From assembly GCF_024345185.1 (NCBI RefSeq), contig NZ_BROB01000003.1, forward strand, positions 1-64,000: a stretch of DNA of 64,000 nucleotides, in the 5' to 3' direction. Shown one piece after another: positions 1-64,000 of the stretch. Origin of the DNA: Levilactobacillus humaensis. GTDB taxonomy: Bacteria > Bacillota > Bacilli > Lactobacillales > Lactobacillaceae. The notes below the pieces were generated by a model. The model was not told where the DNA came from, ran no database searches, and saw only the letters and a program-made list of their open reading frames with translations. Each line of letters begins with the position of its first letter. Within the stretch, counting starts at the first letter, position 1. Position numbers and translations under genes: made by a program.

Positions 1-34
1 CTGTTCTTAGTGAGATACTGTTTGGTGTACCCTA

Positions 35-107
35 AAATAAAGTCTCTTTATTTACAGAGCTTGACTAAACGTAGGAACGGGTCTGAGAGAAAAGTCTCAG
101 GCCCGTT
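35..107. terminator. Two hairpins at the left edge, terminator-like
   Basis: Positions 35-53 form a perfect AT-rich hairpin (AAATAAAG, loop TCT, CTTTATTT). Positions 76-107 form a second, stronger hairpin (AACGGGTCTGAGA against TCTCAGGCCCGTT) followed on the + side by TTTCGTTT. The second lies just past the stop of the minus-strand YfhO gene, so it may end that transcript, a + strand transcript entering from outside the window, or both. Confidence 0.6.
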
Positions 108-121
108 TCGTTTGTCCGAAA

Positions 122-2752
122 TTAGTGACGCCGATGCCAGAACCAACTGCCGCCGATGAGGCCCAATGCGGTTATACCACTAATTATGAGCCCTGCATTA
201 AACAAGGGTGGCCAGTAAGATAGGGTGACGCGACTAGTGCCACGTGGTAATTTAAGTGCCGTAAACATCCCCACGGTCTTGTAGGTTTTGACGCGATGGC
301 CGTTAACGGTTGCCCGCCAGCCAGCGGAATACGGAATTGACGTGTTGAGGACTTGGTTGTCCTTCTTCGTCGTGATGGTGCCGCTAAATGATCGGCTGCT
401 GTGCTTGGTTACCTGCCAGGGACTCGTCTTAAGCTGGGTGACCGCAGACTTGAACTGTGCGGTGTTCAACCGGTAAAGGGTGAAGTTTTCCAGCCACAAC
501 GATCCCTTTTTCAGTTGGACCGTGAGTTTGATGGTTTTGCCTTTGGCATGATCGGCCACACTGACCAGGATGGTGTGACGGTAGGTCTTGTACTGATTCA
601 AGGGCTTCCCGTTTAGAACGAAGGTGGCGTTGTCTGGATTAACCGTCGAACCAAAGGTCATGTAGATGGCATCGTTGGTCTTCGGTTTAATCGTTAACGT
701 GATACTACCAGGCTTCAGGAGGTTCTTCTTTTGGAGAACGGCGCCGGTGATCTTGGTTTGTTGGTTAATATTATCGAAGGTGACCTGATCGAAATTCTCG
801 GCCTGGTATAAGTGCCGATCGGCTGAACGACCGGTCAACGCAGACAGCCAGTTGGCCTGATACTGCGCGGGATCGGCGGTCGTGTCTTTCAAGGATAGAA
901 TCTTTGAACTTGCCGCATAACCGAGTGGTAAGGCGTAAGGATTCTGATAGGTCGTGGCCCATTGATCCTGACTCAGCGCACGGTAATCTGCCAGATCAGC
1001 TTTATTGCTGGTGGCGGGAAGCATGCTTGACCCGCTCAATGCGCCGGAAAGGGTCTTGTTTTGGAAGTAGTATTTCATGTTTAGCAAGGAGTCGGTGACC
1101 AATGTTCCGTTGCTGTAGGCCACGAAACCGTCGCCGTCAGGGTTCCCAGTGTTGCCATAGAAGGCGGGAACCGCTTTGGGCAGAACGGAGGAGAAGACGC
1201 CCCCACCATTGAAGCCAGTTTGGAAGGCATCGCCCTTGGTTCGCATGAAGGTTTTACCCATGCGGTAGAAGCCGCTATCGGTCTTCTCAACGCCGTTGAC
1301 TAAGCGTTGGAGCTCGTCGGTGTAGTTGCCGTACTCGCCCTGAGAGACGTAGCTAATGTTATTTAAGGAGATGAAGGCATTGGCTGTGACCTCGGTGACT
1401 CCGATCACGAAGAAGGTGATCGGATAGATCCAGTGATGTTTGACCGGCAGGGGTGTTAATGCCAGTGCAAGAATGACGAAAAGTAAACCTAAGAGAACTT
1501 GATTGAGTTGAAGAAATTTAAATTGTTTGAGGAAGATGGCGACGTAGGTACTGCCGGCTACGACAATCAGGGTGACTAGGGCAATGGCCAAGGCACTCGG
1601 CTGAAAGTCGAGGGTCAACGTCTGGGCCGCCAACCAGATGAGCCAGAAGCTCACAACAAAGGAGAAACGGTAAGGGTACCAGACTGGAAATTGGCCGGCG
1701 TGCCACAACAGATCCAATGGCTGAACACAGAGTGATAGTGCCAAAAAGACCGTAATCAGCCCGGCGGTAATCCGGGTTCGCAGGTGAATGCGGCGATCGC
1801 CGAAGTAGAAGAGGGCGCCAATCAAGGCAATTGCCCCGATGAAAAGGTTCGCTGTACCAGATGGCATCTGATCAAAGTTAAAGGAACCCAGGAAGAACTT
1901 CGCCAACATTTTTGGTGGAAAGAACTCAAACTTCCATTTAAACGACGTGACGGTGTACTGCGCCTTACTTTGGGAGAGTGACCACCAGGTTGGCAGAAGA
2001 ACGACCGCCGAAAGCAGGCCAGCCGTGATTGAAGTCACCGCGAATTGACCTGCCTGTTTAGCTAATTGACGCCAACCGGTATAACGATCGACGGCAAGAA
2101 AGATGAAACTGAGGATCATGAAGAGACAGATCATGTAGGCCATATAGTAGTTCACGATCAACGTAATCGCCAGCCAAATCACGTAGGAGCGCCATTCACC
2201 AGTGTGCATGAGCTGGTAGAGCCCATAGAATACCAGGGGTAACAGGTAGGCGGCATCGAGCCACATGACGTTCAACTGATTGGCAACGGACCACCCCATG
2301 AGGGCATAGGCCGTGGCAAAGGTGATCACGAACAAGCCGCGTTGTTTCGTCGTCTTTAATAGTAGCCAGGCGAAGGTCAAGCCGGCCAGACCGTATTTGA
2401 GGACGGTGATGATGAAGACTCCGCTGGTGAGCGATGACCCAGGGAAGAACAGGAGAACCCAATTCAGGGGACTCAACAGGTAGTAGGCCCAGGTTCCCAA
2501 CATTTCGCCGCCCAAACCATTGGCAAAGGAGTAGAAGATACTGCCGGGATCGTGAAGCAAGGCGCGCCGCATGTACGCAAAGAAGTCGATATATTGTTGC
2601 CCTAAGTCGACGGTCAGGAGGCTACTCGACCCAAAGGGCGCCATTTGCCGGTAAATAAAATAGGCCGTCATTAAAATGAAGGGCGTCAGGAAAGCCCCGA
2701 TCAGAGTTAATTGGCGTGGTGAAAGCCGTTGACGCTGTTTTCGATCTTGCAA
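122..2752 (-). CDS. YfhO family multi-spanning membrane protein
   Basis: A large integral membrane protein of about 876 residues. The first two thirds contains about a dozen hydrophobic segments, and the C-terminal third is a hydrophilic, presumably extracellular beta-rich region ending in one last membrane segment and a short basic tail. This layout is that of the YfhO/GT-C family; characterised relatives in Bacillus and Listeria transfer sugars onto teichoic acids outside the membrane, so a role in envelope polymer glycosylation is inferred, not shown. The start is uncertain: a GTG at 2761 sits directly on the GAGGTGG Shine-Dalgarno-like stretch, whereas the TTG at 2752 lies a proper distance downstream, so I chose the latter. 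It is divergent from the penicillin-binding protein gene, sharing the 2753-2917 intergenic region. Confidence 0.8.
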   Translation of the reverse strand: MQDRKQRQRLSPRQLTLIGAFLTPFILMTAYFIYRQMAPFGSSSLLTVDLGQQYIDFFAYMRRALLHDPGSIFYSFANGLGGEMLGTWAYYLLSPLNWVLLFFPGSSLTSGVFIITVLKYGLAGLTFAWLLLKTTKQRGLFVITFATAYALMGWSVANQLNVMWLDAAYLLPLVFYGLYQLMHTGEWRSYVIWLAITLIVNYYMAYMICLFMILSFIFLAVDRYTGWRQLAKQAGQFAVTSITAGLLSAVVLLPTWWSLSQSKAQYTVTSFKWKFEFFPPKMLAKFFLGSFNFDQMPSGTANLFIGAIALIGALFYFGDRRIHLRTRITAGLITVFLALSLCVQPLDLLWHAGQFPVWYPYRFSFVVSFWLIWLAAQTLTLDFQPSALAIALVTLIVVAGSTYVAIFLKQFKFLQLNQVLLGLLFVILALALTPLPVKHHWIYPITFFVIGVTEVTANAFISLNNISYVSQGEYGNYTDELQRLVNGVEKTDSGFYRMGKTFMRTKGDAFQTGFNGGGVFSSVLPKAVPAFYGNTGNPDGDGFVAYSNGTLVTDSLLNMKYYFQNKTLSGALSGSSMLPATSNKADLADYRALSQDQWATTYQNPYALPLGYAASSKILSLKDTTADPAQYQANWLSALTGRSADRHLYQAENFDQVTFDNINQQTKITGAVLQKKNLLKPGSITLTIKPKTNDAIYMTFGSTVNPDNATFVLNGKPLNQYKTYRHTILVSVADHAKGKTIKLTVQLKKGSLWLENFTLYRLNTAQFKSAVTQLKTSPWQVTKHSSRSFSGTITTKKDNQVLNTSIPYSAGWRATVNGHRVKTYKTVGMFTALKLPRGTSRVTLSYWPPLFNAGLIISGITALGLIGGSWFWHRRH

Positions 2753-2917
2753 AAAAGCCACCTCAATCTTTAGAAATTATAAAAGTTGCACGTGATCCTG
2801 TACATTTTTGATTATGGTCTCTAGAATAGCATAGAAACATTAAATTTCGGTAGCGGGATAGTGGCACGCGGTGAAGTTTGGTAAAATAGTAGCTGTACAA
2901 TAAGGAGCAGAACTGTT

Positions 2918-4984
2918 GTGAAGAATTTCTATAATCGAGTAAGCAACCGAAGTCAGCGATCTGGCGGCCCTAAAAAGTCGGAGATTCCGTTTCGGTTAAA
3001 CTTTCTTTTCATCATTGTTGCCCTATTATTTGCGGCGCTGATTGGTCAGTTAGCGTATCTGCAAGTCTTCTATGGGGCAAAATTCAAGGCTGAGGTGAAC
3101 TCAACCGACACCACGATTGAAACCACTAACGTTCAACGGGGGATGGTTTACGATTCCACCGGGAAAGTTTTAGTGGGGAACAAAGCGCATCAAGCGATCT
3201 CCTATACTAAAGGGGTCAATGTGTTATCGACCAACATGTACCAGATTGCCAATACGTTAGGCGATTACTTAACAGTTTCGACGAGTAGTTTGACGCCACG
3301 TCAGGCGATTGATTACTACTTAACGGATTCCAAGAACCTTAAGGCCGTGGAGGGTAAACTATCCGGGACCAAGGGGATGACCGTCACACAGCTCTATGAC
3401 AAGGCGCATAGTTATCTCGAAAATGACTCATCCTTCAAATTGACGAAGTCTCAGCAAAATGCGGCGACAATCTTTGCGAAGATGAGTGGGGCCTATGCTC
3501 TGTCCACGACCTACATCAAGGATTCTGGCGTTTCCAATCGTGAAATCGCTGAGATTGGGGAACATTTATCCGAGATGCCTGGGATTAAGGTTGGGACAAG
3601 CTGGTCGCGTGACTATCCGAATGGGACATCGATGAATTCCATCATCGGGACCGTTTCTTCGGAAAAGACCGGGTTACCAAGTGATCGGATCAACGAACTC
3701 TTGGCCCAAGGCTATTCACGAAATGACAGTGTCGGGCAATCATACCTGGAAAAGGAATACGAGTCCGTATTACGCGGAACCAAGGCCGAAAAACAGGTTG
3801 AGGTTGCGGGTAACAACACGGTGACGAAGGAAGTTCAGAAGTATGGAGGCCAGAAGGGGGACAACCTTCAACTGACCATCAACTCGAAGTTCCAGAGTCA
3901 GCTGCAGTCGTTAGTGAAGTCGGCCGAACAAGGTGCTGGTGGCTACTCAACTGGGACCTATGCCGTTGTCATGAATCCGAATACCGGGGGCGTGATTGGG
4001 ATGGCCGGGGTCGACCGCAATCCATCTTCGGGTAAGATTACCAACAACGCTTTGGGAACCCTCAATAGTGATATTGTTATGGGGTCCGTGGTCAAGGGTG
4101 CCATGGTTTCTGGTGCCTTGATGAAGGGTGTGATTACCCCAACGAACAGTACGTTAACCGATATGCCGATCAACGTCGGTGGGGTTAAGAAGTCCTCCTG
4201 GTTTAACCATGGCGGGAGTTCGAACATCGCGGTTAACGCTGCCGGGGCATTGGAAGTGTCGTCTAACTCCTACATGATGCAATTGGCCATGAAGGAAGCT
4301 GGATTTAACTATTCATCCGGTGCCGCTCTGACCATGAGCACCAAGGCCTTCGATATCGAACGGGGTTACTTCAAACAGTTCGGTCTCGGGGTTAAAACAG
4401 GGATTGATCTGCCCGGTGAAAGTTCCGGGTTGGAAGGGTCTAGCAGTTTTGCCCACATTGGGAATGCTTTGGACTTGTCCTTCGGGAACTACGACGCGTA
4501 CACGGTGCTGCAAGTGGCCCAGTACATGTCGACAATCGCCAATGGTGGGACGCGGATCGCGCCTCATGTGGTTCAATCCATTCGGGGAACGAAGTCTGAT
4601 GGAACGTTGGGTGCCGTGAAGTCAACGGTTGAACCTAAGGTCTTGAACACGATTGACATGACGGCTGCGCAGAAGCGCCTGGTCAAGGAAGGACTCTATG
4701 ACGTGGTTCATGGGAGCAATACCTACAAGACTGGTGGTGCCATGTCATCAATTACCCCAAAGATTTCGGCTAAGACGGGGACTGCACAAACGTTCTACAA
4801 GGGAACGGAAACAGTCACGTTGAGTCTGGCATCTTATGCGCCCTCGACGCATCCACAGGTGGTGGTGGCCTTGGCCATGCCTAACCTTGGGGTTAACGCC
4901 GAGAGTAACAATATGACGTTAGCGAAGAAGATTTACGCGGCTTATTGGAAGTCCGTGCAATCGACTTCAACAATTAATCAATAA
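2918..4984 (+). CDS. pbp2B: Class B penicillin-binding protein (PBP2b type)
   Basis: A 688-residue transpeptidase that cross-links peptidoglycan on the outer face of the membrane. A basic cytoplasmic N-terminus is followed by one membrane anchor (about residues 27-52), a PBP dimer/pedestal domain (about 65-300) and a transpeptidase domain from about 345. The three active-site motifs are present: SVVK with nucleophile S390, SSN at 448-450 and KTG at 619-621. Start is GTG, preceded by AAGGAG. No C-terminal PASTA domain is seen, which fits the elongation-type PBP2b/PbpH of lactic acid bacteria rather than PBP2x; that assignment is by inference since the usual division cluster is absent here. It is monocistronic, ending in a strong terminator. 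Confidence 0.9.
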   Translation: MKNFYNRVSNRSQRSGGPKKSEIPFRLNFLFIIVALLFAALIGQLAYLQVFYGAKFKAEVNSTDTTIETTNVQRGMVYDSTGKVLVGNKAHQAISYTKGVNVLSTNMYQIANTLGDYLTVSTSSLTPRQAIDYYLTDSKNLKAVEGKLSGTKGMTVTQLYDKAHSYLENDSSFKLTKSQQNAATIFAKMSGAYALSTTYIKDSGVSNREIAEIGEHLSEMPGIKVGTSWSRDYPNGTSMNSIIGTVSSEKTGLPSDRINELLAQGYSRNDSVGQSYLEKEYESVLRGTKAEKQVEVAGNNTVTKEVQKYGGQKGDNLQLTINSKFQSQLQSLVKSAEQGAGGYSTGTYAVVMNPNTGGVIGMAGVDRNPSSGKITNNALGTLNSDIVMGSVVKGAMVSGALMKGVITPTNSTLTDMPINVGGVKKSSWFNHGGSSNIAVNAAGALEVSSNSYMMQLAMKEAGFNYSSGAALTMSTKAFDIERGYFKQFGLGVKTGIDLPGESSGLEGSSSFAHIGNALDLSFGNYDAYTVLQVAQYMSTIANGGTRIAPHVVQSIRGTKSDGTLGAVKSTVEPKVLNTIDMTAAQKRLVKEGLYDVVHGSNTYKTGGAMSSITPKISAKTGTAQTFYKGTETVTLSLASYAPSTHPQVVVALAMPNLGVNAESNNMTLAKKIYAAYWKSVQSTSTINQ

Positions 4985-4992
4985 GATTTTAG

Positions 4993-5030
4993 AAGGGTTC
5001 TGACCAGTCATACGGTCAGAACCCTTTTTT
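4993..5030 (+). terminator. Intrinsic terminator after the PBP gene
   Basis: A 13-base-pair perfect stem (AAGGGTTCTGACC against GGTCAGAACCCTT) with an 8-base loop, followed by a T run at 5025-5030. It begins nine bases past the stop codon. Confidence 0.95.
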
Positions 5031-5179
5031 ATTCTGATGCGTTAAAATTATGGACTGAGGCGGAAATGTTGAAGGAAAATGGTCATCGGCATCACGTTCC
5101 TCGCCGCAAGGGATAAGAGAACCCGCTCAGGGCCCGACAATTCAGCTGTTAAGTATTTTCCCTTAACATATTTAGAATT
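5031..5179 (+). other. Gene-free stretch, nothing recognised
   Basis: About 150 bases between the PBP terminator and the rpmG promoter. I find no open frame with a ribosome-binding site and no known RNA motif. It contains GC-rich blocks (for example around 5105-5145) that could fold locally, but no T run follows. It may simply be spacer. Confidence 0.4.
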
Positions 5180-5213
5180 TTGACTGGTAATTATCCCGGG
5201 ATAATGGTAATAT
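5180..5213 (+). promoter_or_regulatory. Likely rpmG promoter
   Basis: A TTGACT -35 hexamer at 5180-5185 is followed 16 bases later by TAATGG (5202-5207) and overlapping AT-rich TAATAT (5208-5213). The -35 is convincing; the exact -10 is not certain. It is the only promoter-like sequence between the upstream terminator and rpmG. Confidence 0.5.
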
Positions 5214-5268
5214 ATTACAAGTTAAGGCTCTAGCCTGTAATTCTGAAAAAGTTGGGAGGTTACCCACA

Positions 5269-5418
5269 ATGCGTGTACACATCACTTTAGAATGTACTGA
5301 ATGCCACGAACGCAACTACTTATCCAGCAAGAACCGGCGTAATAATCCGGACCGGGTTGAATTTAAGAAGTACTGCCCACGTGACCGGAAAGTAACTTTG
5401 CATCGCGAAACTAAGTAA
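5269..5418 (+). CDS. rpmG: 50S ribosomal protein L33
   Basis: A 49-residue protein beginning [18 protein letters not shown] and ending in the L33 hallmark TLHRETK. L33 sits near the E site of the large ribosomal subunit. It begins with ATG eight bases after a GGGAGGT site. The first zinc pair is complete (C9, C12), but the second is incomplete: C36 is present and the residue three further on is aspartate (sequence YCPRD). L33 paralogues with and without the full zinc ribbon are well known in Firmicutes, so this is an intermediate form. It stands alone between its own promoter and a terminator. Confidence 0.95.
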
Positions 5419-5448
5419 GGGTACGGGCGGGAGCCCGCACCTTTTTTT
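5419..5448 (+). terminator. Intrinsic terminator after rpmG
   Basis: GGTACGGGC pairs with GCCCGCACC around a four-base loop, followed by a run of seven T. It leaves about 30 bases before the next gene. Confidence 0.9.
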
Positions 5449-5479
5449 ATTGAAATTTTCTTAAAGGGGGTCAACTATC

Positions 5480-6031
5480 ATGGCGACTAAAGCAAATCTG
5501 CGTCAGCAGACGATCCAGGCTTTGAAGCAGCTTTCTCCTGCGAAACGTGAAATGGGTGCTCAGAGCCTCTATGAGCAGTTGTTTGCCTTGCCCGAGTGGC
5601 AACAAGCAACGACCATTGCAACGACCATCAGTACCGATTTAGAGCTGTCTACGGCCGCAATTATTGCTGCCGCTCAGCAAGCCGGTAAGACGGTGGCTGT
5701 ACCGCAGACGCTGCCAGCCCGGCAGATGGCGTTTCATACGCTGACTGCCGATACGCACCTGGTCAAGACCGCATTTGGCCTGATGGAACCGGAAGATGGG
5801 GAGATTATCTTGCCAGCCAACTTTGACTTGCTTGTGGTGCCCGGCTTGCTGTACGCTCAGAGTGGCGAACGGGTCGGGTTTGGGGGCGGCTATTATGACC
5901 GCTATCTACCACGTACCACAGGAACCAAGGTTGCGTTAGCATTTTCTGTTCAGCAGGTGAGTGCGCCAACCTGGCAAGTTGACCCCTTCGACGTCATTCT
6001 CGATCGCGTGCTCGTCGCATCAACCAAGTAG
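5480..6031 (+). CDS. yqgN: 5-formyltetrahydrofolate cyclo-ligase
   Basis: A 183-residue cytoplasmic enzyme that uses ATP to convert 5-formyltetrahydrofolate into 5,10-methenyltetrahydrofolate, returning the stored folate to one-carbon metabolism. The family signature is the glycine-rich GFGGGYYDRYL at residues 133-143, which binds ATP/phosphate, and the full length matches the family. ATG follows an AAAGGGGG ribosome-binding site. It heads the yqgN-rhomboid-yqgQ-glucokinase run, a conserved arrangement in Bacillales and Lactobacillales, with 15 bases to the next gene. Confidence 0.92.
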   Translation: MATKANLRQQTIQALKQLSPAKREMGAQSLYEQLFALPEWQQATTIATTISTDLELSTAAIIAAAQQAGKTVAVPQTLPARQMAFHTLTADTHLVKTAFGLMEPEDGEIILPANFDLLVVPGLLYAQSGERVGFGGGYYDRYLPRTTGTKVALAFSVQQVSAPTWQVDPFDVILDRVLVASTK

Positions 6032-6046
6032 AAAGGGAGCGGCAAG

Positions 6047-6730
6047 GTGGCACAAAAATTCAAATATCGCTTGAATCGTTTGGATAACCAACCCTTTATG
6101 ACCGTGGGCTTAATCGCGATCATGGTCGTGGTCTATCTGGCCATGACTGTCAGCGGGGGAAGCACCAACGTTAACGTCCTGATTACGTATGGGGCAAAGG
6201 TAAATGCCCTCATCCAGCAGGGTGAGTGGTGGCGGTTAGTCACGCCAATCTTCTTACACATTGGATTTACCCATATCCTAATGAACATGATTACGTTATA
6301 CTTTGTGGGGATTCAAATTGAGGCAGCCTTCGGACATGCTCGGTTCCTGGGAATCTTCCTGATTTCGGGAATTGGCGGGAACATTGCAAGTTTCTGTTTC
6401 TCAGATAGTTTGTCTGCCGGGGCTAGTACCGCTATTTTTGGGCTGTTTGGGGCCTTCCTGATGCTTGGGGAGTCCTTCTGGCAAAATCCCAATATTCGGC
6501 AGTTATCACAGACCTTTCTGGGGTTCGTTGTGATGAACATCTTGTTTGACCTCTTTGCGCCAGGGATTGATCTCGCTGGGCATATCGGAGGGCTAGCTGC
6601 CGGATTCTTGGTAGCGTATACATTAGGTGTTCCAAGAATTGGTCGAGTAAGCACAGTTAAACGCATCGTAGCGACCGTGGTCCTAATCGTTGGATTGGTC
6701 TGGTTGTATATGAGCGGGCTAAGCCGCTAA
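6047..6730 (+). CDS. gluP: Rhomboid family intramembrane serine protease
   Basis: A 227-residue polytopic membrane protease with about seven hydrophobic segments. The catalytic dyad is visible: S127 in GAST (residues 125-128) and H179 in LAGHIGG, in separate membrane helices. The rhomboid loop residues WWRL (61-64) and the HIGFTHILMN helix (71-80), which carries the conserved His/Asn, are also present. Rhomboids cut membrane proteins near or within the bilayer; the substrate here is unknown. Bacillus GluP (YqgP) has extra domains not seen in this shorter protein, so the gene symbol is by synteny. Start is GTG at 6047 after AAGGGAG. Confidence 0.9.
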   Translation: MAQKFKYRLNRLDNQPFMTVGLIAIMVVVYLAMTVSGGSTNVNVLITYGAKVNALIQQGEWWRLVTPIFLHIGFTHILMNMITLYFVGIQIEAAFGHARFLGIFLISGIGGNIASFCFSDSLSAGASTAIFGLFGAFLMLGESFWQNPNIRQLSQTFLGFVVMNILFDLFAPGIDLAGHIGGLAAGFLVAYTLGVPRIGRVSTVKRIVATVVLIVGLVWLYMSGLSR

Positions 6731-6773
6731 ACGGCCAAAATGGCTCGTGCAATTTCATGGAGGTTGTGGGACA

Positions 6774-7004
6774 ATGAAAACGTTATATGATGTTCAGCAG
6801 CTACTTAAAAAATTTGATATTTACGTGTACGTGGGCAAGCGAATGTGGGACATCGAGGTGATGGCCTTGGAGTTGAACAATCTGCGAAAAGCAGGGGTTG
6901 TTGACACCAAGACCTTCATCGCGGCCAAACTCGTTTTGCGCCATGAACACCGTATTGAAGTCGAAAAAGCAAGAGATCAACACCAATCCATTGGAGGGAT
7001 TTAG
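6774..7004 (+). CDS. yqgQ: YqgQ family protein (DUF910)
   Basis: A 76-residue soluble protein beginning MKTLYDVQQLLKKFD. The length and the run YVYVGKRMWDIEVMALEL match the YqgQ/DUF910 family, a small helical protein found next to glucokinase in Firmicutes; its function is not established. I start it at ATG 6774, after GGAGGTTGTGGG, rather than at an in-frame ATG nine codons earlier that has no ribosome-binding site. Four bases separate its stop from the glucokinase start, and the glucokinase ribosome-binding site lies within this gene's last codons. Confidence 0.9.
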   Translation: MKTLYDVQQLLKKFDIYVYVGKRMWDIEVMALELNNLRKAGVVDTKTFIAAKLVLRHEHRIEVEKARDQHQSIGGI

Positions 7005-7008
7005 AGTT

Positions 7009-7980
7009 ATGGCACGTAATTTAATCGGAATTGACTTGGGTGGAACAACCACCAAGATGGCCTTCTTGTCCGTTGCGGGCGAAGTCCTTGCAAAGTGGAG
7101 CATTCCTACAGATATCACCGATGAAGGAAGCCACATTGTGCCAAACATTGTGACGTCCATCAATCAACACATCAGTAATTCAGAATTCAGTAAGAACGAC
7201 TTTATTGGCATCGGGATGGGAACGCCAGGTTCCGTCGACATTGAAAACGGAACGGTTATTGGCGCCTTCAACCTGAACTGGACGAAACGTCAACGCGTTC
7301 GTGACCAGATTCAGGCCGGTGTCGGTTTACAGTTCATTCTGGACAATGATGCCAATGTGGCATCATTGGGTGAATACTGGAAGGGTGCCGGGGAAAAGGA
7401 CGACGATGTTGTCTTTGTCACCTTAGGGACCGGTGTCGGTGGCGGAGTCATTGCCGGTGGACACCTCCTTCATGGGGTAAATGGTGGCGCTGGTGAACTT
7501 GGCCACGTGACCGTTCAACCTAATGGGTACCTGTGTACCTGTGGCAAGCGCGGCTGTCTCGAACAGTACGCCTCCGCAACGGGTGTGGTTCATGTTGCTG
7601 CCGACATGGCCAAGGACTTCATGGGCACTTCTCGCTTAAAGGAAATGGAAGACAATCAAGAGAGTGTGACGTCTAAGATGGTCTTCTACCTAGCTGATAA
7701 CGGGGACATCTTGGCTAACCAAGTGGTTGACCGAGTGACCTTCTATCTTGGCTTGGCTTTGGCCAACGTGGCCAACATTTTGAATCCTGCCAATATCATC
7801 ATCGGTGGGGGTGTGTCAAATGCCGGGAACACCTTGTTACAACCAACGACCCGTTACTTCCAAGAAAATGCCTTCCCTTCAGTTCGGGATTCAACCAAGC
7901 TACGGTTGGCACAATTGGGTAACGACGCCGGGATCATCGGTGCCGCATCCTTAGCACTGCGTTTTCAAAAAACAAATTAA
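7009..7980 (+). CDS. glcK: Glucokinase, ROK family
   Basis: A 323-residue cytoplasmic kinase that phosphorylates glucose with ATP. The phosphate-binding DLGGTTTK is at residues 9-16, the catalytic aspartate is D114 in LDNDAN, and the ROK zinc motif CTCGKRGCLEQY starts at C176 with C178 and C183. The start is ATG 7009, set by GGAGGG at 6993-6998; an upstream in-frame extension overlaps yqgQ and is not real. The protein resembles Bacillus GlcK rather than ROK repressors, because it has no N-terminal DNA-binding domain. Confidence 0.95.
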   Translation: MARNLIGIDLGGTTTKMAFLSVAGEVLAKWSIPTDITDEGSHIVPNIVTSINQHISNSEFSKNDFIGIGMGTPGSVDIENGTVIGAFNLNWTKRQRVRDQIQAGVGLQFILDNDANVASLGEYWKGAGEKDDDVVFVTLGTGVGGGVIAGGHLLHGVNGGAGELGHVTVQPNGYLCTCGKRGCLEQYASATGVVHVAADMAKDFMGTSRLKEMEDNQESVTSKMVFYLADNGDILANQVVDRVTFYLGLALANVANILNPANIIIGGGVSNAGNTLLQPTTRYFQENAFPSVRDSTKLRLAQLGNDAGIIGAASLALRFQKTN

Positions 7981-8025
7981 TAAAAGACTTAACGAGTCTG
8001 TGGAATTAGGAAGGGCGAATTAGTT

Positions 8026-8448
8026 TTGGTTATTGGAGCAGCAGGTACAATTTCAGTATGGACGATCTACTTGATTATCCTTATCGTTCTCGTCGCGGTT
8101 TGGGGCGCTTGGCAATGGTCAACGGTCATTCGGCGTAATCGCGTGGCCAAGGTCATCGATGAAGCGACTTTCCAAGCGGGTATGCGTAAGGCCCAGGTCG
8201 TGGATTTACGTGAAAAGAAGGAATTCGACGCGGGCCATATCTTAGGCGCACGGAACATCCCTTATTCAACGTTTAAGGCCTACTACAAGCAATTGCGGGA
8301 TGATCTTCCCATTTACTTGTATGACCAAAGCAAGGCCTTGAGCACACGGGCCGCCTTGATTTTGGGTAAGGACGACTACAAGGAAATCTACATCTTGAAA
8401 TCGGGTTACGCTCGGTGGCAAGGTAAGACCAAGAAAACGAAGTATTAA
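8026..8448 (+). CDS. Membrane-anchored rhodanese-like protein, probably non-catalytic
   Basis: A 140-residue protein with one N-terminal membrane helix (about residues 12-30) and a cytoplasmic rhodanese domain (about 43-137) containing VVDLREKKEFDAGHILGARNIP. The active-site loop reads YLYDQSKALSTRAA, with aspartate (D100) where a sulfurtransferase has its catalytic cysteine, and the protein has no cysteine there. It is therefore unlikely to transfer sulfur and may be a binding module. The likely start is TTG 8026, after GGAAGGG. It follows glucokinase as in other lactobacilli and ends at a terminator shared with a convergent gene. Confidence 0.85.
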   Translation: MVIGAAGTISVWTIYLIILIVLVAVWGAWQWSTVIRRNRVAKVIDEATFQAGMRKAQVVDLREKKEFDAGHILGARNIPYSTFKAYYKQLRDDLPIYLYDQSKALSTRAALILGKDDYKEIYILKSGYARWQGKTKKTKY

Positions 8449-8452
8449 ACAC

Positions 8453-8493
8453 AAAATGGGCGTCTCGGTAATTAACCGGGACGTCCATTTTAT
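8453..8493. terminator. Bidirectional terminator between convergent genes
   Basis: ATGGGCGTCTCGG pairs with CCGGGACGTCCAT around a seven-base loop, flanked by A-rich sequence on the left and T-rich on the right, so it can act on both strands. It separates the rhodanese-like gene from the minus-strand DUF3042 gene. Confidence 0.9.
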
Positions 8494-8502
8494 TGCGACT
8501 GA

Positions 8503-8682
8503 TTAACCGTTGTGAGCTGAATGGCTCTTCCGATTAGCGCGCTTCCGGTTTTCTTCAAACCGGGATTCTTGATCCTCAATTGGTTCAACAACAGTCTTCT
8601 TGAAAGAGAAGACGGCACCGGCAACGGCACTAGCAGTTGCCACAACGCCAAAGATAAATCCCTTGGTAAAATGCTTCATCAT
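8503..8682 (-). CDS. DUF3042 family small protein
   Basis: A 59-residue protein beginning MMKHFTKGFIFGVVATASAV. An N-terminal hydrophobic helix (about residues 8-26) is followed by a charged tail with VEPIEDQESRFEENRKRANRKS. This is the layout of the DUF3042 family, short membrane-associated proteins of Lactobacillales with no known function. Two adjacent ATG codons are possible; GGGAG sits seven bases before the first and ten before the second, so a 58-residue form starting at 8679 is equally likely. It is convergent with the rhodanese-like gene. Confidence 0.88.
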   Translation of the reverse strand: MMKHFTKGFIFGVVATASAVAGAVFSFKKTVVEPIEDQESRFEENRKRANRKSHSAHNG

Positions 8683-8846
8683 AACTCGACTCCCATCATC
8701 GTAGAATTTAAGTTATCCGCTTCCATTATGCCGTTTATCGGCTAAAATTGCTAGCGATTAGCGGAAGTCAAGCGGTAAAAATTTCGCAAAATGACTGGAA
8801 TTTTGTGGTAACCTTGCTAGTGGAAAGAAAATGAGGGGGTGACGAG

Positions 8847-9587
8847 ATGGGACAAACCCAATGGACACAGGTCTTCGCACATCGCGGGAGTGCCGGGACT
8901 TTACCGGAAAATACCCTGATGGCTTTTGAAGCGGCCTTGACCGCCGGTGCCGATGGTATCGAGACGGATGTTCAGTTGTCCCGAGATGGCCAGCTCGTCA
9001 TCATTCACGATGAGACGGTCGATCGAACCACGAATGGTTCCGGTGCGGTGAAGGATCTCACGTTGGCCCAATTACGGAAGCTGGATGCGGGTGACCCGCA
9101 GCGACAGTTAACGGCAACCATTCCCACGCTAGACGAGGTGGTGGATCTGTTGAACGACCGGCACTTCACGGGAAGCCTCAATCTTGAATTAAAAACGAAT
9201 AGGTATCCCTATCCAGGTATTGAGGAACGGGTGGCCACGTACTTTGCACAACGTTCGCGGTCATTCAAGCTGGTTTTCTCTAGCTTTCGGCCACAATCAT
9301 TAGTTAGCCTGCAACGGCTGTACCCGCAGGCGGAATATGCCCAGCTTTTTCAGACGAACAGTCACTGGGCCAAACGCCTGCTACGGCGGCATCAGGTAGT
9401 CGAGTGGCATCCAGATATTCGCTGGGTTAAAGCTCATCGTTTCTGGTTGCCGCGGGTGCAATTGCGTCCCTGGACGGTCAATCGGCCGGCAGACATGAGC
9501 TATTGTTTTCGCCATCATTTTCGTGGCATCATCACGGACTATCCGGCGCGGGCGGTCCAGTTACGACGTCACATACAAGGAGGCTAG
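8847..9587 (+). CDS. ugpQ: Glycerophosphodiester phosphodiesterase
   Basis: A 246-residue enzyme of the GDPD family, which splits glycerophosphodiesters from lipid or teichoic acid turnover into glycerol 3-phosphate and an alcohol. The TIM-barrel signature is intact: AHRGSAGTLPENT at residues 11-23 supplies the first catalytic histidine, E and D ligands follow in GIETDVQ, and HDETVDRTTNG carries the second histidine. There is no signal peptide or membrane segment, so it is cytoplasmic. ATG follows GAGGGGGTGA. Its stop lies four bases before miaA and overlaps the miaA ribosome-binding site. Confidence 0.92.
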   Translation: MGQTQWTQVFAHRGSAGTLPENTLMAFEAALTAGADGIETDVQLSRDGQLVIIHDETVDRTTNGSGAVKDLTLAQLRKLDAGDPQRQLTATIPTLDEVVDLLNDRHFTGSLNLELKTNRYPYPGIEERVATYFAQRSRSFKLVFSSFRPQSLVSLQRLYPQAEYAQLFQTNSHWAKRLLRRHQVVEWHPDIRWVKAHRFWLPRVQLRPWTVNRPADMSYCFRHHFRGIITDYPARAVQLRRHIQGG

Positions 9588-9591
9588 AGTC

Positions 9592-10509
9592 ATGGAAAAG
9601 GTTTTAGCAATTGTCGGTCCCACCGCGGTGGGCAAGACGACACTAGCGATTGCGTTAGCGCAAAAATTCAATGGTGAAATTATCTCAGGGGACTCGATGC
9701 AGGTCTATCGGCATCTCGATATTGGCACGGCGAAAGCGACGCCGGCAGAACAGGCCCAGGCAACTCATCATCTGGTCGATGTTTGTGATGTCGATGAACA
9801 ATTCACAGTTGCCAAGTTCGTAGCGGCTGCGCAACGACTGATCGCAGAGATTCGTGGCCGAGGGCATTTGCCAATCATTGCCGGTGGGACAGGTTTTTAC
9901 CTCCAGGCGTTGTTTGACGGCCTGCGGTTGGGATCGTCGGCACCCGGCGATCCGGCGGTGCGAGAAACCTTTCGCGCCATCGCCGCTGAAGAGGGACCAC
10001 AAGCACTGTGGCAACGACTGGCGGACCAGGATCCTTTGGCGGCTAGTAAGATTCCAGTCACCAACGTCCGTCGTACGGTACGGGCCCTGGAAGTGATCGC
10101 TGTGACGGGACGTCCGTTCTCCCAGCAAGCAGATAGCGGCGCCCAATACGACGAGCTCTATCTGGCGTTGAACACCGACCGAACCTTGCTATACGAGCGC
10201 ATTAATCAACGGGTAGATCTGATGATGACAGCGGGCCTGACGGATGAAGTTGCCTGGTTGGCTGCTCAGGGGGGCACAGCACTCCCAGCGGCCACTGGAA
10301 TCGGTTATCGGGAACTATTACCGGTCATCGACCAACCGGATGCCTGGCCGGCAGCGGTCGACCAGATTAAGCAGGACTCCCGGCACTATGCTAAACGCCA
10401 GCTGACGTGGTTCCGTAATCAGACGACGGCAACTTGGTATGACTTGGTTCAACATCCCGAACAACGCCCGGTTATTGACGATCAAGTGGGCCAATGGTTG
10501 AAGAGTTAA
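9592..10509 (+). CDS. miaA: tRNA dimethylallyltransferase
   Basis: A 305-residue enzyme that adds an isopentenyl group to A37 of tRNAs reading UNN codons. The P-loop GPTAVGKT is at residues 9-16 and the tRNA/DMAPP-binding SGDSMQVYRHLDIGTAK follows at 32-48. Other conserved elements are IIAGGTGFYLQAL, ATGIGYREL and the C-terminal KRQLTWFRNQ. ATG 9592 follows a strong AAGGAGG; an apparent longer form running back into ugpQ is an artefact of the open frame. It is cotranscribed with ugpQ and followed by the GlnR-controlled promoter. Confidence 0.96.
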   Translation: MEKVLAIVGPTAVGKTTLAIALAQKFNGEIISGDSMQVYRHLDIGTAKATPAEQAQATHHLVDVCDVDEQFTVAKFVAAAQRLIAEIRGRGHLPIIAGGTGFYLQALFDGLRLGSSAPGDPAVRETFRAIAAEEGPQALWQRLADQDPLAASKIPVTNVRRTVRALEVIAVTGRPFSQQADSGAQYDELYLALNTDRTLLYERINQRVDLMMTAGLTDEVAWLAAQGGTALPAATGIGYRELLPVIDQPDAWPAAVDQIKQDSRHYAKRQLTWFRNQTTATWYDLVQHPEQRPVIDDQVGQWLKS

Positions 10510-10521
10510 TAAAATCTTTTA

Positions 10522-10579
10522 CTTTCATGTTAGAAAAGCTAACATGAAAGCTTGACTCGCGTTGTCCAGGTGGTATGAT
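10522..10579 (+). promoter_or_regulatory. glnRA promoter with GlnR operator
   Basis: A perfect inverted repeat with 11-base arms (CTTTCATGTTA and TAACATGAAAG, seven bases between) occupies 10522-10550. Its centre, TGTTA-N7-TAACA at 10528-10544, fits the GlnR/TnrA consensus TGTNA-N7-TNACA. Directly after it lie TTGACT at 10552-10557 and TATGAT at 10574-10579, spaced by 16 bases. The operator therefore abuts the -35, a position suited to repression of glnR-glnA when nitrogen is plentiful. Confidence 0.92.
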
Positions 10580-10607
10580 GGCATCATAAGTTAAGGGGGC
10601 CAGTCGA

Positions 10608-10988
10608 ATGAAAGAGAAGGAATTACGGCGTTCGTTAGCCGTTTTGCCGATGGGAACTGTCATGAAACTGACGAGCCTGACTGCTCGGCAGATTCGCTAT
10701 TACGAAGCACAGGGGTTAATTACGCCTGAACGGAGTGACGGGAATCGGCGTTTGTATTCACTCAACGACGTGGATCGCTTACTGGAAATTCGAGATTACC
10801 TGGCAGATGGTGTGAATATCGCCGGCATTAAGGCAATCTATGACCAGCAGAGCGCGGCCACGATGGCCAAGCAGTCGGCCCAGCAACAGCCTCTGACTGA
10901 TGAAGATGTCCGGCGAATCTTGCAGGATGAGTTCATTCGTCAGGGGGGCCTGGGTCATCCCAATTCTGGGATTCAGCGACCCTTTTAA
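10608..10988 (+). CDS. glnR: Nitrogen repressor GlnR, MerR family
   Basis: A 126-residue DNA-binding protein. A winged helix-turn-helix of MerR type covers about residues 15-85 ([26 protein letters not shown]), followed by a short C-terminal tail that in Bacillus senses feedback-inhibited glutamine synthetase. The tail ending [12 protein letters not shown] is relatively short. ATG follows AAGGGGG. It lies immediately upstream of glnA, and its promoter carries a textbook GlnR box, so autoregulation is expected. Confidence 0.96.
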
Positions 10989-11035
10989 CCCGACCGACAT
11001 TAGACGACAAGATAACTGACAGGGAGCGATTTTGG

Positions 11036-12376
11036 ATGGTAAAAGCAACCAATACGAAGGACGATATTCGCCGCATGGCGAAGGAAGAAAACGTTAAGTT
11101 TTTACGGTTAATGTTTACGGATTTATTCGGCACGATCAAGAATGTTGAAGTTCCAATCAGTCAAATGGACAAGTTGCTCGATAATAAGTTGATGTTTGAT
11201 GGGTCTTCAATCGACGGGTTTGTCCGGATTGAAGAAAGTGACATGTACTTATATCCAGACCTTTCGACTTGGATGATCTTCCCTTGGAGTACCGAACGAG
11301 GCAAGATTGCGCGAGTCATTTGTGAGGTCTACACCACCGATGGCAAGCCTTTCGAAGGCGACCCACGGAACAACCTGATTCGGGTCCTAGATGACATGCG
11401 TAAGGCTGGTTTTACCGACTTCAACATCGGACCAGAACCAGAATTCTTCCTGTTCAAGATGGACGAAAATGGCAAGCCAACCACGGAGCTCAATGACAAG
11501 GGGAGTTACTTCGATATGGCCCCAATGGACTTGGGGGAAAATTGTCGTCGTGAAATCGTCTTGACCATGGAAGACATGGGCTTTGACGTTGAAGCAGCGC
11601 ACCATGAAGTGGCACCCGGCCAACATGAAATTGACTTCAAGTATGCCGATGCCTTGACCGCTGCCGACAACATCCAAACGTTTAAGTTGGTCGTGAAGAC
11701 CATTGCCCGGAAGTATGGCTTGTATGCAACCTTCATGCCAAAGCCTTTGGCTGGTATCAACGGATCAGGGATGCATTTGAATATGTCTCTTTTCCATGAC
11801 CAAGGCAATGCCTTCTACGATGCCAAGGGCAACATGGAACTGTCTGAGGATGCCTTCCACTTCTTAGGTGGGTTACTCAAGCATGCACGGAGCTTTACCG
11901 CTATCTGCAATCCAATCGTCAACAGTTACAAGCGTCTGGTTCCTGGCTACGAAGCCCCCGTTTACGTGGCTTGGTCTGGTTCTAACCGTTCCCCATTGAT
12001 TCGGGTACCAAATTCTCGCGGGTTGTCTACCCGGTTGGAATTGCGGAGTGTTGACCCCGCTGCCAACCCTTACCTGGCCATCGCTGCCGTCTTGGAAGCC
12101 GGCTTGGATGGCTTACGGAACCAATTAGCCCCTCGTGAGGCGGTTGACCGTAACATTTACCGCATGGATGCTTCCGAACGACAGGAAAACCACATTACGA
12201 ACCTGCCAGATACCTTGCACAACGCCTTGAAGGACCTAGCGGCCGACGATGTGATGCGCGGGGCCATGGGTGAACACCTCTTCCAGAGCTTCATCGAAGC
12301 CAAGACCTTAGAATACGATTCCTACCGAACCCAAGTTTCCCAATGGGAACGTGATCAGTACCTGGAACTCTACTAA
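11036..12376 (+). CDS. glnA: Glutamine synthetase type I
   Basis: A 446-residue enzyme that makes glutamine from glutamate, ammonia and ATP, forming dodecamers. Recognisable GSI-alpha elements are FDGSSIDGF (about residues 55-63), the metal-site PEPEFFLF, the ATP/metal region [15 protein letters not shown], the HLNMSLF stretch and NRSPLIRVP. The length fits the GSI-alpha class of Firmicutes, which is controlled by feedback inhibition rather than adenylylation; no adenylylation insert is seen. It is cotranscribed with glnR from the GlnR-box promoter and ends in a terminator. Confidence 0.97.
11411..11411 (+). other. No separate feature (glnA interior marker)
   Basis: This point lies inside glnA; it is listed only to note that no second promoter or operator was seen between glnR and glnA or inside glnA. 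Confidence 0.1.
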
Positions 12377-12410
12377 AAATTGTGTTTGACGGCTTGACTG
12401 CCAAACTAAC

Positions 12411-12443
12411 AAAGGATCGACCTTGCCGGGTCGGTCCTTTTTG
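12411..12443 (+). terminator. Intrinsic terminator after glnA
   Basis: AAAGGATCGACC pairs with GGGTCGGTCCTTT around a short loop and is followed by TTTTT. It closes the glnR-glnA operon. Confidence 0.9.
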
Positions 12444-12602
12444 CCGTTTAAGAGGGGATGAGGAGGGAAGCGGTTAAAAAATTCCTTGTTTTCAAGTGAA
12501 ATTCGGCCAAACTGCTTTATTCTGTTCCCATTTTTGGTAACATGAAGGTATAACCAAATGTTTTCAGCAACGGCTAGGGAACATGAGAATGAGGGATAAT
12601 CC

Positions 12603-13481
12603 ATGGAAAACCAAGAACAACAAGCTAGTGCAGCCGATATTTTGACGCAAGCGATTGCAAACAAACTAGACTACTTGAGTACCATGCAAGCAGCGGTTCA
12701 ACACGGCGATGACCGAAAAATCTACGAACTGCTTGATCAAGTTCGCTATTACCAAGAAGTAAAGAAGACGCGGACCAAGCGCGCCGTGAATCATTTAGCC
12801 GAACTGGTCGATAACATTCATCCCCAGATTAGCCATTATTTGAGTGACAATTTAATCGATTACTTAGGGCGCATTTACCCATTCTTCTACTACGAAGAAT
12901 ATACGACCGGCCTGTTCCACATCTACTTTGGAAATTGGTGGGACCGGCGCTTGTTCGGCGATTTGGACGTGGTGAACGTCCGCTTCGATTTCGACAAGGC
13001 CGAGTACCAAAAGTTACGTGATTCCTTTGCCTTGGAGAGCCAGAACCAACGCCTCAACACGGCCAAGATTGAAGCCGTCTCTGCTGAAAGTGAACGCCTC
13101 CAACAGTTAGTGGACGCCCAAGACGACCGGGATAGCCAAAAGGCCGAACTCCGTGACCAACTCAAGGAAAACAGTGGCAAGAGCAGTATGCCATGGGAAT
13201 CCGGGAAGGTTAAGGAAGAACGGCAAACGATTATTGACCAATTGACCAAGTTAGCCGATGAGGACGAAAAGGCCTTAAATGCCCACAAGTCGATCAAAGC
13301 CAACGATGATCGGATCCTGGTCTTGTCTAAGGAAGACACGATTTTGAATTACGAAAAGCAGAGCATTCGTGACGCCTTCGATGACTTCGAACACTTCGAA
13401 GCGCACAACGCCAGCCTATATGCAGACTACTTGAATAGCCTGTTAGGCAAGAGCGAGGGTGAGGTGACGGTCGATGATTAA
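12603..13481 (+). CDS. Conserved coiled-coil protein of unknown function
   Basis: A 292-residue acidic cytoplasmic protein with no membrane segment. Residues 1-120 look globular and rich in aromatics (IYPFFYYEEYTTGLFHIYFG, then NWWDRR), and residues about 125-275 are heptad-like, charged and probably coiled coil. I do not recognise a catalytic motif. Automated annotation sometimes labels such lactobacillar proteins as SbcC-like because of the coiled coil; I see no ATPase motif to support that. It is the first gene of a three-gene operon after glnA, overlapping the next gene by eight bases. ATG follows GAGGGATAATCC with a modest ribosome-binding site. Confidence 0.8.
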   Translation: MENQEQQASAADILTQAIANKLDYLSTMQAAVQHGDDRKIYELLDQVRYYQEVKKTRTKRAVNHLAELVDNIHPQISHYLSDNLIDYLGRIYPFFYYEEYTTGLFHIYFGNWWDRRLFGDLDVVNVRFDFDKAEYQKLRDSFALESQNQRLNTAKIEAVSAESERLQQLVDAQDDRDSQKAELRDQLKENSGKSSMPWESGKVKEERQTIIDQLTKLADEDEKALNAHKSIKANDDRILVLSKEDTILNYEKQSIRDAFDDFEHFEAHNASLYADYLNSLLGKSEGEVTVDD

Positions 13482-14415
13482 TGAAAATGACCCATCGACG
13501 CTGACCACCAGTGGCCGGCTCCTGAACTATAACGAAGCTATCAAGACGGGCCTCGAGACCGGGTTGACCTTCACCAAGTTAATGGACCAGTTGATTCGGA
13601 CCACAAATCCTGACGAGTTGGTTAGTGCGGCCACCCAGCTAGCTGATTTTCAACTTGACTCGGATTACGTGACGTTCCCTCACCAATACAGTAATGCCGA
13701 TTATTACTTATTATTCATGTCACGGATGTTGGAATTACACGACCAAGGCAACCAGGTCATCTTACAATCACGGGATCACCGTGAGGAGTTGACCCAACAA
13801 TTGACGTCTTTGGGTGACCGGGGCACGTTTAACTTCCGGGTTGAACCTTCTGCGAACGGCGGGGTGTTCTACCGGGAACGGGCCACAGGACAATCTTTGT
13901 TCTATCTCAACCTTGAACGTAAGATGTTGCGGTTTAACAGTCATGCTTTGACGCAACTCTTCGTGATTGATTTACACGAAACAGTCCCAGCCGAGACGGT
14001 CAAGACCTCCGTTCAGGTCTTGATTGACTTCGCGCGCTACCTGAAGGAAGACTACGGCTACTCCGTGGACTTCAACATTCTGGATGCCGCTAACCGGCAA
14101 AATTACGCGGTACGTGCCGCCGACTTGCCAGCTGGGATTGTCGATCGCTTGTTCGTGGTCGCCGCTCAAAATGATTACATGTTAACGAACGGCGTCAACG
14201 GAAACGGGGCGGAGATTATTTTGGATGAGGGCGTGGTTGTCGACATCTTTAACAACCAGTTGTCCGGTCAACCGGAATGGGTCCTGACGGTTCACGACGA
14301 TGACCAGAAGACTTCCTGGTTTGATGTGCTCCTGAAATACCCATTCATGCGTGACTGGTACTTAGAAAACCTGACGGACTTGGAGATTAAATCCGATCCG
14401 TTGATCTTCGGCTAG
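13474..14415 (+). CDS. Conserved protein of unknown function
   Basis: A 313-residue cytoplasmic protein with no signal peptide, membrane segment or cysteine cluster. It appears mixed alpha/beta; a central stretch (about residues 125-215) includes FYLNLERKMLRFNSHALTQL and VIDLHETVPAETVKTSVQVL, and the C-terminus ends in LTDLEIKSDPLIFG. I do not recognise the family or a catalytic motif. The start codon lies inside the preceding gene with GAGGTG upstream, implying translational coupling, and 13 bases separate it from the dUTPase-like gene. Its role is presumably shared with those neighbours. Confidence 0.8.
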   Translation: MINENDPSTLTTSGRLLNYNEAIKTGLETGLTFTKLMDQLIRTTNPDELVSAATQLADFQLDSDYVTFPHQYSNADYYLLFMSRMLELHDQGNQVILQSRDHREELTQQLTSLGDRGTFNFRVEPSANGGVFYRERATGQSLFYLNLERKMLRFNSHALTQLFVIDLHETVPAETVKTSVQVLIDFARYLKEDYGYSVDFNILDAANRQNYAVRAADLPAGIVDRLFVVAAQNDYMLTNGVNGNGAEIILDEGVVVDIFNNQLSGQPEWVLTVHDDDQKTSWFDVLLKYPFMRDWYLENLTDLEIKSDPLIFG

Positions 14416-14428
14416 GAGGTAAGACAGC

Positions 14429-14971
14429 GTGTTAGAGTTAGCCAAATTGGTCCAACAATCCATTGCCTTGGACGAACAAATTACGGCGGACAAGGACATT
14501 GAGATGTCCCGTCAGTCGCAGATTGAGAACGCCTATGTGGCGTTAGATGTTGAACTCGCTGAGATCGCCAATACCTCGGAGTGGTTCAAGGTCTGGAAGA
14601 CTCACCGTGGCAAGGCAACGGATGGTCAGACGGCGCGAGAAACGCTATTGACCGAGTATACCGATGCCATGGACTTCTTCTTCCTGGTTGCGGCCAAGAA
14701 GACCTGGACGCATCTGATCATGACGACCGAGGAGGATCTGGCCGGACTTGAGAAGAGTCGTCCAGCCAAGGATCTGGATCAGCAGTACTTAATTTTGAAA
14801 CGCATGGTGTTTAACAGTCACTTTGCGCATCGCCAGGAAGATTTCCGTCATGCTTGGCGGCTCTTTCTGAAATGGGGTTTCGTGGATTTCGGCTTCAGTC
14901 AAGACGAGATTCAAGCAGCCTATGAGGCCAAACGTCAGGTCAATCTCGACCGACAGGCTCATAATTACTGA
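14429..14971 (+). CDS. Dimeric dUTPase-like all-alpha NTP pyrophosphatase
   Basis: A 180-residue helical protein. It carries the paired acidic motifs of the all-alpha NTP pyrophosphatases: E42-x-x-E45 in ELAEIAN, then the spacer EWFKVWK, then E76-x-x-D79 in EYTDAMDFF. The order ELxEIAN, W-F-K-x-W, E-T-L-L-x-E-Y-x-D-A-x-D-F-F matches dimeric dUTPases (dUTP to dUMP plus pyrophosphate, magnesium-dependent), so nucleotide-pool cleaning is the likely role. Substrate could also be another dNTP. GTG 14429 follows AGGAGGT. It is the last gene of the operon, which ends in a terminator. Confidence 0.75.
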   Translation: MLELAKLVQQSIALDEQITADKDIEMSRQSQIENAYVALDVELAEIANTSEWFKVWKTHRGKATDGQTARETLLTEYTDAMDFFFLVAAKKTWTHLIMTTEEDLAGLEKSRPAKDLDQQYLILKRMVFNSHFAHRQEDFRHAWRLFLKWGFVDFGFSQDEIQAAYEAKRQVNLDRQAHNY

Positions 14972-14980
14972 TAGATACTG

Positions 14981-15013
14981 AAGGAATCGTGGCGCAAGTT
15001 TCGATTCCTTTTT
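14981..15013 (+). terminator. Terminator between the dUTPase-like gene and tetR
   Basis: AAGGAATCG pairs with CGATTCCTT around a 12-base loop and runs into TTTTT at 15009-15013. It lies directly before the TetR-family gene and overlaps one of that gene's possible start codons. Confidence 0.88.
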
Positions 15014-15020
15014 GCGACTC

Positions 15021-15656
15021 ATGGGAAGGGAGGTCATCATTATCGGACAACAAGACCCGCGTGTCGTACGGACCAATGATCGGTTACGACAGGCGCTCAG
15101 CCAGCTTCTCCAACACAAGGCCTTTCGGCAGATCTCAGTCCAGCAACTCACCAAAACTGCTGAGATCACCCGAGGAACCTTCTATCTTCACTATAAGGAC
15201 AAGGCGGACTTATTGGCACAGACCGAACAGCAGGTGATTACAGAGTGGTTCGACGCAGCGAAGACCACCTTGGCCCCAGACGGCGAGCTGACCCGCGGTT
15301 TTGCTCTGGGCCCCGCACTACGTTACGTGGATACCAATCATCAAATCTTGTCGGTGTTGTTTGACCCACAATTTTCACAATTCCGGCCACGGTTGCGGCA
15401 ACGCTTCTCTCAGGAGTTGCAGACCTATAGCCAGCACGTGCCGGTCACGTCAAATCCACCACTGGACGTTCAAATTACCTTTTTAACGGCCAGCTTCCTA
15501 GGGCTGGTTGAGGCCTGGCTGGCAGATAATCGTCGTTATCGACCCGACTTTTTAGCCCAATCCTTTCGACAGTTGGCCGCCAGTGAAGTCACGCTTCTGG
15601 CCGATTGGTTCTCGTTAGTCGGCTTGGATTCCGCGTTGGTTACAGAAAAGGCTTGA
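15021..15656 (+). CDS. TetR family transcriptional regulator
   Basis: A repressor-type DNA-binding protein of about 210 residues. The N-terminal helix-turn-helix reads [16 protein letters not shown] then [21 protein letters not shown], typical of TetR; the C-terminal ligand domain (about 70-200) is of the type found in several Firmicutes regulators of unknown ligand. The start is unclear: TTG 15012 and ATG 15021 precede or overlap the only good ribosome-binding site (AAGGGAGG at 15026-15033), after which only ATC/ATT codons are in frame. I list the ATG. Its stop codon lies inside the -35 of the rplU promoter. Target genes are not evident. Confidence 0.85.
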
Positions 15657-15681
15657 CGTAGAGAACCCCATCAAGTATAAT
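15653..15681 (+). promoter_or_regulatory. rplU promoter
   Basis: TTGACG at 15653-15658 and a perfect TATAAT at 15676-15681, spaced by 17 bases. The TGA stop of the upstream tetR gene lies within the -35 hexamer. Confidence 0.92.
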
Positions 15682-15683
15682 TT

Positions 15684-15795
15684 TCATGTTGTATTTGTGG
15701 ACTTCCACAGCTGCAACCGCTCGGGACGAGTCATTAAGTTTTCCGCTTGCGGAGCACTTGTTTTCGGCGAGTCTAAGTCTAACTATATAAGGAGG
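15684..15795 (+). ncRNA. Ribosomal protein L21 leader
   Basis: The roughly 115-base untranslated leader between the rplU promoter and rplU, in the position and with the short hairpins (GTGGACTTCCAC at 15696-15707; CCGCTTGCGG at 15741-15750) expected for the L21 leader found in Firmicutes upstream of rplU. Such leaders are thought to let a ribosomal protein repress its own operon. An open frame crosses it, but has no ribosome-binding site. Assignment rests on position and hairpins, not on a covariance search. Confidence 0.75.
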
Positions 15796-15804
15796 TGCAC
15801 ATCC

Positions 15805-16113
15805 ATGTACGCAATTATCGTAACTGGCGGCAAGCAGTACAAGGTCGAAGCAGGCCAAGCTGTTTACGTCGAAAAGTTGAACGTTGAAGCTGGTGAAAAG
15901 GTTACTTTTGACCAAGTTGTCTTTGTCGGTGGTGACAAGCCTAAGATCGGGACGCCAACTGTTGCAGGCGCAACCGTAACTGGAACTGTTGAAAAGCAGG
16001 GTCTGGAAAAGAAGGTTGTTTCTTACAAGTACAAGCCTAAGAAGGGCCAACACACGAAGGTAGGTCACCGTCAACCATATACCAAGGTTGTCGTTGATGC
16101 TATCAACGCTTAA
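15805..16113 (+). CDS. rplU: 50S ribosomal protein L21
   Basis: A 102-residue ribosomal protein beginning [17 protein letters not shown], the L21 signature, and containing [20 protein letters not shown], the conserved RNA-binding C-terminal part. It binds 23S rRNA in the large subunit. ATG follows a strong AAGGAGGTG. It starts the conserved rplU-prp-rpmA operon, with its own promoter and leader RNA, so it is probably autoregulated. Confidence 0.98.
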
Positions 16114-16139
16114 GCTCAAAGATTAAAGAGGCGATTGCC

Positions 16140-16478
16140 GTGATTCATGCGACGTTCCATCATGGAACCAACCGAATCAATTCATTTCAAATCACTGGCC
16201 ATGCTGACTCAGGTGAGTACGGTCAAGACATTGTTTGTGCTGCGGTATCGGTGCTTGCGATCAGTACTGTCAATGGCTTACAACGGGTCGCTTCGATTCC
16301 GGTGCAAGTCGACAATCGAGATCAGGCAGGGGGCTTTCTGGAAGTTACCCTACCACCAAAGCTGGAAGCAACGGCCGAATTAAAGGGACAGACTCTCCTC
16401 CAGAGTTTTGAGGATGGATTAAAGGATGTAGCCGAAAATTACGCGGATTTTGTTAAATTCGCTCAAATAAAAGATTAA
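16140..16478 (+). CDS. prp: Ribosomal-processing cysteine protease Prp
   Basis: A 112-residue cytoplasmic protease that removes the N-terminal extension of ribosomal protein L27 in Firmicutes. The catalytic pair is present: H21 in [15 protein letters not shown] and C33 at the end of that stretch, followed by [10 protein letters not shown]. The position between rplU and rpmA is diagnostic. Start is GTG 16140, with a weak AGAGGCG ribosome-binding site. The downstream L27 here has the matching cleavage site. Confidence 0.95.
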
Positions 16479-16497
16479 AATTGCGGAGGTGAAACAG

Positions 16498-16797
16498 ATG
16501 CTGATGAACATGAACTTACAATTCTTCTCTCACCATAAAGGGGGTGGGTCCACTGCCAACGGTCGGGACTCAGCTGGTCGTCGTCTTGGTACGAAGGCTG
16601 CTGACGGCTCTATCGTTACCGGTGGCTCAATCCTTTACCGTCAACGTGGGACGCACATTTACCCTGGCGTAAACGTTGGCCGCGGTGGTGACGATACTTT
16701 GTTCGCTAAGGTTGCCGGTGTTGTTAAATTTGAACGACTCGGCCGCGACAAGCGACAAGTATCCGTTTACCCAGTTGCAGAAGAAGCAGCTAAATAA
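16498..16797 (+). CDS. rpmA: 50S ribosomal protein L27 with Prp-cleaved extension
   Basis: A 99-residue protein beginning [20 protein letters not shown]. The mature L27 N-terminus reaches into the peptidyl transferase centre, so the extension must be removed. The site NLQFF followed by SHHKGGG fits the Prp cleavage after the second phenylalanine, leaving S11 as the new N-terminus. The body ([17 protein letters not shown] and [13 protein letters not shown]-like segment) is ordinary L27. I chose ATG 16498, eight bases after GGAGG, over a GTG at 16489 that overlaps the site. Confidence 0.96.
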
Positions 16798-16820
16798 CAC
16801 GAGGTTTTCCTCGTACGACT

Positions 16821-16866
16821 GAAGAGCTTGAGGCGAGACCAATTCGCTTTGAGTTCTTCTTTTTTC
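16821..16866 (+). terminator. Terminator of the rplU-prp-rpmA operon
   Basis: A 16-base-pair stem with several G-U pairs (GAAGAGCTTGAGGCGA against TCGCTTTGAGTTCTTC) and a seven-base loop, followed by TTTTTT. Confidence 0.92.
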
Positions 16867-16893
16867 TCTTAGAAAGCAAGGGAGGTTCGGTCC

Positions 16894-17958
16894 ATGACAA
16901 CTCGAATTGAACGTTTACAAGCGCAATTTGACCGGTTAAGTATCGATAGTTTCTTGGTTTCCAATGCCAGCAACCAACAGTACCTCGCGGGAGCTAGCTT
17001 GGAGGGCGGTGACGGGTATCTGCTCGTCACGGCACATGAGGCGGTATTCATCACGGATGCTCGTTATCAGACGGAGTTTCAGACGACGGTGCCACAGATG
17101 CCACTGGTGATTACCCGTGACTACCTGCAGGCCGTTAATGACCGCTTACAGGCCGCTGGAGCCACGGTGCTCGGGATTGAGGATAGTTTACCGCTCAACG
17201 AGTATCAGTGGTTAGACGAGCACCTGTTGACAGACATCGTGCCGATGGCTGGCGTGGTTGATAATCTCCGCCAGATTAAGGACGCTACTGAATTGGCTGC
17301 GATTCGCCGAGCAACTGCGCTGACGAGTCAAGGTTTAACCGCGCTGTTTGATCAGATTAAGGTCGGTCAGACGGAGCGGCAGGTGGCCAACTGGCTCGGT
17401 GAATGGATGTTGGATCATGGTGCGACTGGGACCAGTTTCGAGACGATCGTGGCAAGTGGCAAACGCGCCGCTTGGCCTCATGGATCGGCGAGTGACAAGG
17501 TTCTGGCCGACCACGAGATGGTCACCATCGATTGTGGGTTCTACGTTGACGGCTACACGTCTGACGTGACTCGGACCGTCGCGCTGGGCGACCCTGGTGA
17601 ACACTTGCGATCAGCCTATCAGGCGGTGGCAGATGCCCAACAGGCAATCATTGCGGCAGTCAAGCCGGGCGTTACCGGCGGTGAGCTCGATCGGATTGGT
17701 CGAGACTTACTGACGGACCGCGGCTTTGGCGAGGCCTTTATCCATGGGACCGGTCATGGGATCGGACTGGACATCCACGAGGGACCAAACATCGGGCGTA
17801 ATTGGCCGGATGTGATGGCCGCTAACGAAGTCATCACGGTTGAACCCGGGGTATACTTCGCCAACGAGGGTGGCTTGCGAATTGAAGACGATATCTTGGT
17901 CACGGCGACTGGGCACGAGATCCTCACGACTGCCCCACGGAATTTAATTATTCTGTAA
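16894..17958 (+). CDS. pepP: Xaa-Pro aminopeptidase (M24 family)
   Basis: A 354-residue metallopeptidase that releases N-terminal residues preceding proline. An N-terminal creatinase-like domain (about 1-125) precedes the pita-bread catalytic domain. Metal ligands are visible: the aspartates in VDGYTSDVTRTV, the histidine in GTGHGIGLDIHEGP, and the glutamates in VEPGVYF and LRIEDD. The short length fits the YqhT/PapA group of Firmicutes. ATG follows GGGAGG. It precedes efp, the usual arrangement; the stop is 75 bases before efp, leaving room for an efp promoter. Confidence 0.95.
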   Translation: MTTRIERLQAQFDRLSIDSFLVSNASNQQYLAGASLEGGDGYLLVTAHEAVFITDARYQTEFQTTVPQMPLVITRDYLQAVNDRLQAAGATVLGIEDSLPLNEYQWLDEHLLTDIVPMAGVVDNLRQIKDATELAAIRRATALTSQGLTALFDQIKVGQTERQVANWLGEWMLDHGATGTSFETIVASGKRAAWPHGSASDKVLADHEMVTIDCGFYVDGYTSDVTRTVALGDPGEHLRSAYQAVADAQQAIIAAVKPGVTGGELDRIGRDLLTDRGFGEAFIHGTGHGIGLDIHEGPNIGRNWPDVMAANEVITVEPGVYFANEGGLRIEDDILVTATGHEILTTAPRNLIIL

Positions 17959-17971
17959 GTCGGCTACTGTC

Positions 17972-18001
17972 TTGCTTTTTATGGGTAAGAATTGATATTA
18001 T
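17972..18001 (+). promoter_or_regulatory. Possible efp promoter
   Basis: TTGCTT at 17972-17977 and TATTAT at 17996-18001 with an 18-base spacer, in the gap between pepP and efp. Reasonable but unproven; readthrough from pepP is also possible. Confidence 0.5.
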
Positions 18002-18033
18002 AAAGAGGACATATTTTAGGAGGCTACAAGATT

Positions 18034-18594
18034 ATGGCAATTTCTACTGCTGATTTTAAAAATGGTTTAACTATCGAAGTTGATCACGCTATCTGGCGGA
18101 TCGTTGAGTTCCAACACGTCAAGCCCGGTAAGGGTGGCGCTTTCGTACGTTCAAAGCTTAAGAACTTACGGACAGGTGCCGTTCAAGAAAAGACGTTCCG
18201 TTCTGGTGCCAAGATGGAATTAGCTGACATCCAAACTCGTAGCATGCAATACCTTTACGAAGATGGTGACAGTCGTGTCTTCATGGACACGGATAACTTC
18301 GAACAAATCGAAGTACCTTCAGAATCCATCAAGGAACAACTCTTGTACTTACAAGAAAACATGGATGTGAACTTGATTCAATACGGTTCCGAAGTCTTGG
18401 GAATCGAAGTACCAAACACGGTTGTCTTGGAAGTTAAGGCTACTGAACCTGGTATCAAGGGGAACACTGCTTCTGGTGGTTCCAAGCCTGCTACGATGGA
18501 CACTGGTTTAGTTGTTCAAGTGCCTTTCTTTGTTAACGAAGGGGACAAGCTTTCGATCAACACGACCGATGGGACCTACATTTCCCGTGCTTAA
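18034..18594 (+). CDS. efp: Translation elongation factor P
   Basis: A 186-residue, tRNA-shaped protein that helps ribosomes through polyproline stretches. Three beta-barrel domains are expected over this length. The tip loop reads KPGKGGA, with K33 as the residue that is modified in several bacteria; Bacillus carries an aminopentanol group at the equivalent lysine. The C-terminal [17 protein letters not shown] is conserved. ATG follows TAGGAGG. It leads into yqhY and nusB, the usual Firmicutes order. Confidence 0.97.
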
Positions 18595-18631
18595 TTAGTC
18601 CAACGTTTAATCAGTAAGGGAGGGTCAATGA

Positions 18632-19072
18632 ATGGCAGAAGATACTAATATCATTTTAGAATCAAAGGAACCCGCACTCGGCAGAATTGAGGTGGCCCCA
18701 CAAGTCCTCGAAATTATCGTGGGCATTGCGGCCAGCCAAACCGAAGGCGTTGCGCGGATGCGTGGTTCACTGGCAAACAGCGTGACAGAACTCCTTGGCC
18801 GTAAGGAACAACACGGCAAGGGTGTCAAGTTGGTGTTTGACGGCGATGAATTAGCAGTTGACGTGTACGTTTACTTGGATTACGGGGTAGCGGTTCCTAA
18901 GGTTGCCTTAGCCATTCAAGACAGCGTAAAACAACAATTGTTGTTCATGACCGACCTTGATTTACGTGAAGTTAACGTTCACGTGGAAGGCGTCATTCCC
19001 GAAAAGACGGCGCAGCAGGTCGATCCCGATCACCTGTTTAACCAGAGCGACGAAGGAGACAGTGACCAATAG
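18632..19072 (+). CDS. yqhY: Asp23/Gls24 family protein YqhY
   Basis: A 146-residue cytoplasmic protein of the Asp23/Gls24 family, recognised by VAPQVLEIIVGIAASQTEGVARMRG and the closing VNVHVEGVI. Relatives affect envelope stress tolerance and acetyl-CoA carboxylase activity (YqhY in Bacillus), but the mechanism is unclear. It lies between efp and nusB, and its TAG stop shares one base with the GTG start of nusB, implying coupling. A second family member is at 41715-42077. Confidence 0.92.
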   Translation: MAEDTNIILESKEPALGRIEVAPQVLEIIVGIAASQTEGVARMRGSLANSVTELLGRKEQHGKGVKLVFDGDELAVDVYVYLDYGVAVPKVALAIQDSVKQQLLFMTDLDLREVNVHVEGVIPEKTAQQVDPDHLFNQSDEGDSDQ

Positions 19073-19500
19073 TGACACTTACACGACATCAGATTCGGGA
19101 ACGTGCATTCCAAATGCTATTTGCATTAAATGCCAACCCTGAAGCCGATCATGACGCGCTCTACCAGCGTGTTCTGACCGATGATCCCAACCAAATCGTC
19201 CCCGTGCCGGAGTACTTGTCGACGCTGGTTAACGGTGTTCTCCAGTACCAAACAGAACTGGATGCCCAAATCGACCAGTATCTGAGTACCGGGTGGCAAT
19301 TAAAACGAATTGCAAAGACTGATCTTGTGATCATGCGACTTGCATTCTTTGAAATTGACCACGTGGATGAGGTGCCCGACCGAGTGGCCGTCAACGAAGC
19401 CTTGGAATTAGCCAAGATGTTTAGTGACGACCGTTCACGACGGTTCATCAATGGGGTATTGGCCCACACACTGGACAATGAGCCCAACCAAGAAGATTAA
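19072..19500 (+). CDS. nusB: Transcription antitermination factor NusB
   Basis: A 142-residue all-helical protein that, with S10 (NusE), loads onto boxA RNA and supports rRNA transcription. It begins MTLTRHQIRERAFQMLFAL and has the closing FINGVLAHTLD, both conserved. GTG 19072 overlaps the yqhY stop by one base. It is the last gene of the efp-yqhY-nusB unit and is followed by a terminator. Confidence 0.96.
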   Translation: MTLTRHQIRERAFQMLFALNANPEADHDALYQRVLTDDPNQIVPVPEYLSTLVNGVLQYQTELDAQIDQYLSTGWQLKRIAKTDLVIMRLAFFEIDHVDEVPDRVAVNEALELAKMFSDDRSRRFINGVLAHTLDNEPNQED

Positions 19501-19504
19501 TTGA

Positions 19505-19538
19505 GAAGCCTGAGACCTTATGTCTTGGGCTTTTTTTA
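19505..19538 (+). terminator. Terminator after nusB
   Basis: AAGCCTGAGAC pairs with GTCTTGGGCTT around a short loop, with a seven-T run directly after. Confidence 0.88.
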
Positions 19539-19561
19539 TGAGAGTGGGACCGAAGGCGGTT

Positions 19562-19672
19562 AGCTGGTGAGCATTAAGGCTGATAACCGAAACCAGCTAC
19601 CTTTTGGCGCACGTTTCGACGATATAAGCTAGAAATAAGGCGTCTGGGATGCCGTCCCAAACGTCTTTTTAT
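19562..19672 (+). terminator. Two further hairpins between nusB and folD
   Basis: AGCTGGT at 19562-19568 is repeated inverted as ACCAGCT at 19592-19598. A second hairpin, AGGCGTCTGGGA against TCCCAAACGTCT at 19638-19665, is followed by TTTTTATTT and is a convincing terminator. No open frame with a ribosome-binding site lies here, so this stretch may hold a small RNA or only backup terminators. Confidence 0.6.
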
Positions 19673-19791
19673 TTGGCCCAGGTCTCGCGTCATCCGATCT
19701 GAAAGTCCGGGGGAATCGACACCCCGTTTTCAGAAAAGATATGCTAAAATGGAAGTTAAACTTTGCAAGATTTTGGGGAGGATGAGAATTT

Positions 19792-20658
19792 ATGACGACC
19801 ATTATTGATGGCAGACAATTGGCCAAGGACCTGAACGCACAGACCCAGCAACGCGTCGCTAAGCTAGCGGAACGGGGAATTACGCCTGGGCTTGCCGTGA
19901 TTATCGTGGGGGATGACCCGGCCAGTGCCTTATACGTGCGTAACAAGCATCGTAAGGCCGTGAAGCTAGGGATCAAGTCCGTTGTGCGGGAACTACCCGC
20001 AACGGTTAGCCAGGCCGATCTGATGGGTGTCGTGACCGAGTACAATCAGGACCCGACCATTAACGGGATTCTCGTGCAGTCACCATTACCGCGGGGACTC
20101 GACGAACAAGCCGTGGTCGCCGCCATCGATCCTAAAAAGGATGTGGATGGCTTCCATCCCGTTAATGTGGGCCGCCTCTTCAACAATTTACCAGGTAACT
20201 ATCCTGTATCCTGTACCCCACGGGGAATCATGACGATGTTGGATTCTCTCCACATTCATTTAAGAGGAAAGCGCGCCGTAGTGGTGGGCCGTAGCCGCAT
20301 CGTCGGCCGGCCCATGGCAGCCATGCTACTGAATGCCGACATGACGGTCACTACGGCCCATGTGTATACCAAACATCTGAGTGATGTGACCCGTGAGGCT
20401 GATGTCTTGGTCGTGGCAACTGGTGTCGCTCACCTGATCAAGGCCAACGACGTGAAGCCGGGCGCCATCGTGATTGACGTGGGGATGGACCGCGACGACC
20501 AAGGAAAACTGACGGGGGATGTTGACTTTGATGGGGTCTTTGACCGTGTCGGGGCCATCACGCCGGTTCCCGGTGGCGTGGGTCCGATGACAATCGCGAC
20601 TTTGATGCAACAAACCGTGGATATTTGTGAGTGGAGTGAACAACGTGGCAACCAATGA
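19792..20658 (+). CDS. folD: Bifunctional methylenetetrahydrofolate dehydrogenase/cyclohydrolase
   Basis: A 288-residue enzyme interconverting 5,10-methylene- and 10-formyl-tetrahydrofolate with NADP. The catalytic region ASALYVRNKHRKAVKLGI supplies the tyrosine and lysine, then come the folate-site VQSPLPRGLD and the NADP-binding GRSRIVGRP. TPVPGGVGPMTIATLM near the C-terminus is a family hallmark. ATG follows GGGGAGG. It begins the folD-xseA-xseB-ispA-tlyA cluster, with every junction overlapping. Confidence 0.97.
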   Translation: MTTIIDGRQLAKDLNAQTQQRVAKLAERGITPGLAVIIVGDDPASALYVRNKHRKAVKLGIKSVVRELPATVSQADLMGVVTEYNQDPTINGILVQSPLPRGLDEQAVVAAIDPKKDVDGFHPVNVGRLFNNLPGNYPVSCTPRGIMTMLDSLHIHLRGKRAVVVGRSRIVGRPMAAMLLNADMTVTTAHVYTKHLSDVTREADVLVVATGVAHLIKANDVKPGAIVIDVGMDRDDQGKLTGDVDFDGVFDRVGAITPVPGGVGPMTIATLMQQTVDICEWSEQRGNQ

Positions 20659-22000
20659 TTATTTAACGGTAACGGCCTTAACGCAATACTTAAAACGTAA
20701 ATTTGACGTCGACCCCTATCTGGGAAAGATCTATCTGACCGGTGAAATTTCGAATTTCCGGTTACGGCCGCATGCGCACCAATACTTCAGCCTGAAGGAC
20801 GATCACGCTAAGATTAATGCGATTATGTTTCGGTCGGCCTTCGAAAAACTAAAATTCACGCCGGAAACTGGGATGAAGGTCCTGGTGACCGGCCGCATCT
20901 CGCTGTATGAACCTAGTGGGAGCTACCAGATCTACGTCGAACGTATGGAACCAGACGGGATCGGTCAGCTTTACCAGGCTTATGAACAATTGAAGAAAAA
21001 GCTAGAGGCAGAAGGTTTATTTAGTGCCCCTAAACGACCGTTGCCACGCTTCCCCAAACGGATTGCGGTGATTACCAGTCCCAGTGGAGCGGTCATCCGC
21101 GATATTATTACGACGACTCGCCGACGTTACCCGATCGCACAGATCGTGTTGTATCCTGCCGTGGTTCAAGGGGATGGCGCGGCCCCGGATCTGGTCCGCC
21201 AGATTCAGCGGGTGAACGCTAATGGCAGTTATGACACGCTGATTATTGGTCGTGGTGGGGGTTCAATTGAAGACCTCTGGCCGTTCAATGAAGAGTCGGT
21301 AGCGCGGGACATTGCGGGCAGTCGCCTGCCGATTATCTCCTCAGTGGGTCACGAAACGGATACCACGATCGCCGACCTGGTCGCCGATGTTAGAGCGGCG
21401 ACGCCGACGGCTGCGGCCGAACTGGCGGTTCCCGTCTTAAATGACGAGATTCTAAAACTCCAGCAGCAACGCACCCGGCTATACAATGCCATGGCCAACC
21501 GGATTAATTTCCAGCAGGAACGCCTGAATAAGCTCCTGAAGGCCTACGTGTTCCAGCAACCGCAACGGCTCTACGAGACCTACGTCCAGCGCTTAGACCA
21601 CGCCCAACAAGGCTTACAACGTAACATGCAGGCCCAGTTACGCCAACAGGGGCAACGCGTGGCGCTGGCCCAACAAGGGCTACGTAGCCGTAATCCGTTA
21701 ACTCGGGTTCAACGTGGACAACAGGACGTGGCACAATTGCGCACGCGTTTGACGGCCGCGGCTACCCGCTACTTGGCGGCCCAACAGGAAAAAGTCGGCC
21801 GATTAGCCAATGGTCTGGACTATCTGAGTCCACTGAAGATCATGGGTAGAGGCTACGGATACGTGGTCCAAGACGATCACGTGGTTCGTCACATTACAGA
21901 CTTGAAGCAGGAGACGGCCACCATTCATTTGGATGGCGGGACCGCTTCCGCAGAGATTATGGGCATCACACCAGATAAGGAGACCCAACAAGATGACTGA
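20645..22000 (+). CDS. xseA: Exodeoxyribonuclease VII large subunit
   Basis: A 451-residue subunit of exonuclease VII, which degrades single-stranded DNA from both ends. An N-terminal OB fold ([24 protein letters not shown] split around residues 22-50), a catalytic domain with [11 protein letters not shown] and [16 protein letters not shown], and a long helical region that wraps around XseB copies are visible. I start it at GTG 20645 inside the folD end; another GTG 18 bases upstream is possible. The next gene overlaps its stop. Confidence 0.95.
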
Positions 22001-22241
22001 AGAAAAGCAACCAACCTTTGAAGAAAATTTAACTACGCTTGAACAGATCGTGACCCAATTGGAACAAGGCGACGTGCCGTTGGAAGAAGCCCTCGCCCAA
22101 TTCAAGAAGGGGGTCGACCTCAGTAAGACCCTCCAGACAACGCTGCAAGGTGCCGAGAAGACCCTGGCAACCATGATGAACGACAACGATCAAGAACAGG
22201 CCTTTGAGACCCCTCAAGGAGGCTCTGACAATGCCGATTGA
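21993..22241 (+). CDS. xseB: Exodeoxyribonuclease VII small subunit
   Basis: An 82-residue helical protein that forms the six-copy rod around the XseA coiled coils. It begins [20 protein letters not shown] and contains [19 protein letters not shown], the family signature. ATG 21993 follows AAGGAGA and overlaps the xseA stop by eight bases, so translation is coupled. The acidic tail of about 20 residues after the second helix is variable in the family. Confidence 0.95.
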
Positions 22242-23136
22242 GACTCAGTTGGCAACGTTTGAGGCTGCCTGGTTACCGCAACTGAATGAACCATTGGCCG
22301 ACGCCATCGCGCAGGACACAGGTGACGATCGTTTAGCTGCGGCCATGCAGTATTCGGTTTTGGCTGGGGGCAAACGCTTGCGGCCCTTACTGACGGTGGC
22401 AACCGTACAGACGCTAGGGCAGGCCGTCGACCTTAAACGGATGTGGCGACCGATCATGGCGTTGGAGTTGTTGCATACCTACTCGCTGATTCACGATGAT
22501 TTACCGGCCATGGATAATGATGATCTGCGGCGAGGCGAACCGACCAACCACGTGAAATTTGGGGCCGGGATGGCCACACTGGCTGGGGATGGTCTGTTGA
22601 CGCTGGCCTTTCAATGGCTGACGGCCACCGATCTCGACGCTTCAGTTCAGGCGGAGCTAGTGACCTCACTGGCCCAGGCGGCCGGTCCGGCGGGCATGGT
22701 CGCGGGTCAGGCCAAGGACATTCAATCCGAGGCCGTCGATTTACCGTTAGCCGATCTGCGGGTGCTACATAAGGAAAAGACCGGGGCCTTGCTGCACTAT
22801 GCGGTCGCCGCGGGACTCATCATGGGTGGCGTTCCAACAGCAGCACGTGCGGCTTACTTGCGGTTTGCCGATGCCTTTGGTCTGGCCTTTCAGATCTACG
22901 ACGATATCTTAGATGTCGTGGGTACGGCAGCGGAATTAGGTAAGGCCACCCAGAAGGATGCCGGGGAAGCCAAGAATACCTATCCGGGCAAGCTCGGACT
23001 GCAGGGGGCCAATCAGGCCCTCATTCAGACCATTGCGGCCGGACAAGCGGCGTTGGACGATCTCCCAGACGGTACCGATGCCTCATTATTACGGGCATTC
23101 TTTAGTTATTTTGACACGAAACGGGTGAACGCATGA
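22231..23136 (+). CDS. ispA: Geranylgeranyl/farnesyl diphosphate synthase
   Basis: A 301-residue all-helical prenyltransferase condensing isopentenyl diphosphate with allylic diphosphates; its product feeds undecaprenyl phosphate and other isoprenoids. The first aspartate-rich motif is [10 protein letters not shown] (residues 89-98) and the second is the YDDILD near residue 228. GGKRLRP (47-52 region) binds the diphosphate. Chain length (C15 or C20) cannot be read safely. ATG 22231 follows CAAGGAGG inside xseB, overlapping it by 11 bases. Confidence 0.95.
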
Positions 23137-23948
23137 AGAAAAAGCGAGTCGCGGAGTTATTAGTGGAACAAGGGTTATTTGACGAGCTCGATGAGGCGAA
23201 ACGGGCGGTCATGGCCGGAGAAATTCTAGGGACCAATGAAGAACGCTTGGATAAGCCGGGAACGTTAATACCAGCCGATACCGAATTGCATTTAAAGGGG
23301 CACCCCTTACCTTACGTGTCACGTGGTGGGTTCAAATTGGCTAAGGCTCTCGAGGTCTTTGACATCGATGTGACCGACCGGGTGGTTCTGGACATTGGGT
23401 CTTCGACCGGAGGATTTACAGATGTGATGCTTCAAAACGGCGCGAAGCTCAGCTATGCCTTAGACGTTGGCAGTAATCAGTTGGTCTGGAAGCTCCGCGA
23501 GGATCCAAGAGTCGTGGTCATGGAACACACGAACTTCCGGTACAGCCAGTTGGCTGATTTTACCCATGGTCAGCCAACCTTCAGCTCGATCGACGTGTCC
23601 TTTATTTCATTGAAGCTCATCCTGCCACCATTGAAGGGCATTCTAGCAACTGGTGGTGACGTGGTTGCCCTCATTAAGCCGCAATTTGAAGCCGATCGTG
23701 AGGACGTCGGGGCCCACGGGATTATCCGCGACCGCGCCGTTCACGCCAAGGTGGTCCAGAGCATCATTGATTTTGCCGTGGCCACCGGCTACAGCGTCCT
23801 GGGACTGGATTATTCACCAATTAAGGGTGGCGAAGGAAATATTGAGTTCCTGGTGCATCTCAAATCAGTTGATAAAAATGCAGTCTGTGTAAGTTCAGTT
23901 TCCGTTGAAGACACGCTTGACGCGGGTTACGAAGGCCTAAATAAATAG
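23133..23948 (+). CDS. tlyA: TlyA family rRNA 2'-O-methyltransferase
   Basis: A 271-residue protein with an N-terminal S4 RNA-binding domain (about 1-60) and an RrmJ/FtsJ methyltransferase domain containing LDIGSSTGGFTDVML (S-adenosylmethionine site) and the catalytic lysines of this fold. TlyA in mycobacteria methylates 16S and 23S rRNA; the older name hemolysin A is misleading. The start overlaps the ispA stop by four bases (ATGA). It is the last gene before argR. Confidence 0.93.
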   Translation: MKKKRVAELLVEQGLFDELDEAKRAVMAGEILGTNEERLDKPGTLIPADTELHLKGHPLPYVSRGGFKLAKALEVFDIDVTDRVVLDIGSSTGGFTDVMLQNGAKLSYALDVGSNQLVWKLREDPRVVVMEHTNFRYSQLADFTHGQPTFSSIDVSFISLKLILPPLKGILATGGDVVALIKPQFEADREDVGAHGIIRDRAVHAKVVQSIIDFAVATGYSVLGLDYSPIKGGEGNIEFLVHLKSVDKNAVCVSSVSVEDTLDAGYEGLNK

Positions 23949-24040
23949 ATTATGAGAAATTTATGAGAATTTGCTTTCCAAATACTAAGCTCTGGTATAT
24001 GATAAGATTATGCATTTTATCCGTATAAGGGGGGCCAAGT

Positions 24041-24496
24041 ATGAAGAAACAGGAACGCCAACAGTTATTAAAACGTTTATTAACTGCGCGAGAAATTGAA
24101 CGACAAGAGGATTTTGTCCACCTCCTAGCCGAGGATGGGATTCACGTGACCCAGGCCACCATCTCACGGGATATTAAAGAGATGCAACTGGTCAAGCTCC
24201 CCGCGGAGTCCGGCGGTTATCGCTACAGTCTCCCCGTTCAGAAAAAGATTGATACGCAGAAAAAATTACAACGCACCCTACAGAATGCCTACGTTTCCTT
24301 CGCCATTCAGGGCGACCTAACGATCCTGAAAGTGTTACCGGGTAACGGTCCAGTCATTGCGTCGTTACTGACACAGATGCGCTATGAATTTGTATTTGGT
24401 GCGCTGGGTGACGATAGCTCGGTACTCACCATTTGTGTTTCCCATCAGGGTGCCTTACAATTGGAAAAGACGATTAACCGCATGATTGCGGATTAG
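24041..24496 (+). CDS. argR: Arginine repressor ArgR/AhrC
   Basis: A 151-residue hexameric repressor that controls arginine metabolism with arginine as co-factor. The N-terminal winged helix (about 1-70: VTQATISRDIKEMQLVKLP) binds DNA, and the C-terminal domain with GALGDDSSVLTIC (family core GxxAGDDT) binds arginine and drives oligomerisation. In Bacilli this gene also lies between tlyA and recN. Start is ATG after AAGGGGGG. Confidence 0.95.
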   Translation: MKKQERQQLLKRLLTAREIERQEDFVHLLAEDGIHVTQATISRDIKEMQLVKLPAESGGYRYSLPVQKKIDTQKKLQRTLQNAYVSFAIQGDLTILKVLPGNGPVIASLLTQMRYEFVFGALGDDSSVLTICVSHQGALQLEKTINRMIAD

Positions 24497-24500
24497 AGAT

Positions 24501-24552
24501 CGACCACGACTGACTAACCAGCACAAGCTGATAAGCAGCGGTGGTCGTTTTA
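24501..24552 (+). terminator. Terminator between argR and recN
   Basis: CGACCAC at 24501-24507 pairs with GTGGTCG at 24541-24547, followed by TTTTATTT. The loop is large (33 bases), with minor internal pairing, so it is of moderate strength. Confidence 0.7.
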
Positions 24553-24568
24553 TTTAGGGGGTCAACAC

Positions 24569-26287
24569 GTGTTACAAGAACTGTCGATTAAAAATTTTGC
24601 AATTATCGACCACCTCGACGTGGCCTTTAAGAATGGCATGACCGTTTTAACCGGGGAAACCGGGGCGGGGAAGTCGATCATCATTGATGCCGTGGGCTTA
24701 CTTGCCGGTGGTCGGGGTTCGGCCAACTTCGTGCGGACCGGGACCGATAAGGCGATCATCCAGGGGAGTTTTATCTTTCCTACTGGCGGGACGACCTACC
24801 GCGTCTTGGACGAACTGGGGATCGATCATGATGATGGCAGTGTGATCCTCCAAAGAGAGATTCACGCCAATGGTCGCAATACCTGTCGGGTCAATGGCAT
24901 GCTGGTCAATACCAGCACCCTGAAACGGATTGGCGAGACGGCCGTAGATATTCACGGGCAAAATGAGCATCAGGAACTGATGCAGCCGGAGAAGCACCTG
25001 GGGATGCTCGACGAATTTGCCGGGGCCAAGGTGGCTAAACTCCGTGAAAATTATGGGCAGATCTATCGGCGCTACACCCAACTCCAATCGACACTGGAGA
25101 ATCGGCGGACGAATGAAAAAGAATGGGCGCAACATTTAGACATGTTGACCTTCCAAGTCAACGAAATTGAATCTGCCAACCTCCAACCCGGGGAAGAGGA
25201 TAAGCTGGTGGCCGAACGGGACCGCTTGGATAATTATCAACGGATCAACGATGCCCTGCAACGGAGTCAGATGACGTTGACGGGTGAGGAGACCGCACCG
25301 GGCGTGACCGACCAACTGAGTAGTGCTCTGCAAGCCATGCAGGGCATTGCCGACTTTGACGCGGCCTTCAAACAGATCAGTGATAGCTTAGAAACGGCTT
25401 ACTACGCGCTGACGGATGCCGTGGGTGCTGTATCTTCGCAACTGGACTTACTCGAGTGGGATGAAGGCCGGCTAGATGCCATCGAACAGCGTTTGGACGT
25501 GATCAATCAACTCAAACGTAAGTATGGCGACTCCGAGTCACAGGTGCTCAAATACTACGATAAAATTGCGGCGGAATTAAAACAGATGCAGGCGACCGAC
25601 GAACAAGCCGACGACCTGGAAGAACAGGTAGCCGCGCAGGAAACCAAACTTCACGAGGTGGGTGAACAGCTGAGTGAGGCCCGGCACCATGCATCTGAGA
25701 AGTTGGAAAAGGCCATTCACGCGGAACTTGCGGATCTCTATATGGCCAAAACGGTCTTTGCCGTTCGTTTCTCCCGGCCCAAGAATGAGGGGCTACTAAG
25801 CACTGGACTCGACCACATGGAATTTTACCTGCGGACCAATCCTGGAGAGGCAATGCGGCCCTTGGCGAAGATTGCCTCCGGTGGGGAACTGTCCCGGATT
25901 ATGTTGGCGCTCAAGACCATCTTCTCTGAATCTCAGGGGATTACGTCCATTATCTTTGATGAAGTCGACACGGGGGTCAGTGGCCGAGTGGCCCAGGCGA
26001 TTGCCGAGAAAATCAGTGGTATCGCTCGAGAATCTCAGGTCTTGTGTATCACCCATTTACCACAGGTGGCGGCTATGGCCGATCACCACTACTTCATTGC
26101 GAAGAAGATCGTGGGTGAACGGACTGAAACTTCTTTGAGACGGTTAGACGAATCCAACCGAGTGGATGAATTGGCCCGAATGTCAGCCGGAACTCAGGTG
26201 ACGAAGTTAGCGTTGGAACACGCGTATGAATTATTGAAGTTAGCTGATGAAGTCAAGAACTCTCAGCCTAATAGTAAAAGTGAATAA
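24569..26287 (+). CDS. recN: DNA repair protein RecN
   Basis: A 572-residue SMC-like ATPase used in double-strand break repair. Walker A is GETGAGKS (near residue 30), the middle is coiled coil (about 150-370), and the C-terminal half has the signature ASGGELSRIMLALK and Walker B with IIFDEVDTGVSG. GTG start follows TAGGGGGT. It is separated from argR by a terminator, so it may have its own promoter; no clear LexA box is visible before it. Confidence 0.96.
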   Translation: MLQELSIKNFAIIDHLDVAFKNGMTVLTGETGAGKSIIIDAVGLLAGGRGSANFVRTGTDKAIIQGSFIFPTGGTTYRVLDELGIDHDDGSVILQREIHANGRNTCRVNGMLVNTSTLKRIGETAVDIHGQNEHQELMQPEKHLGMLDEFAGAKVAKLRENYGQIYRRYTQLQSTLENRRTNEKEWAQHLDMLTFQVNEIESANLQPGEEDKLVAERDRLDNYQRINDALQRSQMTLTGEETAPGVTDQLSSALQAMQGIADFDAAFKQISDSLETAYYALTDAVGAVSSQLDLLEWDEGRLDAIEQRLDVINQLKRKYGDSESQVLKYYDKIAAELKQMQATDEQADDLEEQVAAQETKLHEVGEQLSEARHHASEKLEKAIHAELADLYMAKTVFAVRFSRPKNEGLLSTGLDHMEFYLRTNPGEAMRPLAKIASGGELSRIMLALKTIFSESQGITSIIFDEVDTGVSGRVAQAIAEKISGIARESQVLCITHLPQVAAMADHHYFIAKKIVGERTETSLRRLDESNRVDELARMSAGTQVTKLALEHAYELLKLADEVKNSQPNSKSE

Positions 26288-26296
26288 GTGTATAAT

Positions 26297-26330
26297 TAAG
26301 TCGTTATCAGGTGATTGATAACGGCTTTTA
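26297..26330 (+). terminator. Terminator after recN
   Basis: AAGTCGTTATCA pairs with TGATAACGGCTT around a six-base loop, followed by TTTATTATT. Confidence 0.9.
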
Positions 26331-26372
26331 TTATTAGAGCTAGCCTAGTTTAATACTATTACAGATTACCCC

Positions 26373-26401
26373 TTAAATTAGATCGAAGATTGATATATAA
26401 T
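26373..26401 (+). promoter_or_regulatory. Adhesin promoter
   Basis: A consensus TATAAT at 26396-26401 is preceded by a weak TTAAAT at 26373-26378 with a 17-base spacer. It lies in an AT-rich gap after the recN terminator. Confidence 0.6.
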
Positions 26402-26438
26402 TAGATCAGCAAACAAAAACGGTGTAGAGGTGTGTGTC

Positions 26439-28493
26439 ATGTGGAAGAGAATTGGCGTCCTAGGATTTAGTTTGTTAGTTGGGCTACTTATTTTGATGGG
26501 TGTTGGCCAGACAAGAGTGCACGCTGACGTTAATGATTTGACTGGATATGTGAGTGGAAGTGTCTCGGCACCGGCTAAAATTATGGAAAGTGGTGTGACT
26601 GATCCAATCTCGCTTAATACGGCTTTGCTCAGTAGTCAAGACTATATGTTGACTTACGACTGGGGGATTAAGGATGGAATTGTTATTCACAGCGGAGACT
26701 ATGTTAAGGTTCAATTACCTAAAACAGCTGTTTATGATCAGTTCGTTACCAAGCCTATTGACGTCAAGCTTTCTGGAAGTAGTGACGCCGTCGGGACGAT
26801 GGCCCTTGACCCAACGAATAAACAACAGATGATTATTACTTTTAATAATGTTCTGGAAAACACTAATACAGGACGAAAAGGGACAATCGACATTCATGTT
26901 CATGGAAGCGAATCTGGTGGTTCAGGAACTGGTGGTACGAGTGCTTCATTGATAAGAAAGAATGGCTGGCCGATAGATACTTACGATTTGGATAAAAACG
27001 GAAATCCGCAATATATTGCGTGGCAAATCGTTGTCAATCCGGATGGCAAGAATTTAGGTGATGTGACGCTAACGGATCAAATTGGTCCTCACATGACGTT
27101 TTATCAGAATGCTGACGATGTGGACGACCCACACAATTTGACAGCAAAGGTAGACAGTAATTCACTTCCATCAGATGATGTCGAGACGACGGCATCAGGT
27201 TCAACAATCAACATAAAATTAAAGCATGTAACACAGAAGATTGACATTCTTTACTATGCAAAGATTGATGCTAATTACTTTAATACCTACAAGTGGGGGA
27301 ATTTCAGTAACTCAGTTGGATTGAGCAGTACTTCTGGAGGTGGAGATACCACCACAGATCCTGGGACGGCAGATGGCGTTCCAGCTAACGAAAGCGTTAT
27401 GAAAAACTATAGCTGGGGTGCGGCGGCCGATATTAATGGTTGGTATACAGGTTCATTTGAATTAACGAAGACAGCCTTTGGCGACCCTGAAAAGAAGGGG
27501 CTGGCTGGTGCAACGTATGACCTACAAAAACTGTCTGATACTGGGGATTGGGAGAACTACCAGACAGGATTAGTGACCGGTGCTGATGGTATTCTGAAGG
27601 ATACAACCCTTGAGGTTGGTACATATCGATTGCACGAAACGGCTGCTCCAGACGGGTACCTTTTGAATAGTACTGATAGTCCAGCAAGTACGGCAGTCAC
27701 GCCTCAGCAGTTTACCGTTTCTGCTACCGATGGGGATAAAGTTAACATGCTAACACAGAGTGATAGTCCAAATGGGGCGACTTTAATTAAGAGGGATGCT
27801 GCAAATAATAAAGTAGTCCTTGAAGGGGCGACGTATCGATTGGTCAAGGGGACCGATGCTGGTCCCGACGATACCGCTGTTGTAAAGAGTGATTTAGTTA
27901 CGGATAAAAGTGGTCAAGTTACTGTCAGTCCGCTGGCCCCTGGGATTTATTACTTTGAAGAAACGAAAGCTCCTGAGGGATACGATATAAATGACACGCC
28001 GGTTCCAGTGACCATTAAAAACACAGATACAGCTGTGGAAACAGTAGAACAGCAGGATGCGCCTAAAGAAAGTAGTTCCAGTTCAAGCTCCAGTTCAAGC
28101 TCTGATTCAAGTTCTACTTCCGGTTCTAGTTCGCACTCAAGTCATAACTCCGGTTCGAGTTCAGACTCTACCAGTAGTTACAGCTCCAGCACGAGTTCCA
28201 GCTCAAGCTCGACGTCCACACCTTCAAGCAAGCCTAACAAGGTCAGTTCGACCAGTAGCTCTACCTCTTCAATGACCTCTGGCAATAATGCCAATGGCGC
28301 CGTAACGTCAACGAGCAGTAGCCACGGGCCTAAGAGCGGGAGTTCTGCTGCCAAACCTGGCCTGCAACGTTACTTGCCAAAGACGAATGAACAGAAGAGT
28401 CTGGCTGCCATGATTATTGGCCTGGCAATCTTTGGGATTAGCCTGAGCCTTTGGGAATGGAACCGTGCCTGGTTACGTTCACTGAAACATTAA
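26439..28493 (+). CDS. Sortase-anchored surface adhesin with SpaA/Cna-B domains
   Basis: A 684-residue secreted, wall-anchored protein. Signal peptide 1-29 (cleavage after VHA); adhesive beta-rich domains about 35-300, whose WQIVVNPDGK and VTLTDQIGPHMT resemble collagen-binding/Ig-like A domains; two SpaA/Cna-B domains at about 338-410 and 446-520 with isopeptide-forming lysines K344 and K451 and catalytic glutamates in RLHETAAPDGY and FEETKAPEGY; a Ser-rich stalk about 544-635; and sorting signal LPKTN at 646-650, hydrophobic helix 655-671 and basic tail. Sortase would cut between T and N. ATG 26439 follows GAGG. It sits between recN and gmk, which are usually close, and looks more AT-rich than its neighbours. 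Ligand unknown. Confidence 0.92.
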   Translation: MWKRIGVLGFSLLVGLLILMGVGQTRVHADVNDLTGYVSGSVSAPAKIMESGVTDPISLNTALLSSQDYMLTYDWGIKDGIVIHSGDYVKVQLPKTAVYDQFVTKPIDVKLSGSSDAVGTMALDPTNKQQMIITFNNVLENTNTGRKGTIDIHVHGSESGGSGTGGTSASLIRKNGWPIDTYDLDKNGNPQYIAWQIVVNPDGKNLGDVTLTDQIGPHMTFYQNADDVDDPHNLTAKVDSNSLPSDDVETTASGSTINIKLKHVTQKIDILYYAKIDANYFNTYKWGNFSNSVGLSSTSGGGDTTTDPGTADGVPANESVMKNYSWGAAADINGWYTGSFELTKTAFGDPEKKGLAGATYDLQKLSDTGDWENYQTGLVTGADGILKDTTLEVGTYRLHETAAPDGYLLNSTDSPASTAVTPQQFTVSATDGDKVNMLTQSDSPNGATLIKRDAANNKVVLEGATYRLVKGTDAGPDDTAVVKSDLVTDKSGQVTVSPLAPGIYYFEETKAPEGYDINDTPVPVTIKNTDTAVETVEQQDAPKESSSSSSSSSSSDSSSTSGSSSHSSHNSGSSSDSTSSYSSSTSSSSSSTSTPSSKPNKVSSTSSSTSSMTSGNNANGAVTSTSSSHGPKSGSSAAKPGLQRYLPKTNEQKSLAAMIIGLAIFGISLSLWEWNRAWLRSLKH
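28083..28344 (+). repeat. Serine-rich repetitive stalk region
   Basis: Low-complexity coding sequence alternating TCA/TCC/AGT/AGC serine codons (residues about 544-635 of the adhesin). Codon choice is varied although the protein is repetitive, which resists slippage; length may vary between strains. Confidence 0.85.
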
Positions 28494-28499
28494 TTTCGT

Positions 28500-28547
28500 C
28501 AAAAAAAATAACGCCTCCTAGTCTATGGTCTAGGGGACGTTATTTTT
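28500..28547. terminator. Bidirectional terminator between adhesin and minus-strand gene
   Basis: AAAAATAACG at the left pairs with CGTTATTTTT at the right, with an inner CCTCCTA/TAGGGG pairing and loop GTCTATGGTC. A-run and T-run on either side allow function for both convergent genes. Confidence 0.9.
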
Positions 28548-28548
28548 G

Positions 28549-28875
28549 TTAGAATCGTTGGATTGAACGCAAAAGTCGGGGAGCAACGATTGTCGTTAAC
28601 CGATGGTCTTGCTTCAGGACGAGGTGACCAGCGGTATCTTCTTTCAAATGACCCATAGCCACTGCGGGGGCAATGTCTGGATTTGAACTCTTAAACTGTA
28701 AGCGAACAAAGTAGTGTCGGTCTAGCGCCTGACGGATAAAATAGGTCAGTTGCGATTCTGGCATCTGTGCGTCAACGACTTGTCCCTGAACAACGGGACG
28801 GGAACTAAATAATTCTTTGTATGCAGTGGCAACCCGATCGGAAAGGGCTGCGCGATTAAGATTTAAGTTTTGCAT
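28549..28875 (-). CDS. Small protein with SOS boxes, weak YolD-like similarity
   Basis: A 108-residue soluble basic protein beginning MQNLNLNRAALSDRV. Its C-terminal half, with IRQALDRHYFVRLQF, then GHLKEDTAGHLVLKQDHRLTTIVAP and a closing LLRSIQRF, resembles the beta-rich pattern of YolD-like proteins, which accompany error-prone polymerases in Bacilli; this is a weak inference. Two LexA-type boxes lie directly upstream. ATG at 28875 is preceded by GAGGTG; a GTG three codons earlier would overlap that site. It is convergent with the adhesin and divergent from gmk. No polymerase gene is adjacent. Confidence 0.7.
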   Translation of the reverse strand: MQNLNLNRAALSDRVATAYKELFSSRPVVQGQVVDAQMPESQLTYFIRQALDRHYFVRLQFKSSNPDIAPAVAMGHLKEDTAGHLVLKQDHRLTTIVAPRLLRSIQRF

Positions 28876-28886
28876 GCTGATCACCT

Positions 28887-28927
28887 CGAACGTTTGTTTG
28901 TGTCTTTATTATACGAACATACGTTTG
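28887..28927 (-). promoter_or_regulatory. Pair of LexA (SOS) box-like operators
   Basis: CGAACGTTTGTTTG at 28887-28900 and CGAACATACGTTTG at 28914-28927 match the Firmicutes LexA consensus CGAAC-RNRY-GTTYG closely, the second best. They are 27 bases apart and lie directly in front of the minus-strand gene, covering its likely promoter. Confidence 0.75.
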
Positions 28928-29140
28928 AAAAGGCAAGACTTTTTTATCGGGTGGTCGAAATTACCAGTGATCCAGACTTTTTCTGGTTTTTCGGGTGGGA
29001 TTCAACCTATTCGCGGGTAAATAGTGGTAATATAGTTACCTATAGATTAATAGCAGAGACTGCCAGAGTTGTGAGGTAAGACCAACTCGGTGGTGACCGG
29101 CGCTTAAATAAATTTTTTTGGATGAAGGGATTTTTAAACG
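28928..29140 (+). other. Gene-free stretch before gmk
   Basis: About 210 bases between the LexA boxes and gmk. It must hold the gmk promoter, but no consensus pair stands out; TAATATAG at 29027-29034 could supply a -10. No open frame with a ribosome-binding site is seen. Confidence 0.4.
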
Positions 29141-29755
29141 ATGGCTAAACGTGGAATGCTCATTGTGCTCTCGGGTCCTTCCGGAGTAGGTAAAGGAACC
29201 GTGCGCAAGGCTCTTTTTGAAACAGGCGCAACCGATTTTTCATATTCGATTTCGATGACAACGCGGCAACCCCGTGAAGGTGAAGTCAATGGGGTCGACT
29301 ATTATTTTGTTTCTAAAGAGGAATTCGAAGAAAATATTCGGACGGGTCAGATGCTGGAATATGCCAAGTATGTTGACAACTACTATGGAACCCCGTTAAA
29401 ATATGTTAATGAGACCCTTGACCAAGGTAAGGATGTCTTTTTGGAAATTGAAGTCAACGGTGCCATGCAGGTTCGGGCTAATTGTCCCGATGCCGTCTTT
29501 GTGTTCTTGACGCCGCCAGACTTAATGGAATTAAAGCACCGCCTGATTGGTCGGGGAACTGACGCCATGGACGTTATTAATAAACGGATCAAGAAGGCTG
29601 TTGGTGAAATTCAAATGATGCGCAACTATGACTATGCCGTGGTCAACGACGAAGTCAACAAAGCAGTTGAGCGGATTCAAATGATTATTCGCAGTGAACG
29701 GTTACGGGTAACCCGGGTCATGCCGGATTACGAACAAATGATTGGAGACGAATAG
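29141..29755 (+). CDS. gmk: Guanylate kinase
   Basis: A 204-residue kinase converting GMP to GDP with ATP. The P-loop GPSGVGKGT lies at residues 12-20; [19 protein letters not shown] binds GMP; the lid region [14 protein letters not shown] follows. Length matches the family. It starts a long run, gmk-rpoZ-coaBC-priA-fmt-rsmB-stp-pknB, standard in Firmicutes. ATG is preceded by GAAGGGA. Three bases separate it from rpoZ. Confidence 0.97.
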
Positions 29756-29758
29756 AAG

Positions 29759-29974
29759 ATGCTACTTTATCCCTCAGTTGATGATTTATTAGCACAAGTT
29801 GATTCACGTTACTCATTGATCATGTTGGCTAGCAAGCGGGCCCACGAGTTGGACGCCGGTGCCAAGCCACTCTTGACCGATTACAAGTCGCCTAAGACCA
29901 TTGGTCGTGCCCTGGAAGAAATTGCAGCCGGCGCACTAATGATTGATCCGGACGAAAAGGATTTGAACGCCTAA
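29759..29974 (+). CDS. rpoZ: RNA polymerase omega subunit
   Basis: A 71-residue subunit that assists assembly of the beta-prime subunit of RNA polymerase. It begins [31 protein letters not shown], whose [13 protein letters not shown] core is diagnostic. Its start lies three bases past the gmk stop, so the two are coupled; the Firmicutes order gmk-rpoZ is intact. Confidence 0.96.
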
Positions 29975-29991
29975 CGCGGGCATTTCAGGAA

Positions 29992-30028
29992 AGACCAGGT
30001 TGCCATTGGGTGATCTGGCTTTTTTTAT
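29992..30028 (+). terminator. Possible terminator after rpoZ
   Basis: ACCAGGTTGCC and GGGTGATCTGGC can pair imperfectly around ATT, followed by TTTTTTT. It is a moderate hairpin that may only attenuate transcription into coaBC. Confidence 0.6.
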
Positions 30029-30069
30029 CACGAAAGGGACGCAATTGCTGTTAAATTGGGAGGGCTACT

Positions 30070-31281
30070 ATGTTTGAAGGAAAACACGTGACGTTAACGG
30101 TAAGCGGGAGTGTGGCGGCCTATAAGGCGGCAATTTTGGCTCGAGACTTACAACGACTCGGCGCAACTGTCCGCGTTGTCTTGACGGCTGCGGCCGCTAA
30201 GTTTGTGACGCCGGCAACCTTTGCCGCATTAACCAAGCAGCCGGTGCTGACCGATGATCAGTGGTGGCGAGCGGACGGTCAAATTCCCCACATTGACTTG
30301 GCCGACTGGACAGACTTAGCCATTGCGGCACCCGCCTCGGCGAACCTCATGGCCCAATTAGCCAACGGGTTAGCCGATGATGTTGCCAGTGCCACTTGGC
30401 TAGCGACAGCGGCCCCTAAGGTAATCGTGCCAGCCATGAATACGCACATGTGGCAGGCTCCGGCCACCCAACGCAACCGGCAGACATTAATTGCCGATGG
30501 CGTAACGGTGTTGACCCCGGCGACGGGTGCCTTGGCCGAAGGCTACAGTGGCACGGGACGTTTCCTAGAACCCGCCGAGATTACCCGCCAACTTCAAGAG
30601 CTACCACTTTTTGGGCAGCAAACTTTGCAAGGTAAGTCGGTCATTGTGACCGCTGGGGGAACCCGTGAGCGGCTCGATCCCGTGCGTTTTCTGACCAATG
30701 ATTCTTCCGGTAAGATGGGTTATGCCGTGGCTGAAGCCGCACAACAGGCAGGGGCAACGGTTACTCTGATCACGGCGCCAACACGATTGACGCCGCCGGC
30801 CGGCGTGACGGTCGTGCCGATTCAGAGTACCAGTGACCTCGCCCAGGCGGTCTTAGACCGTTTTCCACAAGCCGATGCGCTCGTCATGGCCGCCGCCGTG
30901 GCTGATTTTCAACCATTAGATGTGGCCGACCAGAAGATTAAGAAGAGCGCCGATAATGATGGCTTAATTTTGAAGTTAAGAAAGACCCCGGATATCCTGG
31001 CAGAAGTGGCCAAGATCAAACAGCCGCACCAGGTGACCGTGGGTTTTGCTGCGGAGACACAGAACTTATTAGCTAACGCGCAACACAAGCTACACAGCAA
31101 GTCGTTAGACTTATTGGCTGCCAATGATGTCTCGCGGACTGATATTGGATTCAACAGTGATGACAATCAGGTGACTTTGATTGACGCCAACGGTGAAGAG
31201 ATCCAGACACCGAAGACCAGCAAGACGCAGATTGCGACGCTACTGGTTGATCAATTAGCCAAAATTTTAGCAACGAAGTGA
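30070..31281 (+). CDS. coaBC: Phosphopantothenoylcysteine synthetase/decarboxylase
   Basis: A 403-residue bifunctional enzyme for coenzyme A synthesis: the N-terminal flavodoxin-like domain (about 1-175) decarboxylates phosphopantothenoylcysteine, and the C-terminal domain (from about 190, with TAGGTRERLDPVRFLTNDSSGKMG) makes it with CTP. H74 in QIPHIDL and PAMNTHMW (121-128) are the conserved decarboxylase residues. The flap that normally holds the catalytic cysteine reads GALAEGYSGTGR, with E155 in the cysteine position. ATG follows GGGAGG. It is followed by priA two bases later. Confidence 0.95.
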   Translation: MFEGKHVTLTVSGSVAAYKAAILARDLQRLGATVRVVLTAAAAKFVTPATFAALTKQPVLTDDQWWRADGQIPHIDLADWTDLAIAAPASANLMAQLANGLADDVASATWLATAAPKVIVPAMNTHMWQAPATQRNRQTLIADGVTVLTPATGALAEGYSGTGRFLEPAEITRQLQELPLFGQQTLQGKSVIVTAGGTRERLDPVRFLTNDSSGKMGYAVAEAAQQAGATVTLITAPTRLTPPAGVTVVPIQSTSDLAQAVLDRFPQADALVMAAAVADFQPLDVADQKIKKSADNDGLILKLRKTPDILAEVAKIKQPHQVTVGFAAETQNLLANAQHKLHSKSLDLLAANDVSRTDIGFNSDDNQVTLIDANGEEIQTPKTSKTQIATLLVDQLAKILATK

Positions 31282-31291
31282 GGTGACAACC

Positions 31292-33712
31292 ATGGCCCAA
31301 ATTGGCCAAATTTTAGTAGATGTGCCCACGATGCAGACAAATGACCCATATTCCTATGCGATCCCCGCTGAGTTAGAGCATCAGGTTCAGGTGGGGATGC
31401 GGGTAATTGTGCCATTTGGCCGTGGTCACCGTCTGGTAGATGGTGTGGTCGTGGGACTCAGTGATGTCACCAGTTTTGATGGTCAGTTAAAGCCGATTGA
31501 AACGGTGCTTGATTTGGCCCCGGTCCTCAACAGTGAATTACGCCAGTTGGCGGATTGGCTGGCGACCAAGACCTACGCCTTTCGAATTACGTGTATTCAA
31601 ACGATGTTACCTAACTTACTCAAGACGCAACCGAAGCGCCAGGTGCGGCCGACGACCACGCTGAGTGACGCCAAAATGGCGACTTATTTTCCAGAGGGGG
31701 CACCCAGGGACTTCGATGCCACCAAGCTCGATGAAGAAACGGTGGCTGGTCTACTCAAGCTCCAACGGGCGGGCAAGGTTGAAGTCGTTTACCAGGTGAA
31801 GAACCAGGCCACGGCGAAGACGACGACCGGGATTACCCCGGCATTGCCTCCAACCAAATTAAACGAGATTCGGGAGGCCGTCAGTCAACGGGCCCCGAAA
31901 CAAGCGGATCTCTTGGCCTATCTCGCTCAGATGCCAGCTGATAAGGTCATCGCTCAGAGCGAAGCCCGGAAGCAGGCCAACGTGAGTGCGGCAGTCATGA
32001 CGACCGCTGCCGAGAAAGGGTGGTTGACCCGGTCGACACTGGAGGTCTACCGTGATCCGTTCCATCAACCCGTTACACCTACGAAACCCCTGCATTTGAA
32101 TGCGGAACAGCAGGTGGCGGTTAGTGCCATTACTACCGCTGTTGATGAGCAACAGACCGAAAATTTCTTGGTTGAAGGGGTCACCGGGAGTGGGAAAACC
32201 GAAGTCTACCTGCAAAGTATTGCCGTAGCTCTGGATCAAGGACGGACAGCTCTCATGCTGGTGCCTGAAATTGCCTTGACGCCCCAGATGGTCAATCGGG
32301 TGAAAGCTCGGTTTGGCCAGCGGGTGGCGGTTCTGCATAGTGGGTTATCCAAGGGAGAACAGTATGACGAATGGCGGCGGATCGATCGCGGCGAGGCAAC
32401 AGTGGTTGTCGGTGCCCGGTCCGCAGTCTTCGCACCTGTGGAGAATCTCGGCATTATCATCATGGATGAGGAACACGAAAGCAGTTATAAGCAAGATGAG
32501 AATCCACGTTATCACGCCCGTGACGTGGCGTTGTGGCGCGGTGAATACAATCACTGTCCGGTCGTGCTGGGAAGTGCCACACCGTCCTTGGAGACGCGTG
32601 CGCGGGCTGCCAAGGGCCTCTACACGCGGTTGGTCCTACCCAAACGGGCGAAGACGCAGGCGATGATGCCCACGGTTCACGTGGTTGATATGCGCGAGCA
32701 GATGAAATTACAAGGGGACAGCGACTTCTCGGAACCGCTCATGACGGCCATTCAAGAACGCTTGGATCGGCATGAACAGATTGTCTTGATGCTGAATCGA
32801 CGGGGTTACTCGTCATTTGTCATGTGTCGGGACTGTGGGTTCGTGCTGAAGTGTCCCAATTGTGACATCTCACTGACGTTGCACATGGATACGCACAGCA
32901 TGAAGTGTCACTACTGTGGGCATGAGGAGGCCATTCCTCACGTTTGTCCCAACTGTCATAGCAAGAAGATTCGCTATTATGGAACCGGGACGCAGAAGGT
33001 GCAACAAGCCTTAGAGCAGCGCTTGCCAGATGCAAAAATCTTGCGGATGGATGTGGATTCTACCCGTCGGAAGGGCGCCCATGAACGTCTGTTACGTCAA
33101 TTTGGCGAGCACAAGGCAGATATTTTACTGGGAACCCAAATGATTGCTAAGGGTCTGGACTTTCCCAACGTCACGTTGGTCGGTGTTCTGAACGCCGATA
33201 CGGCGCTAGGCTTACCGGACTTTCGGGCGAGCGAACGGACTTTCCAACTGCTGACGCAGGTCAGTGGTCGCGCCGGTCGCGCCAGCAAGCCAGGTGAGGT
33301 GTATATCCAGACGTTTAATCCGGACCACTATGCCATTCAGTTGGCGCAGCAACAGGATTACGAACGGTTCTTCGTGACCGAGATGCACATGCGGCATCAA
33401 GGAAGCTATCCGCCATATTACTTTGCGGTTCAGCTGACAGCCAGTCATGAAGAAGAGGCGGTAGCGGCCAAGGCAATGTTTCAGATTGTCGATGCCTTAA
33501 AGCAGGGGCTCAGTCCCCAAGCGATTATCCTCGGTCCCACGCCTAAGGCGATTGCGCGGGTCAAGCGGAAGTATTATTATCAAGTTGTGATTAAATATAA
33601 ACACGAGCCGAAATTACGGGAGGTGCTCGAACAGATTCGTCAGGCAGCTCAGGTGCCAGCAAGGCACGGGTTGGCCGTGACGATCGATTCGGAACCAATG
33701 TCCTTTATGTAG
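31292..33712 (+). CDS. priA: Primosomal replication restart helicase PriA
   Basis: An 806-residue superfamily 2 helicase that reloads the replisome at stalled forks. The N-terminal 3'-DNA-binding domain (1-100) precedes the helicase core with GVTGSGKTEVYLQS (Walker A), IIIMDEEHES (Walker B) and VLGSATPS. Two zinc sites are clear: CRDCGFVLKCPNC, then CHYCG and CPNC. ATG 31292 follows GTGAGGTG; a GTG nine bases earlier overlaps that site. It is coupled to coaBC. Confidence 0.96.
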   Translation: MAQIGQILVDVPTMQTNDPYSYAIPAELEHQVQVGMRVIVPFGRGHRLVDGVVVGLSDVTSFDGQLKPIETVLDLAPVLNSELRQLADWLATKTYAFRITCIQTMLPNLLKTQPKRQVRPTTTLSDAKMATYFPEGAPRDFDATKLDEETVAGLLKLQRAGKVEVVYQVKNQATAKTTTGITPALPPTKLNEIREAVSQRAPKQADLLAYLAQMPADKVIAQSEARKQANVSAAVMTTAAEKGWLTRSTLEVYRDPFHQPVTPTKPLHLNAEQQVAVSAITTAVDEQQTENFLVEGVTGSGKTEVYLQSIAVALDQGRTALMLVPEIALTPQMVNRVKARFGQRVAVLHSGLSKGEQYDEWRRIDRGEATVVVGARSAVFAPVENLGIIIMDEEHESSYKQDENPRYHARDVALWRGEYNHCPVVLGSATPSLETRARAAKGLYTRLVLPKRAKTQAMMPTVHVVDMREQMKLQGDSDFSEPLMTAIQERLDRHEQIVLMLNRRGYSSFVMCRDCGFVLKCPNCDISLTLHMDTHSMKCHYCGHEEAIPHVCPNCHSKKIRYYGTGTQKVQQALEQRLPDAKILRMDVDSTRRKGAHERLLRQFGEHKADILLGTQMIAKGLDFPNVTLVGVLNADTALGLPDFRASERTFQLLTQVSGRAGRASKPGEVYIQTFNPDHYAIQLAQQQDYERFFVTEMHMRHQGSYPPYYFAVQLTASHEEEAVAAKAMFQIVDALKQGLSPQAIILGPTPKAIARVKRKYYYQVVIKYKHEPKLREVLEQIRQAAQVPARHGLAVTIDSEPMSFM

Positions 33713-33762
33713 GCGATTAGCCAAATAAAATTGAAACTTAACTATGGAAAGTATGGTGTCCA

Positions 33763-34707
33763 ATGACTTCAGTTATTTTTATGGGAACGCCGCAGTTTTC
33801 TGCGCCGATCCTGAGTAGTTTGATTGACCATGGCTACAATGTCCTGGCCGTGGTAACCCAGCCAGACCGTCGTGTCGGCCGGAAGCATGTTTTAACGGCG
33901 TCACCCGTCAAGCAGGTGGCCGTGGACCACGATATCGAGGTCTTACAACCCGAAAAGATCTCCGGGAGTCCCGAGATGGCTCGAGCCATTGAACTGGCCC
34001 CAGACCTCATTGTGACGGCAGCCTTTGGTCAATTTCTGCCAACCAAGCTACTGAAGGCGGCCAAGGTGGCGGCAGTTAATGTCCATGCCTCATTGTTGCC
34101 CAAGTACCGTGGTGGCGCACCCGTACACTATGCCATCATGAATGGTGACAAGGAGACCGGGGTTTCCATCATGTACATGGAAAAGAAGATGGATGCAGGG
34201 GATGTCATCGCGCAAGAAGCCATGCCAATCACGGACCAAGATGATGTGGGGAGTATGTTTGATAAGCTGAGCCTGTTGGGTCGCGACCTCTTACTGGCCA
34301 CGTTACCTAAGCTCCTGGCAAATGAAATTACGCCGGTGCCACAAGATGAGAGTCAGGTCACATTCTCCCCAACGATCAAGCCGGAGGAAGAACGCGTGGA
34401 CATCACACTGAGTGCCCACCTGATCGACTGCAAGGTTCGTGCCCTGCGGCCATTACCAACGGCCCACGTCTATCTCAATGGCGTGCGGACCAAGTTGTGG
34501 CAGGTGAAGGTGCTCGATCAGACGACGGACCTCAAGCCCGGTCAATTAGTGAGTCATGACAAGCATCACTTGGCGATTGCCACCGGAGATCATGGGGTGC
34601 TCGCAATCGAGACACTTCAACCGGCTGGCAAACCAAAGTTAAGTATTACCGATTTTCTAAACGGAACTCAAGATGCCCTTAATGTGGGCGAACAGGTGGT
34701 TGAATAA
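33763..34707 (+). CDS. fmt: Methionyl-tRNA formyltransferase
   Basis: A 314-residue enzyme that formylates initiator methionyl-tRNA using 10-formyltetrahydrofolate. The catalytic stretch NVHASLLPKYRGGAPVHYAI carries the conserved asparagine, histidine and following residues; the C-terminal OB domain (about 205-310) binds tRNA. ATG is preceded by a poor ribosome-binding site (GGAAAG), 50 bases after priA. Its stop shares one base with the rsmB start. Confidence 0.96.
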   Translation: MTSVIFMGTPQFSAPILSSLIDHGYNVLAVVTQPDRRVGRKHVLTASPVKQVAVDHDIEVLQPEKISGSPEMARAIELAPDLIVTAAFGQFLPTKLLKAAKVAAVNVHASLLPKYRGGAPVHYAIMNGDKETGVSIMYMEKKMDAGDVIAQEAMPITDQDDVGSMFDKLSLLGRDLLLATLPKLLANEITPVPQDESQVTFSPTIKPEEERVDITLSAHLIDCKVRALRPLPTAHVYLNGVRTKLWQVKVLDQTTDLKPGQLVSHDKHHLAIATGDHGVLAIETLQPAGKPKLSITDFLNGTQDALNVGEQVVE

Positions 34708-36050
34708 TGACGAGAAATGTAACGCCTAGAGCGTTAGCGGTTGAAGCACTGACCCGAGTTGCCAATGGGGCATACTCAAACTTACAATTGGAACAGACCT
34801 TAAGCAGCCACAACCTCAGTGATGTCGATCGGCGTTTCGTAACCAACTTGGTTTACGGGACTATCCAACATCAATTGACGTTGGAATACTATTTGGAAGG
34901 TTTCGTAAAGCCTAATCAAAAGGTTTTACCATGGGTTAAGATGACCCTGTTAGTTGCTCTTTACCAGGAAATCTATCTGGATCGGGTGCCTAAGCGGGCA
35001 ATCTTTAACGAAGCCATTCAATTGGCTAAGGATCGGGGCCATGAAGGGATTCGGCGTTTCGTGACTGGGGTCTTGCATGCCATGGATCGTCAGGGCTTGC
35101 CCGACGTGTCCAAGATTAAGGATCCGTTGAAACGGCTCAGCATAACCTACTCCGTTCCAGAATGGTTAATTACGGCCCTTCAGGAACAAGTCGGTGAAGA
35201 AAAAACGGTCAGCATCTTAGAAACCATCAACCAGCCGGCCGCACAATCCGTCCGGGTCAACCCACTGGTGACGACACCGGAAGCTGTTAAACAATCTCTA
35301 GAATCCGAAGGCTATGAAGTGACCCCAAGTGTCGTCGCTGCCGGAGCCTTTCGTTTAGACGACCATCCAGCGAGCGAAAGCCGCGTCTTTGAAGACGGCA
35401 AGGTGACGATTCAAGACGAGAGTGCCATGTTACCCGTTGAAGCCTTACAAGTCCGTCCTGGTGACCAAGTCTTAGATGCTTGTGCCGCACCAGGGGGCAA
35501 GACGACCCAGATCGCTGCCTTACTCGACCCCCATTCCGGTGGTAAAGTGACGGCCTTGGATCTCCACGAAAAGAAGATTCAGGTTATCGAACGGAACGCC
35601 GAACGGATGCACGTGGCCGATCGCGTTGATGCCATGGCCTTAGACGCCCGTAAGGTGGACGACAAGTTCAAGGATGGCAAGTTTGACCGCATCCTAGTCG
35701 ATGCGCCATGTTCCGGATTGGGACTGATTCGTCGGAAGCCTGAGATTCGTTACGAAAAGACCCCACAAGACATTCAACAACTGCAAAAAGTCCAATTAGG
35801 CATTTTGGATGCCGTGGTCCCTAAGCTCAAGGCCGATGGAATCTTGGTCTACAGTACCTGCACCATTTTAAAGACAGAAAATAACGAAGTTGCCGAGAGA
35901 TTCTTGGCCGAACACCCCGATTTCGAAGCGCTTCGTGTAACCACCAAATTAAACCTTAAGGATGACCGAACGACGGACACCCTGGCAATTTACCCCGATG
36001 ACTATGATTCGGATGGGTTCTTCGTCAGTGCCTTTCGTCGTAAGAAGTAG
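34707..36050 (+). CDS. rsmB: 16S rRNA (cytosine-967-C5)-methyltransferase
   Basis: A 447-residue enzyme with an N-terminal NusB-like RNA-binding domain (about 1-140) and a C-terminal NOL1/NOP2/sun methyltransferase domain. The S-adenosylmethionine site contains DACAAPGGKTTQIA, and the two cysteines of catalysis lie in DAPCSGLGLIRRKPEIR and VYSTCTI. ATG overlaps the fmt stop by one base, so it is coupled. The order fmt-rsmB-stp-pknB is standard. Confidence 0.96.
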   Translation: MTRNVTPRALAVEALTRVANGAYSNLQLEQTLSSHNLSDVDRRFVTNLVYGTIQHQLTLEYYLEGFVKPNQKVLPWVKMTLLVALYQEIYLDRVPKRAIFNEAIQLAKDRGHEGIRRFVTGVLHAMDRQGLPDVSKIKDPLKRLSITYSVPEWLITALQEQVGEEKTVSILETINQPAAQSVRVNPLVTTPEAVKQSLESEGYEVTPSVVAAGAFRLDDHPASESRVFEDGKVTIQDESAMLPVEALQVRPGDQVLDACAAPGGKTTQIAALLDPHSGGKVTALDLHEKKIQVIERNAERMHVADRVDAMALDARKVDDKFKDGKFDRILVDAPCSGLGLIRRKPEIRYEKTPQDIQQLQKVQLGILDAVVPKLKADGILVYSTCTILKTENNEVAERFLAEHPDFEALRVTTKLNLKDDRTTDTLAIYPDDYDSDGFFVSAFRRKK

Positions 36051-36062
36051 GGGGTGACGGTC

Positions 36063-36806
36063 ATGGAAGTGGCCTATCGAACATCAATTGGGAAGCAACG
36101 GGTCGATAATGAAGATTACGTGGATGTTTTCACGAATCAGGCCAAGCAACACCTGGCTATCATTGCCGACGGTATCGGCGGCAATCAGGGGGGCGACGTG
36201 GCCAGTGCCATGGCGGTATCCCACTTGGGTCATGAGTTTCAACAGACCACCCTGCCAACGCCAGCGGCGGCACGCCAATGGATTACTACCGAAATCACTG
36301 CCGAAAATCAATCGATCATTGATAAATCGAATCAGTTTGCCGATCTCAATGGGATGGGAACCACGCTGGTGGCCGCACTCTACTATGATGAAGAGGTTGT
36401 CATTGCGAACATTGGGGATTCTCGGGCCTACCTGCTACGGGATAACCTGTTGCGGCAGCTTACCGAGGACCACTCGCTGGTAAATGAACTGGTTAAACGT
36501 GGTGAAATTAGCCGTCAGGCCGCGCGGCACCATCCCCAAAAGAACGTGATCATTCGTTCATTAGGGATTTCGGATGACGCGCGTTTTGACCTGAATACCT
36601 ATCCACTAGTGGGTGGTGACCAGCTGTTACTCTGTACGGATGGCCTCACCAACATGGTGGATGATGATCGGATTCAAGAAGTCCTTCTGAGTGACCGAAC
36701 GGTGACCGAAAAGTGTGACCGGTTGGTCGAACTGGCCAACGACGCCGGGGGATTGGATAACATTACCGTTCTCCTGTTGGCGAAGTCGGCTGGGGAGGTG
36801 AGCTGA
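36063..36806 (+). CDS. stp: Serine/threonine protein phosphatase, PP2C family
   Basis: A 247-residue cytoplasmic phosphatase that reverses PknB phosphorylation. The metal-binding motifs are VDNEDYVDV, ADGIGGNQGGDVAS (D36), LCTDGLTNM and GGLDNITVLL near the end. ATG 36063 follows AGGGGGTG; an upstream in-frame GTG has no room. Its TGA stop shares one base with the pknB start, so the antagonistic pair is made together. Confidence 0.95.
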   Translation: MEVAYRTSIGKQRVDNEDYVDVFTNQAKQHLAIIADGIGGNQGGDVASAMAVSHLGHEFQQTTLPTPAAARQWITTEITAENQSIIDKSNQFADLNGMGTTLVAALYYDEEVVIANIGDSRAYLLRDNLLRQLTEDHSLVNELVKRGEISRQAARHHPQKNVIIRSLGISDDARFDLNTYPLVGGDQLLLCTDGLTNMVDDDRIQEVLLSDRTVTEKCDRLVELANDAGGLDNITVLLLAKSAGEVS

Positions 36807-38830
36807 TGCGTGCGGGATATACGCTTAACGGCCGCTACCGCATCGTCCGTGCTTTGGGCGAGGGCGGCATGGCCAACGTTTACCTGGCTCACGATCTGAT
36901 CTTAGATCGTGATGTGTCAGTCAAATTGCTTCGATTGGATCTGCGCGATGATCCGGGGACGATTCGGCGATTCCAACGCGAGGCCTTAGCAGCAACGGAA
37001 TTGGTTCAGGAAAACATTGTCCAGGTCTACGATGTCGGCGAAGAAAATGGCATGCAGTATCTGGTCATGGAGTACGTTGAGGGAACCGATCTGAAGGCTT
37101 ACATCAAGGATCACTTTCCGATTCCTTACCAGGAAGTCATTCAGATCATGGAACAAATTCTCAAGGCCGTGAAGACGGCACATGATCACGACATCATTCA
37201 CCGTGACCTGAAACCACAAAATATTCTGATCGACCATCATCAGGTTGCTAAGATTACAGACTTTGGGATTGCGGTGGCGTTGTCGGAGCACAGTCTGACC
37301 CAGACCAATACGGTTTTGGGTTCCGTCCATTACCTGTCACCAGAACAGGCTCGTGGGGGGATGGCGACGAAGCAGTCCGACATCTATTCCCTTGGGATTA
37401 TTCTTTATGAAATGTTGACCGGCACCGTGCCCTTTGAAGGGGAAACGGCGGTGTCGATTGCCTTAAAACATTATCAAACGGAGATTCCATCCGTCAGAGA
37501 CATCGATCCTCGGATTCCCCAAGCCTTGGAGAACGTCGTGTTACAGGCGACGGCCAAGCGCCCGGCGGACCGGTACAGTGATATTGCCAGTATGGCCGAT
37601 GACCTGAAGACGGCATTATCCCCAACGCGAGCAGATGAGGCCCGGTTCATTCCGGAAAACAATGATAATGGTGAGACCAAGGTCTTGCCGATCAGTGCTT
37701 TAAAGGAGATGCCGATCCCCCATGTTGTGGTGACCCCGGAAGCGGCGAAAGCTGCGGCCAAGGCCGATGATGCGTCGGCGGCGGAAACCGAGCCAAAGAA
37801 GAAACGCTTGAAGTATAAGGATCGTCATCCCCGGCGGCGGAAATTCATGTTGGCAGGGGGAACCATCTTCCTCCTCATCGTGGGTATCTTGATTGGGATG
37901 GCCCTTTTCCGGCCGAAGATGACCAACGTGCCAAATGTGATTGGTCAACAGGAAACCTTGGCACGACAGGCACTGGTGTCTTCGCATTTAAAGGTTGGTA
38001 AGATCCGGAAGACCACGAGTTCTAAGGTGAAGACCAATCGCGTTGCCCGGACGGAACCGCGCTCAGGGACACAGCTCAAGGAAAATACGGTGGTGGATCT
38101 CTGGGTTAGCACCGGCCCTCGCCGCGTGAAATTGGCGGACTATCAGGGTGACTCGTATGCCAGCACCGCGGCCAAGCTCGAGGCCATGGGCTTCACGGTT
38201 CACCGTGAGTCCGTGCACTCGACCAGTGTGCCCTCCGGCCGAATCATTCAGCAGAGTGTGGTCGCCGGTAAACGAGTTGTGCCGGCCAAGACGGACCTGA
38301 CCTTTACCGTGTCGACGGGATCGGAAACGGTCACGTTGGCCGATCTGACGAATAAGACCAAGGCGCAAGCCCAGCGTTATGCCACGGATCACAACTTGAA
38401 TCTGGCCTTTCGGTACGCCTATTCCAATGACGTCGCCAAGGGCAAGGTCATTCGTCAGTCACCAGGTGAAGGGGCTGTGGTTCAAGAGGGTGACGAAATC
38501 ACGTTGACCCTGTCACGCGGTGAACAGACCGATAGTAGCTCGGACACCGATGAGTTCAATGTGGACGTTAAGATTCCTTTTGACGATGGCGATAGCGATG
38601 ACACCAGCGACGATAGTGGTGCATCTAGTGGGACAAACAAGAGTAACTTGATTCAGATTTATTTAAAGGATCAGGACCATTCGCTCAGCACCATCTACAA
38701 GCAAATGACAATCACTGCGGATACTTCGGTCACCTTACCGTTTACCGTGGCATCGGGCAAGGCGGGGGCCTATAAGGTCGTTCGCGATGGCCATGTCATT
38801 GCATCGGACAGTCATGTGACGAAAAATTAA
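36806..38830 (+). CDS. pknB: Serine/threonine protein kinase with PASTA domains
   Basis: A 674-residue membrane kinase that senses cell-wall fragments. The kinase domain (about 9-270) has glycine loop GEGGMANV, ATP-lysine K40 (VSVK, where most have VAVK), catalytic HRDLKPQN (D134) and DFG (D152). A single membrane helix spans about 347-368, followed by three PASTA domains (about 373-438, 440-505, 508-575) and a Ser/Asp-rich linker leading to a C-terminal beta region (about 607-674). It is likely autophosphorylated and paired with Stp. A terminator follows. Confidence 0.96.
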   Translation: MRAGYTLNGRYRIVRALGEGGMANVYLAHDLILDRDVSVKLLRLDLRDDPGTIRRFQREALAATELVQENIVQVYDVGEENGMQYLVMEYVEGTDLKAYIKDHFPIPYQEVIQIMEQILKAVKTAHDHDIIHRDLKPQNILIDHHQVAKITDFGIAVALSEHSLTQTNTVLGSVHYLSPEQARGGMATKQSDIYSLGIILYEMLTGTVPFEGETAVSIALKHYQTEIPSVRDIDPRIPQALENVVLQATAKRPADRYSDIASMADDLKTALSPTRADEARFIPENNDNGETKVLPISALKEMPIPHVVVTPEAAKAAAKADDASAAETEPKKKRLKYKDRHPRRRKFMLAGGTIFLLIVGILIGMALFRPKMTNVPNVIGQQETLARQALVSSHLKVGKIRKTTSSKVKTNRVARTEPRSGTQLKENTVVDLWVSTGPRRVKLADYQGDSYASTAAKLEAMGFTVHRESVHSTSVPSGRIIQQSVVAGKRVVPAKTDLTFTVSTGSETVTLADLTNKTKAQAQRYATDHNLNLAFRYAYSNDVAKGKVIRQSPGEGAVVQEGDEITLTLSRGEQTDSSSDTDEFNVDVKIPFDDGDSDDTSDDSGASSGTNKSNLIQIYLKDQDHSLSTIYKQMTITADTSVTLPFTVASGKAGAYKVVRDGHVIASDSHVTKN

Positions 38831-38850
38831 TAAAAAACCTGCATTTACGG

Positions 38851-38887
38851 CTCAGTTCTTTTATAATAAAAGAGAACTGAGTTTTTT
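38851..38887 (+). terminator. Terminator after pknB
   Basis: CTCAGTTCTTTT pairs with the A/G-rich strand ending GAACTGAG, around an AT-rich loop, then TTTTTT. It ends the gmk-to-pknB transcript. Confidence 0.93.
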
Positions 38888-38915
38888 AGATCAACAGAAA
38901 CAAAGGAGGTGCTGC

Positions 38916-39812
38916 ATGTCAGAGGGACAGATTCGCCAGTCATTAAGCGGCTTTTACGACGTCTTTAGTGACGGGAAGATGTATCGAACCCGGGCACGGG
39001 GTAACTTTCGCAAGCGGCGCATCACGCCACTCGTGGGAGATCGTGTGCAGTTTGAGAGCTCGACACCAAAGGAAGGCTACATTCTCGAGATTCTCCCAAG
39101 AACCAACGCCCTGACCCGGCCACCTGTGGCCAATATTGATCAGGGAATCGTGGTTACGGCAGTGGCGGCGCCGGAGTTCTCGACGAACCTGCTGGACCGG
39201 CAACTGATTGCGTTAGAGATTAGCGGAATCAAACCGGTCATCGTCTTCACGAAGACTGACCTGATTGACGACGATCGTTACCAGACGTTTGAAACGTTGG
39301 CAGCCGGCTATCGTCAGATCGGTTATCCGGTCGTTCTGACTCGCGAGCCATTCTCGGCGGACGGGTTGGACCAAGTCAAGGCCACTCTGGCCGATCGCGT
39401 CACGGTGATCATGGGGCAAACGGGGGCCGGAAAGTCCACGTTGTTGAACCACATCGCGCCCGACCTGGAATTGGCAACTGGGGAGATTTCGACGGCGTTA
39501 AACCGTGGGAAGCACACGACTCGTAAAGTTAGCCTGATGCCGATCGCCGGTGGTTTGGTGGCTGATACCCCAGGATTTTCGTCATATGACACGCTGACCA
39601 TTGGTTACCGAGACCTGGGGCACTACTTCCCAGAATTCTTGGCGGTGGCCAATCAGTGTCGTTTCCGGGGCTGTGTGCACCTGAATGAACCTGGGTGTGC
39701 GGTCAAAGAAGGGGTTGAGAGTGGCGACTTGATGCAGAGCCGTTACGACAACTACCTTCAGTTACTCACGTTGTTAAAGAATCAAAAACCAATTTATAAT
39801 AAAAAGAAATGA
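38916..39812 (+). CDS. rsgA: Ribosome small subunit-dependent GTPase
   Basis: A 298-residue circularly permuted GTPase acting late in 30S subunit maturation. An N-terminal OB fold (GRITPLVGDRV-like, about 1-70) is followed by G4 (TKTDL) before G1 (GQTGAGKSTLLN) and G3 (DTPGF), the permuted order of the family. A C-terminal zinc site is formed by CRFRGCVHLNEPGCAV. ATG follows AAAGGAGG. Rpe and thiN follow directly. Confidence 0.96.
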   Translation: MSEGQIRQSLSGFYDVFSDGKMYRTRARGNFRKRRITPLVGDRVQFESSTPKEGYILEILPRTNALTRPPVANIDQGIVVTAVAAPEFSTNLLDRQLIALEISGIKPVIVFTKTDLIDDDRYQTFETLAAGYRQIGYPVVLTREPFSADGLDQVKATLADRVTVIMGQTGAGKSTLLNHIAPDLELATGEISTALNRGKHTTRKVSLMPIAGGLVADTPGFSSYDTLTIGYRDLGHYFPEFLAVANQCRFRGCVHLNEPGCAVKEGVESGDLMQSRYDNYLQLLTLLKNQKPIYNKKK

Positions 39813-39824
39813 GGAAGATAATTT

Positions 39825-40478
39825 ATGATTAAAGTAGCGCCATCAATCCTGAGTGCGGATTACGTCAACTTACAAAAGGACATCGAAAAGGTCGACCAAG
39901 CCGGTGCCGAAGTTTTACATATCGACATTATGGACGGTGACTTTGTCCCAGCCCTGTCATATGGTCCAGGTTGGGTTAAGGCTATTCGTCCAATTACCAA
40001 GATGGTCTTAGACGTGCACATGATGGTTCAAAACCCAGAACGTTACGTTGACGACTTCGCCAAGGCCGGTGCCGACATCATCGGGGTTCACGTTGAAGCA
40101 ACGCCACACATTCACCGGGCCTTACAAATGATCCAAAACGCCGGTGTGACCCCAGAAGTTGTGATCAACCCTGGGACTCCAGTGGTCGCTATCGAACCCG
40201 TCTTAGACATGGTTGGCCAAGTGTTGGTTATGACCGTTAACCCTGGTTTCGGTGGTCAGAAGTTCTTACACAGCACCGTTGAAAAGATTGCCCAATTGGA
40301 AGCTATCAAGAAGGAAAAGGGCTACACCTTTGATATCGAAGTCGACGGTGGGGTTAACAACGAAACGGTTGTTGACTGTGCCAAGGCTGGTGCCACGGTT
40401 GCCGTTGCAGGTTCATACGTCTTCAACGCCGAAGACCCTGCATCCCGTGTGCAAGCCTTAAAGGACGCCACTAAGTAA
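39825..40478 (+). CDS. rpe: Ribulose-phosphate 3-epimerase
   Basis: A 217-residue TIM-barrel enzyme interconverting ribulose 5-phosphate and xylulose 5-phosphate, needed in the pentose phosphate and phosphoketolase routes. Visible motifs are APSILSAD, the metal site HIDIMDGDFVP, VHMMV, and MTVNPGFGGQKF; EVDGGVN supplies the last catalytic aspartate. It lies 12 bases after rsgA, preceded by GAGGAAG, and overlaps thiN by one base. Confidence 0.97.
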   Translation: MIKVAPSILSADYVNLQKDIEKVDQAGAEVLHIDIMDGDFVPALSYGPGWVKAIRPITKMVLDVHMMVQNPERYVDDFAKAGADIIGVHVEATPHIHRALQMIQNAGVTPEVVINPGTPVVAIEPVLDMVGQVLVMTVNPGFGGQKFLHSTVEKIAQLEAIKKEKGYTFDIEVDGGVNNETVVDCAKAGATVAVAGSYVFNAEDPASRVQALKDATK

Positions 40479-41155
40479 TGCCACGTGGGGGAACTTTCAA
40501 TCTCCTCGTGGGCGGTCCCAAGGCCAACTGGCCTGAAGGCCTCAGCACGCGGAACATTGCGGGCCCCTGGATTGGCGTTGATCGAGGGACCTTACGCTTA
40601 ATTGATCTGAATATTCAGCCCGTGGCGGCAGTGGGGGATTTCGATTCCCTACAGGCGCCCGAACTGCAACGAGTCCGGCGTAACGTCAAGGACATTCGGC
40701 AGTCACAACCGGAGAAGGATTACACGGACACCCAACTGGCGGTGACCGTGGCCCTCAACGATTATGGTGCAGAAAAAATTGATATTTACGGGGCAACGGG
40801 TGGTCGCCTCGACCATTTCTTGGCTAACTTATTTCTGGTGCTTCAACCGGAATACAAGGCCTACGCCCAACGGATTCGATTGATTGATCGGCAGAATACG
40901 ATTACTTTCTATTTGCCGGGTCACTACACGGTGACCAAGGAACCCGATAAGAACTACCTGGCGTTTATCCCTTTGACGCCAATCGATCACTTGAGTTTAA
41001 CGAATGAAAAATATCAGCTCCACAACGAACCCATTCCTTATCCGATCTCCTTTGCCAGCAATGAGTTTGTCGGTGAGACCGGGGAATTTCAGTTCGATAC
41101 GGGTCTGCTCTGTGTGATTCAAAGCTGCGATACTTTTGAAGCCCGCCACGAGTAG
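40478..41155 (+). CDS. thiN: Thiamine pyrophosphokinase
   Basis: A 225-residue enzyme that transfers pyrophosphate from ATP to thiamine. The conserved elements are WIGVDRGTLRL, AVGDFDSL (near residue 50), EKDYTDTQLAV and GATGGRLDHFLANL. The C-terminal part (about 150-225) is the beta-sandwich substrate lid. ATG 40478 shares a base with the rpe stop and no separate ribosome-binding site is needed. A strong terminator follows. Confidence 0.95.
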   Translation: MPRGGTFNLLVGGPKANWPEGLSTRNIAGPWIGVDRGTLRLIDLNIQPVAAVGDFDSLQAPELQRVRRNVKDIRQSQPEKDYTDTQLAVTVALNDYGAEKIDIYGATGGRLDHFLANLFLVLQPEYKAYAQRIRLIDRQNTITFYLPGHYTVTKEPDKNYLAFIPLTPIDHLSLTNEKYQLHNEPIPYPISFASNEFVGETGEFQFDTGLLCVIQSCDTFEARHE

Positions 41156-41167
41156 GGACTGTACGAG

Positions 41168-41219
41168 AAAGGCGTCTGACTGCCACGACATTAGTCGTGG
41201 GGGTCAGACGCCTTTCTTT
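41168..41219 (+). terminator. Terminator after thiN
   Basis: A long two-part stem: AAAGGCGTCTGAC with GTCAGACGCCTTT, enclosing CCACGAC with GTCGTGG. It is followed by CTTTG, a weak T run, but the stem is unusually stable. Confidence 0.88.
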
Positions 41220-41230
41220 GCTCACAAAAA

Positions 41231-41270
41231 AATGAGGAGACCCGGCAAACCGGAACTCCTCATTCTTTTG
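41231..41270. terminator. Terminator between thiN and minus-strand rpmB
   Basis: ATGAGGAG pairs with CTCCTCAT, with CCGG/CCGG inside, and is flanked by AAAAAA on the left (a T run on the minus strand) and TTCTTTTG on the right, so it can serve rpmB and the opposite strand. Confidence 0.85.
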
Positions 41271-41287
41271 TTTAACCGTATCTATCA

Positions 41288-41473
41288 CTAGACGCGGGTT
41301 ACTTTACCTGATTTTAAAGTCCGAGCGGAAACCCAAACTCGTTTTGGCTTACCGTCCACTAAGATGCGAACCTTTTGTAAGTTCGGCTTCCAAGCGCGAC
41401 GACTTGAGTTCAAGGCGTGGGAACGCTTGTTACCAAAACGTGTCCGCTTGCCGTTAAGAAAATCCTTTGCCAT
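41288..41473 (-). CDS. rpmB: 50S ribosomal protein L28
   Basis: A 61-residue ribosomal protein beginning [19 protein letters not shown] and containing the typical [13 protein letters not shown]. No zinc cysteines are present, as in most Firmicutes L28. It is transcribed opposite to its neighbours, the classic layout between thiN and asp23 in Firmicutes. AGGAGGG precedes the ATG, and a promoter is visible upstream on the minus strand. Confidence 0.97.
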
Positions 41474-41544
41474 GGCGTAAAACCCTCCTTTGTGGATTCA
41501 TTCATTACTTTTTTTAAAAAGCAGTGCATTTTGCTCACCTGACT

Positions 41545-41573
41545 AATTTACCATAATCTTTTCTAGAACGCAA
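41545..41573 (-). promoter_or_regulatory. rpmB promoter
   Basis: Read on the minus strand: TTGCGT (41573-41568), 17 bases, then TAAATT (41550-41545), preceded by TGG as an extended -10. It leaves a leader of about 70 bases before rpmB. Confidence 0.75.
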
Positions 41574-41661
41574 TGGTTTCTTTCAAGCAAATCTACTTGA
41601 CACTTATTTGCCGCCGTCATGAGGTTTTGGGAGTTCCTATTTCTATTTTTGGCGTGGTTGT

Positions 41662-41669
41662 GGTAAGAT
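41662..41669 (+). promoter_or_regulatory. Possible promoter for the asp23-type gene
   Basis: TGG directly followed by TAAGAT at 41664-41669 could act as an extended -10 element, with no good -35. It lies about 45 bases before the start codon. Confidence 0.45.
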
Positions 41670-41714
41670 TAATCTCTGTTAAGATTGACTATCTAGAATA
41701 AGGAGGCTATTTCC

Positions 41715-42077
41715 ATGGCCGTAAAGATTAAGACTCAGTACGGAACAATTGATATTACCAATGAAGTGATTGCGACCGTTGTTGGGGGTGCCGCGACTGA
41801 TAACTATGGTGTCGTGGGTATGGCAAGTAAGAATCAGATTCGTGATAACGTGAATGATATCTTACGGCGGGAGAATTATGCCCGCGGCGTCGTTGTTCGT
41901 CAGGAAGAAAATGGCGTGGCAATCGATGTTTACGTGATTGTGAGCTACGGAACCAAGATTTCCGAAGTCTCACGGAACGTCCAATCTAAAGTAAAATATA
42001 ACCTAGAAACGATGCTGGGGGTTTCCGCAAACTCAGTCAACGTGATTGTACAAGGGGTGCGGGTGTTGGCTGACTAG
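41715..42077 (+). CDS. yloU: Asp23/Gls24 family protein
   Basis: A 120-residue cytoplasmic protein with ITNEVIATVVGGAATDNYGVVGMA and the closing VNVIVQGVRV, both diagnostic of the family. It is the YloU position, directly before the FakA-like gene in Firmicutes, and the linkage suggests a role in lipid or envelope homeostasis, though none is proven. ATG follows AAGGAGG. YqhY at 18632 is its paralogue. Confidence 0.93.
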   Translation: MAVKIKTQYGTIDITNEVIATVVGGAATDNYGVVGMASKNQIRDNVNDILRRENYARGVVVRQEENGVAIDVYVIVSYGTKISEVSRNVQSKVKYNLETMLGVSANSVNVIVQGVRVLAD

Positions 42078-42109
42078 CCAGACGTACTGAAATCAAGGAG
42101 GATACTTAG

Positions 42110-43798
42110 TTGAAAGTAACAGAAATTACTAATCTTGAGTTTGGTAAGATGGTCCAAGCCGCCTCGCAAAAGCTAAACCAAAACGCTGATTTTATTAACT
42201 CACTGAATGTTTTTCCCGTTCCTGATGGGGACACCGGGACCAACATGAGCCTGTCACTGCAGAGTGGGGCCAAGTACGAACGAGATGCCGACAGCACGGC
42301 TGTGGGTGTCTTAGCTGTGGCCCTGGCTAAGGGACTTTTGATGGGGGCTCGGGGAAACTCTGGGGTTATCCTGTCACAAATTTTCCGCGGGTTTTCTCGG
42401 AAATTAGCCGATAACCAGACGTTGACGGCCCAAGACTTAGCTGATGGCTTTGCTGCGGGTGCAGAGACGGCGTATAAGGCCGTTATGAAGCCAACCGAAG
42501 GAACAATCCTGACGGTGGTTCGTGAGGGCGCACAGGCCGGTTTAAACGCCGCTAAGGACAGCGATGATGTCCTGGTTGTCATGGATGCCATTTACGAGGC
42601 TGCTAAGGCGGCCTTGGCAACAACACCAGACCTATTGCCAGTTCTGAAGCAAGTCGGTGTCGTGGACTCCGGTGGCCAAGGGTTAACCTTTGTGCTCGAA
42701 GCCTTTAACGACTCCCTGAACGGCCGCGTTGCTGAAGAGGGCGACTACAAGCCAGACGATGCTGAAATGGATGAAATGATCGATGCTGCTCACCACCAAA
42801 GTGTGCAAGGCAAGCTCGATCCCAACAGTATCAAGTATGGCTACTGTACCGAAATCATGGTACGTATCGGTCGTGGGAAGCAAATCCAACACGACTTCGA
42901 TTACGATACCTTCTACAAGTACCTCGCCGGTTTAGGTGACTCCCTGTTAGTCGTTAACGATGAGGAAATTGTGAAGGTCCACGTGCATACTGAACATCCC
43001 GGCAAGGTTATTGCCTGGGGACAAGAGTTCGGTGACTTGGCTAAGGTCAAGGTCGACAACATGCGGATGCAACAGGAAACCATCATGGAACACGACGACC
43101 AACCGGCCGAAGCAGAAGCCTTGCCAGCCGAAAGCGAAGAGACCGATACGGCCATCATCGCTATCGCCGCTGGCGATGGCCTCGCCAAGCTCTTTAAGAG
43201 TCTGGGCGTGACCTACGTGGTTAACGGGGGTCAGACGATGAACCCAAGTACGCAGGACATCGTTGACGCCGTAAACCAATGCAAGGCCAAGCGGGCAATC
43301 GTTTTACCTAACAACAAGAACATCTTCTTGGCTGCCGAACAAGCGGCTAAGGTCACGGATGTCCCAACGGTTATCGTGCATTCAACGACGGTTTCTCAAG
43401 GGATGACGGCCATGCTAGGGTACAATCCAGATGCTGACCTCGAAGATAACCAAGCGGCGATGGAAGAAAACTTGGCGGCAGTCAAGAGTGGTCAAGTGAC
43501 TCACGCTATCCGCGATACTGAGCTCGATGGTTTTGATATCAAGGAAGGCAACTTCATGGGAATCGTTGACGGGACTATCAAGGTTACCGACGCCGATCTC
43601 CTGAAGACCGCTGAAGAAACGGTTCAAGCCATGCTGGATGATGACAGCGAAATTGTGACGATTATTTACGGTGCCGATACGACCGAAGCTGTAGCGCAAG
43701 AGCTACAGACGGCCATTGAAGGCATGGATGACGAATTAGAGACAGAAATTCACGCGGGGGGCCAACCGGTCTATCCGTTCTTAATTTCCGTTGAATAG
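42110..43798 (+). CDS. yloV: FakA-like fatty acid kinase subunit (DAK2 domain)
   Basis: A 562-residue protein with an N-terminal DhaL/DAK2 ATP-binding domain (about 1-200; metal-binding aspartates D39 and D41 in PVPDGDTGTNM, then GARGNSGVILSQ) and a long C-terminal region (about 220-562) that in FakA couples to the FakB lipid carrier. FakA phosphorylates fatty acids taken up from outside. TTG 42110 follows AAGGAGG. Some annotation calls it dihydroxyacetone kinase-like. A weak hairpin terminator follows before recG. Confidence 0.92.
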   Translation: MKVTEITNLEFGKMVQAASQKLNQNADFINSLNVFPVPDGDTGTNMSLSLQSGAKYERDADSTAVGVLAVALAKGLLMGARGNSGVILSQIFRGFSRKLADNQTLTAQDLADGFAAGAETAYKAVMKPTEGTILTVVREGAQAGLNAAKDSDDVLVVMDAIYEAAKAALATTPDLLPVLKQVGVVDSGGQGLTFVLEAFNDSLNGRVAEEGDYKPDDAEMDEMIDAAHHQSVQGKLDPNSIKYGYCTEIMVRIGRGKQIQHDFDYDTFYKYLAGLGDSLLVVNDEEIVKVHVHTEHPGKVIAWGQEFGDLAKVKVDNMRMQQETIMEHDDQPAEAEALPAESEETDTAIIAIAAGDGLAKLFKSLGVTYVVNGGQTMNPSTQDIVDAVNQCKAKRAIVLPNNKNIFLAAEQAAKVTDVPTVIVHSTTVSQGMTAMLGYNPDADLEDNQAAMEENLAAVKSGQVTHAIRDTELDGFDIKEGNFMGIVDGTIKVTDADLLKTAEETVQAMLDDDSEIVTIIYGADTTEAVAQELQTAIEGMDDELETEIHAGGQPVYPFLISVE

Positions 43799-43813
43799 CC
43801 GATTGACGGCAGG

Positions 43814-43843
43814 AAGATTGGGCTAGTTGGTCCAATCTTTTTT
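43814..43843 (+). terminator. Terminator between the FakA-like gene and recG
   Basis: AAGATTGG pairs with CCAATCTT around a ten-base loop, directly followed by TTTT. It likely reduces readthrough into recG. Confidence 0.85.
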
Positions 43844-43871
43844 CAATTTTAAGAGAGAGGAGGTACTGGGT

Positions 43872-45908
43872 GTGACGAGTTTAAGTGATCCGGTCAGTGA
43901 GTTAGCAGGGGTTGGGCCTAAACGCGCACAGGCTTTGCGGTCGTTGGCAATTGAAAATGTCAATGACTTGTTGACATACTTTCCATTTCGTTACGAGGAC
44001 TTACAAGCCAAAGATCCCACGGAGTTGACTGACCAAGCTAAGGTGACGTTAAAGGGCACGGTTGCGGCCGCCCCAGTGATTTCACGCTTTGGCCGGCGCA
44101 AGACGCGACTGACTTTTCGTCTGCTGTTGGACGAACACACGATAATTCCAGTAACCTTCTTCAACCAACCGTGGCTTAAGGACAAACTGGAAGTTGGCAA
44201 GGAGCTCGCCGTTTATGGTCGGTTCGATGCCAAACGACAGAGTCTCTCTGGCATGAAAATTATTGCCAGTGCCGATGGTGGCGGTATGGGATCGATTTAT
44301 CCGGCCAACAAGGAAGTTCGCCAGGGCACCATTCAGAAACTCGTGGAGAGTGCCTTTGAGACGTACGCTCCGGTGATCGTGGATTTGATTCCGGAACCCT
44401 TGCGTGACGAATATCGCTTGCTCCATCGTCGCGAGATGATTCACGACATGCACTTTCCAGAAAGTGATCGGGCAGCGCAGGCGGCCCGCCGAACAGCGAA
44501 ATTCGAGGAGTTTTACCTGTTTGAAGTCCGCCTCCAGGTGGTCAAGCAACAGGACCATACCTCACACGGGCAGGCCCTGACGTATGATTTGCCGCGGCTC
44601 AAAGACTTTATTGCGGCCTTGCCGTACGAGTTGACGGCTGCCCAGAAACGGGTGGTCAACGAGATCTGCTACGACTTGAAACGACCGATCCACATGAATC
44701 GGTTGCTGCAAGGGGATGTTGGTAGTGGGAAAACGGTGGTGGCAGCAATCGCCATGTATGCCGCGATTACCGCTGGGGCGCAGGCGGCTCTGATGGCCCC
44801 CACCGAAATTCTAGCGGAGCAACATGCCGACAATTTGGCCAAACTCTTTGCTGATTTCCCCGTCAACGTGGCACTGCTAACGGGAGCCACCAAACCGGCG
44901 GCTCGCAAGACGCTGTTGCCACAGATTGCCAAGGGGACCGTGAACCTGATTGTCGGGACCCACGCTCTGATTCAACCCGAGGTCGATTATGCCGATCTTG
45001 GTCTTGCGGTCATTGACGAGCAACATCGTTTCGGGGTTAATCAACGACAAGCGTTACGCGAGAAGGGCCAACAACCCGACGTACTGGCCATGACGGCCAC
45101 CCCAATTCCACGGACACTGGCGATTACCGCCTATGGTGAAATGGATGTCTCCGTGATTAATGAACTCCCAGCCGGTCGGCAACCGATCAAGACCAGTTGG
45201 ATTCGCAGTAATCAGGTGGATTCCACGTTGCGTGAGGTTAAGGCCGAGTTGAGCAGTGGCTCTCAGGCTTACGTGGTGACCCCCCTGATTGAAGAATCTG
45301 AGGCCGTTGACATGAAGAATGCCGAGGCTATTTATGAGCGGTTCAAGGAACAGTTCGAGCCCACGTATCGAGTGGGACTACTTCATGGCCGCATGAAAAA
45401 TGATGAAAAGAACGCCGTCATGGACGCGTTTAAAAAGAATGAATTCCAAGTGTTGGTGGCGACGACTGTGATTGAAGTCGGGGTGGACGTGCCCAATGCC
45501 ACGGTGATGATGATTTACGATGCCGATCACTTTGGTCTGGCCCAGTTGCACCAATTACGAGGCCGGGTTGGTCGAGGCAAGAAGGCCTCAGCCTGCATCC
45601 TCATCGCCGATCCGAAGAACGAACTCGCCGTGGAGCGAATGACTACGATGACCAGCACCAATGATGGCTTCGTTTTATCGCAAAAGGATTTGGAATTACG
45701 AGGCCCAGGTGATATTCTGGGTAAAAAGCAGTCCGGTGTTCCCGACTTCAAAGTTGGCGACCCGGTGGCGGATCTGAACATCTTGAGCGTTGCCCAGGAG
45801 GCGGCTAAGGAAACAGTGGCCTCGCCCAATTGGGCCGATAAGGATGCTAATCTGGCATTAGCGGCCTTTCTCAGTACCACGGCTCATCAGAACACCACCA
45901 TGGATTAG
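43872..45908 (+). CDS. recG: ATP-dependent DNA helicase RecG
   Basis: A 678-residue superfamily 2 helicase that remodels forks and Holliday junctions. An N-terminal wedge/OB domain precedes the motor with GDVGSGKTVVA (Walker A), VIDEQHRFG (Walker B), MTATPIPRTL and the closing QLRGRVGRG. GTG 43872 follows GAGAGGAGG and begins VTSLSDPVSELAGVGPKRAQ; a longer reading frame upstream runs into the terminator and is not used. PlsX follows after 15 bases. Confidence 0.96.
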   Translation: MTSLSDPVSELAGVGPKRAQALRSLAIENVNDLLTYFPFRYEDLQAKDPTELTDQAKVTLKGTVAAAPVISRFGRRKTRLTFRLLLDEHTIIPVTFFNQPWLKDKLEVGKELAVYGRFDAKRQSLSGMKIIASADGGGMGSIYPANKEVRQGTIQKLVESAFETYAPVIVDLIPEPLRDEYRLLHRREMIHDMHFPESDRAAQAARRTAKFEEFYLFEVRLQVVKQQDHTSHGQALTYDLPRLKDFIAALPYELTAAQKRVVNEICYDLKRPIHMNRLLQGDVGSGKTVVAAIAMYAAITAGAQAALMAPTEILAEQHADNLAKLFADFPVNVALLTGATKPAARKTLLPQIAKGTVNLIVGTHALIQPEVDYADLGLAVIDEQHRFGVNQRQALREKGQQPDVLAMTATPIPRTLAITAYGEMDVSVINELPAGRQPIKTSWIRSNQVDSTLREVKAELSSGSQAYVVTPLIEESEAVDMKNAEAIYERFKEQFEPTYRVGLLHGRMKNDEKNAVMDAFKKNEFQVLVATTVIEVGVDVPNATVMMIYDADHFGLAQLHQLRGRVGRGKKASACILIADPKNELAVERMTTMTSTNDGFVLSQKDLELRGPGDILGKKQSGVPDFKVGDPVADLNILSVAQEAAKETVASPNWADKDANLALAAFLSTTAHQNTTMD

Positions 45909-45923
45909 ATAAGGAGACGAATC

Positions 45924-46958
45924 ATGAAAATTGCCGTTGACGCAATGGGAGGCGACTACGCTCCCGCCGAGATTATTAAGGGGATTGAACAGGCACGTGA
46001 CGCCTATCCAGACATTGAATTTTTAGTGTTTGGTCAGGAGGACAAGGTTCAGCCACTGATTCAAAATGACACGCGGATCACCCTGGTTCCTGCCAGTGAA
46101 GTCATTACAATGGAGGACGAACCGGTTCGTGCCATTCGACGCAAGAAACAGTCGAGTATCGTGCTCGCTGCGACGGCGGTCAAGGAGGGGCAAGCAGATG
46201 CCTTCTTCTCCGCCGGAAATTCCGGGGCCGTTTTAGCTGCTGGCCTGCTGATTGTCGGTCGGATCAAGGGGATTGACCGTCCGGGTTTGACGACGACCTT
46301 ACCTGTCTTACGCAAGCCCGATCAGTCGAGCTTTGTGATGTTAGATGTCGGTGCCAACGCGGACACCAAGCCGTTTAACGTCGTGCAGTATGCGGTCATG
46401 GGTCAGTACTACGCCCAGTCCGTGATGCACGTCGACCAACCGCGGGTAGGTCTCCTGAACAATGGGACCGAAGCCGACAAGGGTGACAAGGCGCATCAGG
46501 CGATCTACCAAGCACTGAGTGGGATTGATGGTCTGAACTTTATTGGGAACGTGGAATCGCGGGAACTCTTGAACGGGGCGGCCGATGTGGTCGTGACCGA
46601 CGGGTTTACCGGAAATGCCACCCTTAAGGCCATTGAAGGCACGGCGCTGTCAATGCTCAAGCTGATCAAGGGTGAAATCATGAGTGGTGGTCTTGGTGGC
46701 AAGATTGGGGCCAGCCTATTGAAACCCGTCTTCAAGAATGTTCAAAGCGCTATGGATTACTCTCAATATGGGGGAGCCGTATTGCTGGGTTTAAAGGCAC
46801 CTGTGGTCAAGACCCACGGGTCCAGCAAGGCGCCAACTATTAAGAACACGATCGGCCAGATTCACGAGTTGATTCAAACTCATAGTGCGGAACAGTTGGT
46901 CAGCTATTTCGACCAGCATACCGATGAAATGGCGGCCTTAAAGGAATCGCTTAAGTAG
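45924..46958 (+). CDS. plsX: Phosphate acyltransferase PlsX
   Basis: A 344-residue enzyme that makes acyl-phosphate from acyl-ACP, the first committed step of phosphatidic acid synthesis in Gram-positives. It begins MKIAVDAMGGDYAPAEIIKG and includes DVGANADTKPFNVVQY and SVTDGFTGNATLKAIEG-like VVTDGFTGNATL. It is bound loosely to the membrane. ATG follows AAGGAGA. The order plsX-acpP-rnc-smc-ftsY is standard. Confidence 0.96.
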   Translation: MKIAVDAMGGDYAPAEIIKGIEQARDAYPDIEFLVFGQEDKVQPLIQNDTRITLVPASEVITMEDEPVRAIRRKKQSSIVLAATAVKEGQADAFFSAGNSGAVLAAGLLIVGRIKGIDRPGLTTTLPVLRKPDQSSFVMLDVGANADTKPFNVVQYAVMGQYYAQSVMHVDQPRVGLLNNGTEADKGDKAHQAIYQALSGIDGLNFIGNVESRELLNGAADVVVTDGFTGNATLKAIEGTALSMLKLIKGEIMSGGLGGKIGASLLKPVFKNVQSAMDYSQYGGAVLLGLKAPVVKTHGSSKAPTIKNTIGQIHELIQTHSAEQLVSYFDQHTDEMAALKESLK

Positions 46959-47036
46959 CCTGTCATTAATTTGCTAGACAAGGCCCGTTAAAACGGTTAG
47001 ACTACTTATTGAATACTGTGAGCGAGGGAGTAAACT

Positions 47037-47288
47037 ATGACAAGAACAGAAATTTTTGATCAGGTTGCAGACATTATTGCCGACCATTTTGAGGTCGAAC
47101 GCGATCAGATTAACGAACAGCTAAACTTCAAGCAAGACTTAGACGCAGATTCCATTGACTTTGTGGAATTTGTCCTGGAATTGGAAGACACCTTTGGGTC
47201 TGAAATTTCCGATGAGGACGCCGAGAAATTAAATACGATCGGTGAAGTGGTGGATTACATCGTTGCCCATCAAGCAGAACAAAAATAA
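47037..47288 (+). CDS. acpP: Acyl carrier protein
   Basis: An 83-residue acidic, helical carrier of fatty-acyl chains. The phosphopantetheine attachment site is S39 in DLDADSIDFVEFV; most ACPs read DSLD, so this is a conservative I for L change. ATG follows GAGGGAG, 78 bases after plsX. Its TAA stop is followed by a terminator hairpin before rnc, so it can be expressed as a short abundant transcript. Confidence 0.96.
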   Translation: MTRTEIFDQVADIIADHFEVERDQINEQLNFKQDLDADSIDFVEFVLELEDTFGSEISDEDAEKLNTIGEVVDYIVAHQAEQK

Positions 47289-47299
47289 TGATTGAGCGA

Positions 47300-47332
47300 G
47301 TCCGGGCCGCAACTTTTCGTCCCGGGCTTTTT
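47300..47332 (+). terminator. Terminator between acpP and rnc
   Basis: GTCCGGG at 47300-47306 pairs with CCCGGGC at 47321-47327 (one G-U pair), loop 14 bases, then TTTTT. It likely lets acpP be transcribed more than the genes after it. Confidence 0.8.
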
Positions 47333-47392
47333 CAATCTCATGCCCTTAAAAGGCGTGAGCGGATCAAGCAACAAAGAAATGAGGGGTCACAC

Positions 47393-48088
47393 GTGATTGC
47401 GGGATTAAATCAAGAGTTACAGGATAATTTTGGGATTCATTTCAAGGACCAATCCTTATTGGATGAGGCCTTCACACAGGCGTCATACGTCAATGAACAC
47501 CCTAATCAGGGGCTAAAGTTCTACGAACGGATTGAATTCTTAGGGGATGCTGTGATGCAGTTGGTGGTTTCCAACTACATCTTCCGGCGTTACCCCAAGA
47601 TGCCCCAAGGTCGGTTGACCCGGCTGCGGGCAGCCATGGTTAACGAGCAGAGTTTTGCCAGCTTTGCCCGTGAGTGTCACTTCGACCAATATATTCGTTT
47701 GGGACGTGGTGAAGAGAAGGCGCAGGCCCGGCACCGAGATTCACTGCTATGTGACATTTTTGAGTCCTTCATTGGTGCACTCTACATGGATCAGGGACTC
47801 GACGCCGTTGTGCCCTTTGTGACCACGGTGGTCTTTCCGAAACTCGACGAGGGCCGGTTCGACGAATTTTTCGATCACAAGACCGAACTTCAAGAATTGG
47901 TTCAGAAGAACGGGTCGGTCACCATTGACTACCGTTTACTGGACGAAAAGGGACCAGACAATGACCGAGCCTTTAAAGTGGCCGTTTACGTCGACGACAA
48001 GCTCCTTGGTGAGGGCCACGGCCATTCCAAGAAGCACGCCGAACAGAACGCGGCACGCCACGCCCTGGAGAATTTGAAAGAAGAGTAA
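47393..48088 (+). CDS. rnc: Ribonuclease III
   Basis: A 231-residue double-strand RNA endonuclease that processes rRNA and mRNA. The signature ERIEFLGDAV is at residues 45-54, carrying the catalytic acidic residues, with a second acidic pair in DIFESFIGALY; a dsRNA-binding domain fills about 160-231. I start it at GTG 47393 after GAGGGG; the longer open frame reaching back through the acpP terminator lacks a ribosome-binding site. Confidence 0.95.
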   Translation: MIAGLNQELQDNFGIHFKDQSLLDEAFTQASYVNEHPNQGLKFYERIEFLGDAVMQLVVSNYIFRRYPKMPQGRLTRLRAAMVNEQSFASFARECHFDQYIRLGRGEEKAQARHRDSLLCDIFESFIGALYMDQGLDAVVPFVTTVVFPKLDEGRFDEFFDHKTELQELVQKNGSVTIDYRLLDEKGPDNDRAFKVAVYVDDKLLGEGHGHSKKHAEQNAARHALENLKEE

Positions 48089-48100
48089 GGATGACTAACG

Positions 48101-51100
48101 ATGCGGCTAAAGACATTAGAAATTAGCGGGTTCAAGTCCTTTGCGGACAAGACCCGAATTGAATTTTTGCCGGGGATGACCGGCATCGTCGGCCCTAACG
48201 GTAGTGGGAAGAGCAACATTTCGGAAGCCGTCCGGTGGGTTTTGGGGGAACAATCTGCCAAGAGTCTGCGGGGAAGTAAGATGCCCGATGTGATCTTTGC
48301 GGGATCTGCCGACCGTCACCCGTTGAATCGAGCGGCGGTGGCGATCACGCTGGATAACAGCGACCACTACCTGAAGAGTGACTATACGGAACTGACCTTG
48401 AGTCGGATCCTGTATCGCTCTGGGGAAAGTGACTATCAAATCAACGGACAGAGTTGTCGTCTCCGGGATATTACGGAACTCCTAATGGATTCTGGCATGG
48501 GCCAGGATTCCTTTTCGATCATTTCGCAAGGACGCGTTGAAGCTATTTTTAACAGCAAGCCGGAGGACCGCCGGACTATCATCGAAGAAGTGGCAGGGGT
48601 CTACAAATACCGCAAGCATAAGGAAAAGGCCCAGCGTGAACTCGAAGAGACCATGACGTACCTGCACCGCGTGGAAGACATTATTGCCGAATTAGAGGGC
48701 CGCTTAGAGCCGTTGGAACAGCAGAGTAGTCTGGCTCAGGATTACCTCGATCAGCAAAAGAAATTTGCCCAATTGGAGAAAACTCAGTTGGTGCGCCAAC
48801 TTCACACGGAGCTGGATCAGAAGGGCACTGCGGATGAGGCGGTTAACACTAAACAGCAACAGGTAGCCGATCACCAAGCCGCCGAGAAACAACAAACGAC
48901 GACGGTTCAAGGCCTCAAACAACGACAGGCTGACCTGTTGCGCGAGAAGGACGACCTTCAAGCCAAGCTGGTGACGGCTACTCAGAAGGTTGAACAGTGC
49001 CAAGGGCAGGTCAATCTGTCCGGTGAACAGCAACGCCATCAAGCCGAGCAGAAGCAACAGGCGCAAGAGCAGGTGGCTCAGCTCAAGCAAGAGATCGCGA
49101 CGACTCAGGAAAAGTTAACCACGACGCAAGACCGACTGACTGCTTTAGATGCCGAATTGGTGACAGCCAAGGCTGAAATCAAACAGTTAAAGCAGGCGAC
49201 GGATCCCAAGACGATTACCGATCTCCGCGATCAATTGGAACAACTGCGGACGACCTACTTCGATCAGAAGCAGGCTGTGGCCAATTGGCGTAATGAACGG
49301 CAATATATTCAACAGAATCAGGAACGTCTGCTCCAGAAGGGCCAACGGGTGGCGCGCCAACTCACCGATCTCCAGGCGACCGAAAAAGCCGCTCAGGACA
49401 AGGTGACGGCTATTCAGCAACAGGCCGCCGGACAACGCCAACAGCTTGATGTCGCCGAACAGGGACTGGATGCCGAGGCTGGCGATTATCAAAAGCAACA
49501 GCAACAATACCAACAGTTACAACACAACTGGCAGGCCGCCCTCGAAGTTTACCAACGGGCTCAGACCAAGGCCACGAGTCAACAGGCGGCCTCGGCTGAG
49601 TACGGTGGTTTCTATCAAGGTGTTCGTGCGATCTTGAAGCACCGGGACCAATTTTCAGGACTGTTAGGAGCCGTTTCCGAACTGTTAGAGGTGCCGGAAC
49701 GTTATACGGCGGCCGTGGAGTATGCCTTGGGTGGGCAGCTTCAACAAGTTGTGGTCGATTCGGAGCAAACGGCGAAGTCAGCCGTTACTTACCTGCGTCA
49801 GCAGCGGGCCGGTCGAGCTACGTTTCTGCCCCTGACCGCGATCCGCGGCCGACAGATCGATCATGCTACTCGTCAGACCTTGGCGACGCTCAGTGGTTTT
49901 CTGGGAATCGGGAGTGATCTGGTTAAGATTGATTCGCGAGCCCAGGGAATTCTGGGATATCTCTTGGGGACAACTATTTTTGCCGCCAATCTGGATGCCG
50001 CGGTCGCCATTAGTCAGCAGATCCATCATCGTTATCGGGTGGTGAGTCTGGCTGGGGACGTGGTCAGTGCCAGTGGGGCCATTACCGGGGGCCAATCTCG
50101 ACAAAACCACAACAGTGTGTTGCGGCAACAACAAGATTTACAACAATTACAAACGTCGATCACGACGATGAAACAGCAATTAGCCCAACAAGAAAGTAAG
50201 ATTAAGGCCGCGAGAGAAGCCTTGTTGGCTAGTGAACAACGGAGCCAACGTTTTCAGGCTAGTATTACCGACCTGCAACCCAAGTGTCGCCAACTGGATG
50301 ACCAGTTGGCCGGGGCCAAAACGGCGTTGGAACAGGCCAGTCGTCAGGTTAAGGCGGCCCAGTTAGATATTGACCAGGCGAAGAACGCTGGGGATGATCA
50401 GCAGGATGCCCATTTGGCCGAGCAGATCCTAACCGGTGAGAAGCAGATTACGGCGACCGAGGAACAGGTTAAAGCGGTTCAGCAACGAATTAAGATGGTC
50501 ACCGCCGAACAGGCAACGAACCAGACCGCATTGACTGCCAAGCAAACTTGGCGTGCCGGCGCTTTGGAACGTCAACAACAACAGCAAGCCAGCTGTGAGG
50601 CCTTGGCCGACCAGATTGCTGTGGCTCAAGAAAAGATTGCGTCACTTAACGCGGAACAACAACGCTTAGACCAGCAACAGGCCTTAACCCCAGCCGCGGC
50701 GAAGAAACAGTTGGCCCAGGCACAAGCCGATCGTGACCAGATTGAAACGCAACTCAAGACCTTGAATGAAACTTTAACCACGGTTAATGATGATTTAGAA
50801 GCAGCTGAGACAGCTAACCAGCGAACCAATGGCCTCCTACAACTGGCGAATGATGAGTTACAGAAGGCTCAGGTCCAACAGACCCAACTGGCCGCTCTGA
50901 TTGATCAGCAACAGAATCAGTTGTCTGAGAAATATCAACTCAGTTTAGCCGCCGCGGAAACAGACGTGAGCGACCTGCCCGATAATGAGTTGGCCGTGCA
51001 GCTGAAGCTGTTGAAGCGGGGACTGGATGAGATTGGTCCAGTCAACGTGGGTGCAATTGAAGAGTATCAAGAGGTGCGTGAGCGTTACGACTTCTTAACG

Positions 51101-51655
51101 AAGCAACGTGATGACCTTTTGACGGCTAAGGACCAGCTGACCGCCACCATGGCTGAATTGGACGGCCAGGTCAAGCGGCGTTTCAAGCACAGCTTCGATC
51201 AGATTGCCACCAAGTTTACCCAGACCTTCCGCCAGATGTTTGGCGGGGGGACGGCAAAATTAGTCCTGACCGAGCCAGATAATCTCCTGACAACGGGAAT
51301 TGATATTATGGCTCAGCCACCTGGCAAGAAGTTCCAGAACATGGGATTGCTGTCCGGGGGTGAGCGTGCCTTAACGGCGATCACGCTATTATTCGCAATT
51401 TTACAGGTACAACCCGTGCCATTTTGTATTTTAGATGAGGTGGAGGCGGCGCTGGATCCGGCCAATGTGACCCGGTTCGCCCGCTACATCCATCAGTTCC
51501 AGGATCAGACGCAGTTCATCGTGATTACCCACCGGAAGGAAACAATGGTGCAGGCCGATATTCTTTACGGGGTGACGATGCAAGAGTCCGGCGTTTCCAA
51601 AATGGTCGCCGTTGATCTGGACCAAGAAACCACTACGGAAAGGAAGCAATCCTAA
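48101..51655 (+). CDS. smc: Chromosome partition protein SMC
   Basis: An 1184-residue ATPase that compacts and organises the chromosome. The head contains Walker A GPNGSGKSN at residues 31-39 and QSAKSLRG; the coiled-coil arms, rich in Q and K, flank a hinge around 510-640; the C-terminal head has LLSGGERALTAI and DEVEAALDPANV. ATG follows TAAGGATG. It ends sharing one base with ftsY. Partners ScpA and ScpB are not in this window. Confidence 0.97.
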   Translation: MRLKTLEISGFKSFADKTRIEFLPGMTGIVGPNGSGKSNISEAVRWVLGEQSAKSLRGSKMPDVIFAGSADRHPLNRAAVAITLDNSDHYLKSDYTELTLSRILYRSGESDYQINGQSCRLRDITELLMDSGMGQDSFSIISQGRVEAIFNSKPEDRRTIIEEVAGVYKYRKHKEKAQRELEETMTYLHRVEDIIAELEGRLEPLEQQSSLAQDYLDQQKKFAQLEKTQLVRQLHTELDQKGTADEAVNTKQQQVADHQAAEKQQTTTVQGLKQRQADLLREKDDLQAKLVTATQKVEQCQGQVNLSGEQQRHQAEQKQQAQEQVAQLKQEIATTQEKLTTTQDRLTALDAELVTAKAEIKQLKQATDPKTITDLRDQLEQLRTTYFDQKQAVANWRNERQYIQQNQERLLQKGQRVARQLTDLQATEKAAQDKVTAIQQQAAGQRQQLDVAEQGLDAEAGDYQKQQQQYQQLQHNWQAALEVYQRAQTKATSQQAASAEYGGFYQGVRAILKHRDQFSGLLGAVSELLEVPERYTAAVEYALGGQLQQVVVDSEQTAKSAVTYLRQQRAGRATFLPLTAIRGRQIDHATRQTLATLSGFLGIGSDLVKIDSRAQGILGYLLGTTIFAANLDAAVAISQQIHHRYRVVSLAGDVVSASGAITGGQSRQNHNSVLRQQQDLQQLQTSITTMKQQLAQQESKIKAAREALLASEQRSQRFQASITDLQPKCRQLDDQLAGAKTALEQASRQVKAAQLDIDQAKNAGDDQQDAHLAEQILTGEKQITATEEQVKAVQQRIKMVTAEQATNQTALTAKQTWRAGALERQQQQQASCEALADQIAVAQEKIASLNAEQQRLDQQQALTPAAAKKQLAQAQADRDQIETQLKTLNETLTTVNDDLEAAETANQRTNGLLQLANDELQKAQVQQTQLAALIDQQQNQLSEKYQLSLAAAETDVSDLPDNELAVQLKLLKRGLDEIGPVNVGAIEEYQEVRERYDFLTKQRDDLLTAKDQLTATMAELDGQVKRRFKHSFDQIATKFTQTFRQMFGGGTAKLVLTEPDNLLTTGIDIMAQPPGKKFQNMGLLSGGERALTAITLLFAILQVQPVPFCILDEVEAALDPANVTRFARYIHQFQDQTQFIVITHRKETMVQADILYGVTMQESGVSKMVAVDLDQETTTERKQS

Positions 51656-53196
51656 TGGGATTATTTGATATTTTTCGCCGTCGAGCTAAGCAGGAACCCG
51701 CTAGCCAAGCGCCTGAATCCACGGCGCCAGCTAGCAGTGAAGCCGAAGTCACCCCAACCAGTGCGACACCCACCAGCGAAGCCGTTAGCGCGGCATCTAG
51801 TGCCACCACTGAAACGAGTGTAGCTAGTTCAGCCGAGAGTGCGGCACCGGTAGAGGCAGCATCAGAGGCAGAGCCCGTTGCCAGCAGTGTCGCTCCCGAA
51901 ACCGAGAGTAGCGCGGCAGTAACGACTGAACCCGAGGCAACCAGCGACGCGACGGCCGAACCGACTTCAGCGGAACCAGTCGTTAAATCCGAGGCCACCG
52001 AGGAACCTGAAGTGGCGGTTACGCCGGCTAGTGAGGCAACTCCCGAGGCCGTAGCTGCTCCTGAATCCGAAGTTAAGCCGGAATCTGAAGTAACTCTTGA
52101 GTCTGAAGCAACTTCGGAGTCCGCAACTACGGTTGAACCAGAATCCGCCACAACTTCAGAGGCAGAACCTGCCGAAGAGGTTGCCCCTGAATCCACAGCG
52201 ACCACCGAACCAACGACTGAACAGCCAGCGCAACCGGTCAGTGATGAACAACTCTATGACAAGGGGTTGGAGAAGACCCGGCATACTTTTGGGGAACGCC
52301 TGAATGCCTTGTTGGCGAACTTCCGTCGAGTTGATGAGGGCTTCTTCGATGACTTGGAAGAGACCTTGATCGGAGCCGATGTCGGCTTTGACATGGCCGT
52401 GAAGATCAGTGATGAGCTTCGTGACGAGGTTAAATTACGTAACGCCAAGAAGTCGGCCGATGTTCAAAACGTCGTCGTTGAGAAGCTGGTCGAGATTTAC
52501 GAGGCCGCTGGCAACAACGAAACCACGTCCATGAACATGGCACCGGAAGGCCCAACCGTGATCCTCTTTGTCGGGGTTAACGGGGTTGGGAAGACCACGA
52601 CCATTGGCAAGATGGCCAATCGCTATCACCAGGCCGGTAAGAAGGTCTTGTTGGCCGCGGCCGATACCTTTAGAGCCGGGGCGACCGAACAACTGAACGT
52701 CTGGGCGCAACGTGCCGATGTGGATATCGTGAAGGGAAAGCCCCAATCGGATCCGGCCGCGGTGGTCTTTGACGCCGTTCAAAAGGCTAAGCGTGAGGAT
52801 TATGACATTCTATTCGTGGATACCGCCGGTCGTTTACAGAATAAGGTTAACCTGATGAACGAGTTGGAAAAGATGAAGCGGATCATCACGCGTGAGATTC
52901 CAGACGCGCCACACGAGGTCTTACTTGTGTTGGATGCGACGACTGGGCAGAACGCGTTGACGCAGGCTAAATTATTCAAGGAATCCACCGCCGTTACTGG
53001 GATCGTCCTCACTAAGTTGGACGGGACCGCGCGTGGGGGGATTGTGCTCGCCATTCGTAATGAACTCCACGTGCCCGTGAAGTTCATTGGATTGGGTGAA
53101 CAAATCTCAGACTTGCGGCCATTTGACCCGAACGAGTTTGTTTATGGCTTGTTCAAGGGCTTGATTGACGTCAAGGCGTTGGATAAAAAGGCTTAA
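51655..53196 (+). CDS. ftsY: Signal recognition particle receptor FtsY
   Basis: A 513-residue GTPase that docks the signal recognition particle at the membrane. Residues about 1-190 are an unusually long Ala/Ser/Thr/Glu-rich acidic extension with repeated TSEA, ESATT and PESEV elements, after an amphipathic start MGLFDIFRRR; the N and G domains (from about 200) contain GVNGVGKTTTIGKM, VDTAGRLQNK and TKLDGTARGG. It shares one base with the smc stop. The extension binds membranes in other FtsY proteins but varies greatly. Confidence 0.96.
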   Translation: MGLFDIFRRRAKQEPASQAPESTAPASSEAEVTPTSATPTSEAVSAASSATTETSVASSAESAAPVEAASEAEPVASSVAPETESSAAVTTEPEATSDATAEPTSAEPVVKSEATEEPEVAVTPASEATPEAVAAPESEVKPESEVTLESEATSESATTVEPESATTSEAEPAEEVAPESTATTEPTTEQPAQPVSDEQLYDKGLEKTRHTFGERLNALLANFRRVDEGFFDDLEETLIGADVGFDMAVKISDELRDEVKLRNAKKSADVQNVVVEKLVEIYEAAGNNETTSMNMAPEGPTVILFVGVNGVGKTTTIGKMANRYHQAGKKVLLAAADTFRAGATEQLNVWAQRADVDIVKGKPQSDPAAVVFDAVQKAKREDYDILFVDTAGRLQNKVNLMNELEKMKRIITREIPDAPHEVLLVLDATTGQNALTQAKLFKESTAVTGIVLTKLDGTARGGIVLAIRNELHVPVKFIGLGEQISDLRPFDPNEFVYGLFKGLIDVKALDKKA

Positions 53197-53200
53197 TTGA

Positions 53201-53243
53201 TGAAAACGACCACTCCAGGGAATTGCCGGGGTGGTCGTTTTTA
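53201..53243 (+). terminator. Terminator after ftsY
   Basis: AAAACGACCACTCC pairs with GGGGTGGTCGTTTT around a short loop, followed by a T run. It also lies just downstream of the minus-strand membrane protein gene. Confidence 0.9.
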
Positions 53244-53251
53244 ATCGCTGG

Positions 53252-53443
53252 TTAATGGGTGTTGTCGGGATTTTGAAAAAGGCTAAGACCAATTTCGGTT
53301 AGTGCAAATGCTAGCAATAGCAGACTTGCAATTAGCGCCAAGGGGTTATGACTCGCGCGTATCGGCCAAAAGACAAAGAAGACCACCATCCCAGCCCAGA
53401 AATGACGGCTGGATAAAAAGTGCTTGTTGAAATATAAGTGCAT
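53252..53443 (-). CDS. Small membrane protein of unknown function
   Basis: A 63-residue protein beginning MHLYFNKHFLSSRHFWAGMVVFF, with two hydrophobic helices (about residues 15-28 and 33-56). I do not recognise the family. On its strand GAGGAGATGGG precedes the ATG at a good distance, which supports it as a real gene. It is convergent with ftsY across the shared terminator and divergent from ylxM. A membrane role is inferred only from its hydrophobicity. Confidence 0.65.
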   Translation of the reverse strand: MHLYFNKHFLSSRHFWAGMVVFFVFWPIRASHNPLALIASLLLLAFALTEIGLSLFQNPDNTH

Positions 53444-53661
53444 GAGCCCATCTCCTCAAGTGGTAATTGCGCTCATCATAATCTAGTCTTGAGTTTTAGG
53501 TCCAGGTGGACAACTGCCAAGGTTGGCCAACGAACTATCTTGCGCAAGCAGCGCCTTGGATTTTGGTACGATGCTTTTAGCCCAGAACTTGCCGAAAAAA
53601 TTGACGAAACGGCTAAAAATCGGTATTCTGGTAGAGTGTAACACGAACTGGAGGACCAAGC
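53444..53661. other. Divergent promoter region
   Basis: About 220 bases between the small membrane protein and ylxM, expected to hold promoters for both. I see no operator-like palindrome and no other open frame with a ribosome-binding site. Confidence 0.4.
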
Positions 53662-54003
53662 ATGGAGATTGAAAAAAACTATCGTATTAATTCCTTATTT
53701 GCGTTCTACCAGCCGCTGTTGACGGTGAAGCAGAATAATTACATGCAACTCTACTACGGTGATGACTACTCTTTAGGAGAAATCGCCGAGGAGTTCAATG
53801 TGAGCCGGCAGGCGGTCTATGACAATTTAAGACGAACCGAAAAAATTCTGGAAGACTACGAGAGTAAGTTGCATCTCTACCAGGAATTTACCGCGCGCAA
53901 CCAGCAGGCCGATGAGATTCAGACCTATGTTGCGCAGAACTACCCGCAGGATGCCAAGTTAAATCGGCTAGTCGCGGGACTTGAAAATCTAGAAGAACAA
54001 TGA
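53662..54003 (+). CDS. ylxM: YlxM/p13-like DNA-binding protein
   Basis: A 113-residue UPF0122-family protein with a sigma-factor-4-like helix-turn-helix ([23 protein letters not shown]). It lies directly before ffh in Firmicutes and may modulate the signal recognition particle, as shown for the streptococcal homologue. ATG follows GGAGGA. It starts three bases beyond a plausible promoter region and is separated from ffh by about 19 bases. Confidence 0.93.
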
Positions 54004-54022
54004 AAGTTAGGTGGCAAAACGA

Positions 54023-55471
54023 ATGGCGTTTGAAGGATTAACTGAACGACTGCAAAACGCAATGCGCAAGCTTCGGGGAAAAGGTAAGGTCTCCGAGAGT
54101 GATTTACGAGAAACGATGCGAGAGATTCGGCTCGCTTTACTGGAAGCCGACGTTAACTTTACGGTGGTTAAGGACTTCGTTAAACAGGTCCGCGACAGAG
54201 CCATGGGTGCTGACGTTCTCGAGGGGTTAAACCCCGCCCAACAAATCGTTAAGATTGTTGACGAAGAACTGACGAAAACGATGGGGGACGAAGCCGTTCC
54301 GCTGAACAAGTCCGAGAAGATTCCAACGATCATCATGATGGTTGGGCTTCAAGGGGCCGGGAAAACCACCACGGCCGGCAAGTTAGCCTTAAAACTCAAG
54401 AATGAAGAGAACGCCCGGCCATTAATGATTGCCGGAGACGTTTACCGGCCAGCCGCCATCGACCAATTGGTCCAGGTCGCTGCCGGCATTGACGTGCCTG
54501 TCTTTGAATTAGGCACAGACGTGAACCCCGTCGAGATTGTTCGACAAGGGTTGGCCAAGGCTCAGGAAGATCACAATGACTATGTGATCATCGATACCGC
54601 CGGTCGTTTACAGATCGACGAACAACTCATGAACGAGTTGGCTGAGATCAAGGATCTCGCTCATCCCGACGAAATCCTCCTGACCGTCGATGCCATGACG
54701 GGGCAAAATGCCGTGGCCACGGCCGAAGGTTTTAATGACAAGCTCGACGTTACTGGGGTTGTGCTCACCAAGTTAGATGGGGACACCCGTGGTGGGGCCG
54801 CACTCTCGATTCGGGCCGTGACTGGTAAGCCAATCAAGTTCGTTGGGCAAGGGGAAAAGATGACCGATCTGGACATCTTCCACCCAGACCGAATGGCTTC
54901 CCGTATCCTGGGGATGGGGGACATGCTGTCCCTGATCGAAAAGACCCAGAAGGAATACGACGCCAAGCAGGCCGAGGAGTTAACCACCAAGATTCAGGAA
55001 AACTCCTTTGACTTCAATGACTTCTTGGATCAGATCGAACAGATCCAAAAGATGGGACCCATGGAAGATCTGATGAAGATGATTCCTGGGATGGCGAACA
55101 ACCCAGCTATGAAGAACGTTCAGATGGATCCCAAGGATATGGCGCACTTGAAGGCCGTTGTCTACTCGATGACGCCGCAAGAGCGGACCAATCCCGAACT
55201 GCTGAACCCTTCCCGTCGCCGTCGGATTGCCGGTGGTGCTGGTCGGCCGATTCATGAAGTGAACCGGATGATTAAGCAGTTCAACCAAATGAAGAAAATG
55301 ATGAATCAAATGTCGAAGGGAAACATGTCCGGCATGGAACAACTCATGGGCAACTCTGGTATGGGTGGTGGCGCCGGTATGGGCCGCATGCAAAAGATGG
55401 CCATGAACCGGATGACCCGGCAAATGAAGAAAAATAAGAAGAAGCGACTGAAGCGTAAGAAGCGGAAGTAA
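54023..55471 (+). CDS. ffh: Signal recognition particle protein Ffh
   Basis: A 482-residue GTPase that binds signal sequences and 4.5S RNA. The N domain MAFEGLTERLQNAMRKL and G domain GLQGAGKTT (108-116) are followed by a methionine-rich M domain from about 320, ending in basic KKNKKKRLKRKKRK for RNA binding. I start it at ATG 54023 as in other Ffh proteins; a GTG four codons earlier is possible but lies on the AGGTGG ribosome-binding site. The SRP RNA gene is not in this window. Confidence 0.96.
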   Translation: MAFEGLTERLQNAMRKLRGKGKVSESDLRETMREIRLALLEADVNFTVVKDFVKQVRDRAMGADVLEGLNPAQQIVKIVDEELTKTMGDEAVPLNKSEKIPTIIMMVGLQGAGKTTTAGKLALKLKNEENARPLMIAGDVYRPAAIDQLVQVAAGIDVPVFELGTDVNPVEIVRQGLAKAQEDHNDYVIIDTAGRLQIDEQLMNELAEIKDLAHPDEILLTVDAMTGQNAVATAEGFNDKLDVTGVVLTKLDGDTRGGAALSIRAVTGKPIKFVGQGEKMTDLDIFHPDRMASRILGMGDMLSLIEKTQKEYDAKQAEELTTKIQENSFDFNDFLDQIEQIQKMGPMEDLMKMIPGMANNPAMKNVQMDPKDMAHLKAVVYSMTPQERTNPELLNPSRRRRIAGGAGRPIHEVNRMIKQFNQMKKMMNQMSKGNMSGMEQLMGNSGMGGGAGMGRMQKMAMNRMTRQMKKNKKKRLKRKKRK

Positions 55472-55530
55472 GCTTTGACTGTTCCTAAGGTCTAGAGGTG
55501 ACAAATTATTTGTTGGCTTTGGGCCTTTTT
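55472..55530 (+). terminator. Weak terminator-like hairpin after ffh
   Basis: AGGTC near 55488 can pair with GGCCT just before TTTTTT at 55528-55533. The stem is short, so this is a low-confidence call. Confidence 0.35.
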
Positions 55531-55588
55531 TCTAAATTTGGATGGTCACTTTTGGTTAATCCGAGATAGTAAGGAGAGCGTGAGGCAT

Positions 55589-55885
55589 ATGACACAGGTA
55601 AAAGTCATTAATCCAACGATAGCGGGTCGTTACCAATTCACAACGGCCACGGGGTCACAGTATGAGATTGTTCTCGATGGTGCCAACAAGACGTTGGTGC
55701 GTCGACCCAGAACGCCAGAGGGAAAATTGCGGCAAGACAACCAGCCGATCAAGATCCTCGACCTGGTGAATGTGCAGGTGGGTCAGAGTGCCCAGATCCT
55801 GTTAGAACCTCTGGGATCCGGTGACAATACCATGCGAATCACGAGTCCCGTGGTGGCAATTGATTATCGGCCACTGTCTGAATAA
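55589..55885 (+). CDS. Conserved small protein of unknown function
   Basis: A 98-residue soluble protein beginning MTQVKVINPTIAGRYQFTTATG, rich in beta-forming residues, with YEIVLDGANKTLVRRPRTPEG and a closing MRITSPVVAIDYRPL. It has no membrane segment and no catalytic motif I recognise. I chose ATG 55589, 12 bases after AAGGAGAG; a GTG at 55580 is too close to the site. It lies alone between ffh and the riboswitch, so its function cannot be guessed from context. Confidence 0.65.
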   Translation: MTQVKVINPTIAGRYQFTTATGSQYEIVLDGANKTLVRRPRTPEGKLRQDNQPIKILDLVNVQVGQSAQILLEPLGSGDNTMRITSPVVAIDYRPLSE

Positions 55886-56010
55886 CCAGATAGTTTAAGT
55901 GGATCACCACCGTAATAATGATTGGACTCAGCTTACCGATACCATTAATATTTTAAGTGCTTTTAGGTAGACGCGGCGAAATCATTCCGGTATACTGTTC
56001 CTAAAGCAAC

Positions 56011-56129
56011 CATAAGGGAGTAACTAGCAGCGCAACTCTGCGGCAATACCCGTCAGCAAGATTTCTTTGGAATTGACTGTTCGTCAGTCAGTTGCCAATC
56101 CGGGATTGCCTTAAATAGTGAGACTTATG
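56011..56129 (+). ncRNA. yybP-ykoY manganese riboswitch aptamer
   Basis: A roughly 120-base element closing with P1 CATAAG (56011-56016) against CTTATG (56124-56129). Inside are the hallmarks of this class: GGGAGTA after the P1 5' strand, and AGTGAGAC before the P1 3' strand (consensus AGCGAGAC), with GC-rich helices between. It stands before a P-type ATPase gene, matching Mn-sensing members of Lactococcus and Streptococcus. Assigned by motif and position, without a covariance model. Confidence 0.88.
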
Positions 56130-56174
56130 TGTGTTCACAAATTTATTTGTGTGCACGCGTGAGCCTCTTTTTTT
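56120..56174 (+). terminator. Riboswitch expression-platform terminator
   Basis: Arms 56120-56142 and 56145-56167 pair over 23 positions with two mismatches and five G-U pairs, then seven T at 56168-56174. The 5' arm contains the P1 3' strand of the aptamer, so terminator and aptamer cannot both form: Mn-bound aptamer should release the ATPase gene for transcription. Confidence 0.88.
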
Positions 56175-56228
56175 ACCCCCAAACGGGATAAAGATGGGCT
56201 GACGAGCACACCTCAGGAGGAATTGGCA

Positions 56229-58877
56229 ATGGCCAAAATACCGTTATATCAAGAATCAAAAGATGCTCTGTACCAGCGACTGCAGACGAGTGATCAGGGG
56301 CTGAGTGGCACAACCGCTAGTGAACGACTCGCAGCCAATGGGCACAATGCCCTGAACCAGCAGAAGACATCGTCACTGTTGCAGAAGTTTATCGCCCAGT
56401 TCAAGGATTTCATGATTATCGTCCTCATGGTGGCGGCCCTGATTGCTGGGTTGACCGGAGAAGTCGTGGATGCCGTGATTATCCTGATCGTGGTGGTGTT
56501 AAACGCCATCTTCGGGGTCTTCCAGGAGGCGAAAGCCGAGGAAGCCATTAATGCCTTAAAAGAGATGTCGGCGCCCAATGCCACGATTCGCCGCGACGGT
56601 CAGGTCATGACCGTTAAGAGTGACGAGCTGGTGGTTGGAGATATCGTGTTGCTGGAAGCTGGGGACATTATTCCCGCCGACCTGCGATTGCTCGATGTGG
56701 CTTCGCTCAAGGTGGAGGAATCCGCGCTGACCGGGGAGTCCGTTCCCGTCGAAAAGGCCGCGGCCGTGTTGACCGGGGAAGACCTGCCGATTGGTGATCG
56801 CCACAACATGGCGTTTATGAATTCCAATGTGACCTATGGCCGGGCAACCGGGGTGGTTGTGGCCACGGGGATGCAGACGGAAGTGGGTCGTATCGCTGGC
56901 ATGATTGAAGCCGCGGATGAGACCACGACGCCACTTCAGGCTAATTTGACCCAGTTGGGTAAGTCCTTAACCATTTTAATTCTGGTAATTGCCGCCATTG
57001 TCTTTGGGATGGGCATGTGGCGTCAGGCGGAGAGTCTGATTGACATGCTGTTGACGGCAATTTCCTTAGCCGTCGCTGCGATTCCGGAAGGGTTACCGGC
57101 CATCGTGACGATCACCTTGGCCTTAGGGACCCAGCGGATGGCTAAGCGTCATGCGATTGTCCGGAAGTTACCGGCTGTCGAAACGCTGGGTAGTACCGAT
57201 ATCATTGCTTCGGATAAGACCGGAACGCTGACGCAAAATAAGATGACGGTCGAAAAGGTTTACGAAGACTTACACCTCGTCGATGCTCACACGGTTGACT
57301 TTGACCGTGAGGATCGCTTGGCACAGGTCATGATTCTCAGCAACGATACCAAGGTTACGGCCGATGGCTTGGCCGGTGACCCGACAGAAACGGCGTTAGT
57401 CCAGTATCAAATGGACCGAAATTACCCGGTTAGCCAGGTGTTAGCCGCCATGCCGCGAGTGGCCGAAATTCCCTTCGATTCCGAACGTAAATTGATGTCG
57501 ACGGTGCATCCCTTGGCGGATGGTCGGTTCCTGATCGCCGTGAAGGGCGCGCCGGATGAATTACTGAAACGGGTGACCCGTTTGGCCCAAAATGGGGACG
57601 TGTCGGCCCTGACCGACGCCAACCGACAACAAATCTTAGAGACCAACCACGACATGGCCACGCAGGCCCTGCGCGTGCTGGCCTTTGCCTACCGGATCAC
57701 TGATCAGGTGCCAATGGATATGACCAGTGACACTGTTGAAAATGACTTAATCCTTGCCGGCATGGTGGGGATGATTGACCCCGAACGGCCAGAGGTGGCC
57801 CAAGCCGTGGCAGATGCCAAGGCCGCGGGAATTCGCCCGATGATGATCACCGGGGACCACCGCGACACGGCGGCGGCCATTGCCGTTCGACTGGGGATCA
57901 TTGACGCCGGTGAGACCGATGCCGTGATTACCGGGGCCGAACTCGACGCAATGGACGATGCCACCTTTGCCAAGAAGGTCAGTGACTACGCGGTCTACGC
58001 TCGAGTCGCCCCCGAGCACAAGGTTCGGATCGTGAAGGCTTGGCAGAAACGCGGTAAGGTCGTGGCCATGACCGGTGACGGGGTCAACGATGCGCCAGCG
58101 TTGAAGGCCGCTGATATCGGGATCGGTATGGGGATCACCGGGACCGAGGTTTCCAAGGGGGCCAGTGACATGGTCCTCGCCGACGATAATTTCTCCACCA
58201 TCGTGGTGGCGGTCGAAGAGGGACGGAAGGTCTTCGCTAACATTCAGAAGGCCATTCAGTACCTGTTGTCGGCCAACCTTGGGGAAGTCTTGACGCTCTT
58301 CATGATGACCATGTTGGGCTGGCAAATTCTGGCGCCGGTCCACATTCTCTGGATTAACCTGGTGACCGATACGTTGCCGGCAATTGCCTTGGGAATTGAA
58401 CCGATGGAAAAGAACATCATGAAGCAGAAACCACGAGGCCGGAAGTCGAACTTCTTCTCCGGCGGGGTGTTGGGTGGGATTCTCTACCAGGGACTACTTG
58501 AAGGTGGAATTACCCTGTTCGTTTACTGGTTGGCGATTACCTACCCGGTTCACCAAGCCACCCAGATGGCCCACGCCGATGCCTTAACCATGGCATTTGC
58601 GACACTCGGGCTGATTCAACTGTTCCATGCCTTTAACTCCAAGTCGATTCATGGGTCTATCTTCTCGGTTGGTTTGTTTAAGAACAAATTCTTCAACTGG
58701 GCGATCGTGATTGCCTTCGCGTTACTGGCCATGACTATCCTGGTTCCGGGACTTAACGGCATGTTCCACGTGGCTCACCTGGATCTCTTCCAGTGGGCAA
58801 TCGTGTTGGCCGCATCGTTCATGATGGTCGTGATTGTGGAAATTGTTAAATTCTTCCAGCGCCGCGTGGTAAAATAA
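56229..58877 (+). CDS. P-type cation ATPase, probable Mn2+ exporter
   Basis: An 882-residue membrane pump of the PMR1/SERCA-like P-type family. Residues 62-95 and 250-296 give the first membrane helices, TGES is at 168-171, PEGLP at 286-290, the phosphorylated aspartate is D329 in SDKTGT, and TGDGVND and the later helices with NLVTDTLPAIALG follow. The Mn riboswitch upstream and known riboswitch-controlled homologues (L. lactis YoaB, S. pneumoniae MgtA) indicate Mn2+ export; Ca2+ is an alternative. ATG 56229 is eight bases past AGGAGG. A branched terminator follows. Confidence 0.9.
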   Translation: MAKIPLYQESKDALYQRLQTSDQGLSGTTASERLAANGHNALNQQKTSSLLQKFIAQFKDFMIIVLMVAALIAGLTGEVVDAVIILIVVVLNAIFGVFQEAKAEEAINALKEMSAPNATIRRDGQVMTVKSDELVVGDIVLLEAGDIIPADLRLLDVASLKVEESALTGESVPVEKAAAVLTGEDLPIGDRHNMAFMNSNVTYGRATGVVVATGMQTEVGRIAGMIEAADETTTPLQANLTQLGKSLTILILVIAAIVFGMGMWRQAESLIDMLLTAISLAVAAIPEGLPAIVTITLALGTQRMAKRHAIVRKLPAVETLGSTDIIASDKTGTLTQNKMTVEKVYEDLHLVDAHTVDFDREDRLAQVMILSNDTKVTADGLAGDPTETALVQYQMDRNYPVSQVLAAMPRVAEIPFDSERKLMSTVHPLADGRFLIAVKGAPDELLKRVTRLAQNGDVSALTDANRQQILETNHDMATQALRVLAFAYRITDQVPMDMTSDTVENDLILAGMVGMIDPERPEVAQAVADAKAAGIRPMMITGDHRDTAAAIAVRLGIIDAGETDAVITGAELDAMDDATFAKKVSDYAVYARVAPEHKVRIVKAWQKRGKVVAMTGDGVNDAPALKAADIGIGMGITGTEVSKGASDMVLADDNFSTIVVAVEEGRKVFANIQKAIQYLLSANLGEVLTLFMMTMLGWQILAPVHILWINLVTDTLPAIALGIEPMEKNIMKQKPRGRKSNFFSGGVLGGILYQGLLEGGITLFVYWLAITYPVHQATQMAHADALTMAFATLGLIQLFHAFNSKSIHGSIFSVGLFKNKFFNWAIVIAFALLAMTILVPGLNGMFHVAHLDLFQWAIVLAASFMMVVIVEIVKFFQRRVVK

Positions 58878-58906
58878 GACGACGCGTGACAACTAATCAC
58901 AACTTA

Positions 58907-58973
58907 AAAAGAGGTTGCGCGTGGCCGGCCGTTCCGAATTTGGAATGGTAGAGCTTCGGTGCAACCTCTTTTA
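58907..58973 (+). terminator. Branched terminator after the ATPase
   Basis: AAAAGAGGTTGC pairs with GCAACCTCTTTT over 12 bases. Inside, CCGTTCC and GGAATGG form a nested hairpin at 58929-58948. The outer stem ends in T residues. It separates the ATPase from the MoxR module. Confidence 0.88.
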
Positions 58974-58994
58974 CATAGAAATGGAGTGAGTCGC

Positions 58995-60176
58995 TTGGCC
59001 TTAACTTATGAAGCCTGTTTACAAGCCGTCAACGTGGTCATTGCCAGTGGCAGTGTGCCGACGATTGTGGGGGAGGCCGGTATCGGGAAATCCGCTCTGG
59101 TCGCCGACTTGGCCCGGCAACGTGATGCCAAGCTCTTCACCACCGTGGTCAGCCTGGTGGAAAAAGGGGATCTGGTGATTCCCGTGCCACCACTGACTAG
59201 CGATTCCTTCGTTCAGACGGCGGATTATGGGTCCCTGGCGGACGTTCAATTTGGCTACTCGCATACGCTAGTGGCGATGATTCGTTATGCCCAAGAACAT
59301 CCCCAACAGGAGATTATTTGGTTCCTCGACGAGTTCAACCGCGGGACGCAAGCGGTTCAGAGTGAACTCATGAACTTGGTCTTACAGCGGCAAATTAACA
59401 CGCTGAAGTTACCACAACAGGTTCACCTGGTCCTGGCCGAAAATCCGGATGCCACCATGGCGGGATTCGAACAGAGTCACTACGGTGTGACACCCGGGGA
59501 TGCGGCGATTGCTGACCGGACGACGCGACTGATTTTAACGGCCGATAGTGATAGCTGGCTAGAGTGGGCGACAACTGAAACTGCAGGTAGTCCGCGGCTC
59601 ACGCCACTGGTCACGGACTACGTGGCCGAGAATCCCGCTGACTTGCACCTGGTGGCGAGTGGCACGGCGATGGCCGATGATGACTTGCAACCGACGCCCC
59701 GGGCCTGGGAACGGGTCTCAGACGCCTTGCGTGAGCTAGACCGTCAGCGCTTGATGGGCCAAACGGCCATTCTGACCGCCATTTTACAAGGAAATCTGGG
59801 AACGACGGTTGGGACCACCTTTGCCAGTTACGTGCAAAAGCGCCGACCAGGTTTAACGGTAGAAGCAGCCTATACGGCAGCTGATGCGACGGCGGTCTTT
59901 GCCAAACTGACGCCGGCCCAGCAGCAACAGATTTTACGTCAGTGTCTAGATGACCTGGCGGCTTGGCCATTGACGCAAGATGCCAATGCTCAGCGATTCG
60001 CGGCATTGCTCGCTCTCTGTCCAGCCGATGCCCAGTACGCGGTGGCTCGGGATATGGCGACTATCGACGACCTCTTTGAGAGACTGGCCGATCAGACGGC
60101 AGCTGAACCTGGCGTGGCTGAACTCTACCAGACGTTGACGACGATTGGCCAACGCGGGAGTCAGATTGAGGTGTAG
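58995..60176 (+). CDS. MoxR-type AAA+ ATPase
   Basis: A 393-residue AAA+ ATPase starting at TTG 58995 (eight bases after GGAG; an earlier GTG lies within that site). Walker A GEAGIGKS is at residues 27-34, Walker B IIWFLDEFNR at 107-116 with D112-E113, sensor N in VLAENP (148-151), and an arginine finger in ADRTTR (173-178). MoxR ATPases pair with VWA proteins to remodel or load metal cofactors on targets. It forms an operon with the VWA gene three bases later. Its own target is unknown. Confidence 0.88.
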   Translation: MALTYEACLQAVNVVIASGSVPTIVGEAGIGKSALVADLARQRDAKLFTTVVSLVEKGDLVIPVPPLTSDSFVQTADYGSLADVQFGYSHTLVAMIRYAQEHPQQEIIWFLDEFNRGTQAVQSELMNLVLQRQINTLKLPQQVHLVLAENPDATMAGFEQSHYGVTPGDAAIADRTTRLILTADSDSWLEWATTETAGSPRLTPLVTDYVAENPADLHLVASGTAMADDDLQPTPRAWERVSDALRELDRQRLMGQTAILTAILQGNLGTTVGTTFASYVQKRRPGLTVEAAYTAADATAVFAKLTPAQQQQILRQCLDDLAAWPLTQDANAQRFAALLALCPADAQYAVARDMATIDDLFERLADQTAAEPGVAELYQTLTTIGQRGSQIEV

Positions 60177-60179
60177 CGT

Positions 60180-61532
60180 ATGACGAGTCTAACGCATGAT
60201 TTAAAACAGTTAGCAACAGTGGCCGCGAGTGATCAAGATCAGGCAACCAAACGGCTCTACCGGGAGGCTGTGATGGTGCTATTACGCGATGATCCCTTCT
60301 ATGGCCGGGTGTTAAGTCAGCTCACGGTACAAGTGGGGACTGCGCGCACCCCACTGGCCTTGTTGCCCACGGATCGTGAGTGGCAACTTCAAGTTAATCC
60401 AGCCGCGCTCGTTAAACGTGATTGGACCGGCGCTGAGTGGTTGGCGATGTTGCGGCATACGGTATTGCACCTGTTGTGGCAACATCCCGATCGTTATGCC
60501 ACGGCACTCAAAACCTCAGCTCAAGCTGGGCTAGCACGGTGGGCGACCGATGCCGCCGTTAACGATTATTTAACGGATTTACCCAGTGGGGCGATCACCA
60601 GCCGCGACTTGGAGCGTTTGTTAGGGCAACCCGTCGCGTCTCGGCAGGATTCAGCGATCTATTTTCAACAACTCAGAGAGTGGCAGGCCCAACAGAACTC
60701 GGTGGATCATACCCACGGAACCGGTGGTCCGCAACAGACTGGCGACCGGGTGACCCGGGATGCGACGGCTGATCCGACAACGGCCACAGTCTTGGATGGT
60801 CATGACGCCTGGCGGTCAGGATCGGTGACGACCCAGGCCGTCAGGGAACAGTGGCGCCAACAAGTGCTGACCCAAACGGCCGAGAGTCTGACCGCGAAGC
60901 AACGTGGGACGCTTCCTGGAGCCATTCAGGCGGCATTGACACCGATCGCAGTAGTTCACCCATTAGATTGGCGGACCCTGCTTAAACGGGGTCTAGGACA
61001 GGTTCCTGCGGGTCGCCAGGCAGCTTATGGCCGGTTCAATCGCCGCCAGCCGGCTCGCATGGAATTACCGGGTCAAATTGTGGCGACCTGGCAACGGTTG
61101 TCAGTCTTTGTCGATGAGTCGGGCTCAATGGGTGATCAGGAGGTTGCGTACCTCCTAGGCCAATTGGCGGCGTTATTGGCCGTTTATCCGGCTCAGGTGA
61201 CCGTTTATCCCTTTGATGCTATCGTTCATCTCGATCAACGTTTCACGCTTGAGAGACGTTCGCAGCGCCTCGTACGAACGGGTGGCGGGGGAACGGCCTT
61301 TCAAGCCGTGCTGGATTGCTTGCCACGCCTACTGACAACAACCAGTGGCCAGCTAGTTCTGATTCTCACGGATGGCTATGGCGAGCAACATTTACGGCCG
61401 ACGTTGCCGGTTCCTATCATTTGGCTACTCACGAGTCCCACGGACCAGTTTTCCGTTAAAAATCCACCGGGAACGGTGATTAGCTTGAGTACCGATCCAC
61501 AGTGGCAAGCCTTAAGGAGGTCCCAGTCATGA
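60180..61532 (+). CDS. VWA-domain protein with degenerate metallopeptidase domain
   Basis: A 450-residue protein. Residues about 25-180 match the DUF2201/VWA-like family N-terminal domain, with HTVLHLLWQHPDR at 93-105: the histidines H93, H97 and H102 are kept, but the position usually glutamate in HExxH is T94. A hydrophilic linker follows and a VWA domain (about 300-450) has the MIDAS residues D312-x-S314-x-S316, T372 and D398. It is probably the substrate adaptor of the MoxR ATPase next to it. It overlaps the following gene by four bases. Confidence 0.85.
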   Translation: MTSLTHDLKQLATVAASDQDQATKRLYREAVMVLLRDDPFYGRVLSQLTVQVGTARTPLALLPTDREWQLQVNPAALVKRDWTGAEWLAMLRHTVLHLLWQHPDRYATALKTSAQAGLARWATDAAVNDYLTDLPSGAITSRDLERLLGQPVASRQDSAIYFQQLREWQAQQNSVDHTHGTGGPQQTGDRVTRDATADPTTATVLDGHDAWRSGSVTTQAVREQWRQQVLTQTAESLTAKQRGTLPGAIQAALTPIAVVHPLDWRTLLKRGLGQVPAGRQAAYGRFNRRQPARMELPGQIVATWQRLSVFVDESGSMGDQEVAYLLGQLAALLAVYPAQVTVYPFDAIVHLDQRFTLERRSQRLVRTGGGGTAFQAVLDCLPRLLTTTSGQLVLILTDGYGEQHLRPTLPVPIIWLLTSPTDQFSVKNPPGTVISLSTDPQWQALRRSQS

Positions 61533-61825
61533 CAACCCAATTATCGGGTAAGGAATTACGTGCCTTAATTAACCAAACGGCCTGGTTTAAGAATGCCCAA
61601 GCGATCCTCGCCGATGAGTGGGGCGCCCGGGCACCGGAGAATCCGCTCTTTCAGGCACCGGTTACGGTAGCTGACTTACAATTTGCCCGTGACCTGAGTC
61701 AGGCCGGGCTCTTCAAGAGTCGACTGGACTTTAGCGACTATGGTGCCGTGCAGCGCTGGATCGCCGCTAATCGGTCCTATTTAACGCCGGATGATCGGGC
61801 CTGGTTACAACGCCCATTTGAATAA
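61529..61825 (+). CDS. Small protein of the MoxR/VWA operon, unknown function
   Basis: A 98-residue soluble protein beginning MTTQLSGKELRALINQTAWFKN, helical in appearance, with WGARAPENPLFQAPVTVADLQFA and YGAVQRWIAAN. I do not recognise the family. AAGGAGG at 61513-61519 sets ATG 61529, overlapping the VWA stop by four bases (ATGA), so it is translated with that gene. As the last gene before the rpsP promoter, its function is presumably tied to the MoxR/VWA pair. Confidence 0.75.
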   Translation: MTTQLSGKELRALINQTAWFKNAQAILADEWGARAPENPLFQAPVTVADLQFARDLSQAGLFKSRLDFSDYGAVQRWIAANRSYLTPDDRAWLQRPFE

Positions 61826-61833
61826 ATTGCAGG

Positions 61834-61878
61834 TGTAAAGAAAAAACCCTTTACATCACATTGAGAAACTGGTATATT
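61834..61878 (+). promoter_or_regulatory. rpsP promoter with overlapping inverted repeat
   Basis: TTTACA at 61850-61855 and TATATT at 61873-61878, spaced by 17 bases with TGG before the -10. The -35 is part of an inverted repeat TGTAAAG (61834-61840) and CTTTACA (61849-61855), which could be an operator or a weak hairpin. Confidence 0.85.
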
Positions 61879-61912
61879 ATTACACGTTGAAAGAAATACA
61901 GGAGGTGTCTAC

Positions 61913-62188
61913 ATGTCAGTAAAGATTCGTTTAAAGCGGATGGGTTCAAAGAAGCGCCCATTCTACCGAATTGTGGTTGCCGATTCACGGAGCCCTCGTG
62001 ATGGTCGTTTCATCGAACAAGTTGGTACTTACAATCCAGTTACCCAACCTGCCCAAATCACGTTAGAAGAAGAATCTATCATGAACTGGTTGAACAATGG
62101 TGCTCAACCTTCAGATACGGTTAAGAACTTGCTTTCTAACGCCGGGATCATGAAACAATACCACGAAGCTAAATACACTAAAAAGTAG
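61913..62188 (+). CDS. rpsP: 30S ribosomal protein S16
   Basis: A 91-residue 16S rRNA-binding protein beginning [38 protein letters not shown], the S16 signature, with PAQITLEEE and [16 protein letters not shown] following. ATG is preceded by CAGGAGG. It opens the conserved rpsP-khpA-rimM-trmD-rplS locus and has its own promoter. Confidence 0.98.
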
Positions 62189-62197
62189 TGATTAGCC

Positions 62198-62458
62198 ATG
62201 ACCGATTTTAAGGCATTAATTCTAGCAATTGTTAGCCCACTCGTGGAACATCCCGAAGCTTTGGTGGTGACACCTCAGGAGACGGACCGTTTCTACGAAT
62301 ATCGGTTAACCGTGCATCAGGACGATATCGGCCGGGTGATCGGTAAACAAGGCCGCGTGGCGCAGGCGATTCGTACGATCGTCTATAGCGTTCGCGTTCA
62401 AGGCAATAAACGGGTTCGACTCATCATTGATGACCGCCCGACAAAGACTCTCGAGTGA
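62198..62458 (+). CDS. khpA: RNA-binding KH-domain protein KhpA
   Basis: An 86-residue KH-domain protein (formerly YlqC). The RNA-binding GxxG loop is in GRVIGKQGRVAQAIRTIV. It works with KhpB in cell-division and mRNA control in streptococci and others; the partner is not in this window. ATG follows AGTGATTAGCC with a weak ribosome-binding site, nine bases after rpsP, so it is probably translated by coupling. Confidence 0.95.
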   Translation: MTDFKALILAIVSPLVEHPEALVVTPQETDRFYEYRLTVHQDDIGRVIGKQGRVAQAIRTIVYSVRVQGNKRVRLIIDDRPTKTLE

Positions 62459-62486
62459 GGCGGCAACGTTTCCTCGAGTTTTTTTG
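62450..62486 (+). terminator. Terminator between khpA and rimM
   Basis: CTCGAG at 62450-62455 and CTCGAG at 62473-62478 pair, with extra pairing inside, then seven T at 62479-62485. It overlaps the last codons of khpA. Confidence 0.85.
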
Positions 62487-62542
62487 TTCTCATAAATAAG
62501 TAAATAATAAAAATTAATTTAAAACGAATGGAGGCGGGTCAG

Positions 62543-63061
62543 ATGACCTACTATACAGTTGGAACGATTGTGAATACCCACGGTATTAAGGGTGAGGTTC
62601 GGGTGATTGCCACCACGGATTTCCCCGAAAAACGGTTTGTGGTGGGGCACAAGGTCTACGCCTTTCGCAAGGACCAACCAACGCCAGAGGTTTTTGAGAT
62701 TGCCTCCGTGCGCCAACACAAAAACTTTATCCTGCTGAGCTTTAAGGGCAAACCATCCATTAACGATGTGGAGTACCTCAAGCAGAGTACCTTAAAGATT
62801 GCCGCCGACCAGTTGGAAGACGACGATCTGAAGCCCGGCGAGTACTACTATCACCAAATCATCGGGTTGGATGCCGTCACGGAAGATGGCGAGAAGTTAG
62901 GCACCATCAAGGATATCATGCAGACCGGGGCCAATGACGTTTGGGTCGTGGCTCGTCCTGACAAGCCTGACCTGCTGTTACCGAAGATTAAACAGGTGAT
63001 CAAGGGTGTCGACCTCGATCAGCACCAGGTTACGGTGGAATTAATGGAGGGACTCGAGTAA
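62543..63061 (+). CDS. rimM: 16S rRNA processing protein RimM
   Basis: A 172-residue 30S maturation factor with an N-terminal beta-barrel ([19 protein letters not shown]) and a C-terminal PRC-like domain (about 95-172, [19 protein letters not shown]), which binds S19. ATG 62543 follows GGAGGCGG; an upstream in-frame ATG five codons earlier lies on that site. Its TAA stop shares one base with trmD. Confidence 0.95.
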
Positions 63062-63831
63062 TGCGGATCGATGTACTAAGTTTATTTCCAGATATGTTTA
63101 CGGGTCCCATGCACGACTCAATCGTCGGTAAGGCGATTGAGAATGGCCATCTGACCATGCCTGTAACCAACTTCCGGGACTATTCGACCAACAAGCACGG
63201 CAATGTCGATGACTACCCATTTGGTGGTGGAGCGGGGATGCTGCTGCAGCCCCAACCAATCTTCGATGCCGTCGCTGCTACCGAGAAACAAGCCGCTGAG
63301 GAAGGTCTCGGCAAGGGTCGCGTGATCCTAATGGATCCAGCTGGTGTGACCTTCAACCAGCACGTGGCCGAAGAGTTTGCCCATGAGGATCACTTAACCT
63401 TCTTGTGTGGCCATTACGAGGGCTATGACGAGCGGATTCGCAGTCTGGTTACCGATGAGGTCTCTCTGGGAGACTTTGTCTTGACTGGGGGCGAGCTCGC
63501 CGCCATGGTCATGATCGATGCTACGGTGCGCCTGTTGCCAGGGGTGCTCGGCAATGCCGAATCAGCCCCAGGCGACTCCTTCTCCTCAGGCCTGCTGGAA
63601 TACCCGCAATACACGCGGCCAGCCGACTTCCGGGGGATGCCCGTACCAGATGTCCTGATTAGCGGGAATCACGGTAAGATCGACGAATGGCGCCAGAAAG
63701 AGGCCCTGCGTCGGACTTACCTCAGAAGGCCTGACCTCATCGACCATAGCAAGTTGACCCAGGAACAGAAGCATCTGTTGGCCGACGTGCGGATCGAGGA
63801 AGAGGAGCGCCGTAACGAGTCAAGAAAATAA
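63061..63831 (+). CDS. trmD: tRNA (guanine-37-N1)-methyltransferase
   Basis: A 256-residue SPOUT-fold methyltransferase that methylates G37 of tRNAs and prevents frameshifts. It begins [17 protein letters not shown] and contains the knot region with [10 protein letters not shown] and [14 protein letters not shown], both diagnostic, and the linker with [14 protein letters not shown]. It overlaps rimM by one base. The L19 leader and rplS follow. Confidence 0.97.
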
Positions 63832-63833
63832 CC

Positions 63834-63862
63834 TTTACAGGCATTTTCGATTATGGTACACT
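63834..63862 (+). promoter_or_regulatory. rplS promoter
   Basis: TTTACA at 63834-63839 and TACACT at 63857-63862 with a 17-base spacer, directly after the trmD stop. Confidence 0.8.
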
Positions 63863-63864
63863 TA

Positions 63865-63935
63865 CTTTTGGCTGTTTAGCCACAGAAACAACATTCCGCT
63901 GTCGAGACTGAGAATGAATGTTGGCGAAAGGAAAG
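63865..63935 (+). ncRNA. Ribosomal protein L19 leader
   Basis: The untranslated stretch before rplS, with short inverted repeats (GGCTGTTTAGCC; AACATTCCGC and GAATGTTGGC parts), at the position of the L19 leader known in Firmicutes. It may allow L19 to control its own synthesis. Called from position and local pairing only. Confidence 0.65.
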
Positions 63936-63943
63936 AATAAAAT

Positions 63944-64000
63944 ATGCGCCAAAATAATTTAATTGCTAAGATCAACAACGAACAATTGCGGGACGATGTT
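63944..64000 (+). CDS. rplS: 50S ribosomal protein L19 (start only)
   Basis: The first 19 codons of a gene cut by the window edge: MRQNNLIAKINNEQLRDDV. This matches the L19 N-terminus and the expected position after trmD. GAAAGGAAAG precedes the ATG. L19 lies at the subunit interface of the ribosome. Confidence 0.93.
   Translation, partial: MRQNNLIAKINNEQLRDDV

Follow-up and report, generated by a model that had tools for sequence, protein, structure and literature searches.

A putative Mn2+ riboswitch with an overlapping terminator upstream of a P2A-type ATPase gene in Levilactobacillus humaensis

The yoaB Mn2+ riboswitch of Lactococcus lactis (PDB 4Y1I), a member of the yybP-ykoY class, is found upstream of a gene for a P-type ATPase. 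In L. lactis, Mn2+ stabilises the helix P1.1, whose 3' strand is also part of a competing terminator, as set out in passages of PMC11087558, PMC6754395 and PMC9190785, and the ion is bound by A41 through its N7 and by U39 and C40 through phosphate oxygens (a passage of PMC9190785). In streptococci, MgtA is described in parts of PMC11434433 as a secondary, fail-safe Mn2+ efflux ATPase under control of a Mn/Ca-sensing yybP-ykoY riboswitch, and a reference cited there terms it a Mn2+/Ca2+ transporter in its title. Two further streptococcal RNAs have been reported. In S. pneumoniae TIGR4, the RNA SN44, located between SP1551 and SP1552, is labelled yybP-ykoY (a passage of PMC2887815), while in S. 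pyogenes Northern blots revealed the RNA SSRC10 directly upstream of a "putative calcium transporter", and mapping by RACE showed it to be terminated, its sequence including a Rho-independent terminator (passages of PMC3675131). SSRC10 is filed in Rfam (RF02617) as an sRNA gene ("Gene; sRNA"). A literature search, with most subscription journals outside its scope, gave listings in which no description of this lactobacillus leader appeared; the survey of yybP-ykoY sites in PMC3766115 covers groups that include Lactobacillaceae, and its supplements may contain the leader.

The leader described here is encoded in L. humaensis, within a window of 64,000 nucleotides, which is the whole stretch of DNA that was analysed (positions 1 to 64,000 of contig NZ_BROB01000003.1). 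In all probability it is a Mn2+-sensing transcriptional ON riboswitch, placed before a P2A ATPase that would export excess Mn2+ and possibly Ca2+, much as in the case of streptococcal mgtA. Its features are given below, where R1 stands for a covariance model built from 25 distinct aptamers of the genus, and the rows are those of an alignment of 82 leaders (79 distinct) whose sources were hand-chosen from the collected loci and all matched R1 at E<=0.01.

55968-55996, + strand: promoter, TAGACG and TATACT 17 nt apart (consensus scan, 9/12)
56011-56129, + strand: aptamer of the manganese (yybP-ykoY) type, three-way-junction form (R1 match, covariation over 82 rows)
56011-56016, + strand: switch helix P1.1, 5' strand CATAAG (fold; double-sided changes in 5/6 pairs)
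56016-56022, + strand: L1 core GGGAGTA, its first G being the last P1.1 base (in 82/82 rows)
56023-56026 with 56116-56119, + strand: P1 helix (fold)
56027-56041, + strand: P2 hairpin, GCAG/CTGC (fold; double-sided changes in 5/5 P2 pairs)
56042-56110, + strand: P3 with L3 CGTCA and a long apical hairpin (fold; double-sided changes in 8/10 P3 pairs)
56120-56123, + strand: 3' side of L1, GAGA, common to the terminator (GAGAC or AAGAC in 82/82 rows)
56124-56129, + strand: switch helix P1.1, 3' strand CTTATG, within the terminator 5' arm (fold)
56120-56174, + strand: intrinsic terminator, stem 56120-56167 and U tract 56168-56174 (7 T) (folding versus shuffles)
56215-56220, + strand: Shine-Dalgarno sequence AGGAGG (sequence)
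56229-58877, + strand: P2A-type (Ca/Mn-type) P-type ATPase, 882 aa (Pfam, NCBIfam)

A comparable promoter pair with the same 17-nt spacing is present in 30/30 loci of the genus. Transcription probably starts at about 56003, and the structured leader begins 14 nt past the promoter. The aptamer is closed by the pairing of CATAAG with CTTATG, read from both sequence and fold; this helix, called P1 in the initial annotation, corresponds to P1.1 in the L. lactis literature. P1.1 and the terminator exclude each other, since the terminator 5' arm takes up both CTTATG of P1.1 and the conserved GAGA. The terminator stem holds 20 pairs and 3 mismatches, that is, 23 positions, and folds with -25.1 kcal/mol (z -6.5), which none of 200 shuffles equalled. 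Probably owing to these mismatches, the site at 56120-56167 was not listed by a generic terminator scan of the window, which returned one other site versus 4.0 expected. When the growing leader is folded as prefixes, with the start set at 56004, P1.1 is part of the minimum free energy structure for prefixes ending at 56132-56156 and is gone from 56160 onward. The full leader folds with -59.5 kcal/mol versus -48.8 kcal/mol when P1.1 is forced, a difference of 10.7 kcal/mol in favour of the terminator state, from which a leader that is OFF by default, absent a stabilising ligand, is predicted.

The overlap between both structures was scored in the 82 leaders by a script requiring at least 4 of the 6 P1.1 3' bases within a hairpin ahead of a T tract. 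It was found in 78 of them, and in 76 with an energy below -8 kcal/mol, a strict rule that only 109/820 shuffled downstream sequences pass. Of the script's four exceptions, three are regained when read by eye: in L007 and L016 the script tripped on an early T-rich stretch and the hairpin is visible, and the terminator hairpin is present in L104 as well. An overlapping terminator thus accompanies 81/82 leaders, from nine families, L107 being the only one without it. The closure by CATAAG/CTTATG and the location of its 3' strand in the 5' arm of a 23-position terminator, as first noted in the initial annotation, are confirmed by folding, and the arrangement recurs in these leaders more often than by chance.

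Two loci keep the aptamer with no terminator seen (L273:1349-1448 and L107:201-290). In the former, the 3' L1/P1.1 strand AGACUC pairs in the fold with GAGUCU of the Shine-Dalgarno region; in the latter, a pairing of this strand with the Shine-Dalgarno region is visible by eye only and is absent from the fold. This arrangement suggests translational control of these two leaders.

By analogy with its homologues, the leader would take Mn2+ as its ligand and use it to turn on a Mn2+ transporter. As transcription proceeds from the promoter (55968-55996), P2 and P3 would fold first. Enough Mn2+ would let L1 (GGGAGUA/GAGA) and L3 (CGUCA) dock around the ion, and the docked state would keep the 6-bp P1.1 until the polymerase clears the U tract. 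At low Mn2+, P1.1 would instead be invaded by the downstream arm, and the terminator formed in this way, which also takes up the 3' half of L1, would end transcription at about 56170.

The structure of the aptamer is conserved across the 82 rows, an alignment that was fitted to the model structure and so favours it: paired cells amount to 96.1%, and 23/27 pairs change on both sides. Versions of the structure slid along the alignment are 27-38% paired, and the covariation score of 0.472, versus 0.217 for shuffled alignments, was reached by 0/500 shuffles. P1.1 itself is 97.0% paired, whereas the apical two-pair helix is weak (69.3% of cells). Within L3, the C is present in 82/82 rows and the A in 81/82, the sole exception to the latter being a Lactococcus row that is mis-aligned there. 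This A, at 56055 in the window, should be the base that contacts Mn2+. The base before CA is T in 52 rows and otherwise C (19 rows) or A (11 rows), so that a position that contacts the metal in L. lactis, the U of CGUCA, differs in 30/82 rows here.

The gene behind the leader starts with an ATG at 56229, following AGGAGG, and ends at 58877. Its translation contains DKTGT, and five P-type/HAD domains of Pfam lie over their cut-offs. The Ca-type residues of M4 (AAIPEGLP), M5 (NLGE) and M6 (NLVTD), positions with ion-binding roles known from SERCA, are kept, and together with the P-type domains and DKTGT they identify the protein as a P2A ATPase. A P-type ATPase follows on the same strand in 40/40 sampled R1 matches from eight families; these loci were hand-chosen and are no census, 20 of them representing as many different genera of Lactobacillaceae and the other 20 lying elsewhere in the order. 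The ATPases behind 36 of these matches are 56-71% identical to that of the window and the remaining four 42-44%, about 43% being the kind of identity seen in Lactococcus (L160, L177). In the genus, the ATPase is present in all 35 genomes searched, with 79-100% identity, and aptamer and hairpin are found in all 30 leaders that were read. Among the Lactobacillaceae genomes, 109 gave no R1 match; 20 of these were searched, and six keep an ATPase orthologue (62-69%). Four of these, from other Lactobacillaceae genera (L270, L271, L272 and L274; 63-69%), lack the leader according to R1 at E<=10, which means that the pump can also operate with no such leader. L273 has a divergent leader (R1 24.9 bits), and the L275 orthologue, judged by R1 alone, gave no match.

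The initial annotation had this ATPase exporting Mn2+ rather than Ca2+, a choice that goes beyond the sequence, which does not tell both ions apart. A rather unlikely alternative is that the leader senses Mn2+ and the ATPase, in keeping with its family name, carries chiefly Ca2+ or else both ions. The best NCBIfam models for the protein are TIGR01522 and TIGR01116, which describe Ca2+ ATPases of the PMR1 and SERCA types (both below cut-offs), lmo0841, which bears the name of a calcium-transporting ATPase, is among the solved structures nearest to it, and PEGLP in M4, NLGE in M5 and NLVTD in M6 would suit such a pump. Streptococcal MgtA, its nearest studied relative, also goes under both ions, and its riboswitch is called Mn/Ca-sensing in passages of PMC11434433, a source that labels MgtA as P1B-type, which the profiles obtained here do not fit. 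On the other hand, a Ca2+ pump induced by Mn2+ would make little sense unless Mn2+ were moved too, and the same aptamer stands ahead of the two ATPase subfamilies of the 40 loci. The likeliest job of the pump, judged from its relatives, would be Mn2+ efflux, perhaps together with Ca2+. The genome additionally encodes three Nramp and two CDF proteins, and a search of it found no MntP.

The region 55538-61825 encodes a small protein, the ATPase, an AAA_5 protein and a DUF2201/VWA protein, and is located between genes that we take to be ffh and rpsP, which are usually close neighbours in Firmicutes. An AAA gene follows the ATPase in some other loci of the genus as well (by eye). After the ATPase, at 58906-58972, there is an inverted repeat, AAAAGAGGTTGC ... 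GCAACCTCTTTT, which is probably a two-way terminator. Far upstream in the window, a ribosomal protein L21 leader (RF00559) is found at 15705-15784 with 59.5 bits.

Regarding its distribution, R1 scores the window aptamer with 121 bits (E 6.2e-30), the window sequence itself being within the training set, and the loci of other genera among the 82 with 52-105 bits, except for two RF00080-type loci at 23-24. R1 matches 192/301 Lactobacillaceae genomes at E<=0.1, in 29/40 genera and mostly once per genome, and 206/295 genomes of the order at E<=1, in 66/74 genera (the two genome sets overlap). This breadth weakens the earlier picture of a dedicated and notable riboswitch-controlled exporter in lactobacilli.

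Homology to accepted yybP-ykoY members is seen at several places. R1 (62-70 bits) and RF00080, the Rfam model of the class (18-32 bits, under its cut-off), coincide on the same strand in G409, G430, G369, G390, G376 and G424. Where RF00080 is over its cut-off, R1 recovers 12/12 fetched loci, though with weak scores (16-24 bits, E from 4e-4 up to 0.05). In L. cremoris it gives 22.9 bits at the place of a 39.0-bit RF00080 match. Overall it recovers 13/15 sources tested, the misses being L. taiwanensis and L147. The latter was rejected as a chance pattern match, so that L. taiwanensis is the one missed among 14 true riboswitch loci. The Mn2+ riboswitch with an exclusive terminator and ON logic put forward in the initial annotation is supported by this homology, together with the covariation, the constant bases of the core and the constant gene context.

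The likeness to Lactococcus was read on L. cremoris (L177) and partly on L. taiwanensis (L160) in place of the L. lactis record itself; the core of the L. cremoris leader agrees with the crystallised L. lactis aptamer. Both sides have in common the L1 GGGAGUA, the L3 CGUCA, the AGAC on the 3' side of L1, the use of the P1.1 3' strand as terminator 5' arm, and the P-type ATPase downstream. They differ in the junction: Lactococcus forms an additional, fourth stem (ACATAC/GTATGT), whereas in the window sequence and its fold the linker between P3 and P1 consists only of UUAAA and forms no stem, unlike the four-way junction of the crystal structures. Beyond CGUCA, L3 continues with GCAAG in the window and with AUUCG in Lactococcus, whose ATPase, of the NLGAI/NLVND sort, shares only 43% identity with that of the window.

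The initial annotation proposed a search with the yybP-ykoY covariance model and listed the lack of a match among the outcomes that would speak against it. This is formally what was obtained: RF00080 has no match in the window, either at gathering or at E<=10, nor in an Rfam search of 17 loci of the genus, and its only two matches in the genome (9.5 and 8.9 bits, both elsewhere) were discounted as chance. The result says little and does not refute the riboswitch, because the cut-off of 45 also excludes the leaders of L. cremoris (39.0 bits) and L. taiwanensis (37.6 bits), both of the Lactococcus type that has been studied. The gathering score is a database threshold and not a necessary condition for the class, and the model includes an additional stem 3' of P3 that the window does not have. 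In the order, RF00080 (Rfam 15) is over its cut-off in 18/148 genomes, all from one family (f8), with weaker matches in 11 more. The loci of this family share the core of L1, P3 and L3; L096, of this type, has a stem between P3 and P1, and their target genes are other than P-type ATPases, none of 12 loci having one within 1.5 kb. Behind one of them (L266, the same place as L086) there are two tandem genes that we read as TerC-like.

These differences leave some room for a divergent aptamer that has kept the yybP-ykoY frame and binds another ligand, since RF00080 is negative, the junction is three-way, L3 departs from Lactococcus past CGUCA, and the U of CGUCA varies. Such a change of ligand is improbable, given that GGGAGTA, (G/A)AGAC and, with a single exception, the CA of L3 persist in every row, including the RF00080-type L096, and that a P-type ATPase lies behind all 40 sampled matches.

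The Streptococcus counterpart of the leader is SSRC10. Matches to RF02617 at gathering level fall on R1 places ahead of ATPases in L124, L125, L126 and L133. Three of these (L124-L126), taken as streptococci from their SSRC10 matches, stand in for the named mgtA gene, which we take to be SP1551; like the window, they have no fourth stem, a terminator that overlaps the aptamer, and an ATPase that is 63% identical. Their apical part is shorter (an aptamer of 101 nt versus 119 in the window), and so is the terminator. As the SSRC10-linked loci also lack it, the fourth stem looks variable within the class. SSRC10 is very probably the terminated leader of a Mn2+ riboswitch, misfiled as an sRNA. That the short RNA is instead an independent sRNA acting in trans, as the Rfam filing, the terminated RNA seen by Northern and RACE, and a weak hit of the SSRC10 model to the window (14.7 bits versus a gathering score of 56) might suggest, is highly improbable, as SSRC10 adjoins the putative transporter gene on its upstream side (PMC3675131, in the passages cited above), coincides with R1 ahead of ATPases, and has the terminated form expected from a riboswitch in its OFF state.

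Against the Mn2+ riboswitch there are, in sum, the negative RF00080 search, the absent fourth stem, the one variable base of the ligand site and the four leaderless orthologues. Even so, the leader is a genuine and ordinary member of a known switch class, with a junction form overlooked by current annotation. A further, rather doubtful idea is that the Lactobacillales share a distinct three-way-junction subclass of Mn2+ riboswitches, with a UUAAA-like P3-P1 linker and scores below the Rfam cut-off, of which SSRC10 would be the terminated leader; the loss of the stem might retune docking, for instance so as to suit lactobacilli, whose internal Mn2+ is high, or to admit Ca2+ as a co-ligand.

Two gaps in annotation, both of which can be closed, follow from these comparisons. 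RF00080 is over its cut-off in no sampled genome of the order outside a single family, whereas R1 finds leaders in many, and the "small RNA gene" of RF02617, very probably a terminated riboswitch leader, is the second gap. Many lactobacilli hoard manganese. The leader would extend a well-studied metal switch to these bacteria, in which the P-type ATPase is predicted to be a regulated outlet for Mn2+.
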